DNA of 64,000 bases from Oscillospiraceae bacterium (GTDB lineage Bacteria > Bacillota > Clostridia > Oscillospirales > Oscillospiraceae), in NCBI GenBank assembly GCA_902774015.1, contig CACYHB010000001.1, positions 1 to 64,000 on the forward strand, in the 5' to 3' direction. Of this stretch, positions 1-64,000 are shown piece by piece. Positions within the stretch are counted from its first letter, which is position 1. Each line of letters begins with the position of its first letter. The notes beneath the pieces are model-generated. The model saw only the letters and a program-made list of their open reading frames with translations. It searched no databases and was not told the DNA's origin. The translations under genes and the position numbers were made by a program.

Positions 1-49
1 CAGGTTCAAGGGACTTCAACGACCACAAATTGCTCAAGTGGTACAGTGA
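1..49 (+). other. possible 3' end of a truncated reading frame at the window edge
   Basis: Frame 2 reads through from the window edge as RFKGLQRPQIAQVVQ and stops at TGA 47-49. The reading is too short to assign. The repeated ATGCACCA sites just downstream resemble the multi-repeat ends of IS21-type elements, so this could be the tail of a transposition gene. That link is inference only. Confidence 0.2.
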
Positions 50-158
50 TTCTATTATCATTTTTCTGGCGACAGTTTTTAGGGTGGTCTCCATTTTCGC
101 CCCCCCATGCAGCTGGACTTATAATAATTGGCCCGCAATATTGATAAAGACTTGCAAA

Positions 159-270
159 ATGCACCACGAAACCCCAAATGCACCAGGCTCTGCCGAAAAA
201 GCACCACGCGTTATCTGAAATGCACCAAGGAAAACGAAAAATGCACCACGCTTTACTTCGTGATGCACCA
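159..270 (+). repeat. six iteron-like ATGCACCA repeats with 19-22 bp spacing
   Basis: Copies start at 159, 178, 199 (degenerate, GCACCACG retained), 220, 241 and 263. All are in the same orientation and are spaced 19, 21, 21, 21 and 22 bp, about two helical turns, so all lie on one DNA face. Such arrays are typical of transposase-binding ends (IS21-like, Tn7-like) or of cooperative regulator or replication-initiator sites. No complete protein partner is visible in the window. Confidence 0.6.
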
Positions 271-286
271 AGGATTTCTCATTCTA

Positions 287-625
287 TCAAAATCGGTGTA
301 CTAAGCCATAATAAATGCCGAATTTGTCTACAAGGCAAATCCGGCATTTATCATATTTATAGGGCAATAATCCCTGATTTTTCTGGATTTTCAACGAATA
401 GCAACTCCTGCTTGATCGAAGAGATCGTGCGGGAGCACTTTTTTCTCGAAAGCGTTCAAGACTTTCAGGCACCTTTTGGTAGTAATATGCTCCGCAGAAG
501 TCTCGCTTAAAGTAAGAGGCAGAAGGCTTCAAACCCATAAATGCAGTAAGCTGATCATCATAAAGCGAAACAATTCGAATTAAAGCAGGAAAAAAGGCAA
601 AAATCAATGATGCATGTATAATCAT
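287..625 (-). CDS. uncertain low-GC reading frame, hypothetical
   Basis: An open frame of 112 codons lies directly downstream of the MBL-fold gene on the same strand. It contains a CRIC pair near its C-terminus and a basic central part (FKRDFCGAYYYQK). I do not recognise a family. The frame overlaps the inverted repeat at 311-351, and its codon composition is unlike that of the genes to its right. It may be a relic of a transposon gene or a chance frame, and nothing else supports translation. Confidence 0.2.
   Translation of the reverse strand: MIIHASLIFAFFPALIRIVSLYDDQLTAFMGLKPSASYFKRDFCGAYYYQKVPESLERFREKSAPARSLRSSRSCYSLKIQKNQGLLPYKYDKCRICLVDKFGIYYGLVHRF
311..351. repeat. imperfect 16-bp inverted repeat
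   Basis: The arms ATAAATGCCGAATTTG (311-326) and CAAATCCGGCATTTAT (336-351) pair with one mismatch around a 9-nt spacer. No clear T-run follows, so it is not a convincing terminator. It lies in a stretch of lower GC than the genes that follow and may be a mobile-element end or relic. Confidence 0.5.
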
Positions 626-629
626 CTTT

Positions 630-1466
630 TTATATGGTTATCACTCCCGGCTTGACGTCCGGGTCGTGGCTGCACAGCACGGCGGCGCAGTTCGGGTCTG
701 CGGCCATGTCCGCGATCCAGCGGAGGCTCTTCCTCTGAAAATCTCGGGCGAAGCCGTAGCCCGGTACGATGCTCTCCTTCCAGTTGCGCGGAGAGAAGGC
801 TGCGTCCGCCGTCAGAAGGACAAAGCGTTTGCCGTTTCGGATCACAACCGCCGCCTGGCCCTCCGTATGGCCGGGCACATTGACCAGCTGGATGCTCTCA
901 TCCCCGAACAGGTCGATGACCCAGTGATTCGGCCCGAGTGACGAACCCCGGTAGAACGGGCGCTCCATGGGGTATTGGATCCAGAGATCCTGCGGCTGCC
1001 TGAGCTTGTACACGGTGCGGCAGGACCAAAAGTATTCGTATTCCGGCAGAACGATGCGCTTCGCTCTGCTCACATGCCGGAGCCCCGCCACGTGGTCGAC
1101 GTCGAGATGCGTCAGCAACACATAGTCCAGATCCTCCGGCTGAATGCCCATGGCTGCCAGCTGCTCGTGGATCGCCATCCCCTTCGGTACAAAGGGATGA
1201 AAGAGCGCCGCCATTTGCGACGGGAGAACCGAGGCGGCCGCCTTAGGGTCGTACACACCCCGGGGACTTATCTCCCGGCACCAGCCGGTATCCACAAGGA
1301 TCAGCCCCTTCGGGTGCTCGATCAGATAGGTGAAAACGGGAAGCGTGATCCGGTTTTTATCCGCTGCCGTGAGCTGCTTTGCCGCTTCGATCAAATCGAG
1401 CCGCTTGCCATACGCAACGGTCGGATCGACGCGGATGCTTCCGCACTCCAGCACGTGAATCTTCAT
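630..1466 (-). CDS. MBL-fold N-acyl-homoserine-lactonase-like hydrolase
   Basis: Predicted zinc hydrolase of the metallo-beta-lactamase superfamily, 278 aa, close in layout to AHL lactonases (AttM/AiiA type). The metal motif is THLDVDHVAG, so the usual HxHxDH is HxDxDH, a variant common in this subfamily. Later metal ligands are visible as the His of NVPGHTEGQ, the Asp of LTADAAF and the His of LCSHDPD. There is no signal peptide, so it is cytoplasmic. It lies 13 bp downstream of a tetR gene on the same strand, so the two are probably cotranscribed and the regulator may sense the substrate. The actual substrate is unknown; lactone hydrolysis is a family inference. Confidence 0.85.
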   Translation of the reverse strand: MKIHVLECGSIRVDPTVAYGKRLDLIEAAKQLTAADKNRITLPVFTYLIEHPKGLILVDTGWCREISPRGVYDPKAAASVLPSQMAALFHPFVPKGMAIHEQLAAMGIQPEDLDYVLLTHLDVDHVAGLRHVSRAKRIVLPEYEYFWSCRTVYKLRQPQDLWIQYPMERPFYRGSSLGPNHWVIDLFGDESIQLVNVPGHTEGQAAVVIRNGKRFVLLTADAAFSPRNWKESIVPGYGFARDFQRKSLRWIADMAADPNCAAVLCSHDPDVKPGVITI

Positions 1467-1479
1467 GGAATCATCCTTT

Positions 1480-2061
1480 TCAAGAATATGTCAGATTTCC
1501 CAGATATCCGATAATATTGTCGCTGATCTCGCCGGTCAGCGCGCCGTTATAGTTGCAGATGAAGGTCCCGGCTATGAGGATCATCATAGCCTCGGCCTCG
1601 TGCCTGCCGACCTCCGGTCCGTAGATTGCGATCAGGCACTGCTCCATCGTCTCGCGCCACTCGCGAAACTCCCCCTTGACCAAATCCGCGACCGCTTCGC
1701 TGTAATGCGCCAGCACATAGGTCTGCGTGGTGGCGTTGGGACGCTTCTCCTCGGGATCGCCCTTGGCCACATAGGCCATGAAAGCGTTCATGTAAGCGAG
1801 GTTGCTGTCGTAGTCCGTGCGCGGGTGCGAGGCAAACCAGGCCTTGCATTTCTCGGTCATATAGTCCTTGGTATAGCGCATATAGCTCACGACCAGATCG
1901 TCCCGGCTCTCAAAATAGTGCAGAAGCTTGGGATGCGACATCCCGGCTTCCTCCGCAATATCCCGCAGGGTGATCTTCGTCATGGGTTTCTTTTCAATGC
2001 AGCGCTCAAAGGCCATCAGGATTTCTCTGCGAACGGCCTCTTTATCGACGATCAAAGGCAT
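1480..2061 (-). CDS. TetR/AcrR family transcriptional regulator
   Basis: 193 aa. The N-terminal helix-turn-helix (about residues 10-58) carries the typical ITLRDIAEEAGMSHPKLLHYF signature (here with one substitution), followed by an all-helical ligand-binding and dimerisation domain. The gene is first in a two-gene unit with the MBL-fold hydrolase, 13 bp apart. A weak promoter (TTCCAT, 17 nt, TATCCT, reading left) lies upstream at about 2091-2119. Autoregulation and control of the hydrolase are likely by analogy. Possible operators are the twin palindromes at 2721-2755, but those precede a different gene. Confidence 0.9.
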   Translation of the reverse strand: MPLIVDKEAVRREILMAFERCIEKKPMTKITLRDIAEEAGMSHPKLLHYFESRDDLVVSYMRYTKDYMTEKCKAWFASHPRTDYDSNLAYMNAFMAYVAKGDPEEKRPNATTQTYVLAHYSEAVADLVKGEFREWRETMEQCLIAIYGPEVGRHEAEAMMILIAGTFICNYNGALTGEISDNIIGYLGNLTYS

Positions 2062-2138
2062 AGGAATCCCTCGCTTTCGGAAAAAGGATAGCAGATATCA
2101 AGGCAAAATGGAACTGCCATGGCGCAGCAAATATAATC

Positions 2139-2169
2139 GTTTTTGAGGCAGCTTCGCCGCCTCAAAAAC
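2139..2169. terminator. bidirectional hairpin terminator candidate
   Basis: The arms GTTTTTGAGGC (2139-2149) and GCCTCAAAAAC (2159-2169) pair perfectly around AGCTTCGCC. A-runs and T-runs are built into the stem, so it can act on either strand. It separates the tetR unit from the decayed transporter gene upstream on the minus strand. Confidence 0.6.
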
Positions 2170-2207
2170 TCTCTGAGCCGAGCATGGCGAGGCCTCGCGC
2201 CGACCAA

Positions 2208-2233
2208 ACGAGGCACGGCCCCGTGTGCCTCGT
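2208..2233. repeat. inverted repeat, second of three adjacent hairpins
   Basis: ACGAGGCAC (2208-2216) pairs with GTGCCTCGT (2225-2233) around an 8-nt loop. There is no U-tract, so it is not a classical terminator. Confidence 0.5.
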
Positions 2234-2253
2234 GCGATATGCGCGAGTGTCCC

Positions 2254-2291
2254 TAAGCTGTCAGCCCCCCATCGAGGGGGCTGACAGCTTA
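2254..2291 (-). terminator. strong hairpin at the stop codon of the decayed transporter
   Basis: TAAGCTGTCAGCCCCC (2254-2269) pairs perfectly with GGGGGCTGACAGCTTA (2276-2291) around a 6-nt loop. The TAA stop of the minus-strand pseudogene is part of the stem. There is no clear T-run beyond, so it may be an mRNA 3' stabiliser or a weak terminator. Confidence 0.55.
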
Positions 2292-2703
2292 TTGGAAAAG
2301 CAAGAGAGCGCCGATCAGCATTTTCAGTCCCATGGACGTGACCAGTACAGCGCCGAGCTTGTGCAGATCTTTTGTCCAGCCGCGCGGCAGCAGCGCACCG
2401 AGAGAGGCCAAAAGCAGCATTAGCGGCACCGTGCCCAGCGAGAAGGTCAGCATCAGCAGCGCGCCCCTTGCAGCGCAGGCAGCAGGCCCCACATGTTCAA
2501 GCCGAGCAGAGCAACAACGAGTCCCAGCATGGTGAAGAGCATCGACTTGATATGATATAGCCCCGGTTGAGCGCCTGGCGGATGTGGTCGCCATCGTGGA
2601 TCAGCACGGCGATGACCATGACGATCCCGCAGACGAACATGGTATGCGCGGTTTTTCGTCCAGTTTCTTGTCGAGCATGACGGCGGTCTGTTTGTCGGAC
2701 ATG
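2289..2703 (-). pseudogene. frameshifted TauE/SafE (UreH-like) membrane transporter remnant
   Basis: Three frames together spell a membrane protein. It begins MSDKQTAVMLDKKLDEK at 2703. After a shift it reads MFVCGIVMVIAVLIHDGDHI. After another it reads MLFTMLGLVVALLGLNMWG. After a third it reads LTFSLGTVPLMLLLASLGAL and ends KMLIGALLLFQ at the TAA 2289-2291. The last part resembles the C-terminal half of sulfite exporter TauE/SafE or UreH_2 family proteins. At least three frame changes and missing middle helices make it non-functional. A good promoter and operators remain upstream, so the decay looks recent. Sequencing error is an unlikely but possible cause. Confidence 0.7.
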
Positions 2704-2720
2704 AGAGAGTCTCCTTAAAT

Positions 2721-2755
2721 AATCACCCTATGGTTAATTATTACCAAATGGTAAT
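2721..2755 (-). promoter_or_regulatory. two tandem palindromic operators before the transporter relic
   Basis: ATTACCA (2740-2746) and TGGTAAT (2749-2755) form a perfect palindrome with an AA centre. A degenerate second copy, ATCACC..ATGGTTAAT, sits immediately beside it at 2722-2739. Both lie between the promoter and the start codon at 2703, the usual place for a repressor site. The regulator is unknown; a TetR, MarR or metal-sensing family member would fit. Confidence 0.6.
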
Positions 2756-2765
2756 TATAAATTAT

Positions 2766-2787
2766 CATGGGGACTCAGATATGTCAA
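2766..2787 (-). promoter_or_regulatory. sigma-A-type promoter for the transporter relic
   Basis: Reading leftwards: TTGACA (2782-2787), then AT-rich -10 candidates TAATTT at about 17 nt or TATAAT at about 22 nt. The perfect -35 box and the adjoining operators suggest a regulated promoter. Confidence 0.5.
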
Positions 2788-2910
2788 GAATAAATATACG
2801 GAAAAGCAGGATAAATATGTCCTGCCGGACACCTTTTGGCAGCAATACCCTTTATCTGGGCAATGATTAGTAGTAGATAAACAAAGAGAAGACCACCCAA
2901 CAGGGGATCT

Positions 2911-2931
2911 TCAATTTATTAAATAAATTGA
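2911..2931. repeat. 21-bp AT-rich perfect palindrome
   Basis: TCAATTTATT, A, AATAAATTGA. It lies in the gene-free stretch 2788-3130, where nothing else convincing was found. It could be an operator or a weak hairpin. Confidence 0.45.
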
Positions 2932-3130
2932 GATTGAAATGTGTTTTTTTCAGCCACGATTTGTAGTTAAAGAAGAAATGTTTCCGGTGAAGAGAGTGAC
3001 GATGCAGGGAAAAAGGAGCGCGAATGCGTTTGGTCGAAAGAGGACTCCCATCGCCTGTTTGCAGGTGGGATTACTGCCGCCGAGAGCAGCGGCTCCGTTT
3101 TCCGGGTTCGATTCACATCCGGGCAGGCTG

Positions 3131-4846
3131 CTATTGTTTTGAAAAGATCGACAGCCGGTCTGCACGGAAAAGAAAAAGGGCCATATCGGGCGTCCGGCCC
3201 GATATGGCCCTTTTCACCGCATAAATGCTGAGAACGGTGATGACGATCGGCGACAGCCCGGCCTCTGTGATTCTCTCGAGGTCGGCCTCCATCACCGGCT
3301 GGCCTTTGGAAACGGCTTCTCCCTCCGCGACCAGGGGCCGCAGGCCGTCTCCGTTGAGCGTAAAGGTGTCAATGCCCACCAGAAGGAGGATCTCCATGCC
3401 GTCGGCGGTCCTGAAGGTCAGAGAGTGTCTGGTGTCGGCTATTTCGGCGACAATACCGTCACAGGGGGAGAGGATGTGGCCGTCCTCCGGCATGATGCCG
3501 ATACAGCTGCCGATAACGCCGGAGGAAAACATGACGTCCGGGATCTCTCTCATGGGAACGGTCTCGCCTCCCACGGGAGCTGCAAGGGGGAGATCGCCAA
3601 GCTCATGCCTGCCGGCTTTCATCAGCGGTTCCCCTGCATCGATGTGCCGGGAGCGCTTCCTGCTCAAACGCGTAAAAGAGGCAGAACGCCGGGCGGCCGC
3701 CTGTTCGGCGGGAAGCGCCGGGTCAAAGTTCAGTTCCTCTTTGCGGTAGAGCGCGTTTGTGATCAGAAAGCCGCCGATATAGCTGATGATGAGAGCTGTG
3801 AGGTAAAGCAGGACGCTCCGAACTGAGCCGCCGGGGCCGGCGGTCATCACGAAAGCGCCCAATAGGCCTGAGGGTCCCCATGTGGTGGAGGCCACCTGCG
3901 TGACCATAATGAAGGCGCCTCCGAAGCCCGCGCCGAGCCCGGCCGTGAGAAAGGGCTTTCCGAGCGGCAGCGTGACGCCGTAGATCAGCGGTTCTCCCAC
4001 GCCGAGAAGCCCCGCGGGCAGCGCGCCGGAGATCACGGAGCAGAGATTGTCATTCCCGACCGACTTCGCTTTTTTCCACAGTGCAAGGGCTGCGCCTACC
4101 TGCCCGGCACCGGCCATGGCGAGAGCGGGGTAGAGCGTGACAAAACCGAGCTCATGCAGCTGAACGCTGTAGAGAGCCACCAGCCCGTGGTGCATGCCTG
4201 CAGCCACCAGAGGGAGGAAAAAGGCTGCTGCGAAATATCCGGAGATCGCCCGGATGAAAACATTCTCGGACAGGCAGGCTCTGCTGAAGAGCCACACAAT
4301 GCCCCCGGAGGCATAGCCGAACAGCGGCATAATAAAGAGAATATAAGGGATCACGCAGAGAAACATGGTGAGCAGAGGCGTAAAGACCACGTCGACCGAA
4401 TCGGGCATGACGCTGCGGATCGCTTTTTCCACATAGGCGATCAGAAGCGCGCCCGCGATCACGGCCAGCACGCCGCCCTTCCCGCTGCAGAGCACCGAGT
4501 CCAGAGGGACGGCGCTGTTATACAGGCCCATGATGGAAGCGATCCTGTTGATCCCGTCCATGGACGTGATCATACCCAGCATGCCGCCCAGTATGGGCGT
4601 GCCGCCAAAGCGTTCCACTGCGCGGTAGCCTGCCCAGGCGGTCAGAAAGCTCATCATGGAGCCGTTGATCAGCGTCAGGATCTGGTAGATGAAGGCCCAG
4701 ATGTTGTTGTCCAAATAGTTCGGCACCGTCTGCGATATGAGAGAGGCGAAGCCGCCGCAGAGTCCAGCGCTGATGATGCCGGGAAGCAGCGGAATAAAAA
4801 TGTCGCCGATGATCCGCAGAGCGTGCCGAATCCTGTTGCTTTTCAT
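3131..4846 (-). CDS. PTS glucose-family EIIC-EIIA protein lacking the EIIA active-site histidine
   Basis: 571 aa. Residues 1 to about 370 form a glucose-type EIIC membrane domain with the family motif GVGEPLIYGVTLPL. After a linker, about 430-545 form an EIIA(Glc)-type domain. There is no EIIB domain. In EIIA the accessory His is present (H474, RHSLTF), but the phosphorylated His expected in the motif LIHVGIDT is Leu489 (EILLLVGIDT, codon 3380-3382). Phosphotransfer by this EIIA is therefore unlikely. The start is supported by GGAG before ATG 4846. The last ~30 residues are encoded by a terminator hairpin, which suggests a 3' frameshift; the native stop was probably near 3222. It follows the phosphatase gene by 41 bp. 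Confidence 0.85.
   Translation of the reverse strand: MKSNRIRHALRIIGDIFIPLLPGIISAGLCGGFASLISQTVPNYLDNNIWAFIYQILTLINGSMMSFLTAWAGYRAVERFGGTPILGGMLGMITSMDGINRIASIMGLYNSAVPLDSVLCSGKGGVLAVIAGALLIAYVEKAIRSVMPDSVDVVFTPLLTMFLCVIPYILFIMPLFGYASGGIVWLFSRACLSENVFIRAISGYFAAAFFLPLVAAGMHHGLVALYSVQLHELGFVTLYPALAMAGAGQVGAALALWKKAKSVGNDNLCSVISGALPAGLLGVGEPLIYGVTLPLGKPFLTAGLGAGFGGAFIMVTQVASTTWGPSGLLGAFVMTAGPGGSVRSVLLYLTALIISYIGGFLITNALYRKEELNFDPALPAEQAAARRSASFTRLSRKRSRHIDAGEPLMKAGRHELGDLPLAAPVGGETVPMREIPDVMFSSGVIGSCIGIMPEDGHILSPCDGIVAEIADTRHSLTFRTADGMEILLLVGIDTFTLNGDGLRPLVAEGEAVSKGQPVMEADLERITEAGLSPIVITVLSIYAVKRAISGRTPDMALFLFRADRLSIFSKQ
3175..3213 (-). terminator. perfect 17-bp intrinsic terminator inside the annotated 3' end of the PTS gene
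   Basis: AAAGGGCCATATCGGGC (3175-3191) and GCCCGATATGGCCCTTT (3197-3213) pair perfectly around GTCCG. On the minus strand a T-rich tail follows (TTTTTCTTTT). An out-of-frame TGA sits directly before the stem, so the coding frame now runs through its own terminator. Confidence 0.85.
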
Positions 4847-4887
4847 TGCGTTAGTCTCCTGTATGTCGAATAGCGTTCAGGTTATCA

Positions 4888-6156
4888 TCAGCAGCCGGAC
4901 GGCCCCGAATACCGAAAGCACATCATGGTTATGTCGTCGAACTGCTCCGCTCCGTTGACAAAGCGGTGAATCTCCTGTGAAAGGTTCAGCAGCACCTGTT
5001 CCGGTTGCGCTTCCGGCTCCCGGTTCAGGGCGTCCAGCATGCGCTCCGTCCCGAACAGCTCCTTGTCCCCATCCGTCGCCTCCGCGACGCCGTCGGTATA
5101 CACGAAAAAGCTGTCGCCCGGATTCAGCTGGAAGGAATGCTGCTTGAAAGGGAGATCGCGCATGACGCCGATCGGCAGGGAATGCCTGTAGATCTGCAGC
5201 TCATAGCTGCCGCCTGCCCTGCGCAGCACCGGATGTTCGTGACCGGCGTTTGCCGCGAGTCCTTTCCCGCTTGAGATTTCCAGCACCGCAACCCAGACTG
5301 TCACGAAAAAGTCCGCATCGTTGCTCTCGCACAGCTGGTTGTTGACGTTTTCAAGGGTCTCCGCGGGACTGTTCCCGTTTTGGAGGCTGGATTTGATCAG
5401 CACACGGGAAACCATCATCAGCAGCGCTGCGGGCACGCCCTTTCCGGACACGTCCGCCATGACAAAGCCTATGTGATCGTCGTCGATCATAAAGAAATCG
5501 TAGAAATCGCCTCCCACTTCCTTGGCCGGCGTCATGCTTGCATAGAGGCTGAACTCTTTCCGCTCCGGAAAAGGTGGGAACAGCCGGGGCAGTTGGCTGA
5601 CCTGAATCCTGCTTGCCATATCCAGCTCAGCGCCTATGCGCTCTTTTTCGGCGGTCACCCGTTTGATCTGCTCTATGTACAGCCTGGTCCTGGCGGACTG
5701 TTTGGCGAAGGATTCCGCCAAAACCTCGATTTCATCACCGGTCCTGTATACATCTTCCATCAAAAACTGCCTGTTGCGGATGCCCATGGACGCCACACGC
5801 CGGGTGATGGTGTTGAGCGGGTCTGTGATCCGTTTTGTGATGGACACCGCAGACGCCATCCCGATTCCCACGATCAAAACCACCAGAAGGATCAGAATGT
5901 TGCGGGCATGAAACATCTCTTTGTGGAACACGGCGACGGCGTTGCTCCGGACGTTGCTGCGCTGATACAGCATTCCGCTTTCGATGTAGAGCTGCTCCTG
6001 CGCCTCATATGTATCCTTGACCAGTTTTTCCACTCTGTTTGACTGGTAGAAAAAGACCGCCGTATAGGCCGCGATGATCAGAAGGATCGTGATCAACAGC
6101 ATGCTGAATATCTTGAATCGGATACCGCCCGTGAAGAAGTATCTGTTTTTATTCAT
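4888..6156 (-). CDS. membrane HAMP-domain PP2C/SpoIIE-type serine phosphatase (RsbU-like)
   Basis: 422 aa. A TM helix (about 15-37), a short extracellular sensor segment, a second TM (about 87-107), a HAMP linker (ITDPLNTI...), a coiled segment (KERIGAELDMASRIQVSQLP) typical of RsbU/RsbP-type phosphatases, then the SpoIIE/PP2C domain (about 200-420). Metal-binding Asp residues are visible in EVGGDFYDFF, VMADVSGKGVPAALLM, VYTDGVAEA and QFDDITMM. Such enzymes dephosphorylate anti-anti-sigma or STAS partners. No partner gene is adjacent. It is first in an operon with the PTS-like gene; GGGGAGA precedes ATG 6156. Linkage to a non-phosphorylatable EIIA suggests a sensory rather than a transport role (inference). 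Confidence 0.88.
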   Translation of the reverse strand: MNKNRYFFTGGIRFKIFSMLLITILLIIAAYTAVFFYQSNRVEKLVKDTYEAQEQLYIESGMLYQRSNVRSNAVAVFHKEMFHARNILILLVVLIVGIGMASAVSITKRITDPLNTITRRVASMGIRNRQFLMEDVYRTGDEIEVLAESFAKQSARTRLYIEQIKRVTAEKERIGAELDMASRIQVSQLPRLFPPFPERKEFSLYASMTPAKEVGGDFYDFFMIDDDHIGFVMADVSGKGVPAALLMMVSRVLIKSSLQNGNSPAETLENVNNQLCESNDADFFVTVWVAVLEISSGKGLAANAGHEHPVLRRAGGSYELQIYRHSLPIGVMRDLPFKQHSFQLNPGDSFFVYTDGVAEATDGDKELFGTERMLDALNREPEAQPEQVLLNLSQEIHRFVNGAEQFDDITMMCFRYSGPSGC

Positions 6157-6204
6157 AAGCGTCTCCCCGTGAAATGATGAGTGAATGGATTCGTTTTCCT
6201 GTTT

Positions 6205-6233
6205 ATTCTACATAAAATCAGCTGAGAATACAA
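6205..6233 (-). promoter_or_regulatory. sigma-A promoter for the phosphatase-PTS operon
   Basis: Reading leftwards: TTGTAT (6228-6233), a 17-nt spacer, TAGAAT (6205-6210), about 50 bp before the start codon at 6156. Confidence 0.65.
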
Positions 6234-6361
6234 GGCTTTCTTGAGAATACCCCAGTACCGGATCCGGTCCGTCGACCGGCGCTTGAGGGAAAGGGCATGG
6301 CGTCGAGCCGACAGGGGCGGACCTGCTTCCTTTGAGCAGAATACCGGCCGCAAAAGAAAGA

Positions 6362-6379
6362 GCCACCCTTGCGGGTGGC
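6362..6379 (-). terminator. intrinsic terminator after the anion permease gene
   Basis: GCCACCC (6362-6368) and GGGTGGC (6373-6379) with a TTGC loop. On the minus strand a T/C-rich tail follows the stem. It lies 15 bp after the stop of the permease gene. Confidence 0.75.
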
Positions 6380-6393
6380 TTTTCGGAAGAGGA

Positions 6394-7503
6394 TCAGGCT
6401 TGCATGAGCCGCTGTGCAAGGGAGAGGAGCAGCAGCAGGGCGACGTTTACCGCTGTAAACTCCGCGAGATAGCGCCCGGTGTGGGAGTGGTCGGAGTGGG
6501 AGTAGAGCTTCATGCTGATCAGGCTTGCCAGACTTGCGATCGGGGTGCCGAGCCCGCCGATGTTCACACCAAGAAGAAGGCTGCGCGCGTCGTCTGTGAA
6601 GCCGGAGAGCAGCAGCGCCGCAGGCACGTTGCTGATGACCTGGCTGGCCAGCAGGGAGGTGAGATACACCCGACCCTCCAGCAGCCGTCGCAGCAGGCGG
6701 TCCACCGCGTCGATGCGCGCAAGATTCCCGGAAAACACGAAGAAGGCCACAAAGGTCAAAAGCAGCATGAAATCCGACTGCATGAGGATCTTCCGGTCCA
6801 GAAGCAGCAGCACGAGGACCAGGATCCCCAGCATCACCGGCCAGGGCAGCACCCGCAGCACCACAAGCAGACACAGGAGGAACAGCCCGAGATAAAGACA
6901 TAGGGATCTCACGTCCATGCCGGGCTCTTCGCCGAGAAAGAAGGAGAGGGGAGCCGGCGAGAGAAGGAGGCAGGCAAGGCACAGCAGCACGAGGGAAAGA
7001 AGCCACACGGGCAGCGTGATGCGGACGAAATCGCCGAAGCCCAGCTCATAACAGGAATAGAGATACAGGTTCTGAGGATTGCCCACGGGCGTGAGCATAC
7101 TGCCGAGATTGGCTGCGGCGGTCTGCAGCACGACGATATGGATGAGTTCTTTTTTTCGGTCAGCCATATCAAGCACAACGACGGCGAAGGGCACAAAGGT
7201 CAGCAGAGCCACGTCGTTTGTGATGAGCATGGCGCTGAAAAAGCACAGCAAGACCAGCAGAAGACCGATGCCCCGGACGCTTTTGACTTTTTCGCAGAGA
7301 ATGTGCGCCAGATGGGCGAAAAGCCCCGCCTGCCGCAGACCCGCAACCACGGTCATCAGGCAGTACAGCAGAGAGAGGGTGCGATAATCCATATAGCGCG
7401 CATAGGCGGCGTCCGGCGGGACGAAAAAGCAGCTTGCAAGCGCCGCCAGCGCCGCGATCAGCAGCACAGGCTCGCGCCTGACGAAAGAACGGATTGCAGC
7501 CAT
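6394..7503 (-). CDS. ArsB/NhaD or SLC13-type anion/sodium permease
   Basis: 369 aa, about 10 hydrophobic helices, matching ion-transporter-superfamily permeases (CitT/ArsB-like). Family-type signatures include FFSAMLITNDVALLTFVPF, NLGSMLTPVGNPQNLYLYS and the second-half repeat ISNVPAALLLSGF with VNIGGLGTPIASLASL. These two inverted N-D/N-P hairpins bind substrate and cation in the superfamily. The ATG at 7503 was chosen over an upstream ATG because CTGGAGG sits 7 nt before it; the longer frame would start inside the promoter. The substrate is not predictable from sequence. It is flanked by its own promoter and terminator, so it is monocistronic. Confidence 0.85.
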   Translation of the reverse strand: MAAIRSFVRREPVLLIAALAALASCFFVPPDAAYARYMDYRTLSLLYCLMTVVAGLRQAGLFAHLAHILCEKVKSVRGIGLLLVLLCFFSAMLITNDVALLTFVPFAVVVLDMADRKKELIHIVVLQTAAANLGSMLTPVGNPQNLYLYSCYELGFGDFVRITLPVWLLSLVLLCLACLLLSPAPLSFFLGEEPGMDVRSLCLYLGLFLLCLLVVLRVLPWPVMLGILVLVLLLLDRKILMQSDFMLLLTFVAFFVFSGNLARIDAVDRLLRRLLEGRVYLTSLLASQVISNVPAALLLSGFTDDARSLLLGVNIGGLGTPIASLASLISMKLYSHSDHSHTGRYLAEFTAVNVALLLLLSLAQRLMQA

Positions 7504-7532
7504 AATTGCCTCCAGATGAGATGTCAGCGCAC

Positions 7533-7561
7533 AGTATACCTCCGTCCGGCTTCCTTCGCAA
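7533..7561 (-). promoter_or_regulatory. sigma-A promoter for the anion permease
   Basis: Reading leftwards: TTGCGA (7556-7561), 17 nt, TATACT (7533-7538), about 30 bp before the SD-supported start at 7503. Confidence 0.65.
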
Positions 7562-7574
7562 GAGAAAAAAGAAA

Positions 7575-7600
7575 GCGCCGCCGACAGAAATCGGCGGCGC
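7575..7600 (-). terminator. intrinsic terminator after the FUSC-HAD gene
   Basis: GCGCCGCCGA (7575-7584) and TCGGCGGCGC (7591-7600) pair perfectly with a 6-nt loop. On the minus strand the tail TTTCTTTTTTCTC follows. It begins just after the stop at 7612. Confidence 0.85.
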
Positions 7601-7611
7601 ACGGTGTTTGA

Positions 7612-8949
7612 TCAGGTCTTATCCTTTTTGTCTTTCCGTTTGAACAGGCGCATGATCTTCAGAGGCTCATAGTAGTTGAGTACGGTGTGCAGAAGATGTA
7701 CGGCATCGGACTCCGTGCGGTAGCTTCCGGGGAGAAAGACGCGCATATCCTCCAGCTGGGGCTCCTTCTCGTGGAGCATCTGCATGAGCTTGAGTTCGGC
7801 ACGGCGGTTGTTGGCGTCAATGGAATAGATGTAGAGACCGCTGATGCCGGGAGCCGCCGTCTGGGGGCGGATCACGGAGCGCAGCTTGTTTTCGCGCAGC
7901 ATCTTGGTCATCTGCATGCGCAGGACCTTGACCTTGTCGTCTTCGTCGATGATCTTGAAGTAGACCAGCTCCTCATCCTTGTAGATCTCCCCGTCCAGAT
8001 AGCTGCGGTAGGGGGAGGTGCGCATCCGGTCATAGACCTTCTTCTCCTGCTCGTTCATTTTTCCCTGATGGAAAATGCAGGTCTTGTTGTTGTGGATCGT
8101 GTAAATGAAATAGCTCAGACCCAGATTGTCCAGATACTCGCGCACTTTGCCGGAGGTCTCGGCGGGGATGTTCCGTTGGCAGAGATAGCGGTTTTCGTTG
8201 GCGTCGTAGATCGCGGCGCCGTCCATCACAATCAGGGGAACGGAAAGGTGGGTGCCGCTCATCTGCAGCGTGAAGAAGGCGGGGGCGTGCTCAGACATGA
8301 GGCAGATCTTCGCGCCGTCGTTATACAAGTAGTTGAGCCGGAAGAGGGCGACGGGAGGAATTTGGGAGAAACGGTCGGGAACCAGATCCTTGGTACGGAT
8401 GAAGAAGACCAGATCCCGGTTCTTGTCGCGAGGCAGGCGGAAAACGTTCACGCCGATGGCGACGAAGGTACCCAGCAGCACGTCGGTGATCCTGTAAAAA
8501 GCCTGCTGCAGCGGGGATTCGATCTCCGGGAAGGCGATCACGATGCAGATGAACACGATGGCAGCGAGGCTGGAGGCGTCAGGCATGCGGATGGCGACCG
8601 CACCATAGAGCGAAACGATCACGCCCAGGGCCATCATGGCGTAGAGCAGCAGGCGGTAGTTGCCGAGCTGGGGAAAGAGGTAGCAGATCAGCAGAAACAG
8701 AAGCCCCCAGAAGGAACCGATCAGCGTACCGGCCACGCGGTTGACGGCAAACTCCCGCGTATCCCGCACATAGGGCTGCATACAGATAATGGCGGTGATA
8801 CAGGCTTCGGAGGAAAGAGACGCGCCCTGGATCCCGCGCAGATGAAAGACCAGCAGGCAGAGAAACACGGCAAAGGCCGTTTTGGTGATGCGCTGCCCGA
8901 TATGCGGGAGCCGGAATGGCTCGCGCAGCGAATTGTCAGAATGATTCAT
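7612..8949 (-). CDS. FUSC-type membrane protein fused to a catalytically dead HAD-like domain
   Basis: 445 aa. Residues about 15-170 form a FUSC/aromatic-acid-exporter-like membrane domain with six hydrophobic stretches (VAGTLIGSFWGLLFLLI, YRITDVLLGTFVAIGVNVF). From about residue 178 the rest resembles a Cof-type HAD hydrolase: strand LVFFIRTKDLV where DxDGT is expected, then GAKICLMSEHAPAFF and LIVMDGAAIYDANENRYL as in HAD cap regions. The nucleophile motif DxD is absent (IRTKD), so it should not be a phosphatase. The start at ATG 8949 was chosen from GAGG 8 nt upstream. The domain may sense a phosphorylated ligand for the membrane part. Substrate unknown. Confidence 0.7.
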   Translation of the reverse strand: MNHSDNSLREPFRLPHIGQRITKTAFAVFLCLLVFHLRGIQGASLSSEACITAIICMQPYVRDTREFAVNRVAGTLIGSFWGLLFLLICYLFPQLGNYRLLLYAMMALGVIVSLYGAVAIRMPDASSLAAIVFICIVIAFPEIESPLQQAFYRITDVLLGTFVAIGVNVFRLPRDKNRDLVFFIRTKDLVPDRFSQIPPVALFRLNYLYNDGAKICLMSEHAPAFFTLQMSGTHLSVPLIVMDGAAIYDANENRYLCQRNIPAETSGKVREYLDNLGLSYFIYTIHNNKTCIFHQGKMNEQEKKVYDRMRTSPYRSYLDGEIYKDEELVYFKIIDEDDKVKVLRMQMTKMLRENKLRSVIRPQTAAPGISGLYIYSIDANNRRAELKLMQMLHEKEPQLEDMRVFLPGSYRTESDAVHLLHTVLNYYEPLKIMRLFKRKDKKDKT

Positions 8950-8964
8950 GCTTTTATCCTCAAT

Positions 8965-8980
8965 GCTCCCGAATGGGAGC
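8965..8980 (-). promoter_or_regulatory. small hairpin in the 5' leader of the FUSC-HAD gene
   Basis: GCTCCC and GGGAGC with a 4-nt loop, lying between the promoter (9000-9028) and the SD. It may affect leader stability or ribosome access. Confidence 0.35.
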
Positions 8981-8999
8981 CGTTTTGTTATACACATAT

Positions 9000-9028
9000 A
9001 ATATAAAAGAGAAGTCTCTTTTTATCAA
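9000..9028 (-). promoter_or_regulatory. sigma-A promoter for the FUSC-HAD gene
   Basis: Reading leftwards: TTGATA (9023-9028), 17 nt, TATATT (9000-9005). Confidence 0.7.
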
Positions 9029-9087
9029 GTGCCGTATTTTACACAGCTTCCAGAAAAAAAGCAAGCCCCCAAAAAGTAAAATTTTTG

Positions 9088-9117
9088 TTTACAGATGCCA
9101 TGTTCGTGTGGTACTAT
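9088..9117 (+). promoter_or_regulatory. promoter for the SLC6-type symporter
   Basis: TTTACA (9088-9093), 18 nt, TACTAT (9112-9117), reading right. It is divergent from the FUSC promoter about 60 bp away. Confidence 0.6.
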
Positions 9118-9127
9118 AGGGCAAATT

Positions 9128-9161
9128 CACCGATTTAACGAACAGACTTGTTAAATCAGTG
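9128..9161 (+). promoter_or_regulatory. 12-bp inverted repeat in the symporter leader
   Basis: CACCGATTTAAC (9128-9139) and GTTAAATCAGTG (9150-9161) pair with one mismatch that is a G-U in RNA. It begins at about +4 of the predicted transcript and ends just before the SD (GAGGAGG at 9167). It could be an operator or an mRNA hairpin; the sequence cannot decide. Confidence 0.5.
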
Positions 9162-9180
9162 AAAAGAGGAGGTTGATTTT

Positions 9181-10515
9181 ATGGAGAGAGAAAGCTTTCA
9201 GTCGCGCCTGGGCTTCCTGCTGGTCAGCGCCGGTTGTGCCATCGGCTGCGGAAACGTCTGGAAATTCCCGTGGATGACCGGACAGTACGGCGGGGGAGGC
9301 TTCGTGCTTGTCTATGTGCTGTGCCTGCTTCTACTGGGCCTGCCTTCCATGACCATGGAGTTCGCCATCGGGCGCGCTTCTCAGGCTAGCCCCGTCAAAA
9401 TGTATCAGAAGCTGGAGAAACCGGGTCAGAAGTGGCACATTCACGGCTATTTTGCCCTGCTGGGCAACATCGCCCTGATGGCATTCTATACGGTTGTCAC
9501 CGGCTGGATGATGTATTACTTTGTGCGCTTCCTCACCGGAAAGACCGCCGATCTGGGCTTCGTGGCGATGATCACGAACCCCGGCGTCAACGTCATCTAT
9601 CTGCTGGTCGCCGTGGTGCTGGGCTTCGCGGTGCTGAGCTTTAACCTGCAGGGCGGACTGGAACGCGTCACCAAGTATCTTATGACGGCGCTTTTCGCGC
9701 TGATGTTGATTCTGGCCATTCACAGTGCCACGCTGGACGGCGCCAAAGAGGGACTCAGGTTCTACCTGGTGCCGGACTTTGGCAAGATCACCGGCAGCGT
9801 CGTGGTGGCTGCCATGAACCAGGCCTTCTTCACGCTGTCGATCGGCATCGGCTCCATGGCCATCTTCGGCAGCTACATCGGTAAGGAACGCTCCCTGCTG
9901 GGCGAATCCGTGAACGTGATCCTGCTGGACACCTTTGTGGCCATTATGGCGGGCTTCATCATTTTCCCGGCCTGCTTCACCTTCAACATCGAAGTGGACG
10001 CCGGTCCCGGCCTGCTGTTCAACACCATGGCCACGGTCTTCAACAACATGGCGGGCGGCCGGATCTGGGGCAGCCTTTTCTTCCTGTTCATGGTATTTGC
10101 CGCCTTTTCGACGGAGCTGGCCGTGTTTGAGAACATCCTGGCCTGCGTCCGCGAGCTGACCGGCTGGAGCCGCGTCAAGGGCTGCATCGCCTGCGGCGTC
10201 GGCATCTTCCTGCTGGCTCTGACCACGGCCCTGGGCTACAGCGTGTTCCATTTCCAGCCCTTTGCGGACGGCTCCGCCTGGCTGGACTTCTGGGATTTCA
10301 TCGTCAGCACCAACCTGCTGCCGCTGGGCGCGCTGATCTTCTCCGTCTTCTGCTGCTATAAGATCGGCTGGGGCTGGGACGCTTTCGTACAGGAGGCCAA
10401 CGCCGGCAAAGGCCTGAAGGTCCGGAACTGGATGAAGCCCATCTTCCGCTATGTGGTCCCCATCTGTGTGGCGGGCCTGTATCTCTACGGCCTGTTCACT
10501 TTCCAGTGGAAGTGA
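9181..10515 (+). CDS. SLC6-type sodium-dependent transporter (neurotransmitter:sodium symporter family)
   Basis: 444 aa, 11 predicted TM helices, in the usual 440-510 aa range for bacterial NSS proteins such as LeuT and MhsT. The family hallmark in TM1 is clear: LLVSAGCAIGCGNVWKFPW, followed by GGGGFVLVYVLCLLLLG. Na+ and substrate-binding residues of TM1, TM6 (FFTLSIGIGSMAIFGSYIG) and TM8 (FAAFSTELAVFE) are in place. Likely substrates are amino acids. A strong SD (GAGGAGG) precedes the ATG. The gene stands alone between its promoter and a terminator. Confidence 0.93.
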   Translation: MERESFQSRLGFLLVSAGCAIGCGNVWKFPWMTGQYGGGGFVLVYVLCLLLLGLPSMTMEFAIGRASQASPVKMYQKLEKPGQKWHIHGYFALLGNIALMAFYTVVTGWMMYYFVRFLTGKTADLGFVAMITNPGVNVIYLLVAVVLGFAVLSFNLQGGLERVTKYLMTALFALMLILAIHSATLDGAKEGLRFYLVPDFGKITGSVVVAAMNQAFFTLSIGIGSMAIFGSYIGKERSLLGESVNVILLDTFVAIMAGFIIFPACFTFNIEVDAGPGLLFNTMATVFNNMAGGRIWGSLFFLFMVFAAFSTELAVFENILACVRELTGWSRVKGCIACGVGIFLLALTTALGYSVFHFQPFADGSAWLDFWDFIVSTNLLPLGALIFSVFCCYKIGWGWDAFVQEANAGKGLKVRNWMKPIFRYVVPICVAGLYLYGLFTFQWK

Positions 10516-10544
10516 GCACAGCAAAAACAGCATACTTTTCCACC

Positions 10545-10570
10545 GCCCGGACGCTCAACTGCGTCCGGGC
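10545..10570 (+). terminator. intrinsic terminator after the symporter
   Basis: GCCCGGACGC and GCGTCCGGGC pair perfectly with a 6-nt loop, followed by TTTTC. Confidence 0.9.
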
Positions 10571-10631
10571 TTTTCATATGACCTGCCTGCCTTGCATAAA
10601 GTTGTGACAGCAAACGAGAGGAGTGTGGAGA

Positions 10632-10871
10632 ATGCGCAGACAAAGCCTGATGTGGCTGCTGCTGACGGCGGCAGTCCTTTTGAGCGTTCTGGGAAAGATC
10701 CTTCTGCCGGAGGGGATCGCTTGGCTGCGGCAGGAGGCGTCCCGCGTCCTTGCGGCGGACGCGGAAAACTGGCAGCTGCTGGAGGTCATGGGGCGGGCGC
10801 TTTCGACGGAGAGCCTTCGCGCGCAGCTGACGGAGGCGATCCTGCGGCAAACAGGGGAGCAGAGCGCATGA
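10632..10871 (+). CDS. small membrane-anchored protein upstream of an M50 protease
   Basis: 79 aa. One N-terminal TM (about residues 8-25, LMWLLLTAAVLLSVLG), then a charged helical segment. The ATG at 10632 was chosen because GAGAGGAG lies 8 nt upstream. Its TGA overlaps the ATG of the SpoIVFB-like protease (ATGA), so the two are translationally coupled. By position it could be a partner or inhibitor of the protease, as SpoIVFA is for SpoIVFB, but it is far shorter and I see no sequence match. Function unknown. Confidence 0.65.
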   Translation: MRRQSLMWLLLTAAVLLSVLGKILLPEGIAWLRQEASRVLAADAENWQLLEVMGRALSTESLRAQLTEAILRQTGEQSA

Positions 10872-11464
10872 GCGGCCGCTTCCGTCTCCAGCCTTTGCTG
10901 CTCGGCCCGCTGGGACTGCTGCTGTATCTGGGCAGCGGGAGAGAGATCGCGGCGATCCTGCTCCCCGTGCTTGTCCACGAGCTGGGGCACGTCGCGGCCC
11001 TGCGGCTGCTGGGGCTGCGCATCCGCTGCTTTCGGGCGGAGCTGCGGGGCTTCTGCATGGAGTATTACGGTGAGTGCGGCGCGGTGGGACATGCCCTTGC
11101 CGCTGCTGCCGGGCCAGCGGCAGGCTGCCTCTGGGCGATCGCTGCGTCGATCCTCGGACGCAGGCTGGACTGGCTGAATCTCTCCGCCGGGGTGAGCCTG
11201 CTGCTGAGTATCTTTAACCTTCTCCCCGCGCTCCCGCTGGACGGCGGCCGCATTCTGCTCACCCTCTCCTGCGCCTTTCTCGGTGAGAGAAGGGGAGCGC
11301 GGCTTACGGAAAGCTGCAGTCTCGCCGTCGGCTGTCTGCTGCTTTCCCTCGGCGTGTGGCTGATGCTGCGCGGGCGCGGCATCGCGCTTTTGACAGCAGC
11401 TGTGTGGCTGCTGGGCTATCAGGAGAGCGGGCGGGGTCTTGTCAAGCGTCCGGAAATGATATAA
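10868..11464 (+). CDS. SpoIVFB-like M50 site-2 protease
   Basis: 198 aa intramembrane zinc metalloprotease. The zinc motif HELGH lies in the second hydrophobic segment (LVHELGHVAALRLLG), with the distal metal ligand in LPLDGGR. The layout of four to six TM helices and short length match SpoIVFB, which cuts pro-sigma-K in the forespore membrane of spore formers. No pro-sigma factor gene is nearby. The ATGA overlap with the upstream 79-aa frame supports this start; in-frame sequence upstream lies in the symporter gene and its terminator and is unlikely to be translated. Confidence 0.8.
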   Translation: MSGRFRLQPLLLGPLGLLLYLGSGREIAAILLPVLVHELGHVAALRLLGLRIRCFRAELRGFCMEYYGECGAVGHALAAAAGPAAGCLWAIAASILGRRLDWLNLSAGVSLLLSIFNLLPALPLDGGRILLTLSCAFLGERRGARLTESCSLAVGCLLLSLGVWLMLRGRGIALLTAAVWLLGYQESGRGLVKRPEMI

Positions 11465-11481
11465 AATAAAATAGTTAAGGG

Positions 11482-11504
11482 CCGTCTGATTACGAATCAG
11501 ACGG
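11482..11504 (+). terminator. hairpin between the M50 protease and radical SAM genes
   Basis: CCGTCTGATT and AATCAGACGG with an ACG loop. The tail is not U-rich, so the terminator call is weak; it may be a 5' leader hairpin of the next gene. Confidence 0.45.
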
Positions 11505-11535
11505 TCGGAAAATGGCATGATTTTGGGAGTACGGC

Positions 11536-13374
11536 ATGGATAAACGTCTGGAGCGAATTCTGCCCCGCGTGCAGAAGCCCGCGCGTTATACCGGGGGCGA
11601 ATACCGGCAGATCATCAAGGATAAGGACAAGGTGGACATCCGCCTGGCCTTCTGCTTTCCCGACACCTACGAGATCGGCATGTCCAACCTGGGCATGAGC
11701 ATTCTCTATCACACCATGAACAGCCTGGACTTCGTCTGGTGCGAGCGCTGCTTCGCCCCCTGGGGAGACATGGCCGAAGAGATGAAGAAGGCGGGGATCC
11801 CGCTCTACGCGCTGGAAAGCGGAGATCCGCTCTCGGCCTTTGACTCACTGGCCTTCTCCGTGGGGTATGAGATGGCCTATACCACGGTGCTGGACATGAT
11901 CGACATGGCGGGGCTTCCCCTGCGCTCGGAGGAGCGGAAGGAGCTGCTGCCCATCGTCTGGGCCGGCGGTACCTCTGCCGTGAATGCGGAGCCCATGGCG
12001 CCCTTTATCGACCTCTTCGTGATCGGCGAGGGGGAAGAGATGAACAACGAAGTGCTCACGCTCCTGCGGCAGGCCAAGCGGGAGGGCTGGAGCAAGCAGC
12101 GCTTTCTGGAGTCCGCCGCCCAGATCGGCGGCGTGTACGTGCCCTCTCTGTATGAGGTGAGTTATCACGAGGACGGCAGCATCGCCGCCGTCACGCCTGC
12201 CCACGGCGCGCCCGCACGCGTCACCAAGCGCATCATCTCCGATCTGGACAGCGTCCCTTTTCCGACGGACCCCATCGTTCCCTCCACCGAGGTGGTGCAC
12301 GACCGGGTGAATCTGGAGCTTTTCCGCGGCTGCGTCCGCGGCTGCCGCTTCTGCCAGGCGGGCTATGTCTACCGCCCGATCCGCGCCAAGAAGCCGGAGA
12401 CCCTGGTGCGCCAGGGGATCGAGACACTGAAAAACACCGGCCATGAGGACGTGACGCTCCTCTCCCTCAGTACCAGTGATTACCGACCGCTGCCCCAGCT
12501 CTGCGACGGACTGCTGGATTACTGCGAGCCGCGCAGCATCGGCCTCTCTCTCCCGTCCCTCCGGGCGGACAACTTCTCCATGGAGATCATGGAACGGCTG
12601 CAGAAGGTGCGCAAGAGCGGCCTGACCTTCGCTGTGGAGGGCGGCAGTCAGCGTCTGCGCGACGCGATCAACAAGAACGTGACCGAGGAGGATCTGCTCC
12701 ATACCTGCAGCATCGCCTTCTCCGGCGGCTGGAACAGCGTGAAGCTCTACTACATGCTGGGCCTTCCCACCGAGACGGACGAGGACATCCTGGGCATCGC
12801 CGAGATGGCCAACAAGGTGCTGCACTGCTGGCGGGAGAACGCGAAGAACAAAAACCGCGGTGTGAAGATCACGATATCCACCTCGCTCTTTATCCCCAAG
12901 CCCCACAGCCCCTTCCAGTGGGAGGCGATGATCGAACTCCCTGAGTATCTGCGCAGGGTCAATCTGCTGCGCGGCGCGATCACCGCGAGGAACGTGACCT
13001 ACAACTGGCACGACGCCGCGACAAGCCTCATCGAGGCGGTGCTCTCCAAGGGCGACCGCCGCGTGGCCGACGTGATCGAGGAGGTCTGGCGGCAAGGCGG
13101 CAGGCTCGACGCCTGGACCGATTATTTTGACCTGGATCGCTGGATGAAGGCCTTCGAGACCTGCGGCGTGGATCCCGCTTTCTATGCCCACAGGGAGATC
13201 CCCACGGACGCTGTACTTCCCTGGGATCATATCGACGTGGGCGTGAGAAAGAGCCATCTGCTGCACGAGCGGGAGATGGCCTATCAGAGCCGCCTTTCGC
13301 CTGACTGCCGCCATCAATGCGCCGCCTGCGGCGCGGCGAAGCTGCTGGAAGGAGGGATCCGCTGCGATGGATAA
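11536..13374 (+). CDS. B12-binding-like radical SAM protein (TIGR03960 family)
   Basis: 612 aa. The N-terminal part has a cobalamin-binding-like Rossmann fold, followed by a radical SAM TIM barrel. The iron-sulfur cysteines are C266, C270 and C273 in RGCVRGCRFCQAG. A C-terminal tail has two further CxxC-like pairs (HQCAACGAAK). These proteins occur widely in Clostridia next to a small DUF2344 partner, as here: the next gene overlaps by 8 bp. The modification performed is not established for the family. The ATG at 11536 is preceded by GGGAG. Confidence 0.9.
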   Translation: MDKRLERILPRVQKPARYTGGEYRQIIKDKDKVDIRLAFCFPDTYEIGMSNLGMSILYHTMNSLDFVWCERCFAPWGDMAEEMKKAGIPLYALESGDPLSAFDSLAFSVGYEMAYTTVLDMIDMAGLPLRSEERKELLPIVWAGGTSAVNAEPMAPFIDLFVIGEGEEMNNEVLTLLRQAKREGWSKQRFLESAAQIGGVYVPSLYEVSYHEDGSIAAVTPAHGAPARVTKRIISDLDSVPFPTDPIVPSTEVVHDRVNLELFRGCVRGCRFCQAGYVYRPIRAKKPETLVRQGIETLKNTGHEDVTLLSLSTSDYRPLPQLCDGLLDYCEPRSIGLSLPSLRADNFSMEIMERLQKVRKSGLTFAVEGGSQRLRDAINKNVTEEDLLHTCSIAFSGGWNSVKLYYMLGLPTETDEDILGIAEMANKVLHCWRENAKNKNRGVKITISTSLFIPKPHSPFQWEAMIELPEYLRRVNLLRGAITARNVTYNWHDAATSLIEAVLSKGDRRVADVIEEVWRQGGRLDAWTDYFDLDRWMKAFETCGVDPAFYAHREIPTDAVLPWDHIDVGVRKSHLLHEREMAYQSRLSPDCRHQCAACGAAKLLEGGIRCDG

Positions 13375-14026
13375 GCTGAGACTGCGCTTTGAAAAGACCG
13401 GGCGGGCTGTGTATATCTCCCACCTGGATCTGATGCACACCATGCAGCGCGCCTTTTCCCGGGCGGGCTATGCGCTGAAATACTCCGAGGGCTTTAACCC
13501 CCATCCTCAGATCTCCATCGCGCTGCCGCTGTCTGTCGGCGCGGCGAGTCTCTGCGAGATCATGGACTTCAAGCTCAAAGAGGACGCCGATCTGACGGAG
13601 TTTCCCGCGCGTCTCACTGCGGCGCTCCCGGAGGGCATCCGGGTAACGGAGGCCTACGAGCCGGAGCGCAAGGTTGCCCTGCTCAAATGGCTGGCGATCG
13701 AGGGCGTCATGGAGTATGACCTGCGCAACGCCGGGGAGATGGCCAGGGCGCTGACGGACTTTTTCGGCGCAGAGGCTTTGGTCATCACAAAAAAGACCAA
13801 GCGCGGCATGGGTGAGACGGATATCCGTCCTGGCATCCGGGAGATTTCCTTTGAAGCGGGGGAGCGGGAGGTGCGGCTGAAGGCGGTCCTCTCCGCCCAG
13901 GAGCCCACCATCAACCCGGAGCTGCTCGCAGAGGCCCTGCGGCAGCTGAAGCCGGAGCTGGCGCCGGACTTTGCCAGGTTCACCAGGCTCGAAACCTACG
14001 ATCAGGACATGAAGGTATTTCGGTGA
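13367..14026 (+). CDS. radical SAM-associated DUF2344 (TIGR03936) protein
   Basis: 219 aa. N-terminal signature RLRFEKTGRAVYISHLDLMH and FSRAGYALKYSEGFNPHPQI, which defines the DUF2344/TIGR03936 family. In many Firmicutes this domain is fused to or encoded after the TIGR03960 radical SAM enzyme; here the frames overlap by 8 bp, implying a complex of the two. It has no iron-sulfur motif of its own and probably binds the substrate. Cytoplasmic. Confidence 0.9.
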   Translation: MDKLRLRFEKTGRAVYISHLDLMHTMQRAFSRAGYALKYSEGFNPHPQISIALPLSVGAASLCEIMDFKLKEDADLTEFPARLTAALPEGIRVTEAYEPERKVALLKWLAIEGVMEYDLRNAGEMARALTDFFGAEALVITKKTKRGMGETDIRPGIREISFEAGEREVRLKAVLSAQEPTINPELLAEALRQLKPELAPDFARFTRLETYDQDMKVFR

Positions 14027-14030
14027 GGCC

Positions 14031-15080
14031 ATGAAGCATATCGCGATCTTTCAGCGGGATTTTCAGGTGGGCGGCATCCAGAAGGCCCTGGTGAACATCC
14101 TGGAAAACCTGGACTACAAGCGCTGCACGGCGGACGTCTATGTGTTTGACGACCGGCCCTTTTACACCATTGCCCCCCGTGAAGGCCTGCGCGTGATCGT
14201 CTGCAGGCCCTGGCCTTACGGGAGCCGCTTTGTGCCCTTTGACCTGGCGCGCAGGCTCTTCCCGCTCCCGGCTTTCGAACGGGAGTACGACACGGCGGTG
14301 GACTTTAACAGTTACAGCGCCGAGTGTGCGGCGGCCGCCCTCGCGGTGGAAGCGAAAAAGCGCGTCATGTGGGTGCATAACGACATGCGCATCAAGTACG
14401 CCGAGGAGCCGAAGTATCGCGTGCTGTGGCAGTTTTTCAAGGGGAAGTTTCGATACTTTGACGGCTTTGCCGCCGTCTCCGGCGGTATCGTGGATGGCTT
14501 CCGGGCCATGACGGGCAGGACCGACGCCCCGGTCACCGTGGTACCCAATTTCATCGACACGGCGGAGATCTTCCTCAGGGCGGAGGAACCGCCGGAGATC
14601 GAAGCGGATCCGACAAAGTACAATCTCTGCTCCATGGGCAGACTCGTACATCAGAAGGGCTTTGACCTGCTGCTGGAGGATTTTGCAAAGGCCCATGCCA
14701 TGCGATCCGATCTGCACCTGACCCTGATCGGCGACGGGCCGGAGCGGGAGAAGCTCACGGCACAGATCGCGGAACTTGGTCTTGCCGACAGCGTGACGAT
14801 GACCGGCAATCTGCGCAATCCCTTCCCGGTTCTGAAGCAGATGGACGGCTTTGCGCTGGAGAGCCGCTATGAGGGGCAGGGGATCGTGCTGTGGGAGGCC
14901 AAGGCCCTGGGCCTGGAACTTTTCATGCACAGGCGTCTGGAACCCTATAACCCGGAGCTTCCGGGCGTGGAGGATATGGTGAGCGCGTTCTGCGGCGCCC
15001 AAAAACGGAAAAAACAGCCGGACGATCTGAAGGAATATAACCGGAAAGTGCTTGACGCGCTGGATTCTGTGCTGTCCTGA
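14031..15080 (+). CDS. GT4-family glycosyltransferase
   Basis: 349 aa, GT-B fold. The N-terminal half begins FQRDFQVGGIQKALVNILEN (acceptor domain). The C-terminal donor domain includes SMGRLVHQKGFDLLLEDFA, LTLIGDGPEREKLTAQI and the SRYEGQGIVLWEAKALG segment corresponding to the E-x7-E motif region. It starts 4 bp after the DUF2344 gene, so it is probably read from the same transcript. Acceptor and donor sugars are unknown. Confidence 0.88.
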   Translation: MKHIAIFQRDFQVGGIQKALVNILENLDYKRCTADVYVFDDRPFYTIAPREGLRVIVCRPWPYGSRFVPFDLARRLFPLPAFEREYDTAVDFNSYSAECAAAALAVEAKKRVMWVHNDMRIKYAEEPKYRVLWQFFKGKFRYFDGFAAVSGGIVDGFRAMTGRTDAPVTVVPNFIDTAEIFLRAEEPPEIEADPTKYNLCSMGRLVHQKGFDLLLEDFAKAHAMRSDLHLTLIGDGPEREKLTAQIAELGLADSVTMTGNLRNPFPVLKQMDGFALESRYEGQGIVLWEAKALGLELFMHRRLEPYNPELPGVEDMVSAFCGAQKRKKQPDDLKEYNRKVLDALDSVLS

Positions 15081-15111
15081 GGAATTTTCCCGGGAAAAGT
15101 GTGAAAAAGGC

Positions 15112-15140
15112 TTGCAATCCGGAAAAACTTATGGTAAACT
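15112..15140 (+). promoter_or_regulatory. sigma-A promoter for rplS
   Basis: TTGCAA (15112-15117), 17 nt, TAAACT (15135-15140), about 95 bp before the rplS start. Confidence 0.7.
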
Positions 15141-15145
15141 ACCAT

Positions 15146-15235
15146 AGCTTGCGCAGGTGCGCAGCATAGAAAGGTGGTCCGCTGCCGCGGCAAAGCCCTC
15201 CGGTATGAACATCTATAACGAAAGAGGATCATGAT
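15146..15235 (+). promoter_or_regulatory. possible rplS (L19) autoregulatory leader
   Basis: The 90-nt leader contains self-complementary blocks (TTGCGC..GCGCAG near 15150 and a GC-rich CCGCTGCCGCGGC segment). Low-GC Firmicutes carry an L19 leader RNA (Rfam L19_leader) at this place. I see position and hairpins only, not a verified match to the model. Confidence 0.35.
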
Positions 15236-15577
15236 ATGGATCTGGTCAAAGTTCTCAGCGAACGTTACATGAAGCCCGAGCTGCCCGAGATGAACGTCGG
15301 CGACACCGTGCGTGTCCTCGTCCGCGTCAAGGAAGGCAACCGCGAGCGTACTCAGGCTTTCGAAGGCACCATCATTGCCAAGAAGCATGGCGGCATCAAC
15401 GAGACCATCACCGTCCGCCGCATTTCCTACGGCGTCGGCTGCGAGAAGGTATTCCCCGTACATTCTCCCTCCATTGTCTCCGTGACTACCGTGCGCAAGG
15501 GCAAAGTCCGCCGTGCCAAGCTCTACTACCTGCGCGACCGCGTGGGCAAGAAGGCCAAGGTCAAAGAGCGTCTGTAA
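15236..15577 (+). CDS. rplS: 50S ribosomal protein L19
   Basis: 113 aa, full length for bL19. Conserved features: N-terminal [19 protein letters not shown], the central [11 protein letters not shown], and [20 protein letters not shown] with the C-terminal [20 protein letters not shown]. It binds 23S rRNA at the subunit interface. In Clostridia it is normally followed by lepB and rbgA. Here about 3.4 kb of glycan genes stand in between. Confidence 0.98.
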
Positions 15578-15594
15578 TCGTTCACATTGTTTTT

Positions 15595-15620
15595 ATGGCG
15601 TCTTCCTCGGAAGACGCCAT
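15595..15620 (+). terminator. hairpin after rplS
   Basis: ATGGCGTCTTC and GAAGACGCCAT pair perfectly with a CTCG loop. The sequence beyond is A-rich rather than T-rich, so termination may be partial. Confidence 0.55.
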
Positions 15621-15666
15621 AAAACATATCCGGCGCTTTTAGGCTCCTGTGAGGGGAGGTACTCCG

Positions 15667-17103
15667 TTGAAACGCTTTTTCAGTCATAACTGGCTCATGC
15701 TTCTCATTGCGCTGCAGCCGATCCTGGACGCGGTGGCTTTCTTCAATCAGAACGAGGTCGCAACGGCGGCGGGCTACATCCGGCTCGGGATCCTGCTGCT
15801 CATGCCTCTGTGCGTGTTGCTCACCCGGCGCGGCGGCAGAGCCTTCTGGATCTCTATGGGCGTGATGGCCTTTTACAGCGGCCTGCATGTGCTCAACTGC
15901 TTTCGCCTCGGCTATATAAGCCTGTATTTCGATCTGGCCTATCTGGTGAAGGTGCTGCAGATGCCGGTGCTGGCGATCTGTTTTGTCTGCCTCATCCGGG
16001 ATGAGCAGACAAAAAAGCAGGCATTCCGCGGCCTCTGGATCGCGGCGGCGGAGCTTGCGCTGATGCTGCTTGCCGCCTATTTTTCCCACACCGGCAACTC
16101 CACCTACGGCGAGGGCCTTGGCTTTTCCGGCTGGGTCATCAACGATAACCGCAATGCCCACAGCATCATTCTGGTGACGCTCTCCGTGTTCGCCGTCTGC
16201 CTTGCCGTGCTGAACGGGAAGCGCTTCTGGGCGATCCTGATCCCACTGGCCGCGGCGGCCGGATTTCTCACCAACGGCACCAAGGGCTGTTATTACTCCC
16301 TCTTTGCCGTCTTCGGCGGCTATCTGATCTTTCTGCTGCTGGAAGCAGTCGTGCGCAGAAAGCATCTCCTGCGGCGCATGACCCTTCTGCTGGCAGCGCT
16401 GATGATCGCGGCGGTTGTGATCTACCCCTATACGCCGCGGGCAAAGGTCAGCGCCGCGCTGGCCAATGCCAATCACGACGGAGAAATCGAGGCCGCCCTG
16501 CTGGAAAAGAACATCGACATCAGCCGTATGACGCCGGAGCAGCGCTTCCGGGATCCCCAGGTGCGGGAGGTGTACGAATACTATTACTTCCGCTACATGG
16601 TGGGTGTGCTGCCGGATCTGTTCGAGCGCTTCGGCATGGACCGCGTGCTGCTGTGGTTCAACATGAGCACCGACACCGCGCGCCTCATCGACACCCGGCA
16701 GATCAAGCTCTGCTACGCGGGCCTTTTGTGGGACGACTGCGACCTCCAGACCAAAATGGTGGGCTTCGAAGTCTCCCAGCTGGGCTTCGACGGCACCCAC
16801 GATCTGGAAAACGACTGGCCGGCCATATATTATTACTACGGGTATTTCGGAATCGTCCTCTACGCAGGCTTCGTGCTGTACTTTGTGCTCTGTCTGCTGA
16901 GAAAGCTGTTTTCGGATTTTCGCGGCAGTCTCACGGCGGAGAACTTTGCCCTGGCGCTGAGCCTCGCGCTTTTACTGGGCCTTGCGCAGTTTTCCGGCGC
17001 GGTGCTACGGCGGCCCAACGTCTCGGTATATCTGGCTCTGGTGCTGGGGCTGATCTGGATTCAGACCCGGCCGGAAAAGAGGGAGAATGTACGTGAAGAT
17101 TAG
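15667..17103 (+). CDS. O-antigen ligase/polymerase-like membrane protein
   Basis: 478 aa, about 12 TM segments with a large extracellular loop (about residues 265-385, rich in Tyr, Asp and Arg) before the last helices, the layout of Wzy/WaaL proteins. Motifs such as NDNRNAHSIILVTLSVF and FLTNGTKGCYYSLF match the early membrane half. The TTG at 15667 was chosen because GGGGAGGT lies 6 nt upstream; an in-frame GTG at 15649 overlaps the SD. It overlaps the following GT2 gene. It likely joins repeat units or transfers glycan to an acceptor on the outer face of the membrane. Confidence 0.75.
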   Translation: MKRFFSHNWLMLLIALQPILDAVAFFNQNEVATAAGYIRLGILLLMPLCVLLTRRGGRAFWISMGVMAFYSGLHVLNCFRLGYISLYFDLAYLVKVLQMPVLAICFVCLIRDEQTKKQAFRGLWIAAAELALMLLAAYFSHTGNSTYGEGLGFSGWVINDNRNAHSIILVTLSVFAVCLAVLNGKRFWAILIPLAAAAGFLTNGTKGCYYSLFAVFGGYLIFLLLEAVVRRKHLLRRMTLLLAALMIAAVVIYPYTPRAKVSAALANANHDGEIEAALLEKNIDISRMTPEQRFRDPQVREVYEYYYFRYMVGVLPDLFERFGMDRVLLWFNMSTDTARLIDTRQIKLCYAGLLWDDCDLQTKMVGFEVSQLGFDGTHDLENDWPAIYYYYGYFGIVLYAGFVLYFVLCLLRKLFSDFRGSLTAENFALALSLALLLGLAQFSGAVLRRPNVSVYLALVLGLIWIQTRPEKRENVRED

Positions 17104-18028
17104 TGTGATCGTCCCGGTCTACAAGGCGGAGGCCTATCTGGACCGCTGCGTGGATTCGCTGCTGCAGCAGGAGCAGGTGCAGCCGGAGATCATTCTGGTG
17201 GACGACGGATCGCCCGATCGTTCCGGCGCGCTTTGCGACCGCTATGCCGTGGAGTACCCCGATCGCGTGCAGGTGCTGCACATCGACAACGGCGGCCAGG
17301 GCCACGCCCGGAACATGGGCATGGAACTCGCCCGCGGCGAGTATCTGGGCTTCGTGGACAGCGACGACTGGGTGGAACCCTCCATGTATCGAAAACTGCT
17401 CGAGACAGCGGAACGGGAGCGGGCGGACGTGGTGGTCTGCGGCATCCGCGCCATTCGGGAGGACGGCGGCGAAGAGCGCCTTCCCGTTTGGAAAGAGGAC
17501 AATCCCTTGGCAGCCGCGGGTTCCGCCTGCAACAAGCTCTTCCGGCGTGAAGCCGTCGGGGATATACGCTTTCCGGAAGGACTGTGGTACGAGGATTTTT
17601 CCTTCTCCGCAAAGCTCCTGATGCGCTCAGGGAAGACGGCGTATCTCCCGGAGGCGCTCTACGACTATCGCAAGGGCCAGGTCTCCACCATGAACAACGA
17701 GAATGCCCGGAAGAATCTGGACATGCTGGAAATCATGGAGGACCTTCGGGAATTTACGGAGGCGGAGGGCAACAGGGAGGATTTCGAGTACCTGCTCATC
17801 AACCACGTGCTGCTCGATTCGGTCAACCGTCTCGCGCTGCAGCATACTCCCGCCAAGCTGGAGGTCATCTGGCTGATGCGCTCCTACGTGCGCGAGCATA
17901 TCCCGCGCCTCACGGAATGCGAGGCCTGGAAGCGGGAGGAGAGAAAGCGCCGGATCATTATGAAGCTCAACTATGACGGATTGGAGGATCTCTCCAGGCT
18001 GCTGCTGACAATCAAAAAAGCACTGTAA
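17087..18028 (+). CDS. GT2-family glycosyltransferase
   Basis: 313 aa, GT-A fold. It begins with ISVIVPVYKAEAYLDRCVDSLL, then EIILVDDGSPDRS, NGGQGHARNMGM and the metal-binding DSDDWVEPSMY. The start may instead be GTG 17093, which sits 7 nt after GGGAG, while ATG 17087 is only 1 nt from it; the difference is two residues. It overlaps the upstream polymerase-like gene, so they form one unit. Donor unknown. Confidence 0.9.
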   Translation: MYVKISVIVPVYKAEAYLDRCVDSLLQQEQVQPEIILVDDGSPDRSGALCDRYAVEYPDRVQVLHIDNGGQGHARNMGMELARGEYLGFVDSDDWVEPSMYRKLLETAERERADVVVCGIRAIREDGGEERLPVWKEDNPLAAAGSACNKLFRREAVGDIRFPEGLWYEDFSFSAKLLMRSGKTAYLPEALYDYRKGQVSTMNNENARKNLDMLEIMEDLREFTEAEGNREDFEYLLINHVLLDSVNRLALQHTPAKLEVIWLMRSYVREHIPRLTECEAWKREERKRRIIMKLNYDGLEDLSRLLLTIKKAL

Positions 18029-18032
18029 TACG

Positions 18033-18062
18033 AAACACGGCGCCCTCGAGGGCGCCGTGTTT
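18033..18062. terminator. 30-bp perfect palindrome, bidirectional terminator
   Basis: AAACACGGCGCCCTC joins its exact complement GAGGGCGCCGTGTTT. It lies between two convergent glycosyltransferase genes (stops at 18028 and 18080), as expected for a shared terminator. Confidence 0.85.
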
Positions 18063-18079
18063 GCGCTGGAATGACGGTT

Positions 18080-19060
18080 TCACTGTTTTCGCAGGCGGTT
18101 GAGAGTCAGGAGCATGTGCAGCGTCCGGCGGTGTTTCGATACGATCAGCGCCAGCAGGAGGCGGTGCCGTTTTGGCCATACGCGGATATAGGGGTTTTCA
18201 CGCCAGCCGGGGAAGCGGTGCAGAAAGTCCTCCAGCAGGGCGTCCTGCAAGGGACTCCTGGCGTCCAGGAGATTGACGCGTGTGGAGCTGGTCAGCGCCT
18301 CATGATAGGCGATCATAGCCTCCAGCTCGTCGTGATACGGTTCCGTTTTGCCGCAGGCGGCGTAATCCTCCATCACGGCCGAGACGGAAAGAAGCATCTC
18401 CCTGTTCCGCTCGATGCTGCTGCTGTTGGTGATGGAGCCGGGGCGGCGCAGATAGCGGTACCAGGGCTTTGCCAGATTCCGGATGGCTCCGGCGCGCAGA
18501 TAGAGCCGCGGGATCGTGGCCAGATCCTCAAACCACTGCCGGTCAGGGAAGCGCACGCCGCTCTCTGTAAAAAGTGCGCGCCGCCAGAGCTTGTTGACCG
18601 CGTTGGGCGGCGAGAGAAGCAGCGCGGGATAGTCCGAAAAAGAAAAGACGCCCTCTCGCATACAACCCCGGTCGTATTGAATTTCTGCGCCATGCTCGTC
18701 CACGGTCACAAAATCGAAAACGCCCACGTCGAAGCTGCCGTCGAGGCAGGCGAGGATCTCGCTCACCGCGCCGGGGGCAAGCGTATCGTCGCTGTCGAGA
18801 AAGAGCAGATACTCGCCCCGGGCCGCGCCGATCCCGGTGTTTCTCGCGTGACCCAGGCCGCCGTTCGGCGTGGTGACCGCTTTGACAAGGTCGGGGCAGC
18901 GCCGGACGTAATCCTCCAGAACCGCGGCAGAGCCGTCGGTGGAGCCGTCGTTCACGGCGATGATCTCGTAGTCCGGCAGATCGGGAACGATCGCGGAATC
19001 CAGGCATGCGGCAAGATAGTCCTGCACGTTGTAAATGGGAATGACGATGCTCAGCTTCAT
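18080..19060 (-). CDS. GT2-family glycosyltransferase
   Basis: 326 aa, GT-A fold: LSIVIPIYNVQDYLAACLDS, EIIAVNDGSTDGS, NGGLGHARNTGIG and DSDDTLAPGAV. A C-terminal domain of about 110 residues is charged and helical. The ATG at 19060 fits the family N-terminus and has AGGAG 9 nt upstream; a longer in-frame extension to 19243 would run through the promoters and into lepB on the other strand. It is convergent with the other GT2 gene and divergent from lepB. Confidence 0.9.
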   Translation of the reverse strand: MKLSIVIPIYNVQDYLAACLDSAIVPDLPDYEIIAVNDGSTDGSAAVLEDYVRRCPDLVKAVTTPNGGLGHARNTGIGAARGEYLLFLDSDDTLAPGAVSEILACLDGSFDVGVFDFVTVDEHGAEIQYDRGCMREGVFSFSDYPALLLSPPNAVNKLWRRALFTESGVRFPDRQWFEDLATIPRLYLRAGAIRNLAKPWYRYLRRPGSITNSSSIERNREMLLSVSAVMEDYAACGKTEPYHDELEAMIAYHEALTSSTRVNLLDARSPLQDALLEDFLHRFPGWRENPYIRVWPKRHRLLLALIVSKHRRTLHMLLTLNRLRKQ

Positions 19061-19084
19061 ACGCGACAGCTCCTTTCCTTTTTG

Positions 19085-19113
19085 AGTATACACCAGATGA
19101 AGGCACAGGGCAA
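19085..19113 (-). promoter_or_regulatory. promoter for the GT2 gene
   Basis: Reading leftwards: TTGCCC (19108-19113), 17 nt, TATACT (19085-19090). It is the mirror image of the lepB promoter. Confidence 0.65.
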
Positions 19114-19120
19114 ATAAAAC

Positions 19121-19149
19121 TTGCGCCGTGTTTCCTTCTGGTGTATAAT
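19121..19149 (+). promoter_or_regulatory. lepB: promoter for the lepB operon
   Basis: TTGCGC (19121-19126), 17 nt, TATAAT (19144-19149). The spacer end and -10 (CCTTCTGGTGTATA) repeat, inverted, the same bases of the divergent promoter. Confidence 0.75.
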
Positions 19150-19182
19150 ACTCTGAAATCTTATGTGCTGAGAGGCATTGCC

Positions 19183-19776
19183 ATGAGTGACGTGAAAAAA
19201 TCCAAGAGACAGCTGGAAAAGGAAGCCTATGAAAAGCTCCCACCCGATCAGAAGCTCCGCCGGGACATCTACGACTGGATCATGAGCATGCTGATTGCGC
19301 TGGTGGCCTGCGTGGCGCTGTTTGTGTTCTGTATCCGCATCATCGACGTATCCGGCTCCTCCATGGTGCCGACGCTGCACAATGAGGACAAGATGTTCGT
19401 CTCGAATCTCCTCTATAAGCCCGAGGTTGGCGACGTGGTGGTGTTCAAGACCGACAGCTATGATCCCAACAAGGCGCTGGTCAAGCGCGTGATCGCCACC
19501 GAGGGCCAGACGGTGAACATCGACTTTGATAACGGCATCGTCTATATCGACGGCGTCCCCATTCAGGAGGACTATATCGCCGAGGTCACCAAGACCAAGC
19601 TGGACTTCATCGGCCCCAAGAAGGTGCCTGACGGCTGCGTCTTCGTCATGGGCGACAACCGCAACATGTCCACTGACAGCCGCAAGGCGGAGATCGGCAT
19701 GGTCGACAACCGGATGATCCTGGGCCGGGCTTATGCCATCATTTTCCCGCTGGAGGAGATGGGCTGGATCTACTGA
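19183..19776 (+). CDS. lepB: type I signal peptidase
   Basis: 197 aa. One N-terminal TM (about 33-54), then the catalytic domain outside the cell. Ser60 in GSSMVPTL and Lys101 in ALVKRVIATEGQ form the Ser-Lys dyad; box E is GDNRNMSTDSR. It removes signal peptides from secreted proteins. The ATG at 19183 has AGAGG 8 nt upstream; an in-frame codon at 19141 lies inside the promoter. It heads the lepB-rbgA-rnhB-yraN block. Confidence 0.95.
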   Translation: MSDVKKSKRQLEKEAYEKLPPDQKLRRDIYDWIMSMLIALVACVALFVFCIRIIDVSGSSMVPTLHNEDKMFVSNLLYKPEVGDVVVFKTDSYDPNKALVKRVIATEGQTVNIDFDNGIVYIDGVPIQEDYIAEVTKTKLDFIGPKKVPDGCVFVMGDNRNMSTDSRKAEIGMVDNRMILGRAYAIIFPLEEMGWIY

Positions 19777-19919
19777 TCTTCAGGCAGCCGGGCGGCTTCC
19801 CGCGAGCTGCCGCGGACGTCAGCCTTCTGCGCGCATGGACGTGCATTTCCGAGCCGCCTGTCCGATTTCAGTCTGTTTTTTCAATGATTGGCATTAACGA
19901 TAGAACAACAGGTTGTCGT

Positions 19920-20789
19920 ATGAACTATGAAAAAATGAACATCCAGTGGTTCCCCGGTCATATGACCAAGGCCCAGCGGATGATCGAAGAGAATATCAAG
20001 CTGGTGGATGCAGTGTGCGAGATCCTGGACGCCCGCATCCCGCGGTCCAGCCGCAACCCTGACATCGACCGACTGGCGGGGGACAAGCCCCGGCTCGTGA
20101 TCCTGAACCGCTCGGATCTGGCAGACCCCGGAGCCACCGCCGCCTGGCGGCGCTATTTCGAGGCACAGGGCCTTGCCATTCTGGAGACGGATGCCAGGAG
20201 CGGCAAGGGCGTGAAGGAATTCGTCCCCGCCGTGCGCGCCCTGCTGGCCGATAAACTCGCCGAATTCGAGGCCAAGGGCCAGGTGGGGCGGCCTCTTCGC
20301 GTGATGATCCTGGGTATCCCGAATGTGGGCAAATCCACCTTCATCAACAAGGTGGCCGGGCGGAAGGCCGCCATCGCCGGCGACAGGCCCGGCGTTACCC
20401 GCGGCAAGCAGTGGATCAGCATCGACCGGGGCCTGGACCTGCTGGACACCCCGGGCATCCTCTGGCCCAAGTTTGAGAGCCAGCAGGTGGGGGAGATGCT
20501 GGCTATCACCAACGCCATCAAGGCGGACGTGCTGGATAAGGAGACCCTGGGCGCAAACTTCATGCTCCGCCTGCGGGAGCACTACCCCGACGCACTGCGG
20601 GAGCGCTATAAGTTTGAGCCCGACCCGGAGGCCAACGGCTATGAACTGCTGGAGAGCGCGGCGAAGAAGCGCGGTTTTCTCGTCTCCCGCGGTGAGTACG
20701 ACATTGAACGTATGGCGAACACCCTTCTGGGCGAATATCACGACGGCAAGCTGGGTCGGCTCACGCTGGAATACCCGGACGAGGAATGA
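19920..20789 (+). CDS. rbgA: ribosome biogenesis GTPase RbgA/YlqF
   Basis: 289 aa. The circularly permuted GTPase order is visible: G4 LNRSDL comes first (about residue 60), then G1 GIPNVGKST (about 129-137), G2 and G3 (DTPGILWP). The N-terminus MNIQWFPGHMTKAQR is the RbgA/YjeQ-type signature. It acts late in 50S subunit assembly. Start at ATG 19920 or 19935; the farther upstream ATG at 19884 has no SD. It overlaps rnhB by 4 bp. Confidence 0.95.
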   Translation: MNYEKMNIQWFPGHMTKAQRMIEENIKLVDAVCEILDARIPRSSRNPDIDRLAGDKPRLVILNRSDLADPGATAAWRRYFEAQGLAILETDARSGKGVKEFVPAVRALLADKLAEFEAKGQVGRPLRVMILGIPNVGKSTFINKVAGRKAAIAGDRPGVTRGKQWISIDRGLDLLDTPGILWPKFESQQVGEMLAITNAIKADVLDKETLGANFMLRLREHYPDALRERYKFEPDPEANGYELLESAAKKRGFLVSRGEYDIERMANTLLGEYHDGKLGRLTLEYPDEE

Positions 20790-21388
20790 CGATGGATCTG
20801 TGGGAACTGGAAAACGAGATCTACGGGGAGGGCTATACGCTCCTCTGCGGTGTGGACGAGGCCGGGCGCGGCCCGCTGGCGGGACCGGTATACGCCGCGG
20901 CGGTGATCCTGCCCCGGGGATGCGTGATCGAGGGCCTCAATGACTCCAAGAAGCTCACGGAAAAAAAGCGGGAAGCGCTCTTTGAACCCATCTGCAGCGC
21001 CGCGATCGCTTACGGCATCGCCCGCGCCGAGGTGGAGGAGATCGAGGAACTCAACATCCTGAACGCCACCTTTCTCGCCATGAACCGCGCCATCGCGCAG
21101 CTGGATCCCGCTCCCTCTCTGGCTCTCATCGACGGCAACCGGAACACCGGCATCACGGCTCCCAGCCGAACCGTTATCAAGGGCGACGGACGCTGCGCGG
21201 ACATCGCGGCGGCCTCTGTCCTGGCCAAGGTGAGCCGTGACCGCTATATGCTGGAAATGGCGGCGCGCTACCCTCAGTATCATTTCGAGGCGCACAAGGG
21301 TTACGGCACGGCGGCGCACTATGCGGCGCTGCGGGAATACGGTCCCTCGCCGATCCACCGGATGAGTTTTCTCAGAAAGATGCATTGA
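20786..21388 (+). CDS. rnhB: ribonuclease HII
   Basis: 200 aa. Active-site D24 and E25 lie in GVDEAGRGPLAGPVYAAAV; further acidic residues are in LIDGNR and ADIAAASVLAKVSRDR. It removes RNA from RNA-DNA hybrids and single ribonucleotides in DNA. The ATGA overlap with rbgA and the TGATG overlap with yraN indicate one operon. Confidence 0.97.
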   Translation: MTMDLWELENEIYGEGYTLLCGVDEAGRGPLAGPVYAAAVILPRGCVIEGLNDSKKLTEKKREALFEPICSAAIAYGIARAEVEEIEELNILNATFLAMNRAIAQLDPAPSLALIDGNRNTGITAPSRTVIKGDGRCADIAAASVLAKVSRDRYMLEMAARYPQYHFEAHKGYGTAAHYAALREYGPSPIHRMSFLRKMH

Positions 21389-21747
21389 TGGACAACAGGA
21401 CAAAAGGAAGCTGGGGCGAGGAGAGGGCCGCCCGCTATCTCAGGCTGCGGGCCTACCGGATCCTTGCTAAAAATTTCCGCTGCCGACTGGGGGAGATCGA
21501 CCTGATTGCCAGCCGGGGGCGTTTTCTTGTGTTCGCGGAGGTCAAGCTCCGGAAGAGCGATCGCTTTGCCGAGGCGCGGGAGTTTGTGACCCGGGCCAAG
21601 CAGGAGCGGATCCTCGCCACGGCGCAGCTCTGGATGCAGGAGCATGAAACGTCGCTGCAGCCCCGCTTTGACGTGATCGAGATCTACGCGCCGGACGGTC
21701 CGGAGGGTCGGGTGCGCGTGAACCATATTGAAAACGCGTTTATGTAA
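21388..21747 (+). CDS. yraN: YraN/UPF0102 family nuclease-fold protein
   Basis: 119 aa. N-terminal KGSWGEERAARYLRLRAYRIL, then the PD-(D/E)XK-like core GEIDLIA and FVFAEVKLR (D, E and K in order). The family resembles archaeal Holliday-junction resolvases, but its role is not proven. It is the last gene of the rbgA-rnhB unit, as in many Firmicutes. Confidence 0.92.
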   Translation: MDNRTKGSWGEERAARYLRLRAYRILAKNFRCRLGEIDLIASRGRFLVFAEVKLRKSDRFAEAREFVTRAKQERILATAQLWMQEHETSLQPRFDVIEIYAPDGPEGRVRVNHIENAFM

Positions 21748-21776
21748 CAGACGGCGCATAACCGTCTGCGGCCGTC

Positions 21777-21953
21777 TCAGCCTGCCGTTCCCCGCGGACA
21801 GAAAGTGGAGCAGTAGGTCTCGCCCTTGCTGGCTGCCTTTTCGTTCTGCACGCTGATGCGGCTTGCGCTGCAGCGGCAGTCGATGGTGTTGTATTTGCAA
21901 TGGGTCACGTCGCAGCCGACGCCGGGATTGGGTTCGTAATGTTTCTCCTTCAC
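21777..21953 (-). CDS. DUF1540 small cysteine-rich protein
   Basis: 58 aa. The pattern GVGCDVTHCKYNTIDCRCSA..ISV...ETYCSTF is the DUF1540 signature, with six Cys that probably bind metal. The GTG at 21953 was chosen from AGAGG 8 nt upstream; an in-frame GTG at 21962 overlaps the SD. It is a single gene on the minus strand between yraN and a phosphoesterase. Function unknown; the family is frequent in Clostridia. Confidence 0.8.
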   Translation of the reverse strand: MKEKHYEPNPGVGCDVTHCKYNTIDCRCSASRISVQNEKAASKGETYCSTFCPRGTAG

Positions 21954-22028
21954 GGAGTACACCTCTTTTCTTTGAACTGTTACTAGTATTTATCCTTTTC
22001 GGACATTTATGCAAACAGGAAGATTCTT

Positions 22029-22715
22029 ATGCTGTACGCCATCGGAGATCTGCACCTGTCCCTCTCCAACGACAAGCCCATGGACGTGTTCGGAGAGGCC
22101 TGGCGGGATCACGCAGAAAAACTGAAAAAGGGCTTCTCTGCACTCAAGCCGGAGGACGTGACGGTCCTCTGCGGCGATCTGAGCTGGGCGATGAGCCTGC
22201 AGGAGGCTCTGGAGGACTTTCGCTTTATCGACGCGCTGCCGGGGAAGAAAATCATTCTGAAGGGCAACCACGACTTCTGGTGGAGTACCGCCGCGAAGGC
22301 CAGAAAGCTCTTCGCCGAAAACGGCATCGAAAGCATCGAGATCCTGCACAACAACGCGATCCCTTACGGCGATGCGGCCCTCTGCGGAACGCGAGGCTGG
22401 TTCTACGAGGAGGAGCGCGGGGTGGAGCATGACAAAAAAATCATGCGCCGGGAGATCATGCGTCTGGAGGCCTCGCTGCGGGCGGCGGGGGAGCGGGAGA
22501 AGCTGGTGTTTCTCCACTATCCGCCCATCTATCAGAAATACGAATGCCCGGAGATCCTGGAGCTGCTGGAGCGCTACGGGGTCCGGCAGTGCTTTTACGG
22601 GCATATCCACGGCCGGGGCATCCCCGGCGCCTTCAACGGCTGGCGCGGGGCGACGAAGTTCCGCCTCGTATCGGCGGACGCTGTGAATTTTACGCCGGTA
22701 CCGGTGCTGCTGTAA
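22029..22715 (+). CDS. calcineurin-like metallophosphoesterase
   Basis: 228 aa. All five metal motifs are present: YAIGDLHLS, VLCGDLSWA, LKGNHDFWW, FLHYPP and FYGHIHG. The family hydrolyses phosphoesters with a two-metal centre; the substrate cannot be predicted. No signal peptide. The stretch after it is the long repeated element. Confidence 0.92.
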   Translation: MLYAIGDLHLSLSNDKPMDVFGEAWRDHAEKLKKGFSALKPEDVTVLCGDLSWAMSLQEALEDFRFIDALPGKKIILKGNHDFWWSTAAKARKLFAENGIESIEILHNNAIPYGDAALCGTRGWFYEEERGVEHDKKIMRREIMRLEASLRAAGEREKLVFLHYPPIYQKYECPEILELLERYGVRQCFYGHIHGRGIPGAFNGWRGATKFRLVSADAVNFTPVPVLL

Positions 22716-22751
22716 GGATGATGGTTCATCAAATACTCACCCGCTCAGACA

Positions 22752-23146
22752 AATGAGCTGCGTGATGCGCCCCCCTATCTTTCTTTTCGGTACTTGCCCG
22801 AAAAGAAAGACAGCGCCGCGCCCGGTGTAAGAAAGAAAAGGGCGCTCACAAGGACGCCGTGCCTTTTGCGCCGCGCCGTTCGCGGAATGGCTTCGCTTCG
22901 CTCGCGCCGCTGCCTGGGTGCTGCGTTTACGAGCCGCCGTGTCGTGTTTTCCTGCGCTTTCGTTCTGCACAGCATAGCGGCAGCGGACACCCTGGCGCAC
23001 CCGGTATGCCAACATTCTGACGGCGGCGACCTACGATCAGACCTTGTGCTGCCCACTCTGAGTAAGCGGCCTTTCTCTTTGGAGTACAAGAACCGTTTCT
23101 CTTTCCGCAAGAGGAAAGAGAAATGGGTCTTGATAACCGCAGGCTG
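22752..23146 (-). repeat. dispersed non-coding element, copy A (about 395 bp)
   Basis: Read on the minus strand it matches 37814-38262 over most of its length, with a variable middle. Shared blocks include a conserved hairpin TTTCTCTTTCCTC..GGAAAGAGAAA at the left, CTTGTACTCCAAAGAGAAAG, and GCGAGCGAAGCGAAGCCATT. A right-hand 16-bp stem around GCAAGTA lies at about 22778-22816. Reading frames within it are not conserved as proteins between copies. No transposase or obvious target duplication. It may be a structured RNA or a non-autonomous mobile repeat. Confidence 0.85.
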
Positions 23147-23213
23147 CCCTTTCCGGGCGCCGCAAAAACACCGCAGATACGCATATCTTCGCTTAAAGTT
23201 TGCGATTTAGTCA

Positions 23214-23242
23214 TTGATTTTATATAATAAATCTGCTATAGT
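23214..23242 (+). promoter_or_regulatory. tig: sigma-A promoter for tig
   Basis: TTGATT (23214-23219), 17 nt, TATAGT (23237-23242), about 38 bp before the start codon; AGGAGG serves as SD. Confidence 0.75.
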
Positions 23243-23280
23243 AATCAGGCTTAGGCTTAAACTTAGGAGGATGGCAAACC

Positions 23281-24600
23281 ATGATTGTCAAGAATGTAGA
23301 GAAAAAAGAAAACAACACCGCCCTGTTCACCGTTCAGGCTGACGCCGCCGAGTTTGAAAAGGCCGTCAACGGCGCTTACCTGAAGAACAAGAGCAGCATA
23401 TATATTCCCGGCTTCCGCAAGGGCAAAGCCCCCCGCGCCGTTGTGGAAGGCATGTACGGTTCCGAGGTCTTCTACCAGGACGCGCTGGACGAACTGGCTC
23501 CCGGCGCTTTCGAGCAGGGCCTGCAGGAGTCCGGTCTGCGCATGGTCGGTTCTCCTTCCATCAGCGATGTGAAGGTAAACGAGGACAAGACCGCGGATTT
23601 CACCTTTGAAATCACCCTCTACCCCGAGGTCACGCTGGGCGAGTACAAGGGACTGAGCGCCGAGAAGCCCGCCGTTGAGGTGGACGAGGCCGAGGTAGAG
23701 CACGAGCTTGACAAGCAGCGCAAGCAGAACGCCCGTCAGATCTCCGTCGAGGACCGCCCCGCCCGGATGGGCGACAAGGTCAACATCGACTTTGACGGCT
23801 TCCTGAACGGCGAGCGCTTTGACGGCGGCAAGGCTGAGGGCTATGATCTGGAGCTGGGCTCCAACTCCTTCGTTCCCGGCTTTGAGGACCAGGTCTGCGG
23901 CATGAGCATCGGCGAAGAGAAGGAACTGGCCATCACCTTCCCCGAAGATTACGTGGAAGGCCTTGCCGGCAAGGACGTGATTTTCAAGGTCAAGCTCAAC
24001 AGCATCTCCGTTCCCGAACTGCCCGAGCTGGACGACGAGTTCGCCAAGGACGTGTCCGAGTTCGACACCCTGGAGGAGTACAGGAACGATCTTCGCGAAA
24101 AGCTGAAGAAGAACTTTGAAGAGCAGGCTGAGAGTTCCTTCCGCAACCTGATCATGAAGAAAGCCACCGACAACATGAGCGCCGCTGTGCCCGACGTGAT
24201 GATCAAGGAAAAGGCGGAGGAGATCATCCGCAACTATGCCGCAAACTTCGGTCTGACCGACCGCAGCATGCCCATTGAGAAGCTGTCCGAGATGATGGGT
24301 CTCGACGCGTCCCTGATGAACCAGAGCATCCTGCCCTCCGCTGAGTTCCAGGTCCGCAGCGACATGCTGCTGGAGGCCGTGATCGAGAATGAGAAGCTGG
24401 ACGCCGCGGAAGACGAGATCGAGGAGTACGCCAAGAAGGTATCCGAGAGCGTCGGCGCCACCGTCGAGCAGATCAAGAGCTACTTCGGCGACGCGATGCT
24501 GAAGGCCGAACTCCTCAAGGAGAAGGCCCAGAACCTGATCTTCGACTCCGCCGTCGTCGAGGAGCCCAAGGCTGAAGAGAAGGAAGACAAGGGCGAATAA
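23281..24600 (+). CDS. tig: trigger factor, ribosome-associated chaperone and prolyl isomerase
   Basis: 439 aa, normal length. N-terminal ribosome-binding domain with the signature FRKGKAPR (in IPGFRKGKAPRAVVEGMYG), FKBP-type isomerase domain about 150-240 (MGDKVNIDFDGFLNGERFDGG), then the helical C-terminal chaperone arms. It binds ribosomal protein L23 at the peptide exit. It heads the tig-clpP-clpX-lon-engB proteostasis cluster. The tail is very acidic. Confidence 0.97.
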   Translation: MIVKNVEKKENNTALFTVQADAAEFEKAVNGAYLKNKSSIYIPGFRKGKAPRAVVEGMYGSEVFYQDALDELAPGAFEQGLQESGLRMVGSPSISDVKVNEDKTADFTFEITLYPEVTLGEYKGLSAEKPAVEVDEAEVEHELDKQRKQNARQISVEDRPARMGDKVNIDFDGFLNGERFDGGKAEGYDLELGSNSFVPGFEDQVCGMSIGEEKELAITFPEDYVEGLAGKDVIFKVKLNSISVPELPELDDEFAKDVSEFDTLEEYRNDLREKLKKNFEEQAESSFRNLIMKKATDNMSAAVPDVMIKEKAEEIIRNYAANFGLTDRSMPIEKLSEMMGLDASLMNQSILPSAEFQVRSDMLLEAVIENEKLDAAEDEIEEYAKKVSESVGATVEQIKSYFGDAMLKAELLKEKAQNLIFDSAVVEEPKAEEKEDKGE

Positions 24601-24660
24601 ATCCCCCGGGATAGGGATATGCTCTCTTGGATAACCAATTTGCAAAGGAGAGTTTTCAAC

Positions 24661-25242
24661 ATGAGTCTGGTACCTTATGTAGTCGAACAGACCAGCCGCG
24701 GAGAGAGATCCTATGACATTTTCTCCCGCCTGCTCAATGACCGCATCGTGATGCTGTCCGAAGAGGTCAACGATACCACCGCGAGCCTCGTTGTGGCGCA
24801 GCTTCTGTATCTGGAGGCACAGGACCCCGACAAGGACATCCAGTTTTACATCAACAGCCCCGGCGGCAGCGTCTCTGCCGGCATGGCCATCTATGACACG
24901 ATGCAGTATATCAAGCCCGACGTCTCCACTATCTGCGTGGGCATGGCTGCTTCCATGGGCGCCTTCCTCCTGTCCTCCGGCGCCAAGGGTAAGCGCATTG
25001 CGCTGCCCAACGCCGAGATCATGATCCATCAGCCCTCCGCCGGTACGCAGGGCAAGGTCACGGACATGGAGATCGACGTGGAGCACTTCCTGAAGATCAA
25101 GGAGCGCCTGAACAAGATCCTGGCGGAGAACACCGGCAAGACGCCGGAGGAGGTCAAGGCCGATTCCGAGCGCGACCGCTGGCTCACTGCCGAGGAGGCG
25201 CAGGCTTACGGCCTGATCGACAAGGTCATTTATAAGCGGTAA
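24661..25242 (+). CDS. clpP: ATP-dependent Clp protease proteolytic subunit
   Basis: 193 aa. Catalytic triad Ser98 ([11 protein letters not shown]), His123 (IMIHQPSAG) and Asp172 (SERDRWLT). It forms the double-heptamer chamber with ClpX, encoded next. The ATG at 24661 follows AAAGGAGAG; an in-frame upstream ATG at 24619 lacks an SD and is not family-like. Confidence 0.97.
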
Positions 25243-25264
25243 CAAATACGCTGCAAGGATGGAT

Positions 25265-25284
25265 GGGGGAACTTCGGTTCCCCC
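25265..25284 (+). terminator. UUCG-loop hairpin between clpP and clpX
   Basis: GGGGGAAC and GTTCCCCC with a TTCG tetraloop, then ATTTTG. It is likely a partial terminator or mRNA processing and stability element that sets the clpP to clpX ratio. Confidence 0.65.
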
Positions 25285-25306
25285 ATTTTGAAGATTGGAG
25301 AGGCAA

Positions 25307-26554
<1,248 letters not shown>

Positions 26555-26597
26555 CAGGTAAGAGACAGATCACGGACCTCCGGAAAGGAGAAACACA

Positions 26598-28997
26598 ATG
26601 GAAAACAATACATTTCAGACGATCACGCTCCCGATGATCGCCCTGCGGGGACTCACGGTCTTTCCCGGCATGCTCCTGACCTTTGACGTGGAGCGCCCGG
26701 CCTCCGTGGCTGCCCTGGCCCTCGCCGGAAAGAGCGAGCAGCTCATTTTTCTCTCCGCGCAAAAGGACATTTCCTCCGATATGCCGCGGGAGATGGACAT
26801 CTATCCCGTCGGCACGGTCTGCCGCCTGCGTCAGCAGCTGCGGCAGCCCCACGGCGGCATCTGCCGCGTGATGGTGGAGGGCCTGTACCGGGCCGCCGCC
26901 GTCTCCATCGACACGGACCCCAAGGGCTACCGTGCGGAGCTTCGTCCTCTCCCGGACCGGCCGGAGCGGGTGAGCGAGGTGCGGATGTCGGCCCTGGTAC
27001 GCAACTGTGTCACGCTCTATGACGAGTATCTGCGGCTCAACCAGGATATGCCCTCCGAGCAGATCATCAATCTGCTGGCCAATCCCCGGGCGGACTACGT
27101 GGCGTACTATATCGCCCAGAATATGCACCTCGGCGTGGAGGATAAGCAGAGCATCCTGGAGAGCCTCTATCCCAGCCGCAGACTGCTGCTCCTCGGGAAG
27201 ATCCTCAACCACGAGGTGAACATCCTCAACATCGAAAAGGAACTCAACGACGAGACCCAGGAGGCCATGAGCCGGGGACAGCGGGAGTACTATCTGCGCG
27301 AGCAGATGAAGATCATCCAGTCCGAACTGGGCGACGAGGGCAGCATCGACGACATCGACGAGTACCGCCGGAAGATCGAAAAGCTGGAGGCCTCCGACGA
27401 AGTGAAGCAGAAGCTCCGCAAGGAGCTCTCCCGCCTGGCAAAGCAGCCCTTCGGGTCCTCCGAGGCGGCGGTGCTGCGGGGTTATCTGGACGTGTGCCTG
27501 GAAATCCCCTGGGGCGTGAAGACCAAAGAGACCGTGGACATCGCCAGAGCCCGCAAGGTGCTGGACGAAGATCACTACGGCCTGGAGAAGGTCAAGGAAC
27601 GCATCCTGGAGTATCTGGCCGTGCGTCAGCTCAGCCCTGAGGTGAAGGGCGGGCTTCTCTGCCTGGTCGGCCCTCCGGGAACCGGCAAAACCAGTATCGC
27701 CATGAGCATCGCCCGAGCGGTGAACCGGAAGCTGGTGCGCGTGTCCCTCGGCGGCGTGCATGACGAAGCGGAGATCCGCGGCCACCGCAAGACCTATATC
27801 GGCGCCATGCCCGGCCGCATCATCAGCGGCATCGTGCAGGCAGGCTCCTCCAACCCCCTCATGGTGCTTGACGAGATCGACAAGCTGGGTTCCGATTATC
27901 GGGGCGACCCCAGCGCTGCGCTGCTGGAGGCCCTGGACCCGGAGCAGAACGCCACCTTCCGGGATAACTTCCTGGAGCTGCCTTTCGATCTGAGCCAGGT
28001 GTTTTTCATCACTACCGCCAACGACCTGAATACCATACCGCGTCCGCTGCTGGACCGGATGGAGGTCATTGAGCTCTCCAGCTACACGGACGAGGAGAAG
28101 CTGCAGATCGCAAAACGGCATCTGCTGCCCAAGCAGAGAAAGAAGCACGGCCTCAAGGGCACCCAGCTTCGCGTGAGCGACGAGGCGATCCGGCACATCA
28201 TCCGGGATTACACCCGGGAGTCCGGCGTGCGCCTGCTGGAGCGGGAGCTGGCTGCGATCTGCCGCAAGGCAGCGGGCGGTGTGGCCGAGGGTACATACAA
28301 GAGCCTTTCCGTGAAGCCCGAGAAGCTGGAGGAACTGCTAGGCCCGGCAAAATACAAGCCGGATGAACAGCGCCTGAACGCGTCTGTGGGCCTGGTGCGG
28401 GGCCTCGCCTGGACGGCCGTGGGCGGCGAAGTGCTGGACGTGGAGGTGGCCGTGGTGGACGGAAGCGGCAAGCTGCAGCTCACCGGCAACCTGGGCGACG
28501 TGATGAAGGAATCCGCCCAGGCGGCCATGACCTATATCCGCAGCCGCGCATCCATCCTGGGCATCGACCCGGACTTCTATAAGAACAAGGATATCCACAT
28601 CCACTTCCCCGAGGGAGCTGTCCCCAAGGACGGTCCCTCCGCCGGCATCACGATGACCGTAGCGCTCATCTCCGCCCTCACCGGCGATCCGGTTCGGCCG
28701 GACGTGGCCATGACAGGAGAGATCACCCTGCGCGGGCGTGTGCTCGCCATCGGCGGCCTGCGGGAAAAGACCATGGCGGCCCTGCGGGCCGGGGTGCGTA
28801 CGGTGATCATCCCCGCCGACAACGAGCCGGATCTTGCGAAGATCGACCAGACCGTGCGCGCAAAGCTCCGCTTTGTTCCGACGGATCACGTGGACAAGAT
28901 CCTGGATACGGCGCTCATCCGCCGGGAGACCGGGACAACTTCCACGGCCGCGCCCATCCCGCCCCTTTCACAGGAGCGCAGCGGCGTCAGACAGTAG
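26598..28997 (+). CDS. lon: ATP-dependent protease La (LonA)
   Basis: 799 aa, full length. N-terminal substrate domain with coiled region (about 190-300), Walker [10 protein letters not shown] near residue 359, Walker [19 protein letters not shown], and a C-terminal protease domain with the Ser681/Lys724 dyad ([21 protein letters not shown]). It degrades misfolded and regulatory proteins. It lies between clpX (43 bp) and engB (7 bp), as in many Firmicutes. Confidence 0.97.
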
Positions 28998-29004
28998 GTG
29001 CACG

Positions 29005-29595
29005 ATGGCGACTTTGAATGTGAACCGGGCAGAGTTCATCCGCTCGGCGGCGAGTCCTAAGCAGTTTATCCGCACGTCCATGCCGACGGTGGTGTTCGCG
29101 GGAAAGTCCAACGTGGGCAAGTCCTCGGTCATCAACCGGATGCTCAACCGGAAGAACTTCGCCCGCGTGGGCGCCAGCCCCGGAAAAACCGTACACGTCA
29201 ACTACTTCTTCATCGACGAAAAGCTCTACTTCGTGGATCTGCCCGGTTACGGTTACGCCAAGGTCTCCCAGGCAGAGCGCGACCGCTGGGGAAAGCTGAT
29301 GGAGGATTTCTTTGCCGAGCCCTCCCTCATGAGCCTCGGCGTGATGATCGTGGACGCGCGGCATAAACCCACCGCCGACGATGCGACCATGGCCGCCTGG
29401 TTCAAAAACAGCGGCCGGCCTCTGGTTCTGGTGGCCAACAAGCTGGACAAGCTGAAAAAAAGCGAGATCGAGCCGAATCTGCAGTGCATCCGGGAGACCC
29501 TTGCGCTGCCTGAGGACGTGCCGCTGATCCCCTTTTCCGCGGAGAAGGGTCAGGGCAGGGAAGTGCTGCTGGCGGAGATCATGAAGCTGCTGTAA
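29005..29595 (+). CDS. engB: ribosome biogenesis GTPase EngB/YsxC
   Basis: 196 aa. G1 AGKSNVGKSS (32-41), G3 VDLPGYGYAKVS, G4 NKLDKLKKSE, G5 near FSAEKGQG. It acts in 50S maturation. The ATG at 29005 starts 7 bp after lon; the in-frame sequence further upstream belongs to lon in another frame. Confidence 0.96.
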   Translation: MATLNVNRAEFIRSAASPKQFIRTSMPTVVFAGKSNVGKSSVINRMLNRKNFARVGASPGKTVHVNYFFIDEKLYFVDLPGYGYAKVSQAERDRWGKLMEDFFAEPSLMSLGVMIVDARHKPTADDATMAAWFKNSGRPLVLVANKLDKLKKSEIEPNLQCIRETLALPEDVPLIPFSAEKGQGREVLLAEIMKLL

Positions 29596-29606
29596 GATAA
29601 TATGAG

Positions 29607-29632
29607 AGCGGGACAAGAAAACTTGTCCTGCT
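29607..29632 (+). terminator. hairpin after engB
   Basis: AGCGGGACAAG and CTTGTCCTGCT with an AAAA loop and one G-U pair, followed by CTTGTAATTTG. The -35 box of the next promoter overlaps its tail. Confidence 0.65.
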
Positions 29633-29633
29633 C

Positions 29634-29662
29634 TTGTAATTTGCGCTGTTCTTTGGTACAAT
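29634..29662 (+). promoter_or_regulatory. promoter for the M50-scpAB-ytfJ cluster
   Basis: TTGTAA (29634-29639), 17 nt, TACAAT (29657-29662). Confidence 0.65.
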
Positions 29663-29708
29663 AACCAATAAATTGGGGGTGAATGTCATCAGCGCTTGGG
29701 AAGACATC

Positions 29709-30377
29709 ATGGGCGGCTTTGATTTCAGCTATCTGCTGGGCATCCTGCTGGGCGTGATCCCCTCGCTGCTGTGCATTACGCTCCATGAGCTGAGCCACGG
29801 CCTCGTCGCCTGCTGGCTGGGCGACACCACCGCAAAGGACACGGGGCGGCTGAGCCTCAATCCCCTCAAGCATCTGGACCCCATGGGTCTTCTGATGATC
29901 CTGGTGTTTCACATGGGCTGGGCAAAGCCCGTTCCGGTCAATATGTACCGCTTCCGCGACCCCAAAAAGGGCATGGCGCTGACGGCGCTGGCGGGACCCG
30001 CGAGCAATCTTCTGATCGCAGCTCTGTTTCTGGTTTTATACGGCGCGCTGTTTCTCCCGCTGCGCGGAGGCGCTGTGGGCCGGTATCTGCTGCAGATGCT
30101 GGAGCTTACCGCCCGCATCAGTCTGGGGCTCTGCATCTTCAATCTTCTGCCCGTGCCGCCGCTGGACGGCTCCAAGGTCCTCTTTTCCCTGCTGCCCGAC
30201 CGGGCCTACCGCACCGTGCTGCGCTATGAGCGCTACGGCTCGCTGCTGCTTTTTGCGCTGGTGGCGCTGGGCGTCCTCGGGCGCCCGCTCTCTACTCTCA
30301 TCGGCGCCGCTTTTGACGCGCTCTTTCCTCTGGCGCAGGGGAGCTATGATCTTATCGTAAAGCTGTTTTATACCTGA
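29709..30377 (+). CDS. site-2 protease family (M50) membrane protein
   Basis: 222 aa. HELSH in TM1 (LCITLHELSHGLVACWLG), the segment LNPLKHLDPMGLLMI typical of the short bacterial S2P-like subfamily, and PPLDGSK with the distal metal Asp. About five TM helices. The substrate is unknown. Start uncertain: ATG 29709 has GGGAAG upstream, while TTG 29673 and GTG 29679 are also in frame 30-36 bp earlier near a GGGGGTG stretch. Its stop overlaps the scpA start (TGATG). Confidence 0.85.
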   Translation: MGGFDFSYLLGILLGVIPSLLCITLHELSHGLVACWLGDTTAKDTGRLSLNPLKHLDPMGLLMILVFHMGWAKPVPVNMYRFRDPKKGMALTALAGPASNLLIAALFLVLYGALFLPLRGGAVGRYLLQMLELTARISLGLCIFNLLPVPPLDGSKVLFSLLPDRAYRTVLRYERYGSLLLFALVALGVLGRPLSTLIGAAFDALFPLAQGSYDLIVKLFYT

Positions 30378-31162
30378 TGGAAAATCCGAATTTTTATCTG
30401 GAAGGCGTCATTCACGACAAGAGTGAGATCCAGGATTTCGAAGGCCCTCTGAGCCTGATCCTGATGCTGCTTTCCAAAAACAAAATCGAGATCCGGGACA
30501 TCGTCATTTCCGATATTCTGGATCAGTACCTGGCTTATCTGGACGAGATGCAGAGCATGGATCTGGAGATCGCCAGCGAGTTTGTCCAGATGGCCTCCCA
30601 TCTGCTGTACATCAAGACGAGGATGCTTCTGACGCAGGAGGAAGAGGTCTCCGAGCTGGAGCTGCTGCTGCAGTCTCTGGAGCAGCTCAAGGCACGGGAC
30701 AACTTCGCCTCCATTCAGCAGGTGACGCCCGCCCTGAAAAAGGCCTCGGAGCTGGGTATGCTCTACTATGTGAAGCTTCCGGAGCCGCTGCCGAGGACTG
30801 CGCGGGACTACGAGTACCGCCATGAGCCGGTGGACCTGTTGCGGGCTCTGTACCGGGTCTATTCCCGCACGGGACGCGCACCGGAGGAAGAGGACCGGAT
30901 GGGGGCCGCGATCCCCAGACGCATCATCTACAGCGTTCGCAGCAAGAGCCGCCAGATCCTGGAGCGCCTGCGTGCGTGTCCCGGCAGCCTGGAGGAACTC
31001 TATAACGCCTGCGCTTCCCGCTCCGAGGTGGTGGCTACTTTTGTGAGCGTGCTGGAGCTTGTCAGCATGGGCAGCGTCCGCATCGACCGGGAGGGAGAGA
31101 CGTATCGCGTTTCCTTTGTCGGCGGCGATCTGGACGAGATCCTGGAAAAGATCGAAGAATAG
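30377..31162 (+). CDS. scpA: segregation and condensation protein A
   Basis: 261 aa kleisin. N-terminal EGPLSLILMLLSKNKIEIRDI and DILDQYLAYLDEMQSMDLEIASEFVQMASHLLYIKTRMLL are the ScpA signature for binding the SMC neck; the C-terminal winged helix binds the SMC head. It starts on the stop of the M50 gene and is followed by scpB. Confidence 0.96.
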   Translation: MENPNFYLEGVIHDKSEIQDFEGPLSLILMLLSKNKIEIRDIVISDILDQYLAYLDEMQSMDLEIASEFVQMASHLLYIKTRMLLTQEEEVSELELLLQSLEQLKARDNFASIQQVTPALKKASELGMLYYVKLPEPLPRTARDYEYRHEPVDLLRALYRVYSRTGRAPEEEDRMGAAIPRRIIYSVRSKSRQILERLRACPGSLEELYNACASRSEVVATFVSVLELVSMGSVRIDREGETYRVSFVGGDLDEILEKIEE

Positions 31163-31175
31163 GAAAACTGTCTGC

Positions 31176-31790
31176 ATGGATATTTTATCGGCCCTTGAGG
31201 CCATACTCTTTGCATCCGGCGAGCCGGTGAAGCTGGCACGCCTGTCCCTGATCCTGGAGATGGACGAGGAGGCGCTGGGCGCTGCCGCCGCGGAGCTGGC
31301 GGAGCGTTACGAGCGCGAGGAGCGCGGCATGCGCATCCTGCGCCTGGGCGACAAGCTGCAGATGTGCTCGGCCCCCGCGTACGCGCCGCTTATCAGCAGA
31401 GCCCTGGAGCAGCGAAAGCCGCCCATGCTCTCCCAGCCCGCGCTGGAGACGCTGGCCATCACCGCCTATTTCCAGCCCGTCACCCGCGCCTACATCGACA
31501 GGGTCCGCGGGGTGGACAGCTCCTATACCGTGGGCGTCCTGACGGAGCGCGGCCTCATTGAGGTCTGCGGACATCTGGAGGCACCCGGCCGTCCGGCCCT
31601 CTTCCGCACGACGGACGTTTTCCTGCGCACCATGGGGATTTCCGACCTGTCGCAGCTCCCGCCGCTGCCGGATATGACAAACGGCGAGGGAATGGAGAAG
31701 CTGCAGAAGGCCATCGACGAATTGCAGAATGCCGTGACGCCCGGACAGATCTCTCTGGAGGATCTGGCGGAGGACGCGGCAAAGGAGTGA
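31176..31790 (+). CDS. scpB: segregation and condensation protein B
   Basis: 204 aa. Two winged-helix domains; signature ALEAILFASGEPVKLARLS and LETLAITAYFQPVTRAYIDRVRG. It dimerises and regulates the SMC-ScpA ring. Start at ATG 31176, 13 bp after scpA; the SD is weak (GGAAA), and coupling to scpA is likely. Confidence 0.95.
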   Translation: MDILSALEAILFASGEPVKLARLSLILEMDEEALGAAAAELAERYEREERGMRILRLGDKLQMCSAPAYAPLISRALEQRKPPMLSQPALETLAITAYFQPVTRAYIDRVRGVDSSYTVGVLTERGLIEVCGHLEAPGRPALFRTTDVFLRTMGISDLSQLPPLPDMTNGEGMEKLQKAIDELQNAVTPGQISLEDLAEDAAKE

Positions 31791-31796
31791 GGACCT

Positions 31797-32516
31797 TTGG
31801 TATTCCTGATCATTCTGGGCGTGCTCGTGCTGATTATCGCGGCGATCATGCTCATCCCCATCGGCGCCGACATCGGCTATGAGCAGGGGAAGATCCACGT
31901 TTCGGCAAAGGCCGCCGGCGTCATGATCCAGCTCTTCCCACGCAAAAAGAAGCCGGAGACGGACGAGCCGAAGCCGCCGAAAAAGAAAAAAGAGAAAAAG
32001 CCTAAAAAGGCGAAGAAACCCAGGGAAGAAAAGCCGAAGGAAAAGAAAAAGCCGGACGTGACGCTGGACGAGATCCTGGATCTGCTGAAAGCGGTGCTGA
32101 ACGGCATGGGCTACTTCGCGGACCGCATCCGGGTAGACCGCTTCGTGCTGCACCTTCTGGTGGCGGGGAACGACCCCTATAACGTGGCTATGGCCTACGG
32201 GAAGGTGAACGCCTGGCTCTCCGGCATGGCACCGATGTGCAAAAAGCTCAACGCGAAAAACAGCGACGTCTGGACCGCGGTGGACTTCACGAAGGACTGG
32301 CCGCAGGTGGAGTTTGCCATCGGCATGTCCTTCAGGATCGGGCTGCTCTTCGGCATGAGCCTGCGCATAGGCTTCGCGGCGCTCAAGGTGCTGCTGCGGC
32401 GGAAAAAGCGCATCAAGGCAGAAGCAAAGGCGGCGGCGCTGAATCCGCCGGACAGCAATACAGAGAATAAAGAAACAACGATACAGGACGAGGAAAGGAT
32501 GGCAGCAAATGGATAA
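31797..32516 (+). CDS. DUF2953 protein, YtfI-like
   Basis: 239 aa. N-terminal TM (3-22), a long Lys-rich linker (about 48-90: repeated KKKKEKKPKK-type runs), then the DUF2953 domain (VDRFVLHLLVAGNDPYNVAMAYGKVNAW) and an acidic/amide tail. In Bacillus the DUF2953 gene ytfI precedes ytfJ, the order seen here, which links it to spore coat or germination (inference). TTG start with GTGAGGA just upstream; it overlaps ytfJ by 8 bp. Confidence 0.8.
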   Translation: MVFLIILGVLVLIIAAIMLIPIGADIGYEQGKIHVSAKAAGVMIQLFPRKKKPETDEPKPPKKKKEKKPKKAKKPREEKPKEKKKPDVTLDEILDLLKAVLNGMGYFADRIRVDRFVLHLLVAGNDPYNVAMAYGKVNAWLSGMAPMCKKLNAKNSDVWTAVDFTKDWPQVEFAIGMSFRIGLLFGMSLRIGFAALKVLLRRKKRIKAEAKAAALNPPDSNTENKETTIQDEERMAANG

Positions 32517-32895
32517 CATCAACCCGATCGGCGAACTCATGCAGACCACAATGGACAACGTGAGGAACATCCTCAAGGTGGACACCGTCGTCGGCGACCC
32601 GATCTACACCCCCGACGGCATCACGCTGGTTCCCATCTCCCGCATCAGCGTCGGCTTCGGCGGCGGCGGCATCGAGCTCAACCAGAAAAACAGCAACGGC
32701 AACCGCCCCTTCGGCGGCGGCAACGCCACCGGCGTGAAGATCGACCCCATCGGCTTTCTGGTCATCAAGGACGGCAATATCCGCATGATCAATGTGACGC
32801 CGCCCGCCAGCAATACCGTGGACCGTCTGATCGACATGGTCCCGCAGGTGATGGATCGGGTGGATGAATTCATCGCCCGCCAGAAAGAGGACTGA
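32509..32895 (+). CDS. ytfJ: GerW/YtfJ family sporulation protein
   Basis: 128 aa. MQTTMDNVRNILKVDTVVGDPI, a glycine-rich VGFGGGG segment, and TGVKIDPIGFLVIKDGNIRMINV define the family. In Bacillus subtilis the homologue is needed for germination with some nutrients. It overlaps the DUF2953 gene. Its presence supports a spore-forming ancestry. Confidence 0.93.
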   Translation: MDNINPIGELMQTTMDNVRNILKVDTVVGDPIYTPDGITLVPISRISVGFGGGGIELNQKNSNGNRPFGGGNATGVKIDPIGFLVIKDGNIRMINVTPPASNTVDRLIDMVPQVMDRVDEFIARQKED

Positions 32896-32921
32896 ACTTC
32901 ATTCCATACGGCGAGTCCCCA

Positions 32922-32947
32922 AGCACCGCTCCCGACCGGGCGGTGCT
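32922..32947 (+). terminator. weak terminator after ytfJ
   Basis: AGCACCGC and GCGGTGCT with a 10-nt loop, then TTCGGTC. The tail is not strongly U-rich. Confidence 0.5.
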
Positions 32948-32987
32948 TTCGGTCTGTCGGCAATTTTCACCACCGGAGGCGGCGGAC

Positions 32988-33692
32988 ATGGCAGAGCGTG
33001 TGCAGAAAATCATATCGGCCTCGGGACTCATGTCCCGCCGCGCGGCAGAAGCCTGCATTGCGGAGGGCAGAGTCACGGTCAACGGCCTCACCGTCGCACT
33101 CGGCGCGCAGGCGGAGGCCGGCGACAGCATCTGCGTGGACGGGCGGCCCATTCCCCGGGAGGGCGCGCGGCGCTACCTCATGCTGCACAAACCCAGGGGC
33201 TATGTGACCACCCTGCATGACGAGCAGGGCCGCCGGGACGTGAGAGAGCTGCTGCGGGACGTGCCGGAGCGGGTCTACCCCGTGGGCCGGCTGGACATGG
33301 ATTCCGAAGGCCTGCTGCTGCTGACAAACGACGGGGACTTTGCAAACCGTCTCATGCACCCCTCCCACGAGGTGGAGAAGGTCTACCGCACCTGGGTGCA
33401 GGGGGAAGACGTGGGCATGCGCGCGGAGATCCTGCGGCTGCCCATGGAGATTGACGGTTATACCATCGCACCGGCGGAGGTGTCTTTTCATAAGCTGATC
33501 CCCGGCGGCGCGGTGCTGGACATTACGATCCACGAGGGGCGCAACCGCCAGGTCCGCAAAATGTGCGAGACGGCGGGGCTGCGCGTGACAAGACTCTGCC
33601 GCATCCGGGAAGGGTCGCTGACGCTGGGGGAACTGCCCCGGGGCAAGTGGCGGGACCTGACGGCGGAAGAGATCGAGAGCCTGATGAAATGA
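32988..33692 (+). CDS. RsuA/RluB-family pseudouridine synthase
   Basis: 234 aa. N-terminal S4 domain (RVQKIISASGLMSRRAAEACIAEGRVTVNG), then the catalytic domain with GRLDMDSEGLLLLTNDG containing the catalytic Asp, and EGRNRQVRKMCE. It modifies 23S (RluB-like) or 16S (RsuA-like) rRNA; RluB is favoured by its Clostridial context after scpB. Start at ATG 32988 after CCGGAGG. It overlaps the next gene by 4 bp. Confidence 0.92.
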   Translation: MAERVQKIISASGLMSRRAAEACIAEGRVTVNGLTVALGAQAEAGDSICVDGRPIPREGARRYLMLHKPRGYVTTLHDEQGRRDVRELLRDVPERVYPVGRLDMDSEGLLLLTNDGDFANRLMHPSHEVEKVYRTWVQGEDVGMRAEILRLPMEIDGYTIAPAEVSFHKLIPGGAVLDITIHEGRNRQVRKMCETAGLRVTRLCRIREGSLTLGELPRGKWRDLTAEEIESLMK

Positions 33693-34945
33693 CGATGAAC
33701 GGAAGATATGCCTGCGACCTCTGCGTGATCGGCGGAGGCCCTGCGGGAATGATGTGCGCCCTTACGGCGGCCGAGCGCGGCCTCAAGGTGATCCTGCTGG
33801 AGCCGAACCGGATGCTGGGACGGAAGCTCCGCATCACGGGCAAGGGCCGCTGCAATGTGACGAACAACTGCGATGTGCGCAGCTTTATGGCCAATATCCC
33901 GGGAGACGGGCGCTTTCTCTACAGCGCGGTCAGCCGCTTCGGCATGGGGGAGGTCATGGACTTCTTTGAGAGCCGCGGCCTGCCGCTGAAAACCGAGCGG
34001 GGGAACCGGGTTTTTCCCGTTTCCGACAACGCAAACGACGTGGCCGGCCTCCTGACGCGCCTTTGCGAAAAGGCGGGCGTGCGCGTGCTGCACAGCCCGG
34101 CGCGGGACATTTTGACCTCTGACGGCGCGGTGATCGGCGTTGTGAGCGGCGAGGGGCTGATCGACTGCCCCGCCTGCGCCGTCTGCACCGGCGGGCTGAG
34201 CTACCCGCTCACCGGCTCCACCGGCGACGGCTACCGTTTCGCCGGGAAGCTGGGCCATACGGTGACCGAGCGGCGGCCCTCCCTGGTGCCGCTGGAATCG
34301 GACGACGCGTACTGCGCCGAAATGCAGGGCTTCGCGCTCAAGAACGTGATCCTCTCCGCTTACGAGGACGACAAGCTCATCTATCGTGAGCTGGGAGAGA
34401 TGCTTTTCACCCACTTCGGCGTCTCAGGGCCGCTGGTCCTGTCTGCCAGCGCCAAGATGCGTCACTGGGGAGAGAGGACATATCGCCTGGAGATCGACCT
34501 GAAGCCGGGGCTGGACGAGAAAAAACTGGATGCTCGGATCCTGCGGGATTTCGAGAAATACGCCAACAAGGAATTCAAAAACGCGCTGGGCGAACTGGCC
34601 GGTCGGACGATGATCCCCGTGCTGGTGCGCCTCTCCGGCATCCCGGAGGATACGAAGATAAATGCCGTCACGCGAGAGCAGCGGCAGAGGCTGCTGCGTC
34701 TTTTCAAGGCCTTTCCGGTCTCGGTGATCAAACCGCGGCCCATCGACGAGGCCATCGTCACGGCGGGCGGCGTGAGCACAAAAGAAGTTAATCCCCGCAC
34801 GATGGAGTCCAAGCTCGTGCGCGGGCTGTTTTTTGCGGGCGAGGTGTTGGATCTGGACGCCTACACCGGCGGCTTCAATCTGCAGATCGCCTGGTCTACC
34901 GGCTATGCTGCCGGAATATCGGTCAAAAAGGATGAAGAAGCATGA
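33689..34945 (+). CDS. HI0933-like FAD-dependent oxidoreductase (BaiN/YhiN family)
   Basis: 418 aa. Dinucleotide-binding VIGGGPAGMMCALTAAERG, the family motif GRKLRITGKGRCNVTNNC, GGLSYPLTGSTGDGY, and a C-terminal FAD-contact GEVLDLDAYTGGFNLQIAWSTG. The physiological reaction of the family is mostly unknown; some gut members were named BaiN for bile-acid reduction. Its place between the rRNA modifier and cmk is common in Clostridia. Alternative start 33695. Confidence 0.92.
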   Translation: MTMNGRYACDLCVIGGGPAGMMCALTAAERGLKVILLEPNRMLGRKLRITGKGRCNVTNNCDVRSFMANIPGDGRFLYSAVSRFGMGEVMDFFESRGLPLKTERGNRVFPVSDNANDVAGLLTRLCEKAGVRVLHSPARDILTSDGAVIGVVSGEGLIDCPACAVCTGGLSYPLTGSTGDGYRFAGKLGHTVTERRPSLVPLESDDAYCAEMQGFALKNVILSAYEDDKLIYRELGEMLFTHFGVSGPLVLSASAKMRHWGERTYRLEIDLKPGLDEKKLDARILRDFEKYANKEFKNALGELAGRTMIPVLVRLSGIPEDTKINAVTREQRQRLLRLFKAFPVSVIKPRPIDEAIVTAGGVSTKEVNPRTMESKLVRGLFFAGEVLDLDAYTGGFNLQIAWSTGYAAGISVKKDEEA

Positions 34946-35634
34946 ACGGTCATTTTTCCATTGCCATTGACGGCCCCTCCGGCGCGGGCAAGAGCAGCCT
35001 TGCGCGCAGCTGCGCCGCAAAATTCGGCTTTCTGTACGTGGACACCGGCGCCATCTACCGCACGGTGGGCCTGGCCGCCTTCCGCCGCGGCGTCGACCGC
35101 CGGGACGAGGCCGCCGTCTCCGCTTTGCTGCCGGAGCTGGACATTCAGATGGCCTACAACGCGCAGGGGGAGCAGTGCATGTTCCTGAACGGAGAGGACG
35201 TTTCCAAAGAAATCCGTCTGCCGGAGATCTCCATCTGCGCCTCCGACGTGTCTGCGCTGCCCGCCGTGCGGGCCTATCTGCTGGAGATGCAGCGCAAAAT
35301 GGCGCGGGAGCATAACGTCATCATGGACGGGCGTGACATCGGCACCGTGGTGCTGCCGGACGCTGAACTCAAGATCTTCCTCACAGCCAGCGCCGAGGCC
35401 AGAGCCGAGCGCCGCATGAAAGAACTTGTGGCCAAGGGCGTGGAGGCCGATTTCGAGGAGGTCCTGCGGGACATCCGCTATCGGGACGAGCAGGACTCCA
35501 ATCGGGAGACCGCGCCTCTCAAGCCTGCAGAGGACTCCGTTCTTGTGGACACCACCGAGATCGACTTTGCTGCGAGCGAGGCTCTCCTGTGCCGCATTAT
35601 CAAAGAAAAGCTCGGCGTGGAGGAGATCGGATGA
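34942..35634 (+). CDS. cmk: cytidylate kinase
   Basis: 230 aa. P-loop DGPSGAGKSSLAR, YVDTGAIYRTVGL, the CMP-binding MDGRDIGTVVLPDAELKIFLTA signature and lid RDEQDSNRETAPLKPA. It phosphorylates CMP and dCMP. ATGA overlaps on both sides tie it to the flavoprotein gene and the ispH-rpsA fusion. Confidence 0.97.
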   Translation: MNGHFSIAIDGPSGAGKSSLARSCAAKFGFLYVDTGAIYRTVGLAAFRRGVDRRDEAAVSALLPELDIQMAYNAQGEQCMFLNGEDVSKEIRLPEISICASDVSALPAVRAYLLEMQRKMAREHNVIMDGRDIGTVVLPDAELKIFLTASAEARAERRMKELVAKGVEADFEEVLRDIRYRDEQDSNRETAPLKPAEDSVLVDTTEIDFAASEALLCRIIKEKLGVEEIG

Positions 35635-37673
35635 AAACGCTTCGCGTCGCTGAGAGCGCCGGCTTCTGCTTTGGCGTGCAGCGCTCTGTTGAAATGGCGG
35701 AGAAGCTGCTTGACCACTACGGCTCCTGTGCAAGCCTAGGGGAACTCATTCACAATGAGGACGTTGTGCGTTCGCTGACGGAGAAGGGGATGCGCGTGAT
35801 TTCGGACCCCTCGGAAGCTGCGGCGGGGGAGCAGGTGCTCATCCGCGCCCACGGCGTCTCGCCCGAGCGCATGGAGGCGCTTTCCGCGCGCGGCGCGGTG
35901 GTCACCGACGCTACATGTCCGAAGGTCAGGGCGATCCACAAGATCGTGAGCCGGGCCGCCGAGGAAGGGCGTTTCGTGATCATCATCGGGATGAAGCAGC
36001 ACCCCGAGGTCGAAGCTATCTGCGGCTGGGCGGGAGAGCATCTTGTGGTGGAAAATGCTGCTGAAATTGCTGAAATTTGGGACAAGAATCCCAATTTGTG
36101 GGAAAAACCGCTAACTGTTGTGGTACAAACGACCCAAACCCGCAGTAATTTTACCGAATGTTGTGATTTCCTAAAAAAAAGATGTACAAATATAAAAATC
36201 AGTGATACAATATGTCTTGCTACGTTTACGCGGCAGGAGGAGGCGGCACGCCTCGCTGCCGACTGTGATGCGATGGTCGTGATTGGCGGAAGGCACAGCG
36301 CCAACAGTGTGCACCTCGCGCAGATATGCCGGGAGCACTGCGGCAATGTGCAGTTTATCGAGCGAACGGACGAGCTGGATATGGGCAGGCTTCGCCAGAG
36401 TGATACCGTCGGCCTCACAGCCGGTGCATCCACGCCTGCGTGGATAATTAAGGAGGTAAGAAACAAAATGAGCGACGAAATTAAAATCGAGGAATCCGCA
36501 GTGGAGAAGGAGATGTCCTTCGACGAAATGCTGGAGGAGACCCTCAAACCTATATATAACGGAGATAAGGTCAGCGGCGTTGTTGTTGCGATCACCGGCA
36601 CCGAGATCAGCGTGGATCTGGGCGCCAAGCAGACCGGCGTGATCCCCACCGAGGAGTTCACCGAGGGCGGAGCCAAGCTGGAAGATGTGATCAAGGTCGG
36701 CGATACGGTGGAAGCCGTCGTCGTGCGTGTCAACGATGTGGAGGGTGTTGCCACCCTGTCCAAGAAGCGCCTGGATGCCGCCAAGGTCTGGGCCGATGTG
36801 GAAGCTGCCGTGGAAGACGGGACCGTTCTGGAAGGCGTTGTCACTGAGGACAACAAGGGCGGCGTCGTCGTCTCCGTCAAGGGCGTTCGTGTGTTCGTGC
36901 CCGCTTCCCAGACCGATCTTCCCCGCGATGCGGCTATGTCCGAGCTGCTCAAGAAGACCGTCCGCCTGAAGATCACCGAGGTCAACAAGGCCCGCAAGCG
37001 CGTGGTCGGCTCCATCCGCCGCGTTGCCCAGGCCGAGCGCCGCGAGCGCACCGAGGCCATCTGGAATGAGATCGAGATCGGCAAGAAATACCACGGTGTG
37101 GTCAAGTCCCTCACCAGCTACGGCGCTTTCGTCGACATCGGCGGCATCGACGGCATGGTGCATGTGTCCGAGCTGAGCTGGGGCCGCATCCATCAGCCCT
37201 CCGAAGTCCTCTCCGTGGGCGACGAGGTCGATGTGTACGTCATCAACTTCGATAAAGAGAAGCGCAAGATCTCCCTGGGCTACAAGGATCCCGACGCCAA
37301 CCCCTGGAAGATGTTCACCGACAAGTACGGCGTGGGCGATATCGCCTCCGTCAAGATTGTCAAGCTCATGCCTTTCGGCGCTTTCGCCGAAGTCCTGCCC
37401 GGCGTGGACGGCCTGATCCATATCAGCCAGATCGCCAACCGCCGCATCGGCAAGCCCGAGGACGTGCTGACCGTGGGCGACGTGGTTGACGCCAAGATCA
37501 CCGCCATCGACGACGAGAAGCACAAGATCTCCCTCTCCATCCGTGCGCTGGGCGAGCCTGCCCCGGTCGTGGTCGAGGAAGCGGAAGACGATGAGCCTGC
37601 TGCGGACGCCCTCGTTTATGAGGTCTCCGAGGCCGGCGAGGCCACCGGCAACGCTCCCGTTGTGGAGGAGTAA
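35631..37673 (+). CDS. ispH: HMBPP reductase (IspH) fused to ribosomal protein S1
   Basis: 680 aa bifunctional protein known in Clostridia. Residues 1 to about 278 are IspH, with iron-sulfur cysteines C13 (GFCFGVQRS), C96 (DATCPKV) and C195 (ICLATFTRQEEA), the last step of the MEP isoprenoid pathway. From M280 on come four S1 RNA-binding repeats (for example GVVKSLTSYGAFVDIGGIDG, VKIVKLMPFGAFAEVLPGVD) and an acidic tail. A near-perfect SD (AAGGAGGT, 36450-36457) stands 10 nt before Met280, so S1 alone may also be made. The stretch 36050-36230 is visibly AT-rich against its neighbours. Confidence 0.95.
   Translation: MKTLRVAESAGFCFGVQRSVEMAEKLLDHYGSCASLGELIHNEDVVRSLTEKGMRVISDPSEAAAGEQVLIRAHGVSPERMEALSARGAVVTDATCPKVRAIHKIVSRAAEEGRFVIIIGMKQHPEVEAICGWAGEHLVVENAAEIAEIWDKNPNLWEKPLTVVVQTTQTRSNFTECCDFLKKRCTNIKISDTICLATFTRQEEAARLAADCDAMVVIGGRHSANSVHLAQICREHCGNVQFIERTDELDMGRLRQSDTVGLTAGASTPAWIIKEVRNKMSDEIKIEESAVEKEMSFDEMLEETLKPIYNGDKVSGVVVAITGTEISVDLGAKQTGVIPTEEFTEGGAKLEDVIKVGDTVEAVVVRVNDVEGVATLSKKRLDAAKVWADVEAAVEDGTVLEGVVTEDNKGGVVVSVKGVRVFVPASQTDLPRDAAMSELLKKTVRLKITEVNKARKRVVGSIRRVAQAERRERTEAIWNEIEIGKKYHGVVKSLTSYGAFVDIGGIDGMVHVSELSWGRIHQPSEVLSVGDEVDVYVINFDKEKRKISLGYKDPDANPWKMFTDKYGVGDIASVKIVKLMPFGAFAEVLPGVDGLIHISQIANRRIGKPEDVLTVGDVVDAKITAIDDEKHKISLSIRALGEPAPVVVEEAEDDEPAADALVYEVSEAGEATGNAPVVEE
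36450..36470 (+). promoter_or_regulatory. internal ribosome binding site before the S1 half
   Basis: AAGGAGGT followed by 10 nt and an in-frame ATG (36468-36470). The SD is stronger than that of the fusion start at 35631. It marks the old rpsA start and could give a separate S1 product. Confidence 0.65.
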
Positions 37674-37690
37674 TCCGAAATAACAGACAA

Positions 37691-37712
37691 GCCCGCTGCT
37701 TCAGCAGCGGGC
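37691..37712 (+). terminator. intrinsic terminator after the ispH-rpsA fusion
   Basis: GCCCGCTGC and GCAGCGGGC with a TTCA loop, followed by TTTTGTC. It ends the long cluster that began at 29.7 kb. Confidence 0.9.
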
Positions 37713-37813
37713 TTTTGTCATACTCGGCATGCTGGATCATCGGCGAGATGGGAGGCAAATACCGGTGAACACGCTGGTAAGCGATTGCGTAATATGCAGT
37801 TGCTCAAAAATGG

Positions 37814-38262
37814 TAGGCTGCGCATATCAAGACCCATTTCTCTTTCCTCTTGCGGAAAGAGAAACGGTTCTTGTACTCCAAAGAGAAAGGCCGCTTGTCA
37901 GAATGGGCAGCACAAGGTGTGATCGAGGGTCGCCGCCATGCGAATGTTGGCATGCCTGGTACGCTTCGGTGTCCGCTGCCGCTATGGCGTGCAGCTCCAA
38001 GTCTCTGCCTCTCCCGTACAGGCGGCTCGGCATATGTCCGTCTTGCCTGTAGGGGCTGACGTCCTCGGCAGCCCGCCAACAGCCGCCCGGGGAGCGGCGC
38101 GAGCGAAGCGAAGCCATTCCGCGAACGGCGTGGCGCAGAAAGCACGGCGTCCTTGGAAGCGCCTTTTTCTTTCTTACACCGGGCGCGGCGCATTCTTTCT
38201 TTTTGGGCAAGTTCCAAAAAGAAAGAATGGGGGGGCGCATCACGCAGCTTAGTCTCTCTGAA
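37814..38262 (+). repeat. dispersed non-coding element, copy B (about 450 bp)
   Basis: The same element as 22752-23146, inverted relative to it. The left hairpin (about 37836-37865) is identical in sequence. The right hairpin (about 38192-38228) has the same 16-bp stem length with compensatory changes. The middle (about 37995-38095) is longer and unlike copy A, with its own inverted segments (AGGCGGCTCGGC, GTAGGGGCTGACG). No gene fits the 37674-38437 stretch. Confidence 0.85.
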
Positions 38263-38376
38263 CACGGAACGAAGCCGCGTGCTCTGCCACTGCGGCGTCG
38301 GGACATTGCGCCGCCGCTTTCGTCTTTTGCCGGAAGCAGGAAAATCTTAGCATTTCTTAAGTATTTACAGAATGTT

Positions 38377-38405
38377 TTGTCATTTTCTTTCTGTTTTGCT
38401 ATAAT
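38377..38405 (+). promoter_or_regulatory. sigma-A promoter for the motor pair
   Basis: TTGTCA (38377-38382), 17 nt, TATAAT (38400-38405), inside a short AT-rich island, about 30 bp before the start. SD AGGAGGG. Confidence 0.8.
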
Positions 38406-38437
38406 GATCATACACTCAGATCAGGAGGGATGCTTCC

Positions 38438-39382
38438 ATGAGCAGTCTTCAGCATATGCCCGCCGGCGGCTTTGTTGTCATTGTGATCATCGGGATCCTT
38501 TTTGTCCTTGCTGTGATCCTGCTGTTCCACGTGTATTTCCGCTATAAGGTCCTCGCGGGAAAAGCCAGCGGGGACGATCAGGGCGCCAAGGGCTTCAAGG
38601 CCGCGCTCCTCGGGGAGTTTATCGGCGCGTATAAGAAATACGGCCAGGACGTGAACACCCCCGCCATCATCACCGACGTGATCTCCACGAGGCTTTCCGG
38701 GCTTCTGCTCTGCGAGCGCTTCCTGAATAACGCCGTCTCGCTCTTCGTGACGCTCGGTCTTTTCGGAACGTTTCTGGGGCTGAGCATGGCCGTCTCCTCT
38801 CTGACGGAGCTGATCGGCTACAGCAACACCGATCAGTGGCTGAGCGTGCTGGAAAGCGTGGGCGGCGGGCTGATGTCCGCCCTGGGCGGCATGGGCGTAG
38901 CCTTCTATACCTCCCTTGCCGGCGCCGGCTGCTCCATCGTGCTCACGCTCCTGCGCACCATTTTCAGCCCGCAGGCCCAGCGTGAAAAGCTGGAGACCCG
39001 GCTGGAGATCTGGCTCGATACGGAGATCGCCCCCACCCTCAAGACCGAAAAGCCCAAGGACGACGCGGCACTTGTGCGCCAGTTGGTGGAGGGGATGAAG
39101 GCTGCCGCTGAGGACGTGCGCCAGACCCTATATAACGCGGGCGAAGCATATGTCGCCTCCACCCGCGCTTCCGCGGTGAGCTTTGCCAAAGCCATGGAGA
39201 GCGGCAGAGACGCCGTGGCCTCCTTTGACCAGACGGTGGGCGTCTTCAATGCGGGCGTACACGACTTCTCGGAGGTGGATTACAACCTGCGCGGCAGTGT
39301 GGAGCGTATGGATCTGGCGGTGCGCGATCTTTCCAGCGCCCTGCGTGAGATCAACCGCAGACTCCAGGGAGGGCAGAAATGA
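38438..39382 (+). CDS. MotA/TolQ/ExbB-type proton channel protein
   Basis: 314 aa. Three TM segments (about 12-33, 103-124, 146-172), the second and third holding the channel motif LFVTLGLFGTFLGLSMAVSSL and LMSALGGMGVAFYTSLAGAGCSIVL seen in MotA/TolQ/ExbB proteins. A C-terminal cytoplasmic helical tail of about 140 residues follows. It overlaps by 4 bp the MotB/OmpA-like partner, so the two form a proton-driven motor. No flagellar, Tol, gliding or Zorya effector gene lies nearby, so the task of the motor is unknown. Confidence 0.85.
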   Translation: MSSLQHMPAGGFVVIVIIGILFVLAVILLFHVYFRYKVLAGKASGDDQGAKGFKAALLGEFIGAYKKYGQDVNTPAIITDVISTRLSGLLLCERFLNNAVSLFVTLGLFGTFLGLSMAVSSLTELIGYSNTDQWLSVLESVGGGLMSALGGMGVAFYTSLAGAGCSIVLTLLRTIFSPQAQREKLETRLEIWLDTEIAPTLKTEKPKDDAALVRQLVEGMKAAAEDVRQTLYNAGEAYVASTRASAVSFAKAMESGRDAVASFDQTVGVFNAGVHDFSEVDYNLRGSVERMDLAVRDLSSALREINRRLQGGQK

Positions 39383-40440
39383 GACGGCAGTTTCGCAGCC
39401 GAAGCGACAGCATGGTCCGCTCCCAGGAGGGGGAGCAGGGCTTCTGGCCTTCCTACGCGGACATGATGTCGGCTGTAGCGCTGATCCTGTTTTTCCTGAT
39501 GCTCCTGAGCTATATCCAGAACCTGATCACGGGAAACGACCTGGAGAACACCCGGAAGGAGCTGCTCTCCACGTCAGAGGAGCTGGAGAGTACACGCGTC
39601 GTTCTCTCCGATACGCAGCTGGAGCTCACCGACACCCAGGATAAGCTGGTGCTGACCTTGCAGCAGGTGGAGGAGGCGGAGGACGAGCTGAGCAAGATCA
39701 CCATCGACCTTGACGAGGCAAAGTTCACCCTCTCCGAACAGCAGCAGACCCTGAACGAGCAGCAGGACAGGCTCAGCCGCCAGGAGGAGGACCTTGCGGC
39801 CCAGGATAAGCTCCTGATGGACCAGAAGGCCTTGATCGGCGAGCAGGAGAACTACCTCAAGGCCGCCACGGAGGAGCTTCTGGCCATGCGCAGCCAGATG
39901 CAGACCATCGCCGTGCTGCGCCTTTCGATCCTGGAGCAGATCCGGGACAGCGTTGTGAGGGTCATGGGAGACGCTTCCAAGGTCTCCATCGGGGAAAACG
40001 GCAGCATCATACTCAACGAGGGCGTGCTGTTCGACCTCGGTTCCTCATTCATTAAACCGGAAGCTCAGCCCACCCTGAACCAGCTCATCGCCGTGTTTGA
40101 CGGCTTCCTCTCCGACCCGGAGAACGTCAAGTATGTGGACAGTATCGTGATCTCAGGCCATACGGACAGCACCGGAACGGACGAGACCAACCGCGTCCTC
40201 TCCACCGACCGGGCAAACGCCGTGCTGGGCTATCTGCTGGACCGACAGGGCGGCAGACTTCAGCAATACGCCAGCTATTTCTGTGCCGCCGGCTATGGCG
40301 AGACACGGCCTGTGCAGTCAAACGACACCGAAGAAGGCCGTGCCGCCAACCGCCGCATCGAAATCTCCATCATCCTCAAGGACGATACGGTGCTCGATAT
40401 CGTAGAGAGCTACCTGGATATGGATGTGCCCGGCGCTTGA
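39379..40440 (+). CDS. MotB/OmpA-like stator protein with coiled-coil stalk
   Basis: 353 aa. A single TM (about 28-47) with the proton-carrying Asp in FWPSYADMMSAVALILFFLM, a coiled coil about 53-165 (STSEELESTRVVLSDTQLEL, EQQQTLNEQQDRLSRQEEDL), then an OmpA-type peptidoglycan-binding domain (about 225-335) with SGHTDSTGTDETNRVLSTDRA and AANRRIEIS. It anchors to the wall while the TM works with the MotA-like partner. The long stalk is unlike flagellar MotB. A terminator follows. Confidence 0.88.
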   Translation: MRRQFRSRSDSMVRSQEGEQGFWPSYADMMSAVALILFFLMLLSYIQNLITGNDLENTRKELLSTSEELESTRVVLSDTQLELTDTQDKLVLTLQQVEEAEDELSKITIDLDEAKFTLSEQQQTLNEQQDRLSRQEEDLAAQDKLLMDQKALIGEQENYLKAATEELLAMRSQMQTIAVLRLSILEQIRDSVVRVMGDASKVSIGENGSIILNEGVLFDLGSSFIKPEAQPTLNQLIAVFDGFLSDPENVKYVDSIVISGHTDSTGTDETNRVLSTDRANAVLGYLLDRQGGRLQQYASYFCAAGYGETRPVQSNDTEEGRAANRRIEISIILKDDTVLDIVESYLDMDVPGA

Positions 40441-40469
40441 GCGCGTATGCAAATCGAGGAATAAAAAGG

Positions 40470-40503
40470 AAACCCGCTTTCGGCCTTGGCCGAAAGCGGG
40501 TTT
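40470..40503. terminator. bidirectional terminator between the motor pair and ackA
   Basis: AAACCCGCTTTCGGCC and GGCCGAAAGCGGGTTT pair perfectly with a TT loop. It serves the convergent genes ending at 40440 and 40525. Confidence 0.88.
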
Positions 40504-40524
40504 CGTGCGTGATCAGGCAGAGGA

Positions 40525-41721
40525 TCAGCCGACGATATCGCGGGTGTCGCGCGCGATGACCAGCTCTTCGTTGGTGGGGATGACGAAGACCTTGACCTTG
40601 GAGTCGGGCGTGGAAATCATCACGTCCTCTCCGCGCTTGGAGTTGGCCTCCTCGTCGATCTTGACGCCCAGATAGCCGAAGTATTTGGCGATGCCGGAAC
40701 GGGTATCCTTGCTGTTCTCGCCGACGCCGGCGGTGAAAACGATGGCGTCCACGCCGTTCATGGCGGCGACGTAGGAGCCGGCGACCTTGGCCACCCAGTA
40801 CTGGAACATGTCCAGCGCCAGGCGGGCCCGCTCATTGCCCTCCTCGGCGGCCTTGTCAAGATCGCGGAAGTCGGAGCTGACGCCGGAGACGCCCAGCACA
40901 CCGGACTTCTTGTTGAGGATATTCAGCATCTCATCGATGCTGTAGCCGTACTTGTTCATGAGGAACTGGATGACGCCCGCGTCCAGATCGCCGCAGCGGG
41001 TGCCCATGGGCAGACCGACCAGCGGAGTGAAGCCCATGGAGGTGTCGATGCACTTGCCGCCGTCGACAGCTGCGATGGAGGAACCGTTGCCCATGTGGCA
41101 GGTGATGATCTTCAGCTCTTCGATGGGCTTGCCCATCAGCTCCGCGCAGCGGGCGGAGACATAGCGGTGGCTGGTGCCGTGGAAGCCGTAACGGCGGATG
41201 CCGTTGGAGAGATAGTACTGATAGGGGAGGGCGTACATATAGGCCTTGCCGGGCATGGTCTGATGGAAAGCGGTGTCGAACACGGCGACCATGGGCACGT
41301 TGCCCATTACAGCGCGGCAGGCGTTGATACCGGTGATGTTGGCGGGGTTGTGCAGCGGGGCGAAGGGGGTGCACTCCTCAATGGCCTTCATGACGTCGTC
41401 ATTGATCAGCACGGACGAGGCGAACTTCTCACCGCCATGGACCACGCGGTGACCGACCGCGTCGATCTCCTTCATGGAGTTGACCACGCCGTACTGGGGG
41501 CTGGTGAGCTTGTCGATGACGGCGGCAATGGCCTCGGCGTGGGTGGGCATGGCAACGTCTTCGTTAAAGACAGCCTTTCCCTCCACCAGAGGGGTGTGCT
41601 TCAGGTGACCGTCGATGCCGATGCGCTCGCAAAGGCCTTTGGCCATGACGGACTCGGTCTCCATATCGATCAGCTGGTACTTGAGGGAGGAGCTGCCTGC
41701 GTTGATGACAAGAATTTTCAT
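40525..41721 (-). CDS. ackA: acetate kinase
   Basis: 398 aa, full length. N-terminal phosphate-binding [27 protein letters not shown]-type motif ([20 protein letters not shown]), [19 protein letters not shown] and FTAGVGENS. It converts acetyl phosphate and ADP to acetate and ATP in fermentation. No pta gene is adjacent. It is divergent from tmcAL, whose enzyme uses acetate, and the promoters overlap. Confidence 0.97.
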
Positions 41722-41739
41722 GTATTTTTTTCCTTTCTC

Positions 41740-41768
41740 TTGTATTGAATTCCGAAATTAGATAGAAT
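41740..41768 (+). promoter_or_regulatory. tmcAL: tmcAL promoter, overlapping the ackA promoter
   Basis: TTGTAT (41740-41745), 17 nt, TAGAAT (41763-41768). The -10 shares five bases with the opposing ackA -10. Confidence 0.7.
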
Positions 41769-41792
41769 ATACACATCAATATTCTAATACAA
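41764..41792 (-). promoter_or_regulatory. ackA: ackA promoter, overlapping the tmcAL promoter
   Basis: Reading leftwards: TTGTAT (41787-41792), 17 nt, TATTCT (41764-41769). Both promoters use the same -35 hexamer and the same spacing in mirror image. Confidence 0.7.
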
Positions 41793-41831
41793 AACAGGAA
41801 AAAAGCAAGTGTTTTTCGGGGAGGCGGCAGG

Positions 41832-43076
41832 ATGATCGGCATCGTCTGTGAATACAATCCTTTCCATAACGGCCATGCGGTCCACATCACCCGCGCTCTG
41901 CAGGAGATCGGGCCGGATGAGGGCCTGGTCTGCGTCATGTCCGGGGATTTTGTGCAGCGGGGCGAGGCCGCTGTGTACTCCAAATTCGCCCGGGCAGAGG
42001 CCGCCTGCCGCAGCGGCGCCGACCTTGTTCTGGAGCTGCCGCTGCCCTGGTGTCTGTCCTCCGCGGAGGGTTTTGCCCGCGGCGCGGTGGGTCTTCTCGG
42101 CTCCTTCGGTGTGCGCCATCTTGCCTTCGGCAGCGAGACCGGGGAGACTGCGGAGCTGGAGGCTCTGGCTTCCGGACTGATGCAGCCCGGCGTGCAGGAG
42201 GAGATTACGGCGCTTTTGAAGGAGACGCCCGCCCTCTCCTATGCCGCCGCGCGGCAGATGGTCATGGAAAAACGCGTGGGCGAGAGCGGAAAATGCCTCG
42301 CTCAGCCCAACAATATCCTGGGCGTGGAGTATATCAAAGCTATCTACGACCTCCATCTTGATATGGAGCCCGCGGCCATCCGGCGGGAGGGGAGCGAACA
42401 CGACGGGGAGGGACAACCCGGGCTGCGTTCGGCTTCAGAGATCCGGAAAACGCTTTTCTCCGGCCGGAGCATCCGCGGTGAGGTGCCCCCGGAGGCCCTC
42501 GCGGTCTATGAGCGGGAACGCCGCCTGGGCAGGGAGATCCGGGACCGCGGCGTTTTTGAGACGGCGCTGCTCAGCCGTCTGCGCCTCTATGACGAGGCGT
42601 TTTTTCAGCGTCTGCCCGACGCCGGAGACGGCCTCGGCAACCGTTTGTATCAGGCGGTACGGCGGGAGGCGAGCTATGATGCGATCCTGGCGGCGGCGCG
42701 CAGCAAACGCTTTCCGCTCTCCCGCATCCGCCGCCTCTGCCTCTGCGCCTGTCTCGGCATCACGGCGGGCATGAATGAGGGCACACCTCCCTATGCCCGT
42801 GTACTTGCCGCCAACGAACGGGGGCGGGAGCTGCTGCGCGAAAGACAGGGGAAGGGAAGCGTCCCCATCCTCACCAGGCCCGCCGCCGCCAAGCAGCTCT
42901 CCGGCGAAGCGTCCGCTGTTTTCTCCCTGGGCGCTTCCGCCCACGATTTTTACGTGCTTGGCTGCACCAGCAGGACAGAGCGCCGTCCGGGCATGGATTG
43001 GCGTACCGGCCCCTTTCTGCTTTGGGATGGGGAGCGGGAAAAAGATTTACAGAGCGGGTCTTCTGTGATATACTAA
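41832..43076 (+). CDS. tmcAL: tRNA(Met) cytidine acetate ligase TmcAL (YlbM)
   Basis: 414 aa. Nucleotidyltransferase motif [13 protein letters not shown] (HxGH), the family [23 protein letters not shown] and [15 protein letters not shown]. It uses ATP and acetate to make ac4C34 in elongator tRNA-Met. The start is ATG 41832; the SD is GGGGAGG. The residue patterns look intact. It ends 29 bp before prfA. Confidence 0.93.
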
Positions 43077-43105
43077 AACGGTTAAATGCCCATGGGGAGC
43101 TTGTC

Positions 43106-44173
43106 ATGTTTGACCGACTCAGAAATGTAAAAAAACAATATGAGGAGCTTCTGCGCCGCATGGAGGAGCCGGAGACCTATGCCGATCCCGCCCTCTATGC
43201 CAGATGTGACAGAGAAGCACGGCAGCTTCGCCCTCTCGCCGAGACCTTTGCGGCCTACGAAAAGGCCTGCGCGGATCAGGAGGACGCTCTTGCCCTGACG
43301 GGCGACCCGGAGATGCGCGAGCTTGCCCAGGAGGAGTATCAGGCGGCGAGGACCGAGAGGGAGCGCCTGGAGCAGGAACTCAGGATCCTGCTGCTGCCGA
43401 AAGACCCCAACGACGGAAAGAACGTGATCATGGAGATCCGCGGCGGCGTCGGCGGGGAGGAGGGCATGCTCTTTGCCTCCGACCTCTTTCGAATGTACTC
43501 CATGTATGCCGAATCCAAGGGTTGGAAGATCGAGCTTGCAAACATCAGCCAGACCGAACTCGGCGGCATCAAGGAGTGCAGCTTCGTCATTGAAGGAGAG
43601 GGCGCCTGGTCACGCCTCAAATTCGAGGCCGGAGGTCACCGTGTCCAGCGCATCCCGGTGACGGAGTCCGGCGGCCGCATCCACACCTCCGCAGCCACGG
43701 TGGCCGTCCTGCCCGAGGTGGAGGAAGTGGACTTCCGCCTGGACCCCAACGACCTGAAAATCGACACCTACCGTTCCTCCGGCGCGGGCGGTCAGCACGT
43801 GAACAAGACTGAGAGCGCCATCCGCATCACCCATCTGCCCACGGGGCTGGTGGTGGAGTGCCAGGATGAGCGGAGCCAATACAAAAACAAGGACAGGGCC
43901 ATGCAGATCCTGCGCGCCAAGCTCTATGAGCAGGAGCTGGCCCGTCAGAGCGCAGCTGTCGCCGCCGAGCGCAAGAGCCAGATCGGCTCCGGCGACAGGA
44001 GCGAGCGCATCCGCACCTACAATTTCCCCCAGAGCCGCGTGACCGATCACCGTCTCAGTGGGGACGGGCGCAGTTTCCCCATCGACCGGATCATGAACGG
44101 CGAGCTCGATCCTTTGATCGACGCGCTGGTAACGATGGATCAGGCGGAAAAACTGGCCGCCCAGACGGAGTAA
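43106..44173 (+). CDS. prfA: peptide chain release factor 1
   Basis: 355 aa. The GGQ motif is at 228-230 in [18 protein letters not shown]; domain 2 region [21 protein letters not shown]; the C-terminal [11 protein letters not shown] matches RF1. It releases peptides at UAA and UAG. Start at ATG 43106. It is followed after 3 bp by the Sua5-CoaE fusion, a common prfA-Sua5 order. Confidence 0.96.
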
Positions 44174-44176
44174 TCA

Positions 44177-45385
44177 ATGGAAACAATCATCATAAAGGAG
44201 GATCTGTCCGCCGCCGCGGAACTGCTGCGGCGGGGCGGTCTTGTTGGCGTACCTACGGAGACGGTCTACGGCCTCGCCGGAAACGGCCTGGATGAGGAGG
44301 CCGTGCGAAAAATCTATGAGGTCAAGGGCCGGCCTGAGGTGAAGCCTCTGGCCCTGATGGTGCCGGACGCGGGACAGATGGAGAACTACTGCCTTGACGT
44401 GCCTCCGGCGGCGAAGGCCCTTGCCGCAAAGTTTTGGCCCGGCCCCCTGAGCATCGTTCTGAGGGCGAGGACGGATCTGGTGCCGGAGATCGTGCGCGCA
44501 GGCGGGGAAACGGTTTCGCTCCGCTGCCCCGACCACCCCATGACTCTGGAAACCCTGCGTCTCGCGCAGATTCCTTTTGCGGCACCCTCTGCCAATCCCA
44601 GCGGGCAGCCCAGCCCCAGGACAGCGGAGGAAGTCTGCCGTTATTTCCGCGGGCAGATCGACGCCGTCATCGACGGAGGAGCCTGCGGTATCGGGCGGGA
44701 ATCCACCATCCTGGATATGAGCCATACGCCCTATCGCATCCTGCGCGATGGCGCGCTTGATGCGGAGGAGATCCGCAGAGCTCTGGCGGAAAACCTCCGT
44801 GTGATCGGCATCACCGGACCCAGCGGCTGCGGTAAGACTACGGCGCTGTACCTCCTGGAGGAGCAGGGGGCGCTGGTGCTGGACTGCGACAAGGTGTACC
44901 ACGATCTTCTGGAGACGGATCATGAACTTCTCCGGGAACTGGACGCCGCCTTTCCCGGTACGGTGCGGGACGGTGTTCTGGATCGCTCCGCCCTGGGGAA
45001 GATCGTTTTTTCCGATCCGGCGGCGCTCACGGCACTCAACGGCATCACACACAGCCGGGTCGCCCGGGAAGTGGAGAAACGACTGGAGGATTTCGCCATG
45101 GTGGGTGGGACGCTGGCTGCTCTTGACGCCGTCGAGCTCATTTCCAGCGGGCTTTCAGAACGCTGCAGTCTGTTTGTCGGCATCCTCGCGGAGCGGGAGA
45201 CGCGCATCCGGCGCATTATGGCGCGGGACGGCATCGACCGGGAACAGGCGCTCCTGCGAGTCTCCGCCCAGAAGGACGACGCTTATTTTGCAGAGCACTG
45301 TGACCTCGTCCTGTATAACGACGGCCCGATGGATGAGTTCACAGAAAAATTTAAATATATGTTGAGGGAGTCAAACCATGGATGA
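44177..45385 (+). CDS. fusion of threonylcarbamoyl-AMP synthase (Sua5/YciO) and dephospho-CoA kinase
   Basis: 402 aa. Residues 1 to about 205 form a Sua5/TsaC domain (GGLVGVPTETVYGLAGNG, the KGRPEVKPLALMV loop, PSANPSGQPSPRTAEEV) for t6A37 tRNA synthesis; the extra Sua5 C-terminal domain is absent. Residues about 208-402 form a CoaE-like kinase: P-loop GITGPSGCGKTT (211-222), LVLDCDKVYHDLL and NGITHSRVAREVEKRL, for the last step of CoA synthesis. There is no stop or SD between the parts. No other Sua5 or coaE gene is in this window. It overlaps the next gene by 8 bp. Confidence 0.88.
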   Translation: METIIIKEDLSAAAELLRRGGLVGVPTETVYGLAGNGLDEEAVRKIYEVKGRPEVKPLALMVPDAGQMENYCLDVPPAAKALAAKFWPGPLSIVLRARTDLVPEIVRAGGETVSLRCPDHPMTLETLRLAQIPFAAPSANPSGQPSPRTAEEVCRYFRGQIDAVIDGGACGIGRESTILDMSHTPYRILRDGALDAEEIRRALAENLRVIGITGPSGCGKTTALYLLEEQGALVLDCDKVYHDLLETDHELLRELDAAFPGTVRDGVLDRSALGKIVFSDPAALTALNGITHSRVAREVEKRLEDFAMVGGTLAALDAVELISSGLSERCSLFVGILAERETRIRRIMARDGIDREQALLRVSAQKDDAYFAEHCDLVLYNDGPMDEFTEKFKYMLRESNHG

Positions 45386-46760
45386 ACTGAGAAGCAATCT
45401 GTTCTTCGAGCCGAAAAACGGCTATGACCGGATCGAAACCGCCGAGCGTATAGACGCGGAAAAATACTGCCGCGCCTACATGGAGTTTCTGAACGATTCC
45501 CGTACGGAGAGGGAGGCAGTCGACAACGCCATTCGCCTTGCGGAAAAAAATGGATTTGCTGCATACGTTCCCGGCAAAGAACTTAAACCGGGCGCTAAGG
45601 TCTACCAGAATAACCGCGGCAAAGCGCTCATGCTTGCCGTCATCGGCAAAAAGCCCCTGAGCGAGGGCGCGGTGATCGCGGGCGCCCATGTGGATGCGCC
45701 CCGACTGGATCTGAAACAGATCCCCCTCTATGAGTCCGATGAGATGGCCTATCTCAAGACCCATTACTACGGCGGCATCAAGAAATACCAGTGGGTCACC
45801 ATCCCTCTGGAGCTGCACGGCGTGGTGGCTCTCAAGAGCGGGGAGACGGTCAAGGTCGTCCTCGGCCGCGAGCCGGACGAGCCCAAATTCGTCATCACCG
45901 ACCTTTTGCCCCATCTGGCCCAGGATCAGATGAAGAAAACCATGGCCGAAGGCATCACCGGCGAGGGCCTTAATATCCTGCTCGGCTCCGCCCCCTATGC
46001 CGACGAGGGGAAGGACCGGGTGAAGCTGGCCATTCTGAGCCTGCTCAACGACATGTACGGGATCTCGGAGGAGGACTTCCTCTCCGCTGAGCTGGTGGCG
46101 GTCCCGGCCTTCGATGTGTGCGAGATCGGACTTGACCGATCCCTGATCGGCGGCTACGGCCATGACGACCGGGTCTGCGCTTTCGCAGAGCTCCAGGCCA
46201 TTCTCGACGTGAAGGACCCGGAGCGGACCTGCGTCTGCCTTCTCTGCGATAAGGAGGAGATCGGCTCCGAGGGCGTCTCCGGCATGCAGAGCGAGGCCTT
46301 TGACACTTTCATGGCGGATCTCTGCGAGAGCCAGGGCGTGGCTCTGCGCCGCTGCTTTGAAAAGAGCTTTTGCATCTCGGCGGACGTGACGGCAGCCTAT
46401 GATCCCATCTTTCCCGAAGTGTTTGAGAAGCGCAATGCTTCCCGTGTCAACTACGGCATGGGCATCTGCAAGTTTACCGGGACCCGCGGCAAGTACGCTT
46501 CCAGTGACGCTTCCGCCGAGTTGGTCGCCTACCTGCGCAGCCTGTATGAGAAAGCGGGCGTGATCTGGCAGCTGTGCGAGCTGGGCAAGGTGGATCAGGG
46601 AGGCGGCGGTACCATCGCCAGATTCATGGCCAGACGCAATATCGACACCATCGACGCGGGCGTGCCCGTTCTGAGCATGCATGCGCCCTTTGAAGTCGTT
46701 TCGAAGCTGGACTGCTACATGACCTACAAGGGCGTGCTGGCCGCCTATGAGGATCGGTAA
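45378..46760 (+). CDS. M18 family aminopeptidase
   Basis: 460 aa. Zinc-enzyme signatures: GAHVDAPRLDLKQ (first His/Asp), DKEEIGSEGVSGMQSEAFD (Glu pair), and the C-terminal MHAPFEVVSKLDCYMTYKG with the last His ligand. It removes N-terminal residues from peptides in the cytoplasm. Of normal length for the family. The start overlaps the upstream fusion gene by 8 bp. Confidence 0.92.
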   Translation: MDELRSNLFFEPKNGYDRIETAERIDAEKYCRAYMEFLNDSRTEREAVDNAIRLAEKNGFAAYVPGKELKPGAKVYQNNRGKALMLAVIGKKPLSEGAVIAGAHVDAPRLDLKQIPLYESDEMAYLKTHYYGGIKKYQWVTIPLELHGVVALKSGETVKVVLGREPDEPKFVITDLLPHLAQDQMKKTMAEGITGEGLNILLGSAPYADEGKDRVKLAILSLLNDMYGISEEDFLSAELVAVPAFDVCEIGLDRSLIGGYGHDDRVCAFAELQAILDVKDPERTCVCLLCDKEEIGSEGVSGMQSEAFDTFMADLCESQGVALRRCFEKSFCISADVTAAYDPIFPEVFEKRNASRVNYGMGICKFTGTRGKYASSDASAELVAYLRSLYEKAGVIWQLCELGKVDQGGGGTIARFMARRNIDTIDAGVPVLSMHAPFEVVSKLDCYMTYKGVLAAYEDR

Positions 46761-46763
46761 AGT

Positions 46764-47756
46764 ATGAAAACAATTCTGAAGATCCTGGGCCGAATTTTGG
46801 CGGCCATCCTTGCGCTGATTGTATGCGCCCTGCTTTTGATGCTCGTGCTGCCGCTCACGGAGACCGGAGACAGGACCCCTGTGCCCGGCTCGGCGGACTG
46901 GATGGCGGAACTGCCGGATGACCGGCTTTTAAGCGAGATCCATATCCCCGGCACGCACGACTCCGGGACACAGTATGTTCAGCTGGCTTTTTTCTCCAAG
47001 TGCCAGGCTCTGAGCATCCGCGAGCAGCTGGAGGCGGGCTTCCGCTACTTGGACATCCGCCTTGGCGTGGATGAGAAGGACGGCGTTTTTCAGCTCATGC
47101 ACGGATTTACCAAATGCAAGACCGGCGCCTTCTCTTCACAGTCCCTGTGGCTCGGCGATGTGCTTGCCGACTGTTACGATTTCCTTGACGCGCACCCCAC
47201 GGAGACCGTGGTTTTTGCTGTCAAGCAGGAGCACGGGGATCAGATCGTCCGCGTTTTTGAGGAGACGCTGGATGCGCATGTTCAGGATCAGGAGAGCCGG
47301 TGGCTTGTGACCGACACCGTGCCAACCCTGGGCGAGGCGCGCGGGAAGCTGGTGCTGCTGCGGCGCTATGAGGATGCGGCGAATCTGGGCGAGCGCGCCG
47401 GGATCCCCTTCCTCTGGGCCAGTCAGAACGGCTCTTCCGACACAAAGCTGAACGCCGTCTGCGAGGATAACGGCAGCTACAGCCTCTGGGTGCAGGATCG
47501 CTATGAGTTCGGGGCTGAGGACAAGTGGAACGCCTTTACTGCGGGTATGGACGCCGCGCGGGACCGCGTGCCCGGCGACGTCGCCGTGCATTTTCTCAGC
47601 ACCAAGGGGACGCTGGCCTACGGCCATCCCTATCATTTTGCCAAAATCCTCAACCAACGGCTCATGGAGGCAAACCTCGCGCTGGACGGTTGGGTGATCG
47701 TGGACTTTGCCTCCGCGCCGATCGCGGAGCGCATCTACAGCACAAATCTGTACTGA
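46764..47756 (+). CDS. membrane-anchored PI-PLC-like phosphodiesterase
   Basis: 330 aa. N-terminal TM (about 8-30) with a short cytoplasmic start, then an extracellular PI-PLC X domain: catalytic His65 in IHIPGTHDSGT and His113 in QLMHGF, with LDIRLG and HPTETVVFAVKQEHGD between and after. Bacterial members cleave phosphatidylinositol or GPI-type lipids without calcium. The anchor replaces the usual cleaved signal. It starts 3 bp after the aminopeptidase and lies at the left edge of the acquired glycan locus. Confidence 0.88.
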   Translation: MKTILKILGRILAAILALIVCALLLMLVLPLTETGDRTPVPGSADWMAELPDDRLLSEIHIPGTHDSGTQYVQLAFFSKCQALSIREQLEAGFRYLDIRLGVDEKDGVFQLMHGFTKCKTGAFSSQSLWLGDVLADCYDFLDAHPTETVVFAVKQEHGDQIVRVFEETLDAHVQDQESRWLVTDTVPTLGEARGKLVLLRRYEDAANLGERAGIPFLWASQNGSSDTKLNAVCEDNGSYSLWVQDRYEFGAEDKWNAFTAGMDAARDRVPGDVAVHFLSTKGTLAYGHPYHFAKILNQRLMEANLALDGWVIVDFASAPIAERIYSTNLY

Positions 47757-47770
47757 TCGGCCGGCCGATC
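47755..47770. repeat. 16-bp GC-rich palindrome
   Basis: GATCGGCCGGCCGATC, perfectly self-complementary, overlapping the stop of the PI-PLC gene. Too symmetric to form a loop easily; perhaps a recombination edge next to the glycan locus. Confidence 0.4.
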
Positions 47771-47795
47771 GAACATGTGAAAGGGAGCGCTGCCA

Positions 47796-49235
47796 ATGCT
47801 GCAGGACCGCAGATCCGCCGTCCTTCTGCGGACGGCCTATACCGTTGCCGTCATCGGGATCTTTCTGTATTTCCTGATGTGGCAGGTGAATTTTTATCTG
47901 GCCGAGAGCATCAAGCAGGGGATCTATCTCTTTTTCCCGCCGATCCTGCTGACGGGCGTACTGTATTTTCGGAAACTGAAGGACGGAATCGAGATCAAGC
48001 TGGTTGCGGCTTATCTTCTCTGGGTCGTGATCACCCGCATCATCAACGGTGACAGGGTCCTGAGCAAGGAGTATCTCTTTGTGCTGGATCTGTCTCTGAT
48101 GCTGCCCTTCATTTCCCTGGGACTCGTACTGGACCGCGCCGGCCGCCGCAGAGTACTCAACTGGCTGTCTGTAATTCTGGGCGTGTATTTCTTCGTTTTG
48201 GGTGGGCTGTGTATTTACACCTTTATTTCGAACCGAGATATTGTTAATCCGATCACCGGCGGATACCTAACGGCGGTGATGAGCAGCTCCGGAATGGACA
48301 GAATCTCTGCGTTCGATACGAATCCGAATGCACTTGCCTACTGGTTTTTCATACCGCTCATGCTTATGGTGTATCAGTTCTTTGACTGCCGCTGTAGACT
48401 TTGGCGTATTCCTGTTACAGCAGCAGGAGGGGTGTTTTTCCTCGTCATCGCTCTGACGTCCTGCAGGAGTGTGATGCTGTCTGCTTCGCTTGCTTTTGGC
48501 ATCCTTGCTTGTGTTCTTGCCTGCGATTTTGGAAAAACGCGTCGAAAAACGCAAATTGTGCTGGCTGCGGCATGCTTCCTGGTAGTTACGACTCTTGTGT
48601 ACATTTGTTTTGGTTTAAGCGCTTGCGGCATCCGCTCTGTTTCTGCTCCGCGTCATGGAGAAACCGTTATTTCAGATGCTTCCATGACAGAAACCATGGT
48701 TCAGCCTCGGTATTATCCTACAACTCTCACCAGCAAGCCCGTTGCAATTGATACACTTGCTTTTTCAGATGCAAGGAATACTTCTCAGAGCCTGGACCGC
48801 TTTTCAAGCGGCAGAATTGCGATTTTCCGTGCAGCTGTGAGAGCCTTGGGATTTGAACCTGCTGTTCTGCTCCGTGGCAATTCTTCCGAAAAGCTGATAG
48901 TTCTGACCAATACAGATCTTTCTACGCCGCAAACACAGTTTCATAATTTCTTCCTGCAGGCACTGATGCTTACCGGAATTCCGGGATTGACGCTGGTCTT
49001 TGCTATTTGCATCGGGCTACTGGTGAAAGCCATCAGGATTATCGTTTCACAACACTGTTCGCTTGCTGAGAAGGTCCTTACCCTTCCGTTGATCGGTTCT
49101 TTGGTTTTCGGTCAGTTTGAGGCAGGGTTCTTTAACTATACTGACGCAAGGCCACTGTTTTTCTACCTCATTTGCGGGATGGTTCTCGGCTGTTATGCCG
49201 ACTGCTTTCGGATGAAACAGAGTGCGACGTTATGA
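47796..49235 (+). CDS. O-antigen ligase/polymerase-like membrane protein
   Basis: 479 aa, about 11-12 TM helices, with a large extracellular loop about 280-365 (many Ser, Thr and Arg) and motif FDTNPNALAYWFFIPLMLMV, the Wzy/WaaL layout. The start has AAGGGAG upstream. The first third uses GC-rich codons like the core genes, while from about 48200 on the sequence becomes visibly AT-richer, as in the genes that follow. It may polymerise or ligate the repeat unit made by the locus. A second Wzy-like gene is at 62.5 kb. Confidence 0.8.
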   Translation: MLQDRRSAVLLRTAYTVAVIGIFLYFLMWQVNFYLAESIKQGIYLFFPPILLTGVLYFRKLKDGIEIKLVAAYLLWVVITRIINGDRVLSKEYLFVLDLSLMLPFISLGLVLDRAGRRRVLNWLSVILGVYFFVLGGLCIYTFISNRDIVNPITGGYLTAVMSSSGMDRISAFDTNPNALAYWFFIPLMLMVYQFFDCRCRLWRIPVTAAGGVFFLVIALTSCRSVMLSASLAFGILACVLACDFGKTRRKTQIVLAAACFLVVTTLVYICFGLSACGIRSVSAPRHGETVISDASMTETMVQPRYYPTTLTSKPVAIDTLAFSDARNTSQSLDRFSSGRIAIFRAAVRALGFEPAVLLRGNSSEKLIVLTNTDLSTPQTQFHNFFLQALMLTGIPGLTLVFAICIGLLVKAIRIIVSQHCSLAEKVLTLPLIGSLVFGQFEAGFFNYTDARPLFFYLICGMVLGCYADCFRMKQSATL

Positions 49236-49347
49236 GAACTGCAGTAGCTTTCGTACACTGCGGCCGACGAAGAAATGGCAAAAAGAACAGCACTATAACG
49301 AAAGCGATGAAGCGCCAACGTATCAAAGCAGGAACAAGGATATTTAG

Positions 49348-49376
49348 TTGCTTTTTTCAGCCACTTATGATAAAAT
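49348..49376 (+). promoter_or_regulatory. promoter of the polysaccharide locus
   Basis: TTGCTT (49348-49353), 17 nt, TAAAAT (49371-49376). It lies in the 188-bp gap after the first polymerase-like gene, which holds nothing else clear. Confidence 0.6.
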
Positions 49377-49423
49377 AATTTGGATTAAGCTATTTGTGCT
49401 TCCATCAGAAGGAGAGATGTCCA

Positions 49424-51517
49424 TTGGGCGGATTGCAGCATAACGGAAATCCCATTATGGAAAAAGAATTGAATCAGGCATACCGAAAAACGCGGATCGA
49501 GCATTGGCGTTTGATTGCTGCTTTTTTGATGATCTATGACGCCTTGATGGTCAATGTCTCTTTCTTTCTTGGCTTGTTTATTCGCTTCGATCTCCATTTC
49601 ACACAGATTCCAGTGCACTATATTCAGGCATATTATCGGTTCGCACCGTTCTACACAGTGTTCTGTATTCTCGTTTTCCTCCTGGCAAGGCTGTATCGGA
49701 GCGTCTGGCGTTTCGCGAGCTACAACGAACTGTTGCGCATCTTAATGGTAAGCTTTATCACAGGGGTTTTCCAAGTCGCCGGTACGTGCTTTTTCGTGCG
49801 GCGGATGCCGATCTCTTACTATGTCGTGGGAATCATTCTTCAGTTCTTTTTCGTCACGGCGATCCGCTTCGCTTATCGCTTTGTTCTGCTCCTTGGCTCT
49901 TCAATCTCCAAAATAGGCAGTTCTCAAGCGAAACATGTGATGCTGATCGGCGCCGGTTCTGCCGGCCAGCTAATTCTTCGAGATGTTTCCAAGTCTGCGT
50001 CCGACGAAGAAAGAATCGTATGCATCATTGATGATAACCCGAATAAATGGGGGAGATACATAGATGGCGTCCCGATTGTCGGCAGCCGGGAAGATATTCT
50101 GGTAAATATTCAGAAATATAAAATTGACAAGATCTATTATGCGATTCCCTCCGCTTCCGCTGCAGACACCAGGGATATCCTTGGAATATGCAATGAAACC
50201 GGTTGTGAACTGAAAATCCTGCCCGGGATTTATCAGTTGGCTCATGAATCAATCGGCGTCAATGCTATGAAAGACGTTGCCATTGAGGATCTTCTTGGAC
50301 GTGACCCGATCAAAACCGATATGGCAGAGATCTCGGAATTCCTGCAGGGTAAAGTTATTTTGGTGACAGGCGGAGGCGGCTCAATCGGCAGTGAGCTATG
50401 CCGGCAGATCGCCGCAAATCAGCCGAAACAGTTGATCGTTTTCGATATTTACGAAAACAATGCCTATGCGATCCAGATGGAACTCAGGGACAAGTATCCT
50501 AACTTGGACATGGTTACGCTCATCGGCTCCGTGAGAGACAGCTACCGTCTGGAGCAGGTTTTTTCCAAGTACAAACCCGATGTGGTATATCATGCAGCCG
50601 CGCACAAGCACGTTCCCTTGATGGAGGACAGCCCTTGCGAGTCCATCAAGAACAACGCCATCGGTACATACAAGACGGCATATGCCGCCATGCATCACGG
50701 ATGTAAACGTTTCGTTCTGATCAGCACCGACAAGGCAGTGAACCCGACCAACATCATGGGCGCTTCCAAACGCCTTTGTGAGATGGTCGTCCAGTCTTTC
50801 GACCGCATGGTACAGGAGGGCAGGACGGACAGCATTCCACCTCTTTATACGCATGCTGCCGATTACTGCAACAACATGAATATCGGCCAGCCCAATGAGG
50901 AGATAAGGACGGAATTCGTTGCTGTCCGATTCGGAAATGTGCTTGGAAGCAACGGCTCTGTTGTGCCGCTTTTCAAACGGCAGATCGAAAAGGGCGGCCC
51001 TGTCACTGTCACGCATCCCGACGTTATCCGGTATTTCATGACTGTTCAGGAAGCGGTCGGCCTCGTCCTTCAGGCAGGGACTTACGCCCATGGCGGCGAG
51101 ATCTTTGTGCTCGATATGGGGAGTCCTGTCAAGATCGATACCTTGGCCAGAAACCTCATCAAGCTCTCCGGCTACCGACCTGATATCGATATCAAGATTG
51201 AATACACGGGTCTGCGTCCGGGTGAGAAGCTGTATGAGGAAAAACTCATGGATGAGGAAGGATTAAAGAAGACAAGGAACAAACTTATCCATATCGGCAG
51301 TCCCATCCCGTTCGACGAGAATCGCTTTCTTCTCCGAATGAAGGAGCTTATGAAAACTGCGTATGCCAATGATGAGGATCGGATCCGTTCCGCCGTGGCG
51401 GAGATGGTGTCTACCTATCATCCTGCGGGTGTACACGGCAACGAACAGAAAGACAAAACATATGAGAAGCTCGCTGGTGAGCTCTCGGAATCCAATGCTG
51501 ATGCAGTGGCTCTATGA
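49424..51517 (+). CDS. membrane UDP-sugar 4,6-dehydratase (PglF/CapD/WbpM type)
   Basis: 697 aa. Four TM helices (about 20-155), a Rossmann domain with HVMLIGAGSAGQLILRDV (about 170-190), then an SDR domain with VTGGGGSIGSELCRQIA. The large-subfamily catalytic stretch STDKAVNPTNIMGASKR replaces YxxxK. It turns UDP-GlcNAc into a 4-keto-6-deoxy sugar, first step to bacillosamine or QuiNAc. TTG 49424 was chosen, 7 nt after AGAAGGAGAG; ATG 49457 is an alternative without an SD. Confidence 0.92.
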   Translation: MGGLQHNGNPIMEKELNQAYRKTRIEHWRLIAAFLMIYDALMVNVSFFLGLFIRFDLHFTQIPVHYIQAYYRFAPFYTVFCILVFLLARLYRSVWRFASYNELLRILMVSFITGVFQVAGTCFFVRRMPISYYVVGIILQFFFVTAIRFAYRFVLLLGSSISKIGSSQAKHVMLIGAGSAGQLILRDVSKSASDEERIVCIIDDNPNKWGRYIDGVPIVGSREDILVNIQKYKIDKIYYAIPSASAADTRDILGICNETGCELKILPGIYQLAHESIGVNAMKDVAIEDLLGRDPIKTDMAEISEFLQGKVILVTGGGGSIGSELCRQIAANQPKQLIVFDIYENNAYAIQMELRDKYPNLDMVTLIGSVRDSYRLEQVFSKYKPDVVYHAAAHKHVPLMEDSPCESIKNNAIGTYKTAYAAMHHGCKRFVLISTDKAVNPTNIMGASKRLCEMVVQSFDRMVQEGRTDSIPPLYTHAADYCNNMNIGQPNEEIRTEFVAVRFGNVLGSNGSVVPLFKRQIEKGGPVTVTHPDVIRYFMTVQEAVGLVLQAGTYAHGGEIFVLDMGSPVKIDTLARNLIKLSGYRPDIDIKIEYTGLRPGEKLYEEKLMDEEGLKKTRNKLIHIGSPIPFDENRFLLRMKELMKTAYANDEDRIRSAVAEMVSTYHPAGVHGNEQKDKTYEKLAGELSESNADAVAL

Positions 51518-51576
51518 CAGCCTTTTCCCAGCAACGTCGATTACCCTGCATTTACTGATTAAACGAGGATATAACT

Positions 51577-52878
51577 ATGGCTTTTGTTAACAGAACAGGT
51601 CTTTGCGCATTTGAAAAACGGGTCTATCTCAGCAGCCCCACCATGCACGGTGATGAGGCCAGGTACATGATGGAAGCCTATGATACCAACTGGATGAGTA
51701 CCGTAGGTAAAAACATTGATTCCATTGAGAACCAGGTCGCTGAAATGCTTGGCGTGAAGTATGCGGTTGCATTGGGCACGGGAACTTCATCCCTCCATCT
51801 GGCAACAAAGCTGGCCGGTGAGCATCTGTACGGGATCCCTTCAGCTAACGAGGGAGCTTTATGCAACAGACTTGTATTTGCAGATGATATGACTTTCGCT
51901 GCGTCAATTAACCCGATCGGTTATGAAGGAGGCAGGGCTGTCTTTATCGATACTGAATACGATACTTGGAACATGGATCCTGCTGCGCTTGAAAAGGCTT
52001 TTTCCTTATATCCTGAAGTGAAACTGGTTACGCTTGCACATCTTTATGGAACGCCGGGAAAAGTGGAAGAGATCAGAAATATTTGCTCCCGTCACGGTGC
52101 GCTTCTGATTGAGGATGCTGCGGAGAGCTTAGGCGCGGAGTATCTTCTTTGCGGTCAATGGAAACAGACCGGATCACTGGGCGATTTTGGCTGCATTTCC
52201 TTTAATGGAAACAAAATCATTACCGGTTCCAGCGGAGGTATGTTCCTGACTGATTCGCGAGATGATGCAGATAAAGTTCGTAAATGGAGTACGCAGTCCC
52301 GCGAAGCGGCTCCTTGGTATGAACACGAAGAAATCGGATACAATTACCGAATGAGCAATGTGATTGCCGGCGTGGTCCGTGGTCAGCTTCCCTATTTACA
52401 GCAGCACCTGGAACAGAAGAAGGCGATCTATGAACGCTATCGTGACGGTTTGAAGGACCTGCCTGTCAAAATGAATCCTTTTGACGCGGAGCGGTCAAAG
52501 CCGAATTACTGGCTGAGCTGCATCATCATTGATGAAAGTGCCATGTGCAGACAAGTCCGAGATGGTCGGAATGCTCTCTACATCTCTGAACACGGAAAAT
52601 CATGCCCTACTGAGATTCTGGAGACGATTGCTTCTTTCAATGCGGAGGGGCGGCCGATCTGGAAACCGATGCATGCACAGCCTATATATATGAACCATCC
52701 TTTTGTTACTGCAGAGGGAAATGGTCGAGCCAGAAGCAATGCCTACATCGATGAAGGAAAGATCGCGGACGTTGGTATGGATATCTTCAGACGCGGATTG
52801 TGTTTGCCTAGTGACAATAAGATGACTCCTGAAATACAAGAGAGAATCATTGAGATCATTCGCCGCTGTTTTGATTGA
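51577..52878 (+). CDS. DegT/DnrJ/EryC1/StrS aminotransferase (PglE-like)
   Basis: 433 aa PLP enzyme. YLSSPTMHGDEARYMMEAYD, GTGTSSLHLATKLA (PLP phosphate), EDAAESLGAE and the PLP lysine in SFNGNKIITGSSGGM. Longer than typical family members; an insertion follows the substrate helix. Next to the 4,6-dehydratase it probably aminates C4 of the keto sugar, as PglE does. The acetylating PglD step would then need the transferase at 58063 or another gene. Confidence 0.9.
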   Translation: MAFVNRTGLCAFEKRVYLSSPTMHGDEARYMMEAYDTNWMSTVGKNIDSIENQVAEMLGVKYAVALGTGTSSLHLATKLAGEHLYGIPSANEGALCNRLVFADDMTFAASINPIGYEGGRAVFIDTEYDTWNMDPAALEKAFSLYPEVKLVTLAHLYGTPGKVEEIRNICSRHGALLIEDAAESLGAEYLLCGQWKQTGSLGDFGCISFNGNKIITGSSGGMFLTDSRDDADKVRKWSTQSREAAPWYEHEEIGYNYRMSNVIAGVVRGQLPYLQQHLEQKKAIYERYRDGLKDLPVKMNPFDAERSKPNYWLSCIIIDESAMCRQVRDGRNALYISEHGKSCPTEILETIASFNAEGRPIWKPMHAQPIYMNHPFVTAEGNGRARSNAYIDEGKIADVGMDIFRRGLCLPSDNKMTPEIQERIIEIIRRCFD

Positions 52879-52932
52879 GACTTTTCGGGGCCTTAACAGA
52901 GGTGCTTCAAAACGCTTGAAAGTGAAAGCAGT

Positions 52933-53556
52933 ATGAAAGACAGAAAAGGCTTTTATTCTGATTACGTAAAAAGACCGCTGGACTTCGTCCTCTCTTCCGC
53001 AGCCCTGGTATTGCTAAGTCCGGTCATGGGAATAACGGCGATTCTTGTAGCTAAAAAACTGGGCAGACCCGTTCTCTTCACGCAGGAGAGACCGGGAAAG
53101 GACGGCAAGATTTTCCGACTCTTCAAATTCCGGTCCATGACGGATGCCCGCGATGAAAATGGCGAGCTTTTACCGGATGAAGAGCGGCTTACGGCTTTTG
53201 GGAAGAAGCTCCGGGAATCCTCATTGGATGAGCTTCCGGAACTGTTGAATATCATGAGAGGGGATATGGCAATCGTCGGTCCCCGACCGCTCCTGGTGAA
53301 ATATCTTCCTCTTTACAGTGAAGAGCAACGGCATAGACATGATGTTCGTCCGGGCTTAACTGGGCTTGCTCAGATTAACGGTCGGAATGCGATTTCCTGG
53401 ACACAGAAGTTCATTTACGACGTGGAGTATGTGAATCATATCAGTTTCCTTGGCGATGTGAAAATTATCCTTGCGACGGTCAAAGCTGTGCTGAAGCGCG
53501 AGGGTATCAACTCTGGCACCAGTGAAACTGTGGAAGATTTTGACGGAACAAATTGA
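52933..53556 (+). CDS. phosphoglycosyl transferase (PglC/WcaJ-type initiating enzyme)
   Basis: 207 aa, the short monotopic PglC form. One reentrant hydrophobic segment (about 15-38), FKFRSMTDARDENGELLPDE with the catalytic DE pair in LRESSLDELPELLNIMRGDM, VGPRPLLVKYLPLYSEEQ and RPGLTGLAQINGRNAISW. It moves a sugar phosphate to undecaprenyl phosphate and so starts repeat-unit assembly. Its place after the dehydratase and aminotransferase genes suggests an amino-dideoxy sugar as first sugar. Confidence 0.95.
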   Translation: MKDRKGFYSDYVKRPLDFVLSSAALVLLSPVMGITAILVAKKLGRPVLFTQERPGKDGKIFRLFKFRSMTDARDENGELLPDEERLTAFGKKLRESSLDELPELLNIMRGDMAIVGPRPLLVKYLPLYSEEQRHRHDVRPGLTGLAQINGRNAISWTQKFIYDVEYVNHISFLGDVKIILATVKAVLKREGINSGTSETVEDFDGTN

Positions 53557-53565
53557 GGTTTTTGC

Positions 53566-54747
53566 ATGGCAGAGACAGATTTGAAGAGAGAGACTCCGTA
53601 TTTTGAGATTGATAAAACCATGCTTGAGCGGGGCTTGAATCTTATGAAAGCCGCGCTGGAAAAGAACTGGAATCACTATTTGATCGGATATTCCTATAAA
53701 ACCAATGCATTGCCGTGGGTGATCTCTTTCTTTCGTGACAAGGGCTGCTGTGCGGAAGTTGTATCGGAATCAGAATACAGACTGGGACAGTTGATCGGTG
53801 TTGAAAAGTCCGGGTTTATATATAATGGCCCGATTAAGACAAAGGCAAGTTTTCAGCAAGCGCTCATTGACGGATGCATTGTCAATATCGATTCGCAGCA
53901 GGAGATAGAATGGCTGAAAGAACTCCGGGATTACAAAGGAAGAATCGGCCTTCGTGTGAATTATGATATTGAACGGGACTGCCCGGGGCAGTCCCAGTGC
54001 GGCTCTGAAGGCGGCCGTTTCGGTTTCTGCTATGAAAACGGGGAACTAGAAAAAGCACTGTGTGCAGTGCAGGAGTCCGGTCACAGGATAGACGGTTTAC
54101 ATCTCCACGTCAGTTCCAAAACGCGCAGCGTGGACATCTATCGTTCAATTTGCCGCGTTTCCTGTGAAATAGCCCGGCGTTTCAATCTGGAACTCTCATT
54201 TATCGACATAGGCGGAGGCTTTTTCGGCGGCCTGCCGGGCAAACCTTCTTTTGACGAGTACTTCAAAGCTTGTGCAGAGATTCTGGGCGGCACGTTTACT
54301 CCGGAAAAAACGGCGCTTATCGTGGAGCCGGGTATGGCGTTGATCGGGCCGCCGATCCGATATGTTTCCTCTGTCATTGATATTAAGGACACACAGTACG
54401 GAAGGTTTGTCGTCACGGATGGAAGCAGAACCGGTATTGACCCGTTAATGAAAAAGCGCTCCTATTATTGGAACAGAATTGGCGTTTCGGATCGAAGGAT
54501 AATGGATAAACAAGTGATTTGCGGCTATACATGCATGGAAGCTGACCGCTTGTTTACAGCAGTCGATACAGAAGAATTCCTGATCGGCGACAAAATCGTA
54601 TACGATAAAGTCGGGGCATATACCATGTGCCTCTCACCATTGTTTATTCAGTATTTTCCCGCTGTATATGTGAAAGACGGCAATGAGATAACGCTGGTGC
54701 GTCATCCATGGACTGCGGAGATGTATATTCAGGGGAGCGTAGAATAG
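53566..54747 (+). CDS. fold-type III PLP decarboxylase (DAP/ornithine decarboxylase-like)
   Basis: 393 aa. PLP lysine in YSYKTNALPWV, glycine-rich phosphate loop IDIGGGFFGG, VEPGMALIG, and the second-subunit Cys loop CGYTCMEADRL, which stands in for the CGPxCES motif of diaminopimelate decarboxylase. Such enzymes remove the alpha-carboxylate of a basic amino acid. The lysA pathway is not nearby, and the gene sits among glycan genes, 2 bp before an ATP-grasp gene. A role in making an amine or amino-acid substituent of the polymer is inference. Confidence 0.8.
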   Translation: MAETDLKRETPYFEIDKTMLERGLNLMKAALEKNWNHYLIGYSYKTNALPWVISFFRDKGCCAEVVSESEYRLGQLIGVEKSGFIYNGPIKTKASFQQALIDGCIVNIDSQQEIEWLKELRDYKGRIGLRVNYDIERDCPGQSQCGSEGGRFGFCYENGELEKALCAVQESGHRIDGLHLHVSSKTRSVDIYRSICRVSCEIARRFNLELSFIDIGGGFFGGLPGKPSFDEYFKACAEILGGTFTPEKTALIVEPGMALIGPPIRYVSSVIDIKDTQYGRFVVTDGSRTGIDPLMKKRSYYWNRIGVSDRRIMDKQVICGYTCMEADRLFTAVDTEEFLIGDKIVYDKVGAYTMCLSPLFIQYFPAVYVKDGNEITLVRHPWTAEMYIQGSVE

Positions 54748-54749
54748 TT

Positions 54750-55709
54750 ATGCTAAATATGTTGATGCTGAGTGTGGGAACAAGAAACAAAATCATTCAG
54801 TATTTTAAGCAGACAATCCGGGATGATGGCTGTGTTGTTGCAACCGATATGTCGGAGCTTGCACCAGCTGTTTATGAAGCGGACAGGCACTATCTTGTCC
54901 CTCCCTGGCGCACTGAGGGATATTTGGATATTTTGCTTGATATTTGCAGAGCCGAGAAAATCAACGCTGTAATGTCGCTGATCGATCCGGAACTCGGCTT
55001 TCTGGCTGAGCATGAGGAAGAGTTCCGAAAGATCGGCGTCTCAGTGATCGGTTCCCCGGCTGAACTCTGTGATCTTGCGCTTGATAAGATGAAAATGTAT
55101 GAGTGGCTTCACACTCACGGATATCATTGCGCCAGGAGCTACTCCTCTCTGGAAGCGTTTTTCGACGATTATCAGAAGGGGCTTGTTTCCTTTCCCGTGT
55201 TTGTAAAACCCATCAAGGGCAGCGCCTCCATTTCAATCAGAAAAGTACCTGACGCTGAGACTCTCTCGCTTCTGTTCCGTTCCCATAATGGGCTTATGAT
55301 ACAGGAGATGATGACAGGCCAGGAGATTGGAGTGGACTGTTACATCGATATGATCAGTGGAGAGCCTGTTTCCATTTTTGCCAAGAAAAAGATTCTGATG
55401 CGTGCCGGAGAGACGGACAAGGCTGTGAGCTTTAAGGATGACCGGCTGTTTGCCCTTATAGAGAGGTTTACGCTCGAATGCGGGTGGCGCGGGCAAATCG
55501 ATATCGACCTTTTTGACAATAATGGCGAGTATTATATTTCCGAGGTCAATCCGCGTTTTGGAGGAGGATATCCGCATGCATTTGAATGCGGATGCAATCA
55601 TATGCAGTTGATCAAAAACAACGTCGAAGGAAAAATTAACAGGAAAAACATAGGTGCATACAAAGAAGGCATCTACATGATGAAGTATGTTGAGGTGCTT
55701 GTGAAGTGA
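54750..55709 (+). CDS. ATP-grasp ligase
   Basis: 319 aa. N-terminal pre-ATP-grasp fold (MLMLSVGTRNKIIQYFKQ), then the ATP-grasp domain: lysine in FPVFVKPIKGSASISIRKV, LMIQEMMTGQEIGVDCYIDM, and metal-binding DIDLFDNNGEYYISEVNPRFGGGYP. The enzyme class joins a carboxylate to an amine through an acyl phosphate. Together with the adjoining decarboxylase it could attach an amine to a uronic acid, or an amino acid to a sugar amine. Substrates unknown. AGGGGAG supports ATG 54750. Confidence 0.85.
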   Translation: MLNMLMLSVGTRNKIIQYFKQTIRDDGCVVATDMSELAPAVYEADRHYLVPPWRTEGYLDILLDICRAEKINAVMSLIDPELGFLAEHEEEFRKIGVSVIGSPAELCDLALDKMKMYEWLHTHGYHCARSYSSLEAFFDDYQKGLVSFPVFVKPIKGSASISIRKVPDAETLSLLFRSHNGLMIQEMMTGQEIGVDCYIDMISGEPVSIFAKKKILMRAGETDKAVSFKDDRLFALIERFTLECGWRGQIDIDLFDNNGEYYISEVNPRFGGGYPHAFECGCNHMQLIKNNVEGKINRKNIGAYKEGIYMMKYVEVLVK

Positions 55710-55749
55710 GCCTGCAGCAGCCAAGGTACAGAAATCGGGAGATTCGCAC

Positions 55750-56997
55750 TTGAAGAAAAAAGTTTGGATTCTTAACCACTATGCCTGTGACACTTTCTTT
55801 GACCATGGCGGCAGGCATTATGCGCTAGGAAAATATCTCAGAAGAGCCGGATATGAGCCGGTCATCTTCTGCAGCAATACTGTTCATGGGAAGAACACCC
55901 TATATTTTGATACTGACGAACTGCTGCATGAGCACATGGCCGAGGATATTGATGTCCCTTATGTTTTCGTGAGAGCGCGTCCCTACCGGGGAAACGGAAA
56001 GCAGCGCCTTCTGAATATGTGGGATTTCTACTGTAATTGCAGACAAGCAGCCAGAATCTACGCTGAAAAGAATGGAAAGCCGGACGTGATCTACGCGTCT
56101 TCCGTTCATCCGCTGACTTTGCTTGCAGGCATCCAGCTTGCCCGACGCTACGGAGTTAAGTGCATCTGTGAAGTCAGAGATTTGTGGCCCGAGAGCCTTG
56201 TTGCCTATGGGATCGCGGGCAAAGCCCACCCTGCAGTCATTTTGCTCCGCTGCCTTGAAAAATGGGTATATAAGCATTCAGATGCGGTCGTTTTTACGAT
56301 GGAGGGTGCTTATGACTATATTCGTGATCAGGGATGGGAACATGATGTCCCATGCAGTAAAGTGTTCTTTATCAATAACGGGGTAGATCTGGAGGTTTTT
56401 GACCGGAACCGGAATTCCTATACCGTTGATGATGCAGACTTGGCAAATCCTGAGATCCGCAGCGTTGTTTATACCGGCTCCATTCGCAAAGTGAACGGAC
56501 TGGGATCACTTCTTGACGTTGCCAAATGCGTAAAAGATCCGAGCATAAGATTCCTGATCTGGGGCGATGGCGACGAACTTGAAATGCTGAAGCAGCGGCT
56601 TAAGGACGAAAAGATCGAAAACGTTGTTTTCAAAGGCAGAGTGGAAAAGCAGTTTATCCCGTTCATTACATCTTGCGCTGCGCTGAACTATGCGCACAAC
56701 ACGCCATCTTCACTATTTAAATACGGGATCAGCTTTAATAAACTATTTGATTATATGGCAGCCGGAAAACCTGTTTTCTGTGATTTCCAGTATCCGCATA
56801 ATCCAGTGATTGAAAGCGGATCCGGCATTGATACTGACGGACATGATTATGCGAGTACCGCTTCTGCAATTGAGTCGATCGTTCATCTCGAACCATCTGA
56901 GTATGAAAGATACAGTGTCAACGCAAGGAAAGCGGCGCAAGCTTATGATTATTCCGTGTTGACGGAAAAGTTTATCCGGCTGTTCGAAACCTTATAA
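55750..56997 (+). CDS. GT4-family glycosyltransferase (WcaI/WbuB-like)
   Basis: 415 aa, GT-B. N-terminal ILNHYACDTFFDHGGRHYAL, the CEVRDLWPESLVAYG segment typical of the WcaI/WbuB group, donor domain SVVYTGSIRKVNGLGSLLDV and a C-terminal FNKLFDYMAAGKPVFCDF motif. TTG start at 55750 with GGGAG 8 nt upstream. It adds a sugar to the lipid-linked chain on the cytoplasmic face. Confidence 0.9.
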   Translation: MKKKVWILNHYACDTFFDHGGRHYALGKYLRRAGYEPVIFCSNTVHGKNTLYFDTDELLHEHMAEDIDVPYVFVRARPYRGNGKQRLLNMWDFYCNCRQAARIYAEKNGKPDVIYASSVHPLTLLAGIQLARRYGVKCICEVRDLWPESLVAYGIAGKAHPAVILLRCLEKWVYKHSDAVVFTMEGAYDYIRDQGWEHDVPCSKVFFINNGVDLEVFDRNRNSYTVDDADLANPEIRSVVYTGSIRKVNGLGSLLDVAKCVKDPSIRFLIWGDGDELEMLKQRLKDEKIENVVFKGRVEKQFIPFITSCAALNYAHNTPSSLFKYGISFNKLFDYMAAGKPVFCDFQYPHNPVIESGSGIDTDGHDYASTASAIESIVHLEPSEYERYSVNARKAAQAYDYSVLTEKFIRLFETL

Positions 56998-57055
56998 ACA
57001 AGACATGTTTGTCAGTGAACGAATAATTGTGCACTGAGGGGGCGGAGGAAAGAAA

Positions 57056-58024
57056 ATGCATAGAAAGATCAGAATTGGCGTCGCCGGAGCAGGCAAGATG
57101 GGCGTCAATCACATTCGCATTGTCAGTGAACTTAACAGCCAGTTTGAATTCGAAGGGATTTTTGATCCTGACCCAGCGACTAAGAAAATAGCCGATACGT
57201 ACGGAATCAGTTACTTCTCTTCCTATGAAGAGATGCTGGATAGTGTAGAAGCTGTTATTATAGCCAGCCCCAGTTCTCTTCACTATAAAATGGCATTGCA
57301 GGCGGCAGAAAAAGGTGTGCACGCGCTGGTAGAGAAACCGATGGCTGAAAGCGTGGAAGAGGTTGACGCGATCCAGCAGGCTTTCCGGCAGAGAAACCTG
57401 GTCTTAGCTGTCAGCTGCGTTGAGCGATTCAGCCCTGTAATTCGCGTCCTTTCCGAACTCGTGAAGGAGGAAGAGATTCTCGCAGTCGAGGTTCATCGCT
57501 GCAGTCCGTACGATCCTCGTATTTTTGATGTGGATGTAGTTTCTGATCTCATGATTCATGATGTTGATATCGTCTGTAATGCGATCATGGATGAGGAACC
57601 CCTTGAGATTGAAGCCTATGGAATGAATGTTTTTTCTGATTCTTTTGCGGACTATGCACATGCTGTCATGGGATTCTCTCACGGGGTGAGAGCATTCATT
57701 ACATCCAGCCGGGCAACACAGGATAAGATTCGTATGCTTTGCATCCATGCCAAAGAGGCGTATATTGAGGCGGATATGCTGAACAAAACCATTACGGTTA
57801 AGCGCGGCATCAGGTATGTACAGGATGCGCCGCACATCAGTTACAAGCAGTATAATCTTACAGAGCAGATTGTTGTCCCAAATAAGGAACCTTTGAAAGA
57901 GGACATTTATAACTTCGGTCTTGCTGTCGCCGGCAAGCCGGCATTTCTTGTTGAGGGGGAACAAATCCTCAGGGATATGAGAACCCTGGACCGTGTACAC
58001 ACGAGTATTTACGAAAAGTGGTAA
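57056..58024 (+). CDS. Gfo/Idh/MocA oxidoreductase (possible WbpB-type 3-dehydrogenase)
   Basis: 322 aa. Rossmann GVAGAGKMGVNHIRIV, the family VEKPMAESVEEVD with its conserved Lys, and a C-terminal substrate domain (ERFSPVIRVLSEL, DLMIHDVDIVCNAI). The genes that follow are an acetyltransferase and an aminotransferase of the WbpD and WbpE kinds, so a role as 3-dehydrogenase of UDP-GlcNAc uronic acid is likely from context. SD GGAGGAAAG. Confidence 0.88.
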   Translation: MHRKIRIGVAGAGKMGVNHIRIVSELNSQFEFEGIFDPDPATKKIADTYGISYFSSYEEMLDSVEAVIIASPSSLHYKMALQAAEKGVHALVEKPMAESVEEVDAIQQAFRQRNLVLAVSCVERFSPVIRVLSELVKEEEILAVEVHRCSPYDPRIFDVDVVSDLMIHDVDIVCNAIMDEEPLEIEAYGMNVFSDSFADYAHAVMGFSHGVRAFITSSRATQDKIRMLCIHAKEAYIEADMLNKTITVKRGIRYVQDAPHISYKQYNLTEQIVVPNKEPLKEDIYNFGLAVAGKPAFLVEGEQILRDMRTLDRVHTSIYEKW

Positions 58025-58062
58025 AACATACCGCTCGCATTTAATTCAGTTGGAGAAAAGCT

Positions 58063-58632
58063 ATGGAAAAAGACTATTATGTTCACCCAAGCAGTTATAT
58101 TGATGAAGATGTAGAAATCGGAGAAGGAACCAAAATCTGGTATTTTTCTCACGTTCAGAGTGGAGCGAGGATCGGCAGATACTGCAACCTCGGGCAGAAT
58201 GTCAATGTCGCCAACCGCGTAAGAATCGGCGATCATGTAAAGATTCAGAACAATGTTTCTGTTTATGAAGGCGTGGAATTGGAGGATTATGTTTTCTGTG
58301 GACCCTCCTGCGTTTTCACAAACGATCTTACGCCAAAATGCCTCAACCCTAAAGGACCGGCGGGGTATCTGAAGACGCTGGTGAAATATGGCGCGAGCAT
58401 TGGCGCGAATGCGACTATAGTCTGCGGGCATACGATTGGAAAGCATGCCATGATTGCGGCCGGCGCTGTCGTAACCAAAAATGTGAAGGATCACGCGCTT
58501 ATGGCCGGCGTCCCCGCGAAGAGAATTGCGTGGGTCTGCCAGTGCGGAGGAATCATGAGGGGAGAACTGAATTGCCCGGAATGCGGCAGACGGTATGTCG
58601 AGACAGAAGCCGGCTTGGCCGAAAAAGACTAA
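58063..58632 (+). CDS. left-handed beta-helix N-acetyltransferase (WbpD-like)
   Basis: 189 aa. Hexapeptide repeats (about 10-155) include VEIGEGTKIWYFSHVQSGA, the active-site region NLGQNVNVANRVRIGDHVK, and ASIGANATIVCGHTIGKHAM. A C-terminal zinc ribbon follows (WVCQCGGIM..LNCPECGRRY), seen in WbpD relatives. It transfers acetyl from acetyl-CoA to the C3 amine of a UDP-sugar, according to context. It is directly followed by the partner aminotransferase. Confidence 0.9.
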   Translation: MEKDYYVHPSSYIDEDVEIGEGTKIWYFSHVQSGARIGRYCNLGQNVNVANRVRIGDHVKIQNNVSVYEGVELEDYVFCGPSCVFTNDLTPKCLNPKGPAGYLKTLVKYGASIGANATIVCGHTIGKHAMIAAGAVVTKNVKDHALMAGVPAKRIAWVCQCGGIMRGELNCPECGRRYVETEAGLAEKD

Positions 58633-58652
58633 AGACAGGAGAGAAACCAATT

Positions 58653-59774
58653 ATGCAGTTTATTGATCTTGACAAGCAATACAATCTGATTAGGGAGGAT
58701 CTGAACCAGCGCTTTCAGGCCATTTTGGAGAGCAAACAGTTTATTATGGGGCCGGCGGTTACAGAAATGGAGGAGCGCCTGGCAGAATACTGCGGCAGAA
58801 AATATTGCCTTTCCTGTGCCAGCGGTACAGATGCTCTGGCCATTCCGCTGATGGCATACGAACTAAAAAAAGAGGATGCGGTATTCGTTCCATCCTTTAC
58901 TTTTTTTGCTTCTGCTGAAAGTGTAGTGCTCGCTGGCGGCACTCCTGTTTTCGTCGATGTGGACGAGACCTATAATATTGACACCGACAGCCTTTCTACC
59001 GCGATTGAGCGCGTCATCGCGGAGGGAAAGCTGAATCCGAGAGGTATCATACCGGTCGACCTTTTTGGCCGCAGCGCAAACTATCGGAAAGTGCTTCCCA
59101 TTGCCGAAAAATATGGGCTGTTTGTTCTTGAGGATGCGGCACAAGGTTTTGGCGGAAGCCTGGATGGGAAGAAGAATGGCGCTTTCGGCCAGGTGTCTGC
59201 AACCTCTTTCTTCCCTGCAAAGCCTCTCGGCTGCTACGGAGACGGCGGTGCTATTTTCACGGACGACGAGGATCTGTTCGAGCTTATGAAATCCATCCGT
59301 GTACATGGACATGGCAGTGATAAATATGATAATGTCCGGATCGGACTGAACGGGCGTATGGATACTATGCAGGCTGCGGTTATCCTTTCCAAACTGCCCC
59401 TGTTTGAACGAGAGCTCCAATTGCGCCAGGAAGTAGCAGACGCCTATTCGGAACAGCTTAAGGGCTTCTTTGATTTGCCGGTTTCTGAGGATGGATTTTT
59501 CTCATCCTGGGCGCAGTATACGATCCGTGCAAAGGATGAGGCGCATAGAAGCCGCATTATGGAAAGCATGAAAGAGAAGGGGATTCCTCTCATGATCTAT
59601 TATCCCATCCCTCTTCATATGCAGACTGCGTTCCAGTATCTTGGATATAAGGCGAAGGACCTTCCGTTCTGTGCAGCGGTCTCCAGGCAGGTGTTCAGTG
59701 TTCCAATGTATCCTTACCTGGATAAACAGGAGATTGTTCATATCTGCGACTGCCTGAAGCAGGCTGCGGAATGA
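58653..59774 (+). CDS. DegT-family aminotransferase (WbpE-like)
   Basis: 373 aa. MQFIDLDKQYNLIREDLNQR start as in WbpE and relatives, CASGTDALAIPLMA, EDAAQGFGGSLDGKKNGAFG and the PLP lysine in TSFFPAKPLGCYGDGGAIFT. Predicted to aminate C3 of UDP-3-keto-GlcNAc uronic acid using glutamate. The start is ATG 58653 with AGGAGAG; the in-frame sequence upstream belongs to the acetyltransferase gene. Confidence 0.93.
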   Translation: MQFIDLDKQYNLIREDLNQRFQAILESKQFIMGPAVTEMEERLAEYCGRKYCLSCASGTDALAIPLMAYELKKEDAVFVPSFTFFASAESVVLAGGTPVFVDVDETYNIDTDSLSTAIERVIAEGKLNPRGIIPVDLFGRSANYRKVLPIAEKYGLFVLEDAAQGFGGSLDGKKNGAFGQVSATSFFPAKPLGCYGDGGAIFTDDEDLFELMKSIRVHGHGSDKYDNVRIGLNGRMDTMQAAVILSKLPLFERELQLRQEVADAYSEQLKGFFDLPVSEDGFFSSWAQYTIRAKDEAHRSRIMESMKEKGIPLMIYYPIPLHMQTAFQYLGYKAKDLPFCAAVSRQVFSVPMYPYLDKQEIVHICDCLKQAAE

Positions 59775-59837
59775 TGCCCATTTTGAGAACCTGCGTAAAG
59801 CATATTTGACCATTCACTTTCTTGTTAGGCGGCACAT

Positions 59838-61289
59838 ATGGCAGACAGTATCAACCGCACAACCAATCTTGAAGCGTTTTTTAAAGGAAGCACAATTCTG
59901 ATCATCAGCAATATCTGCTTAAAAGCGATCAATTTTTTTCTGCTTCCTTTATACACCTCATATTTGACGCCGAGTATGCTTGGCGTATCAGATTCAGTCA
60001 CCACATTTATCGGGTTCCTGCTTCCGCTGCTTACAATGGGGCTGGATTCTGCATACAGTGCTTTTTATTTTGAGAAAGAAGACCCTCAGCGCGGAAACAA
60101 AGTCTTCAGTACGCTTGGTATTGTTTTCCTTTTCATAGGACTCGTTCCTCTTTTGGCTTTCCCCGCAGCTTCGCCGCTCTCGCGCCTTGTTTTCCACTCG
60201 CAGGAGTACGAACTGATCGTAAAGCTTGCTCTGGTTTCGGTCAGCTTTAACTTATGGTATTTGCCCTTCTCTCTTGAGCTTCGCCTTCAGAACCGGATGG
60301 CAGCATTCGGATTTGTGAATGTTGTATCCTCATTGCTCATGATCCTTTTGAACGTGCTGTTCGTCACGTTTATGCATCTGGGAGAGATGTCGCTCGTGCT
60401 GAGCACTATGCTGGTGCATGCAGCTCAAACTTTGCTCTATGCTGCGTTTGTGAGGAAATTGCCGAAGCTGCAGGAAGCAGATCAAAGCCTTTTTCGCAGC
60501 ATGATGCGCTTCTCCTTTCCGCTGATTCCTATGACACTGATGAACTGGGTTCTAACTCTGTCCGATAGATCGGTAATCCTATATTTCTTGGGTAACAGCT
60601 ATGTTGGACTTTATGGAATTGGAACCCGGTTTACCACGATGGCAAATGTAGTGATTTCTGCCGTGTCTACGGCATATACGACTTTTGCGTTCAGCAATGT
60701 TGAGAATCACGACGCAAAAAAGCAATATTTCTATGTGTTCAATGTGATGTCGTTGATGCTGCTGTTTGTTGCGTTTTCCGTCTCTATGTTCAGCAAAGAA
60801 ATCATTACGGTCATGACACACAAGGACACATACCTGGAATCATATCGGGCGCTTCGCGACCTGATGTTTGCCCAAAGCCTTTACGGAATGTCGACTCTCG
60901 TCGGCTACGGCATATATTTTCGTAAAAAAACGCAGTATTCCCTCGCAGCAGTATCAGCTGCCGCTGTTGTTAATCTAATTCTGAATATTTTGCTTATTCC
61001 AAAATACGGTTATTCGGTGGCTGCTTCCACTACGCTGATAGGCTACCTTGTTCAGCTGGTCATTACCTATTGGGCTTCCGAAAAGCTGTATCCATGTGAC
61101 TATGGCATGAAGACGATCGCGCCGCTTACCGTGACGCTGTGGCTGTTAAGCGTCATCCTTCAGGAGTGTACGCTTCTGCTGCGTTGCGGTGTTTGGCTGG
61201 CCTGTGTTATGGCTGCAATCGTCCTTTTCCGCAAGATCCTTTGGTTTATGTTTCGATTTGTTGCTTCTGTGATTGCTCGCAAGCGTTAA
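59838..61289 (+). CDS. Wzx-type polysaccharide flippase (MOP superfamily)
   Basis: 483 aa, 13-14 predicted TM helices. Typical first helices (GSTILIISNICLKAINFFLL, YLTPSMLGVSDSVTTFIGFL), middle MNWVLTLSDRSVILYFLGNS, and YSVAASTTLIGYLVQLVITYW at the end. It moves undecaprenyl-linked repeat units to the outer face, before polymerisation. Confidence 0.92.
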   Translation: MADSINRTTNLEAFFKGSTILIISNICLKAINFFLLPLYTSYLTPSMLGVSDSVTTFIGFLLPLLTMGLDSAYSAFYFEKEDPQRGNKVFSTLGIVFLFIGLVPLLAFPAASPLSRLVFHSQEYELIVKLALVSVSFNLWYLPFSLELRLQNRMAAFGFVNVVSSLLMILLNVLFVTFMHLGEMSLVLSTMLVHAAQTLLYAAFVRKLPKLQEADQSLFRSMMRFSFPLIPMTLMNWVLTLSDRSVILYFLGNSYVGLYGIGTRFTTMANVVISAVSTAYTTFAFSNVENHDAKKQYFYVFNVMSLMLLFVAFSVSMFSKEIITVMTHKDTYLESYRALRDLMFAQSLYGMSTLVGYGIYFRKKTQYSLAAVSAAAVVNLILNILLIPKYGYSVAASTTLIGYLVQLVITYWASEKLYPCDYGMKTIAPLTVTLWLLSVILQECTLLLRCGVWLACVMAAIVLFRKILWFMFRFVASVIARKR

Positions 61290-61304
61290 TGGAGTAGCCA
61301 ATAA

Positions 61305-62423
61305 ATGAAAGACAAGAAGATCCTATATATCACATTTACCAATCTTAATGCAACAGCTTCAACCGGGTCTGAGCTTCGCCCGCAGAAAATGTTGACTGCT
61401 TTTCAGGAGAATTCTTCGGATGTTCGGTATCTTACAGGTGTCCAGAACGATTACAGAGCTCGCAAGAAGGCATATAAGACCGCAATCACATGGCTGAAGG
61501 ATTGGAAGCCGGATCTTTGTTACATCGAGCCGCCTTCAGGGCCGCTGTTTTTTCCTTGTGACAGGCGTTTGATTCGAAAACTGTATGCGCTTCATGTGCC
61601 GATCGGGCTGTTCTACCGCGATGCTTATTGGCGTTTTTCAAAGCTGATCGAAGACCCCGGCGATCATAAAAGCCTCCTTGCTGCCTTGAAAAACAGACTG
61701 ATATATTTTATGCAGAAGAGAGACTTGCGCCTGTATTATAAATGCTGCAAGCAGATCTATTTCCCCACGGCTCTCATGTCAAGCTATTTTGACTGTGCGC
61801 AGGCAGACGCTCTGCCTCCCGGGTGCACTTGCGGCATCAATGTGCCAGCGCCACACAACAGTGTGCCGGAGGCGATCTATGTCGGCGGGGCCACGGAACG
61901 TTACGGAATGCCATTGCTGCTCTCTGCCGGGCAGATTGTCAATCAGGAAGGTCTGAAACTGATCATACATGCTGTCTGCCAGGAACAAGCTTGGAAAACG
62001 TTTCTGGAGACACATCCCCAGTATGATTGTCCCATTCCCTGGCTTGAAGTACACCATCTCAATGCAGGGGAACGTCTGGACCGCCTTTACGGTGAATGCG
62101 ATTTCGCAGTAATCCCGCTTGTGAAAAACACATACCATGATTTTGCGTTTCCGGTGAAACTTGCTGAGTACTTGTCCCATCTGCTTCCAGTCGTTTCGAC
62201 TGACTGTACAGAAACCAGGGCGTTTATCGAACAATATGAGATTGGTCTGGTAGCGGAAGCATCACCGTTGCCTTTCGCAGCAGCGCTATCTCAGATGGCA
62301 GAGAATGAGCAGCTGCGTGCTGATATTCGGTTGCGAAGCATCAGCGCAAGAGAAAACAATCTTTGGGTCAAGAGAGCAAGCAAAGTGATCCGGGACTTGA
62401 CAGGGGACGATTGCACTGATTAA
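61305..62423 (+). CDS. GT4-like glycosyltransferase
   Basis: 372 aa, GT-B. N-terminal ILYITFTNLNATASTGSELR, a middle part rich in Cys and Tyr (RLYYKCCKQIYFPT), donor half EAIYVGGATERYGMP and the C-terminal YHDFAFPVKLAEYLSHLLPVV with the E/K donor-contact region. More divergent than the GT4 at 55750. Next to flippase and polymerase genes. Confidence 0.8.
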   Translation: MKDKKILYITFTNLNATASTGSELRPQKMLTAFQENSSDVRYLTGVQNDYRARKKAYKTAITWLKDWKPDLCYIEPPSGPLFFPCDRRLIRKLYALHVPIGLFYRDAYWRFSKLIEDPGDHKSLLAALKNRLIYFMQKRDLRLYYKCCKQIYFPTALMSSYFDCAQADALPPGCTCGINVPAPHNSVPEAIYVGGATERYGMPLLLSAGQIVNQEGLKLIIHAVCQEQAWKTFLETHPQYDCPIPWLEVHHLNAGERLDRLYGECDFAVIPLVKNTYHDFAFPVKLAEYLSHLLPVVSTDCTETRAFIEQYEIGLVAEASPLPFAAALSQMAENEQLRADIRLRSISARENNLWVKRASKVIRDLTGDDCTD

Positions 62424-62454
62424 TTCAAAGGGGATAAAGAGCTTTTATATCAGA

Positions 62455-63705
62455 GTGCTGACGTATCTCGTTCTGTTTGGAGATCTGATCAGCGTTCCCC
62501 GTATTCGCCTGTTTGGAATGGCAATCACCGCGTTCCGGGTCGGTATTCTCCTGGCGTTTCTGATCAGTATCGCCGGAAGTGTGCGAAATCAAAAACTGGT
62601 TATCAGCAGAAGACCGGCATTTCTCCTGCTAACTCTTGTTTTCTGGATTATCTGGGGAGCATTCAGTATTGTGCTGAGCACATATTGCGATTTGAAGACC
62701 GGAATAAAAGCACTCGTCTCCTTGCTGTATGCCTTCATGCTGGTCTGCTGCTATCTTCATAGCGAAGATGAAGTTACAATCACTCATGTACTCATTGCAA
62801 TCCGCAACGCCGTCGTTTTCTTGTGCCTTATGGGTGCCTTTGAGATCGTAAGCGGTTTTCATCTCAGCATCTCCCGACTTGTCGGTACGGCAGACGTTAA
62901 CAATGCAGCCATTAAGCTTGTCAAAACGAATGTGCATCTTGCCTCAGGTACATTTTATAATGAGAATGATTATTCTGCATTCCTTGCAATATTCCTTCCC
63001 ACTGTATTCTGGTTTCGAAAAGAGAAGAGAGCTTATCACAAATTGCTCTCTGCCGGCATCGTTGGCGGTGCTCTTTTGATCATGATGCTCAATGATGCCA
63101 ACATTGCTGCTGCTTGTGCGTTGGTTGGCTGTGGATATTATCTAGCGAAGAATACAAAACTGACGCCGCCTGTTTTCCTTCTGCTACTCTTTTTTTCCGG
63201 AGTGATCTTAATTGGGCTGGCGATGGTTTTCCAGCGTATGCGTATGGTTCTGGCTGCGCAGATAGACAATTCGCGCTACGGCTATGGTTCGCTGAACGCA
63301 AGAATCAGCATATATCGAGACAGCCTTATGGCCGTCTGGCGAACACACGGGCTGGGGATTGGCGCTGGAGCTTTTTCTAAATATATTATGTCGACGCACC
63401 CTGACAGTGCGGTTGTCAACCCGCACTGCTGGTGGCTTGAGATCCTGAGCTGTTTTGGGATTCCTGTTTTTGTCATGTACTGCATTAATTTCTTCGGAAT
63501 GCTTTCTTCTATGCTGCAGAAGAGAAAAGTTTGCCCACCTCAGACTCTGGATATCGTGGTTGCCTGTTTTCTGGCTTTTATTATAGGCTGCATGGTTTCA
63601 AGCAGTTTCCTTGGGAACGCTTATCAATGGCTCCTGTTTGTGATGGGCTTTTCTTTTACGGGAAAGGCTGCTTCGTCGAGGCACCAAACCGTGACGCCCT
63701 TGTAA
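62455..63705 (+). CDS. Wzy-type O-antigen polymerase
   Basis: 416 aa, about 11 TM helices. NENDYSAFLAIFLPTVFWF, and the extracellular loop with NSRYGYGSLNARISIYRDSL then GLGIGAGAFSKYI and NPHCWWLEIL are typical of O-antigen ligase/polymerase domains (RNxxR- and H-containing loop). The GTG start at 62455 lies 21 nt from AAGGGG, so the start is uncertain; no other start codon is in frame. The stop runs into a 14-A tract. Confidence 0.85.
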   Translation: MLTYLVLFGDLISVPRIRLFGMAITAFRVGILLAFLISIAGSVRNQKLVISRRPAFLLLTLVFWIIWGAFSIVLSTYCDLKTGIKALVSLLYAFMLVCCYLHSEDEVTITHVLIAIRNAVVFLCLMGAFEIVSGFHLSISRLVGTADVNNAAIKLVKTNVHLASGTFYNENDYSAFLAIFLPTVFWFRKEKRAYHKLLSAGIVGGALLIMMLNDANIAAACALVGCGYYLAKNTKLTPPVFLLLLFFSGVILIGLAMVFQRMRMVLAAQIDNSRYGYGSLNARISIYRDSLMAVWRTHGLGIGAGAFSKYIMSTHPDSAVVNPHCWWLEILSCFGIPVFVMYCINFFGMLSSMLQKRKVCPPQTLDIVVACFLAFIIGCMVSSSFLGNAYQWLLFVMGFSFTGKAASSRHQTVTPL

Positions 63706-63717
63706 AAAAAAAAAAAA
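63704..63717 (+). repeat. homopolymer of 14 A directly at the stop of the polymerase gene
   Basis: The TAA stop supplies the first two A of the run. A tract of this length is prone to slippage in replication and transcription. It lies between the polymerase gene and the next dehydrogenase-like gene. Confidence 0.9.
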
Positions 63718-63783
63718 TTACGGCTTTGCTGAAGTCTGTTGTCTGGCTCTGACGCAGCAGCAACAGTGGAAAAGAGGAACTGT

Positions 63784-64000
63784 ATGAACAAAAAAATCTG
63801 TGTGATCGGCGGCGGACGCTGGGGAGAGAACCACATCCGTACGCTGCATGAGATGGGAAATCTCGGCGCAGTGGTGGATATGAACGCCGCCCGCCTGGAA
63901 GAACTCAGAGAAAAATACGGGATGGCGGTCTATACCGATCTGGATGAGGCGATCGCGCACGGCTACGACGGCTACGTGGTTTCCACATCGGCAGAGACCC
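63784..64000 (+). CDS. Gfo/Idh/MocA oxidoreductase, 5' part only
   Basis: The first 72 codons; the gene continues past the window. It begins KKICVIGGGRWGENHIRTLHEM, a Rossmann dinucleotide-binding motif, then VVDMNAARLEELREKYGM and VSTSAET. The SD is GAGGA. Its base composition is again GC-rich like the chromosomal core, so the foreign stretch may end near 63.7 kb. A second candidate for the 3-dehydrogenase step. Confidence 0.85.
   Translation, partial: MNKKICVIGGGRWGENHIRTLHEMGNLGAVVDMNAARLEELREKYGMAVYTDLDEAIAHGYDGYVVSTSAET

Follow-up and report, generated by a model that had tools for sequence, protein, structure and literature searches.

The window, by which we mean the whole 64,000-nucleotide stretch analysed here, carries two copies of one repeat in opposite orientations. 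Copy A, on the minus strand, is flanked by a metallophosphoesterase gene and the trigger factor gene (tig), and copy B, on the plus strand, by a LytB/S1-domain gene and a gene whose MotA/ExbB match falls just under the cut-off. An end-to-end alignment of the two copies (query positions 1-442) shows 78% identity, the shared part being 22756-23152 (minus) in A and 37808-38249 (plus) in B, and the inverted-repeat pairs between them are of 149, 89 and 97 nt, with 85-94% complementarity, and of 49 nt, with 73%. These pairs and the alignment bear out a sequence-only reading of the window, which had proposed two inverted non-coding copies with bounds that were off by a few bases. The genome contains so many matches that a chance resemblance is ruled out. 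The features of both copies are as follows.

22716..23193, minus strand: whole insertion of copy A, 478 bp, between the metallophosphoesterase stop codon and the tig upstream region (judged from the empty sites in the related genomes G067 and G073)
22713-22715 and 23194-23196: TAA at either side of copy A, in the flanks of the insertion
22769..22835, minus strand: tail (T) hairpin of copy A, 16-bp stem (module profile, hairpin alignment)
22865..22917, minus strand: S arm of copy A (module profile)
22966..23073, minus strand: R arm of copy A (module profile)
23083..23140, minus strand: head (H) hairpin of copy A (module profile, hairpin alignment)
37808..38249, plus strand: copy B, shared part, outer ends approximate (alignment to A; G073 without the element)
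37820..37877, plus strand: head (H) hairpin of copy B (module profile, hairpin alignment)
37891..38027, plus strand: R arm of copy B (best score from the related L model; R signatures)
38049..38074, plus strand: GTAG-tagged REP-like palindrome at the apex of copy B (palindrome pattern search)
38088..38140, plus strand: S arm of copy B (module profile)
38169..38234, plus strand: tail (T) hairpin of copy B (module profile, hairpin alignment)

The details reported earlier for the hairpins also hold. The first hairpin is identical in A and B from TATCAAG on, and the last keeps a 16-bp stem and a 7-nt loop in both copies, with pair 3 being C-G in A and T-A in B in the aligned rows of both, pair 14 G-T in A and T-A in B, and pair 15 T-A in A and A-T in B. 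The middle had been described as a variable insert; arm and apex do differ between the copies, B having the extra GTAG palindrome, but this region is made of recurring arm modules (R and S) rather than of a plain insert. Both copies fold more stably than 100 shuffles each (z of -3.10 and -3.43).

We found no coding capacity for a transposase in the two window copies. The 8 ORFs of the two window copies gave no Pfam match at E<=0.001 (one reached 0.035, below the cut-off), and 4 of them gave no PHROG at E<=0.1, so that both copies share with MITEs the lack of a transposase-coding sequence. A known Rfam family was considered and rejected, as the window has no match at the gathering score and the sole hit of both copies up to E<=1 was a miRNA at 25.6 bits against a cut-off of 96.

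Modular architecture of the repeat

The family unit is roughly 450-500 bases and folds strongly. Complete copies are imperfect inverted repeats in which an outer repeat is followed by an end hairpin of type H or T, one arm, the apex, a second arm and the other end hairpin. The arms are of type L, R, S or M, and some copies have a GTAG palindrome at their apex; in 47 copies, the outer edges of the end hairpins are 290-629 bp apart. The outer terminal repeat is degenerate and about 40 nt long. By eye, the H and T ends carry the same repeat and inner hairpin in inverted orientation, that is, the terminal inverted repeats that are a trait of MITEs, and the outer ends resemble GTATAG...TTTTCTCC...AAGCTGCG.

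We scanned the loci of the own genome and the fetched contigs with nine module profiles, the apex palindrome having yielded no profile. The L and R models match each other in inverted orientation, so the two halves of the element are homologous. Among 26 two-ended copies of the own genome there are at least seven architectures, according to hand-corrected signatures: H-L/R-T (12 copies), H-R/S-T (4, to which both window copies belong), H-M/S-T and H-R/L-H (3 each) and the rarer H-L/S-T (2), H-M/R-T and H-R/L-T (1 each). The module profiles also revealed H-H and T-T copies, showing that the halves are interchangeable, and three copies that consist of hairpins standing alone or nearly so (part of L088, L103 and L105). 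The correction was needed because the M signature is too loose: all six own T-M calls were read as T-S, the S signature lying just behind each, the H-M calls of L088 and L105 were taken as false, and the H arm of L095 as L instead of R. No arm was detected by signature at 10 of 71 own ends and at 34 of 84 ends in other loci. R arms sit on 15 own tail ends, a distribution that led us to consider an invertible body acting as a phase switch; arm swapping between homologous halves is the reading we prefer.

The GTAG palindrome of the copy-B subtype occurs, with 0-2 mismatches, at 10 sites of the own genome, 9 of them in elements (C27:12021 lies outside), and with up to 3 mismatches at 14 sites compared to 5 for a reversed control pattern. 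Of 24 own two-ended elements, 11 were flagged as carrying it, about 3 of these 11 being false by eye; the other 13 and copy A went unflagged.

Several further modules were observed beside those described. Module I, of about 105-113 bp (CCTTGCCGCAAATGCC...GCAATTCCA), lies between the head hairpin and the arm in some copies and elsewhere too (L084, L086, L112, L115, L117 and L153; in L117 it stands beside an arm segment). A third end-hairpin type (CCCTATTTCTTTGG...CCAAAGAAATAGGG) replaces H or T at one end in the close species G067 (L269, L271 and L272, on contigs C152, C94 and C85). Modules K and J are nested in some elements and are also found as separate repeats in G073 (L348, positions 97-186, and L338); L348 is the G073 stretch at the site of L111, and the main element was not found in G073.

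Distribution and element-free sites

Scoring 40 out of 65 first-look candidates gave at least 91 local matches to copy B in the own genome (G000; 2.78 Mb in 88 contigs), and hand grouping of the hits from the copy-B and head queries places them at about 42 sites, many of them partial. A search with the outer ends returned 17 matches at known places and two further element ends, which are both ends of contig C11, and no matching transposon. Altogether, 11 of the 176 contig ends fall within an element or adjoin one (C4, C9, C10, both of C11, C18, C24, C32, both of C43, and C44), as expected, since repeats break assemblies.

Matches were present in 17 of 60 genomes, in nine of them to the apex palindrome only. 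The sequence-only reading had held that a lack of further copies in relatives would count against it; beyond the own genome, we found matches in at least 7 of 59 relatives (G002, G021, G022, G027, G030, G031 and G036, weak in G030), all within the 36 genomes of the same genus, and none beyond the apex palindrome in the 23 genomes of other families. These counts are lower bounds, since scoring was limited to 11 candidates for each genome. In a second survey of nine same-genus genomes, with up to 40 candidates scored in each, G067, G066 and G030 had matches outside the apex, five genomes matched in the apex only, and G073 had no match of either kind. An exact search of the genome contig collection with a tail pattern built from own copies retrieved 58 stretches, 56 of them from MAGs labelled Ruminococcaceae, Oscillospiraceae, Eubacteriales, Clostridiales or Clostridia, some with labels that mention rumen, abomasum or sheep. 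The other two come from Proteobacteria (L136 and L138, the source of the latter being placed there by what we take to be its class), and we regard both as chance because they have no module hit. A distant blastn of copy B against plasmids and phages gave no match, and one IMG/VR viral contig has three weak tail-hairpin-like hits of 26-36 bits (L178, 2045-2757).

Eight of the approximately 42 sites (A, B and L106-L111) could be compared by synteny with G067 and/or G073, which are the closest species according to one protein (88% and 86%, respectively). In a sensitive rescan, all 14 spanning stretches, covering all eight sites, lacked H, T, L, R, S and M at E<0.01, as did two contig-end stretches; one weak L hit was seen (L265, E 0.077), L348 carries the different repeat K/J, and some stretches, L344 and L349 among them, hold other inserted DNA in place of the element. 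Absence from orthologous sites could in principle also reflect loss in the relatives. The cleanest site is that of copy A, where 15 bp (G067) and 20 bp (G073) separate the matched flanks, the insertion is 478 bp long with TAA at either side, and the tig upstream sequence is retained to its right. At the site of copy B, the matched flanks are 113 bp apart in G073 versus 645 bp in the window. Among 30 loci, a text search for the tig start in relatives found 4 candidates, of which one is doubtful. A TAA/TA target duplication at copy A, a single imperfect site, is suggestive only, since a short TAAAGTTT sequence is duplicated in tandem there in both relatives and could mimic a TSD, and the ends cannot be placed elsewhere because the intergenic sequence is too diverged.

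Orientation with respect to the neighboring genes looks random, as the first ORF outside the tail hairpin points away in 43 cases and toward it in 41, in a crude count that took in ORFs of 120 aa or more from all fetched loci except the window (with overlapping loci kept and three viral-contig rows included).

Covariation and folding of the end hairpins

To assess covariation, we selected a varied set of 45 sequences for each hairpin, out of 94 hits for T and 57 for H. In the T hairpin, 97.8% of the cells are paired over 44 distinct sequences, both sides change at 8 of 16 pairs, and the covariation score is 0.249 compared to 0.075 in shuffled alignments, with 0 of 500 shuffles as high (for further pair types, shuffles reach the observed value in 23 of 500). 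In the H hairpin, 90.6% of the cells are paired over 45 sequences, both sides change at 10 of 20 pairs, and the score is 0.269 versus 0.136, again with 0 of 500 as high, two of the five measures being no better than shuffles (double-change pairs, 107/500; further pair types, 478/500). The earlier reading would have been undermined by an alignment of many copies without significant covariation, and both sets covary. Consensus folds of the arms alone are weak (-7.8 and -8.2 kcal/mol for L), so we limit the claim of covariation to the H and T hairpins. Whole elements fold well: of the 47 two-ended elements, the first 24 have a mean z of -5.6 (20 shuffles per element).

Wobble pairs are distributed unevenly between the strands. 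With fixed stems, the plus strand of T has 22 G-T and 1 A-C cells (44 sequences) and that of H 10 G-T and 36 A-C cells (42 sequences, with rows L123, L131 and L154 turned and the ambiguous L088, L103 and L105 dropped), counts that are not independent, as shared descent is uncorrected and 27 of the 36 A-C cells stem from one pair. The orientation of those rows does not alter the covariation figures for H. From these counts, the wobble-tolerant strand is the outward-reading one at both ends. The outward strand also folds better in 32 of 47 left halves and 31 of 47 right halves (63 of 94), and its preference for wobble hints at the folding of single strands.

Strong covariation at both ends, wobble asymmetry toward the outward strand in T as well as H and the greater stability of that strand are what could be expected from a dedicated structured RNA family (a small RNA or a cis-regulatory element), selected for its RNA function and spread by duplication, which the sequence-only reading had put forward as one of two options. 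However, the covariation of a palindrome can also be kept as DNA, the wobble counts do not represent independent events, and a dedicated RNA would sit poorly with near-random orientation to genes, absence from orthologous sites, interchangeable halves that include H-H and T-T copies, and a window without an Rfam match at gathering score. The covariation over 45 chosen copies per hairpin gives that proposal partial support; no fixed gene context was seen, and we consider a dedicated RNA family improbable. The other option, a non-autonomous mobile repeat, is supported by the copy number, patchy distribution, empty orthologous sites, mosaic build and near-random orientation, and a mobile repeat rather than a dedicated RNA gene is the best reading of this covarying family.

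Mobility and relation to known repeats

The family is real and belongs to a known kind, and its combinatorial build is unusual. It has many copies, mosaics of its modules, covarying hairpins and element-free orthologous sites in two close species. Copies A and B are probably non-autonomous mobile repeats of palindromic and modular build, similar to MITEs or BOX and observed here only in Oscillospiraceae-type Clostridia. A transposase supplied in trans would act on the outer repeats and insert the element at TA-rich targets, the halves would be reshuffled at their shared palindromic cores via recombination or template switching, and pairing may be kept because one strand folds while the element moves, or because its RNA folds when it is transcribed. 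A bolder version, which we put forward tentatively and regard as rather unlikely, is that the halves are independent interchangeable units, each with an end hairpin selected for folding on the outward-reading strand, and that they would move or recombine as single-stranded halves to give new combinations in each genome.

IS630-type DDE_3 transposases were not detected in the own genome, in a search whose control was positive in 3 of 14 genomes, and no paired ends around a long insert were noticed among the loci listed (about one-third) in the profile scan of 352 sequences. The lack of a partner transposase is weak evidence, because the assembly is a fragmented MAG.

Movement through single-stranded DNA by a REP-associated Y1 (RAYT-like) transposase, with the family as a REP/BIME-type element, would agree with the strand bias of the wobble pairs, with the position of the copy-B GTAG subtype inside elements at 9 of its 10 own sites (0-2 mismatches) and with a Y1_Tnp ORF at G000:C7:446-679 (L262), among GTAGGGGCGGATATCATCCGCCC repeats. 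However, the match of this ORF is weak (24.2 bits, cut-off 23), GTAG went unflagged in copy A and most own two-ended elements, and the element ends are inverted repeats without the GTAG tag, so we give this mechanism little credence for the family. The RAYT-like ORF could explain the apex palindromes and not evidently the whole element; together with the GTAGGGGCGGATATCATCCGCCC repeats, it probably represents a REP/RAYT system in the genus.

With this family, the few composite bacterial repeats known gain a large combinatorial member from uncultured gut Clostridia. Its covarying hairpins form a natural series in which to examine whether selection acts on mobile repeats at the DNA or at the RNA level, and they serve as a caution that two covarying hairpins in a single genome are not necessarily the mark of an RNA gene. 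A description of the family was not found in the titles and abstract openings of the open-licence PMC papers that our searches listed.

MITEs such as RUP and Correia are associated with TA duplications. The family shares with them terminal inverted repeats, many copies and, for the window copies, the lack of a protein match, and resembles them in a TA-rich target at one site only. RUP (107 bp, linked to IS630-Spn1) and Correia (up to 156 bp plus ends), as given in an excerpt of PMC3049150, are simpler and shorter, and in the own genome neither an IS630-type DDE_3 transposase nor matching transposon ends were found; small mobile sequences of this sort are reviewed in PMC2229807 (in excerpt). 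To REP/BIME sequences with RAYT, as portrayed in parts of PMC2817692 and PMC3733652, the likeness consists of the Y1 ORF and the apex GTAG palindrome of some copies, which fits a GTAG/CGTC tag beside a 20-40 nt palindrome; this is not the repeated unit of the family, whose ends, unlike REP, are not GTAG-tagged and whose element is about ten times longer. The nearest in kind is BOX of Streptococcus pneumoniae, described in the relevant passages of PMC3049150 as a modular intergenic repeat with end and optional inner modules that folds strongly, is nested with other repeats and has been proposed to be non-autonomously mobile. The likeness (modular, folding and presumed mobile) is one of description, and the family differs from BOX, as those passages present it, in its host, its larger size, and its two halves, which are homologous and inverted and exchange arms from one end to the other.
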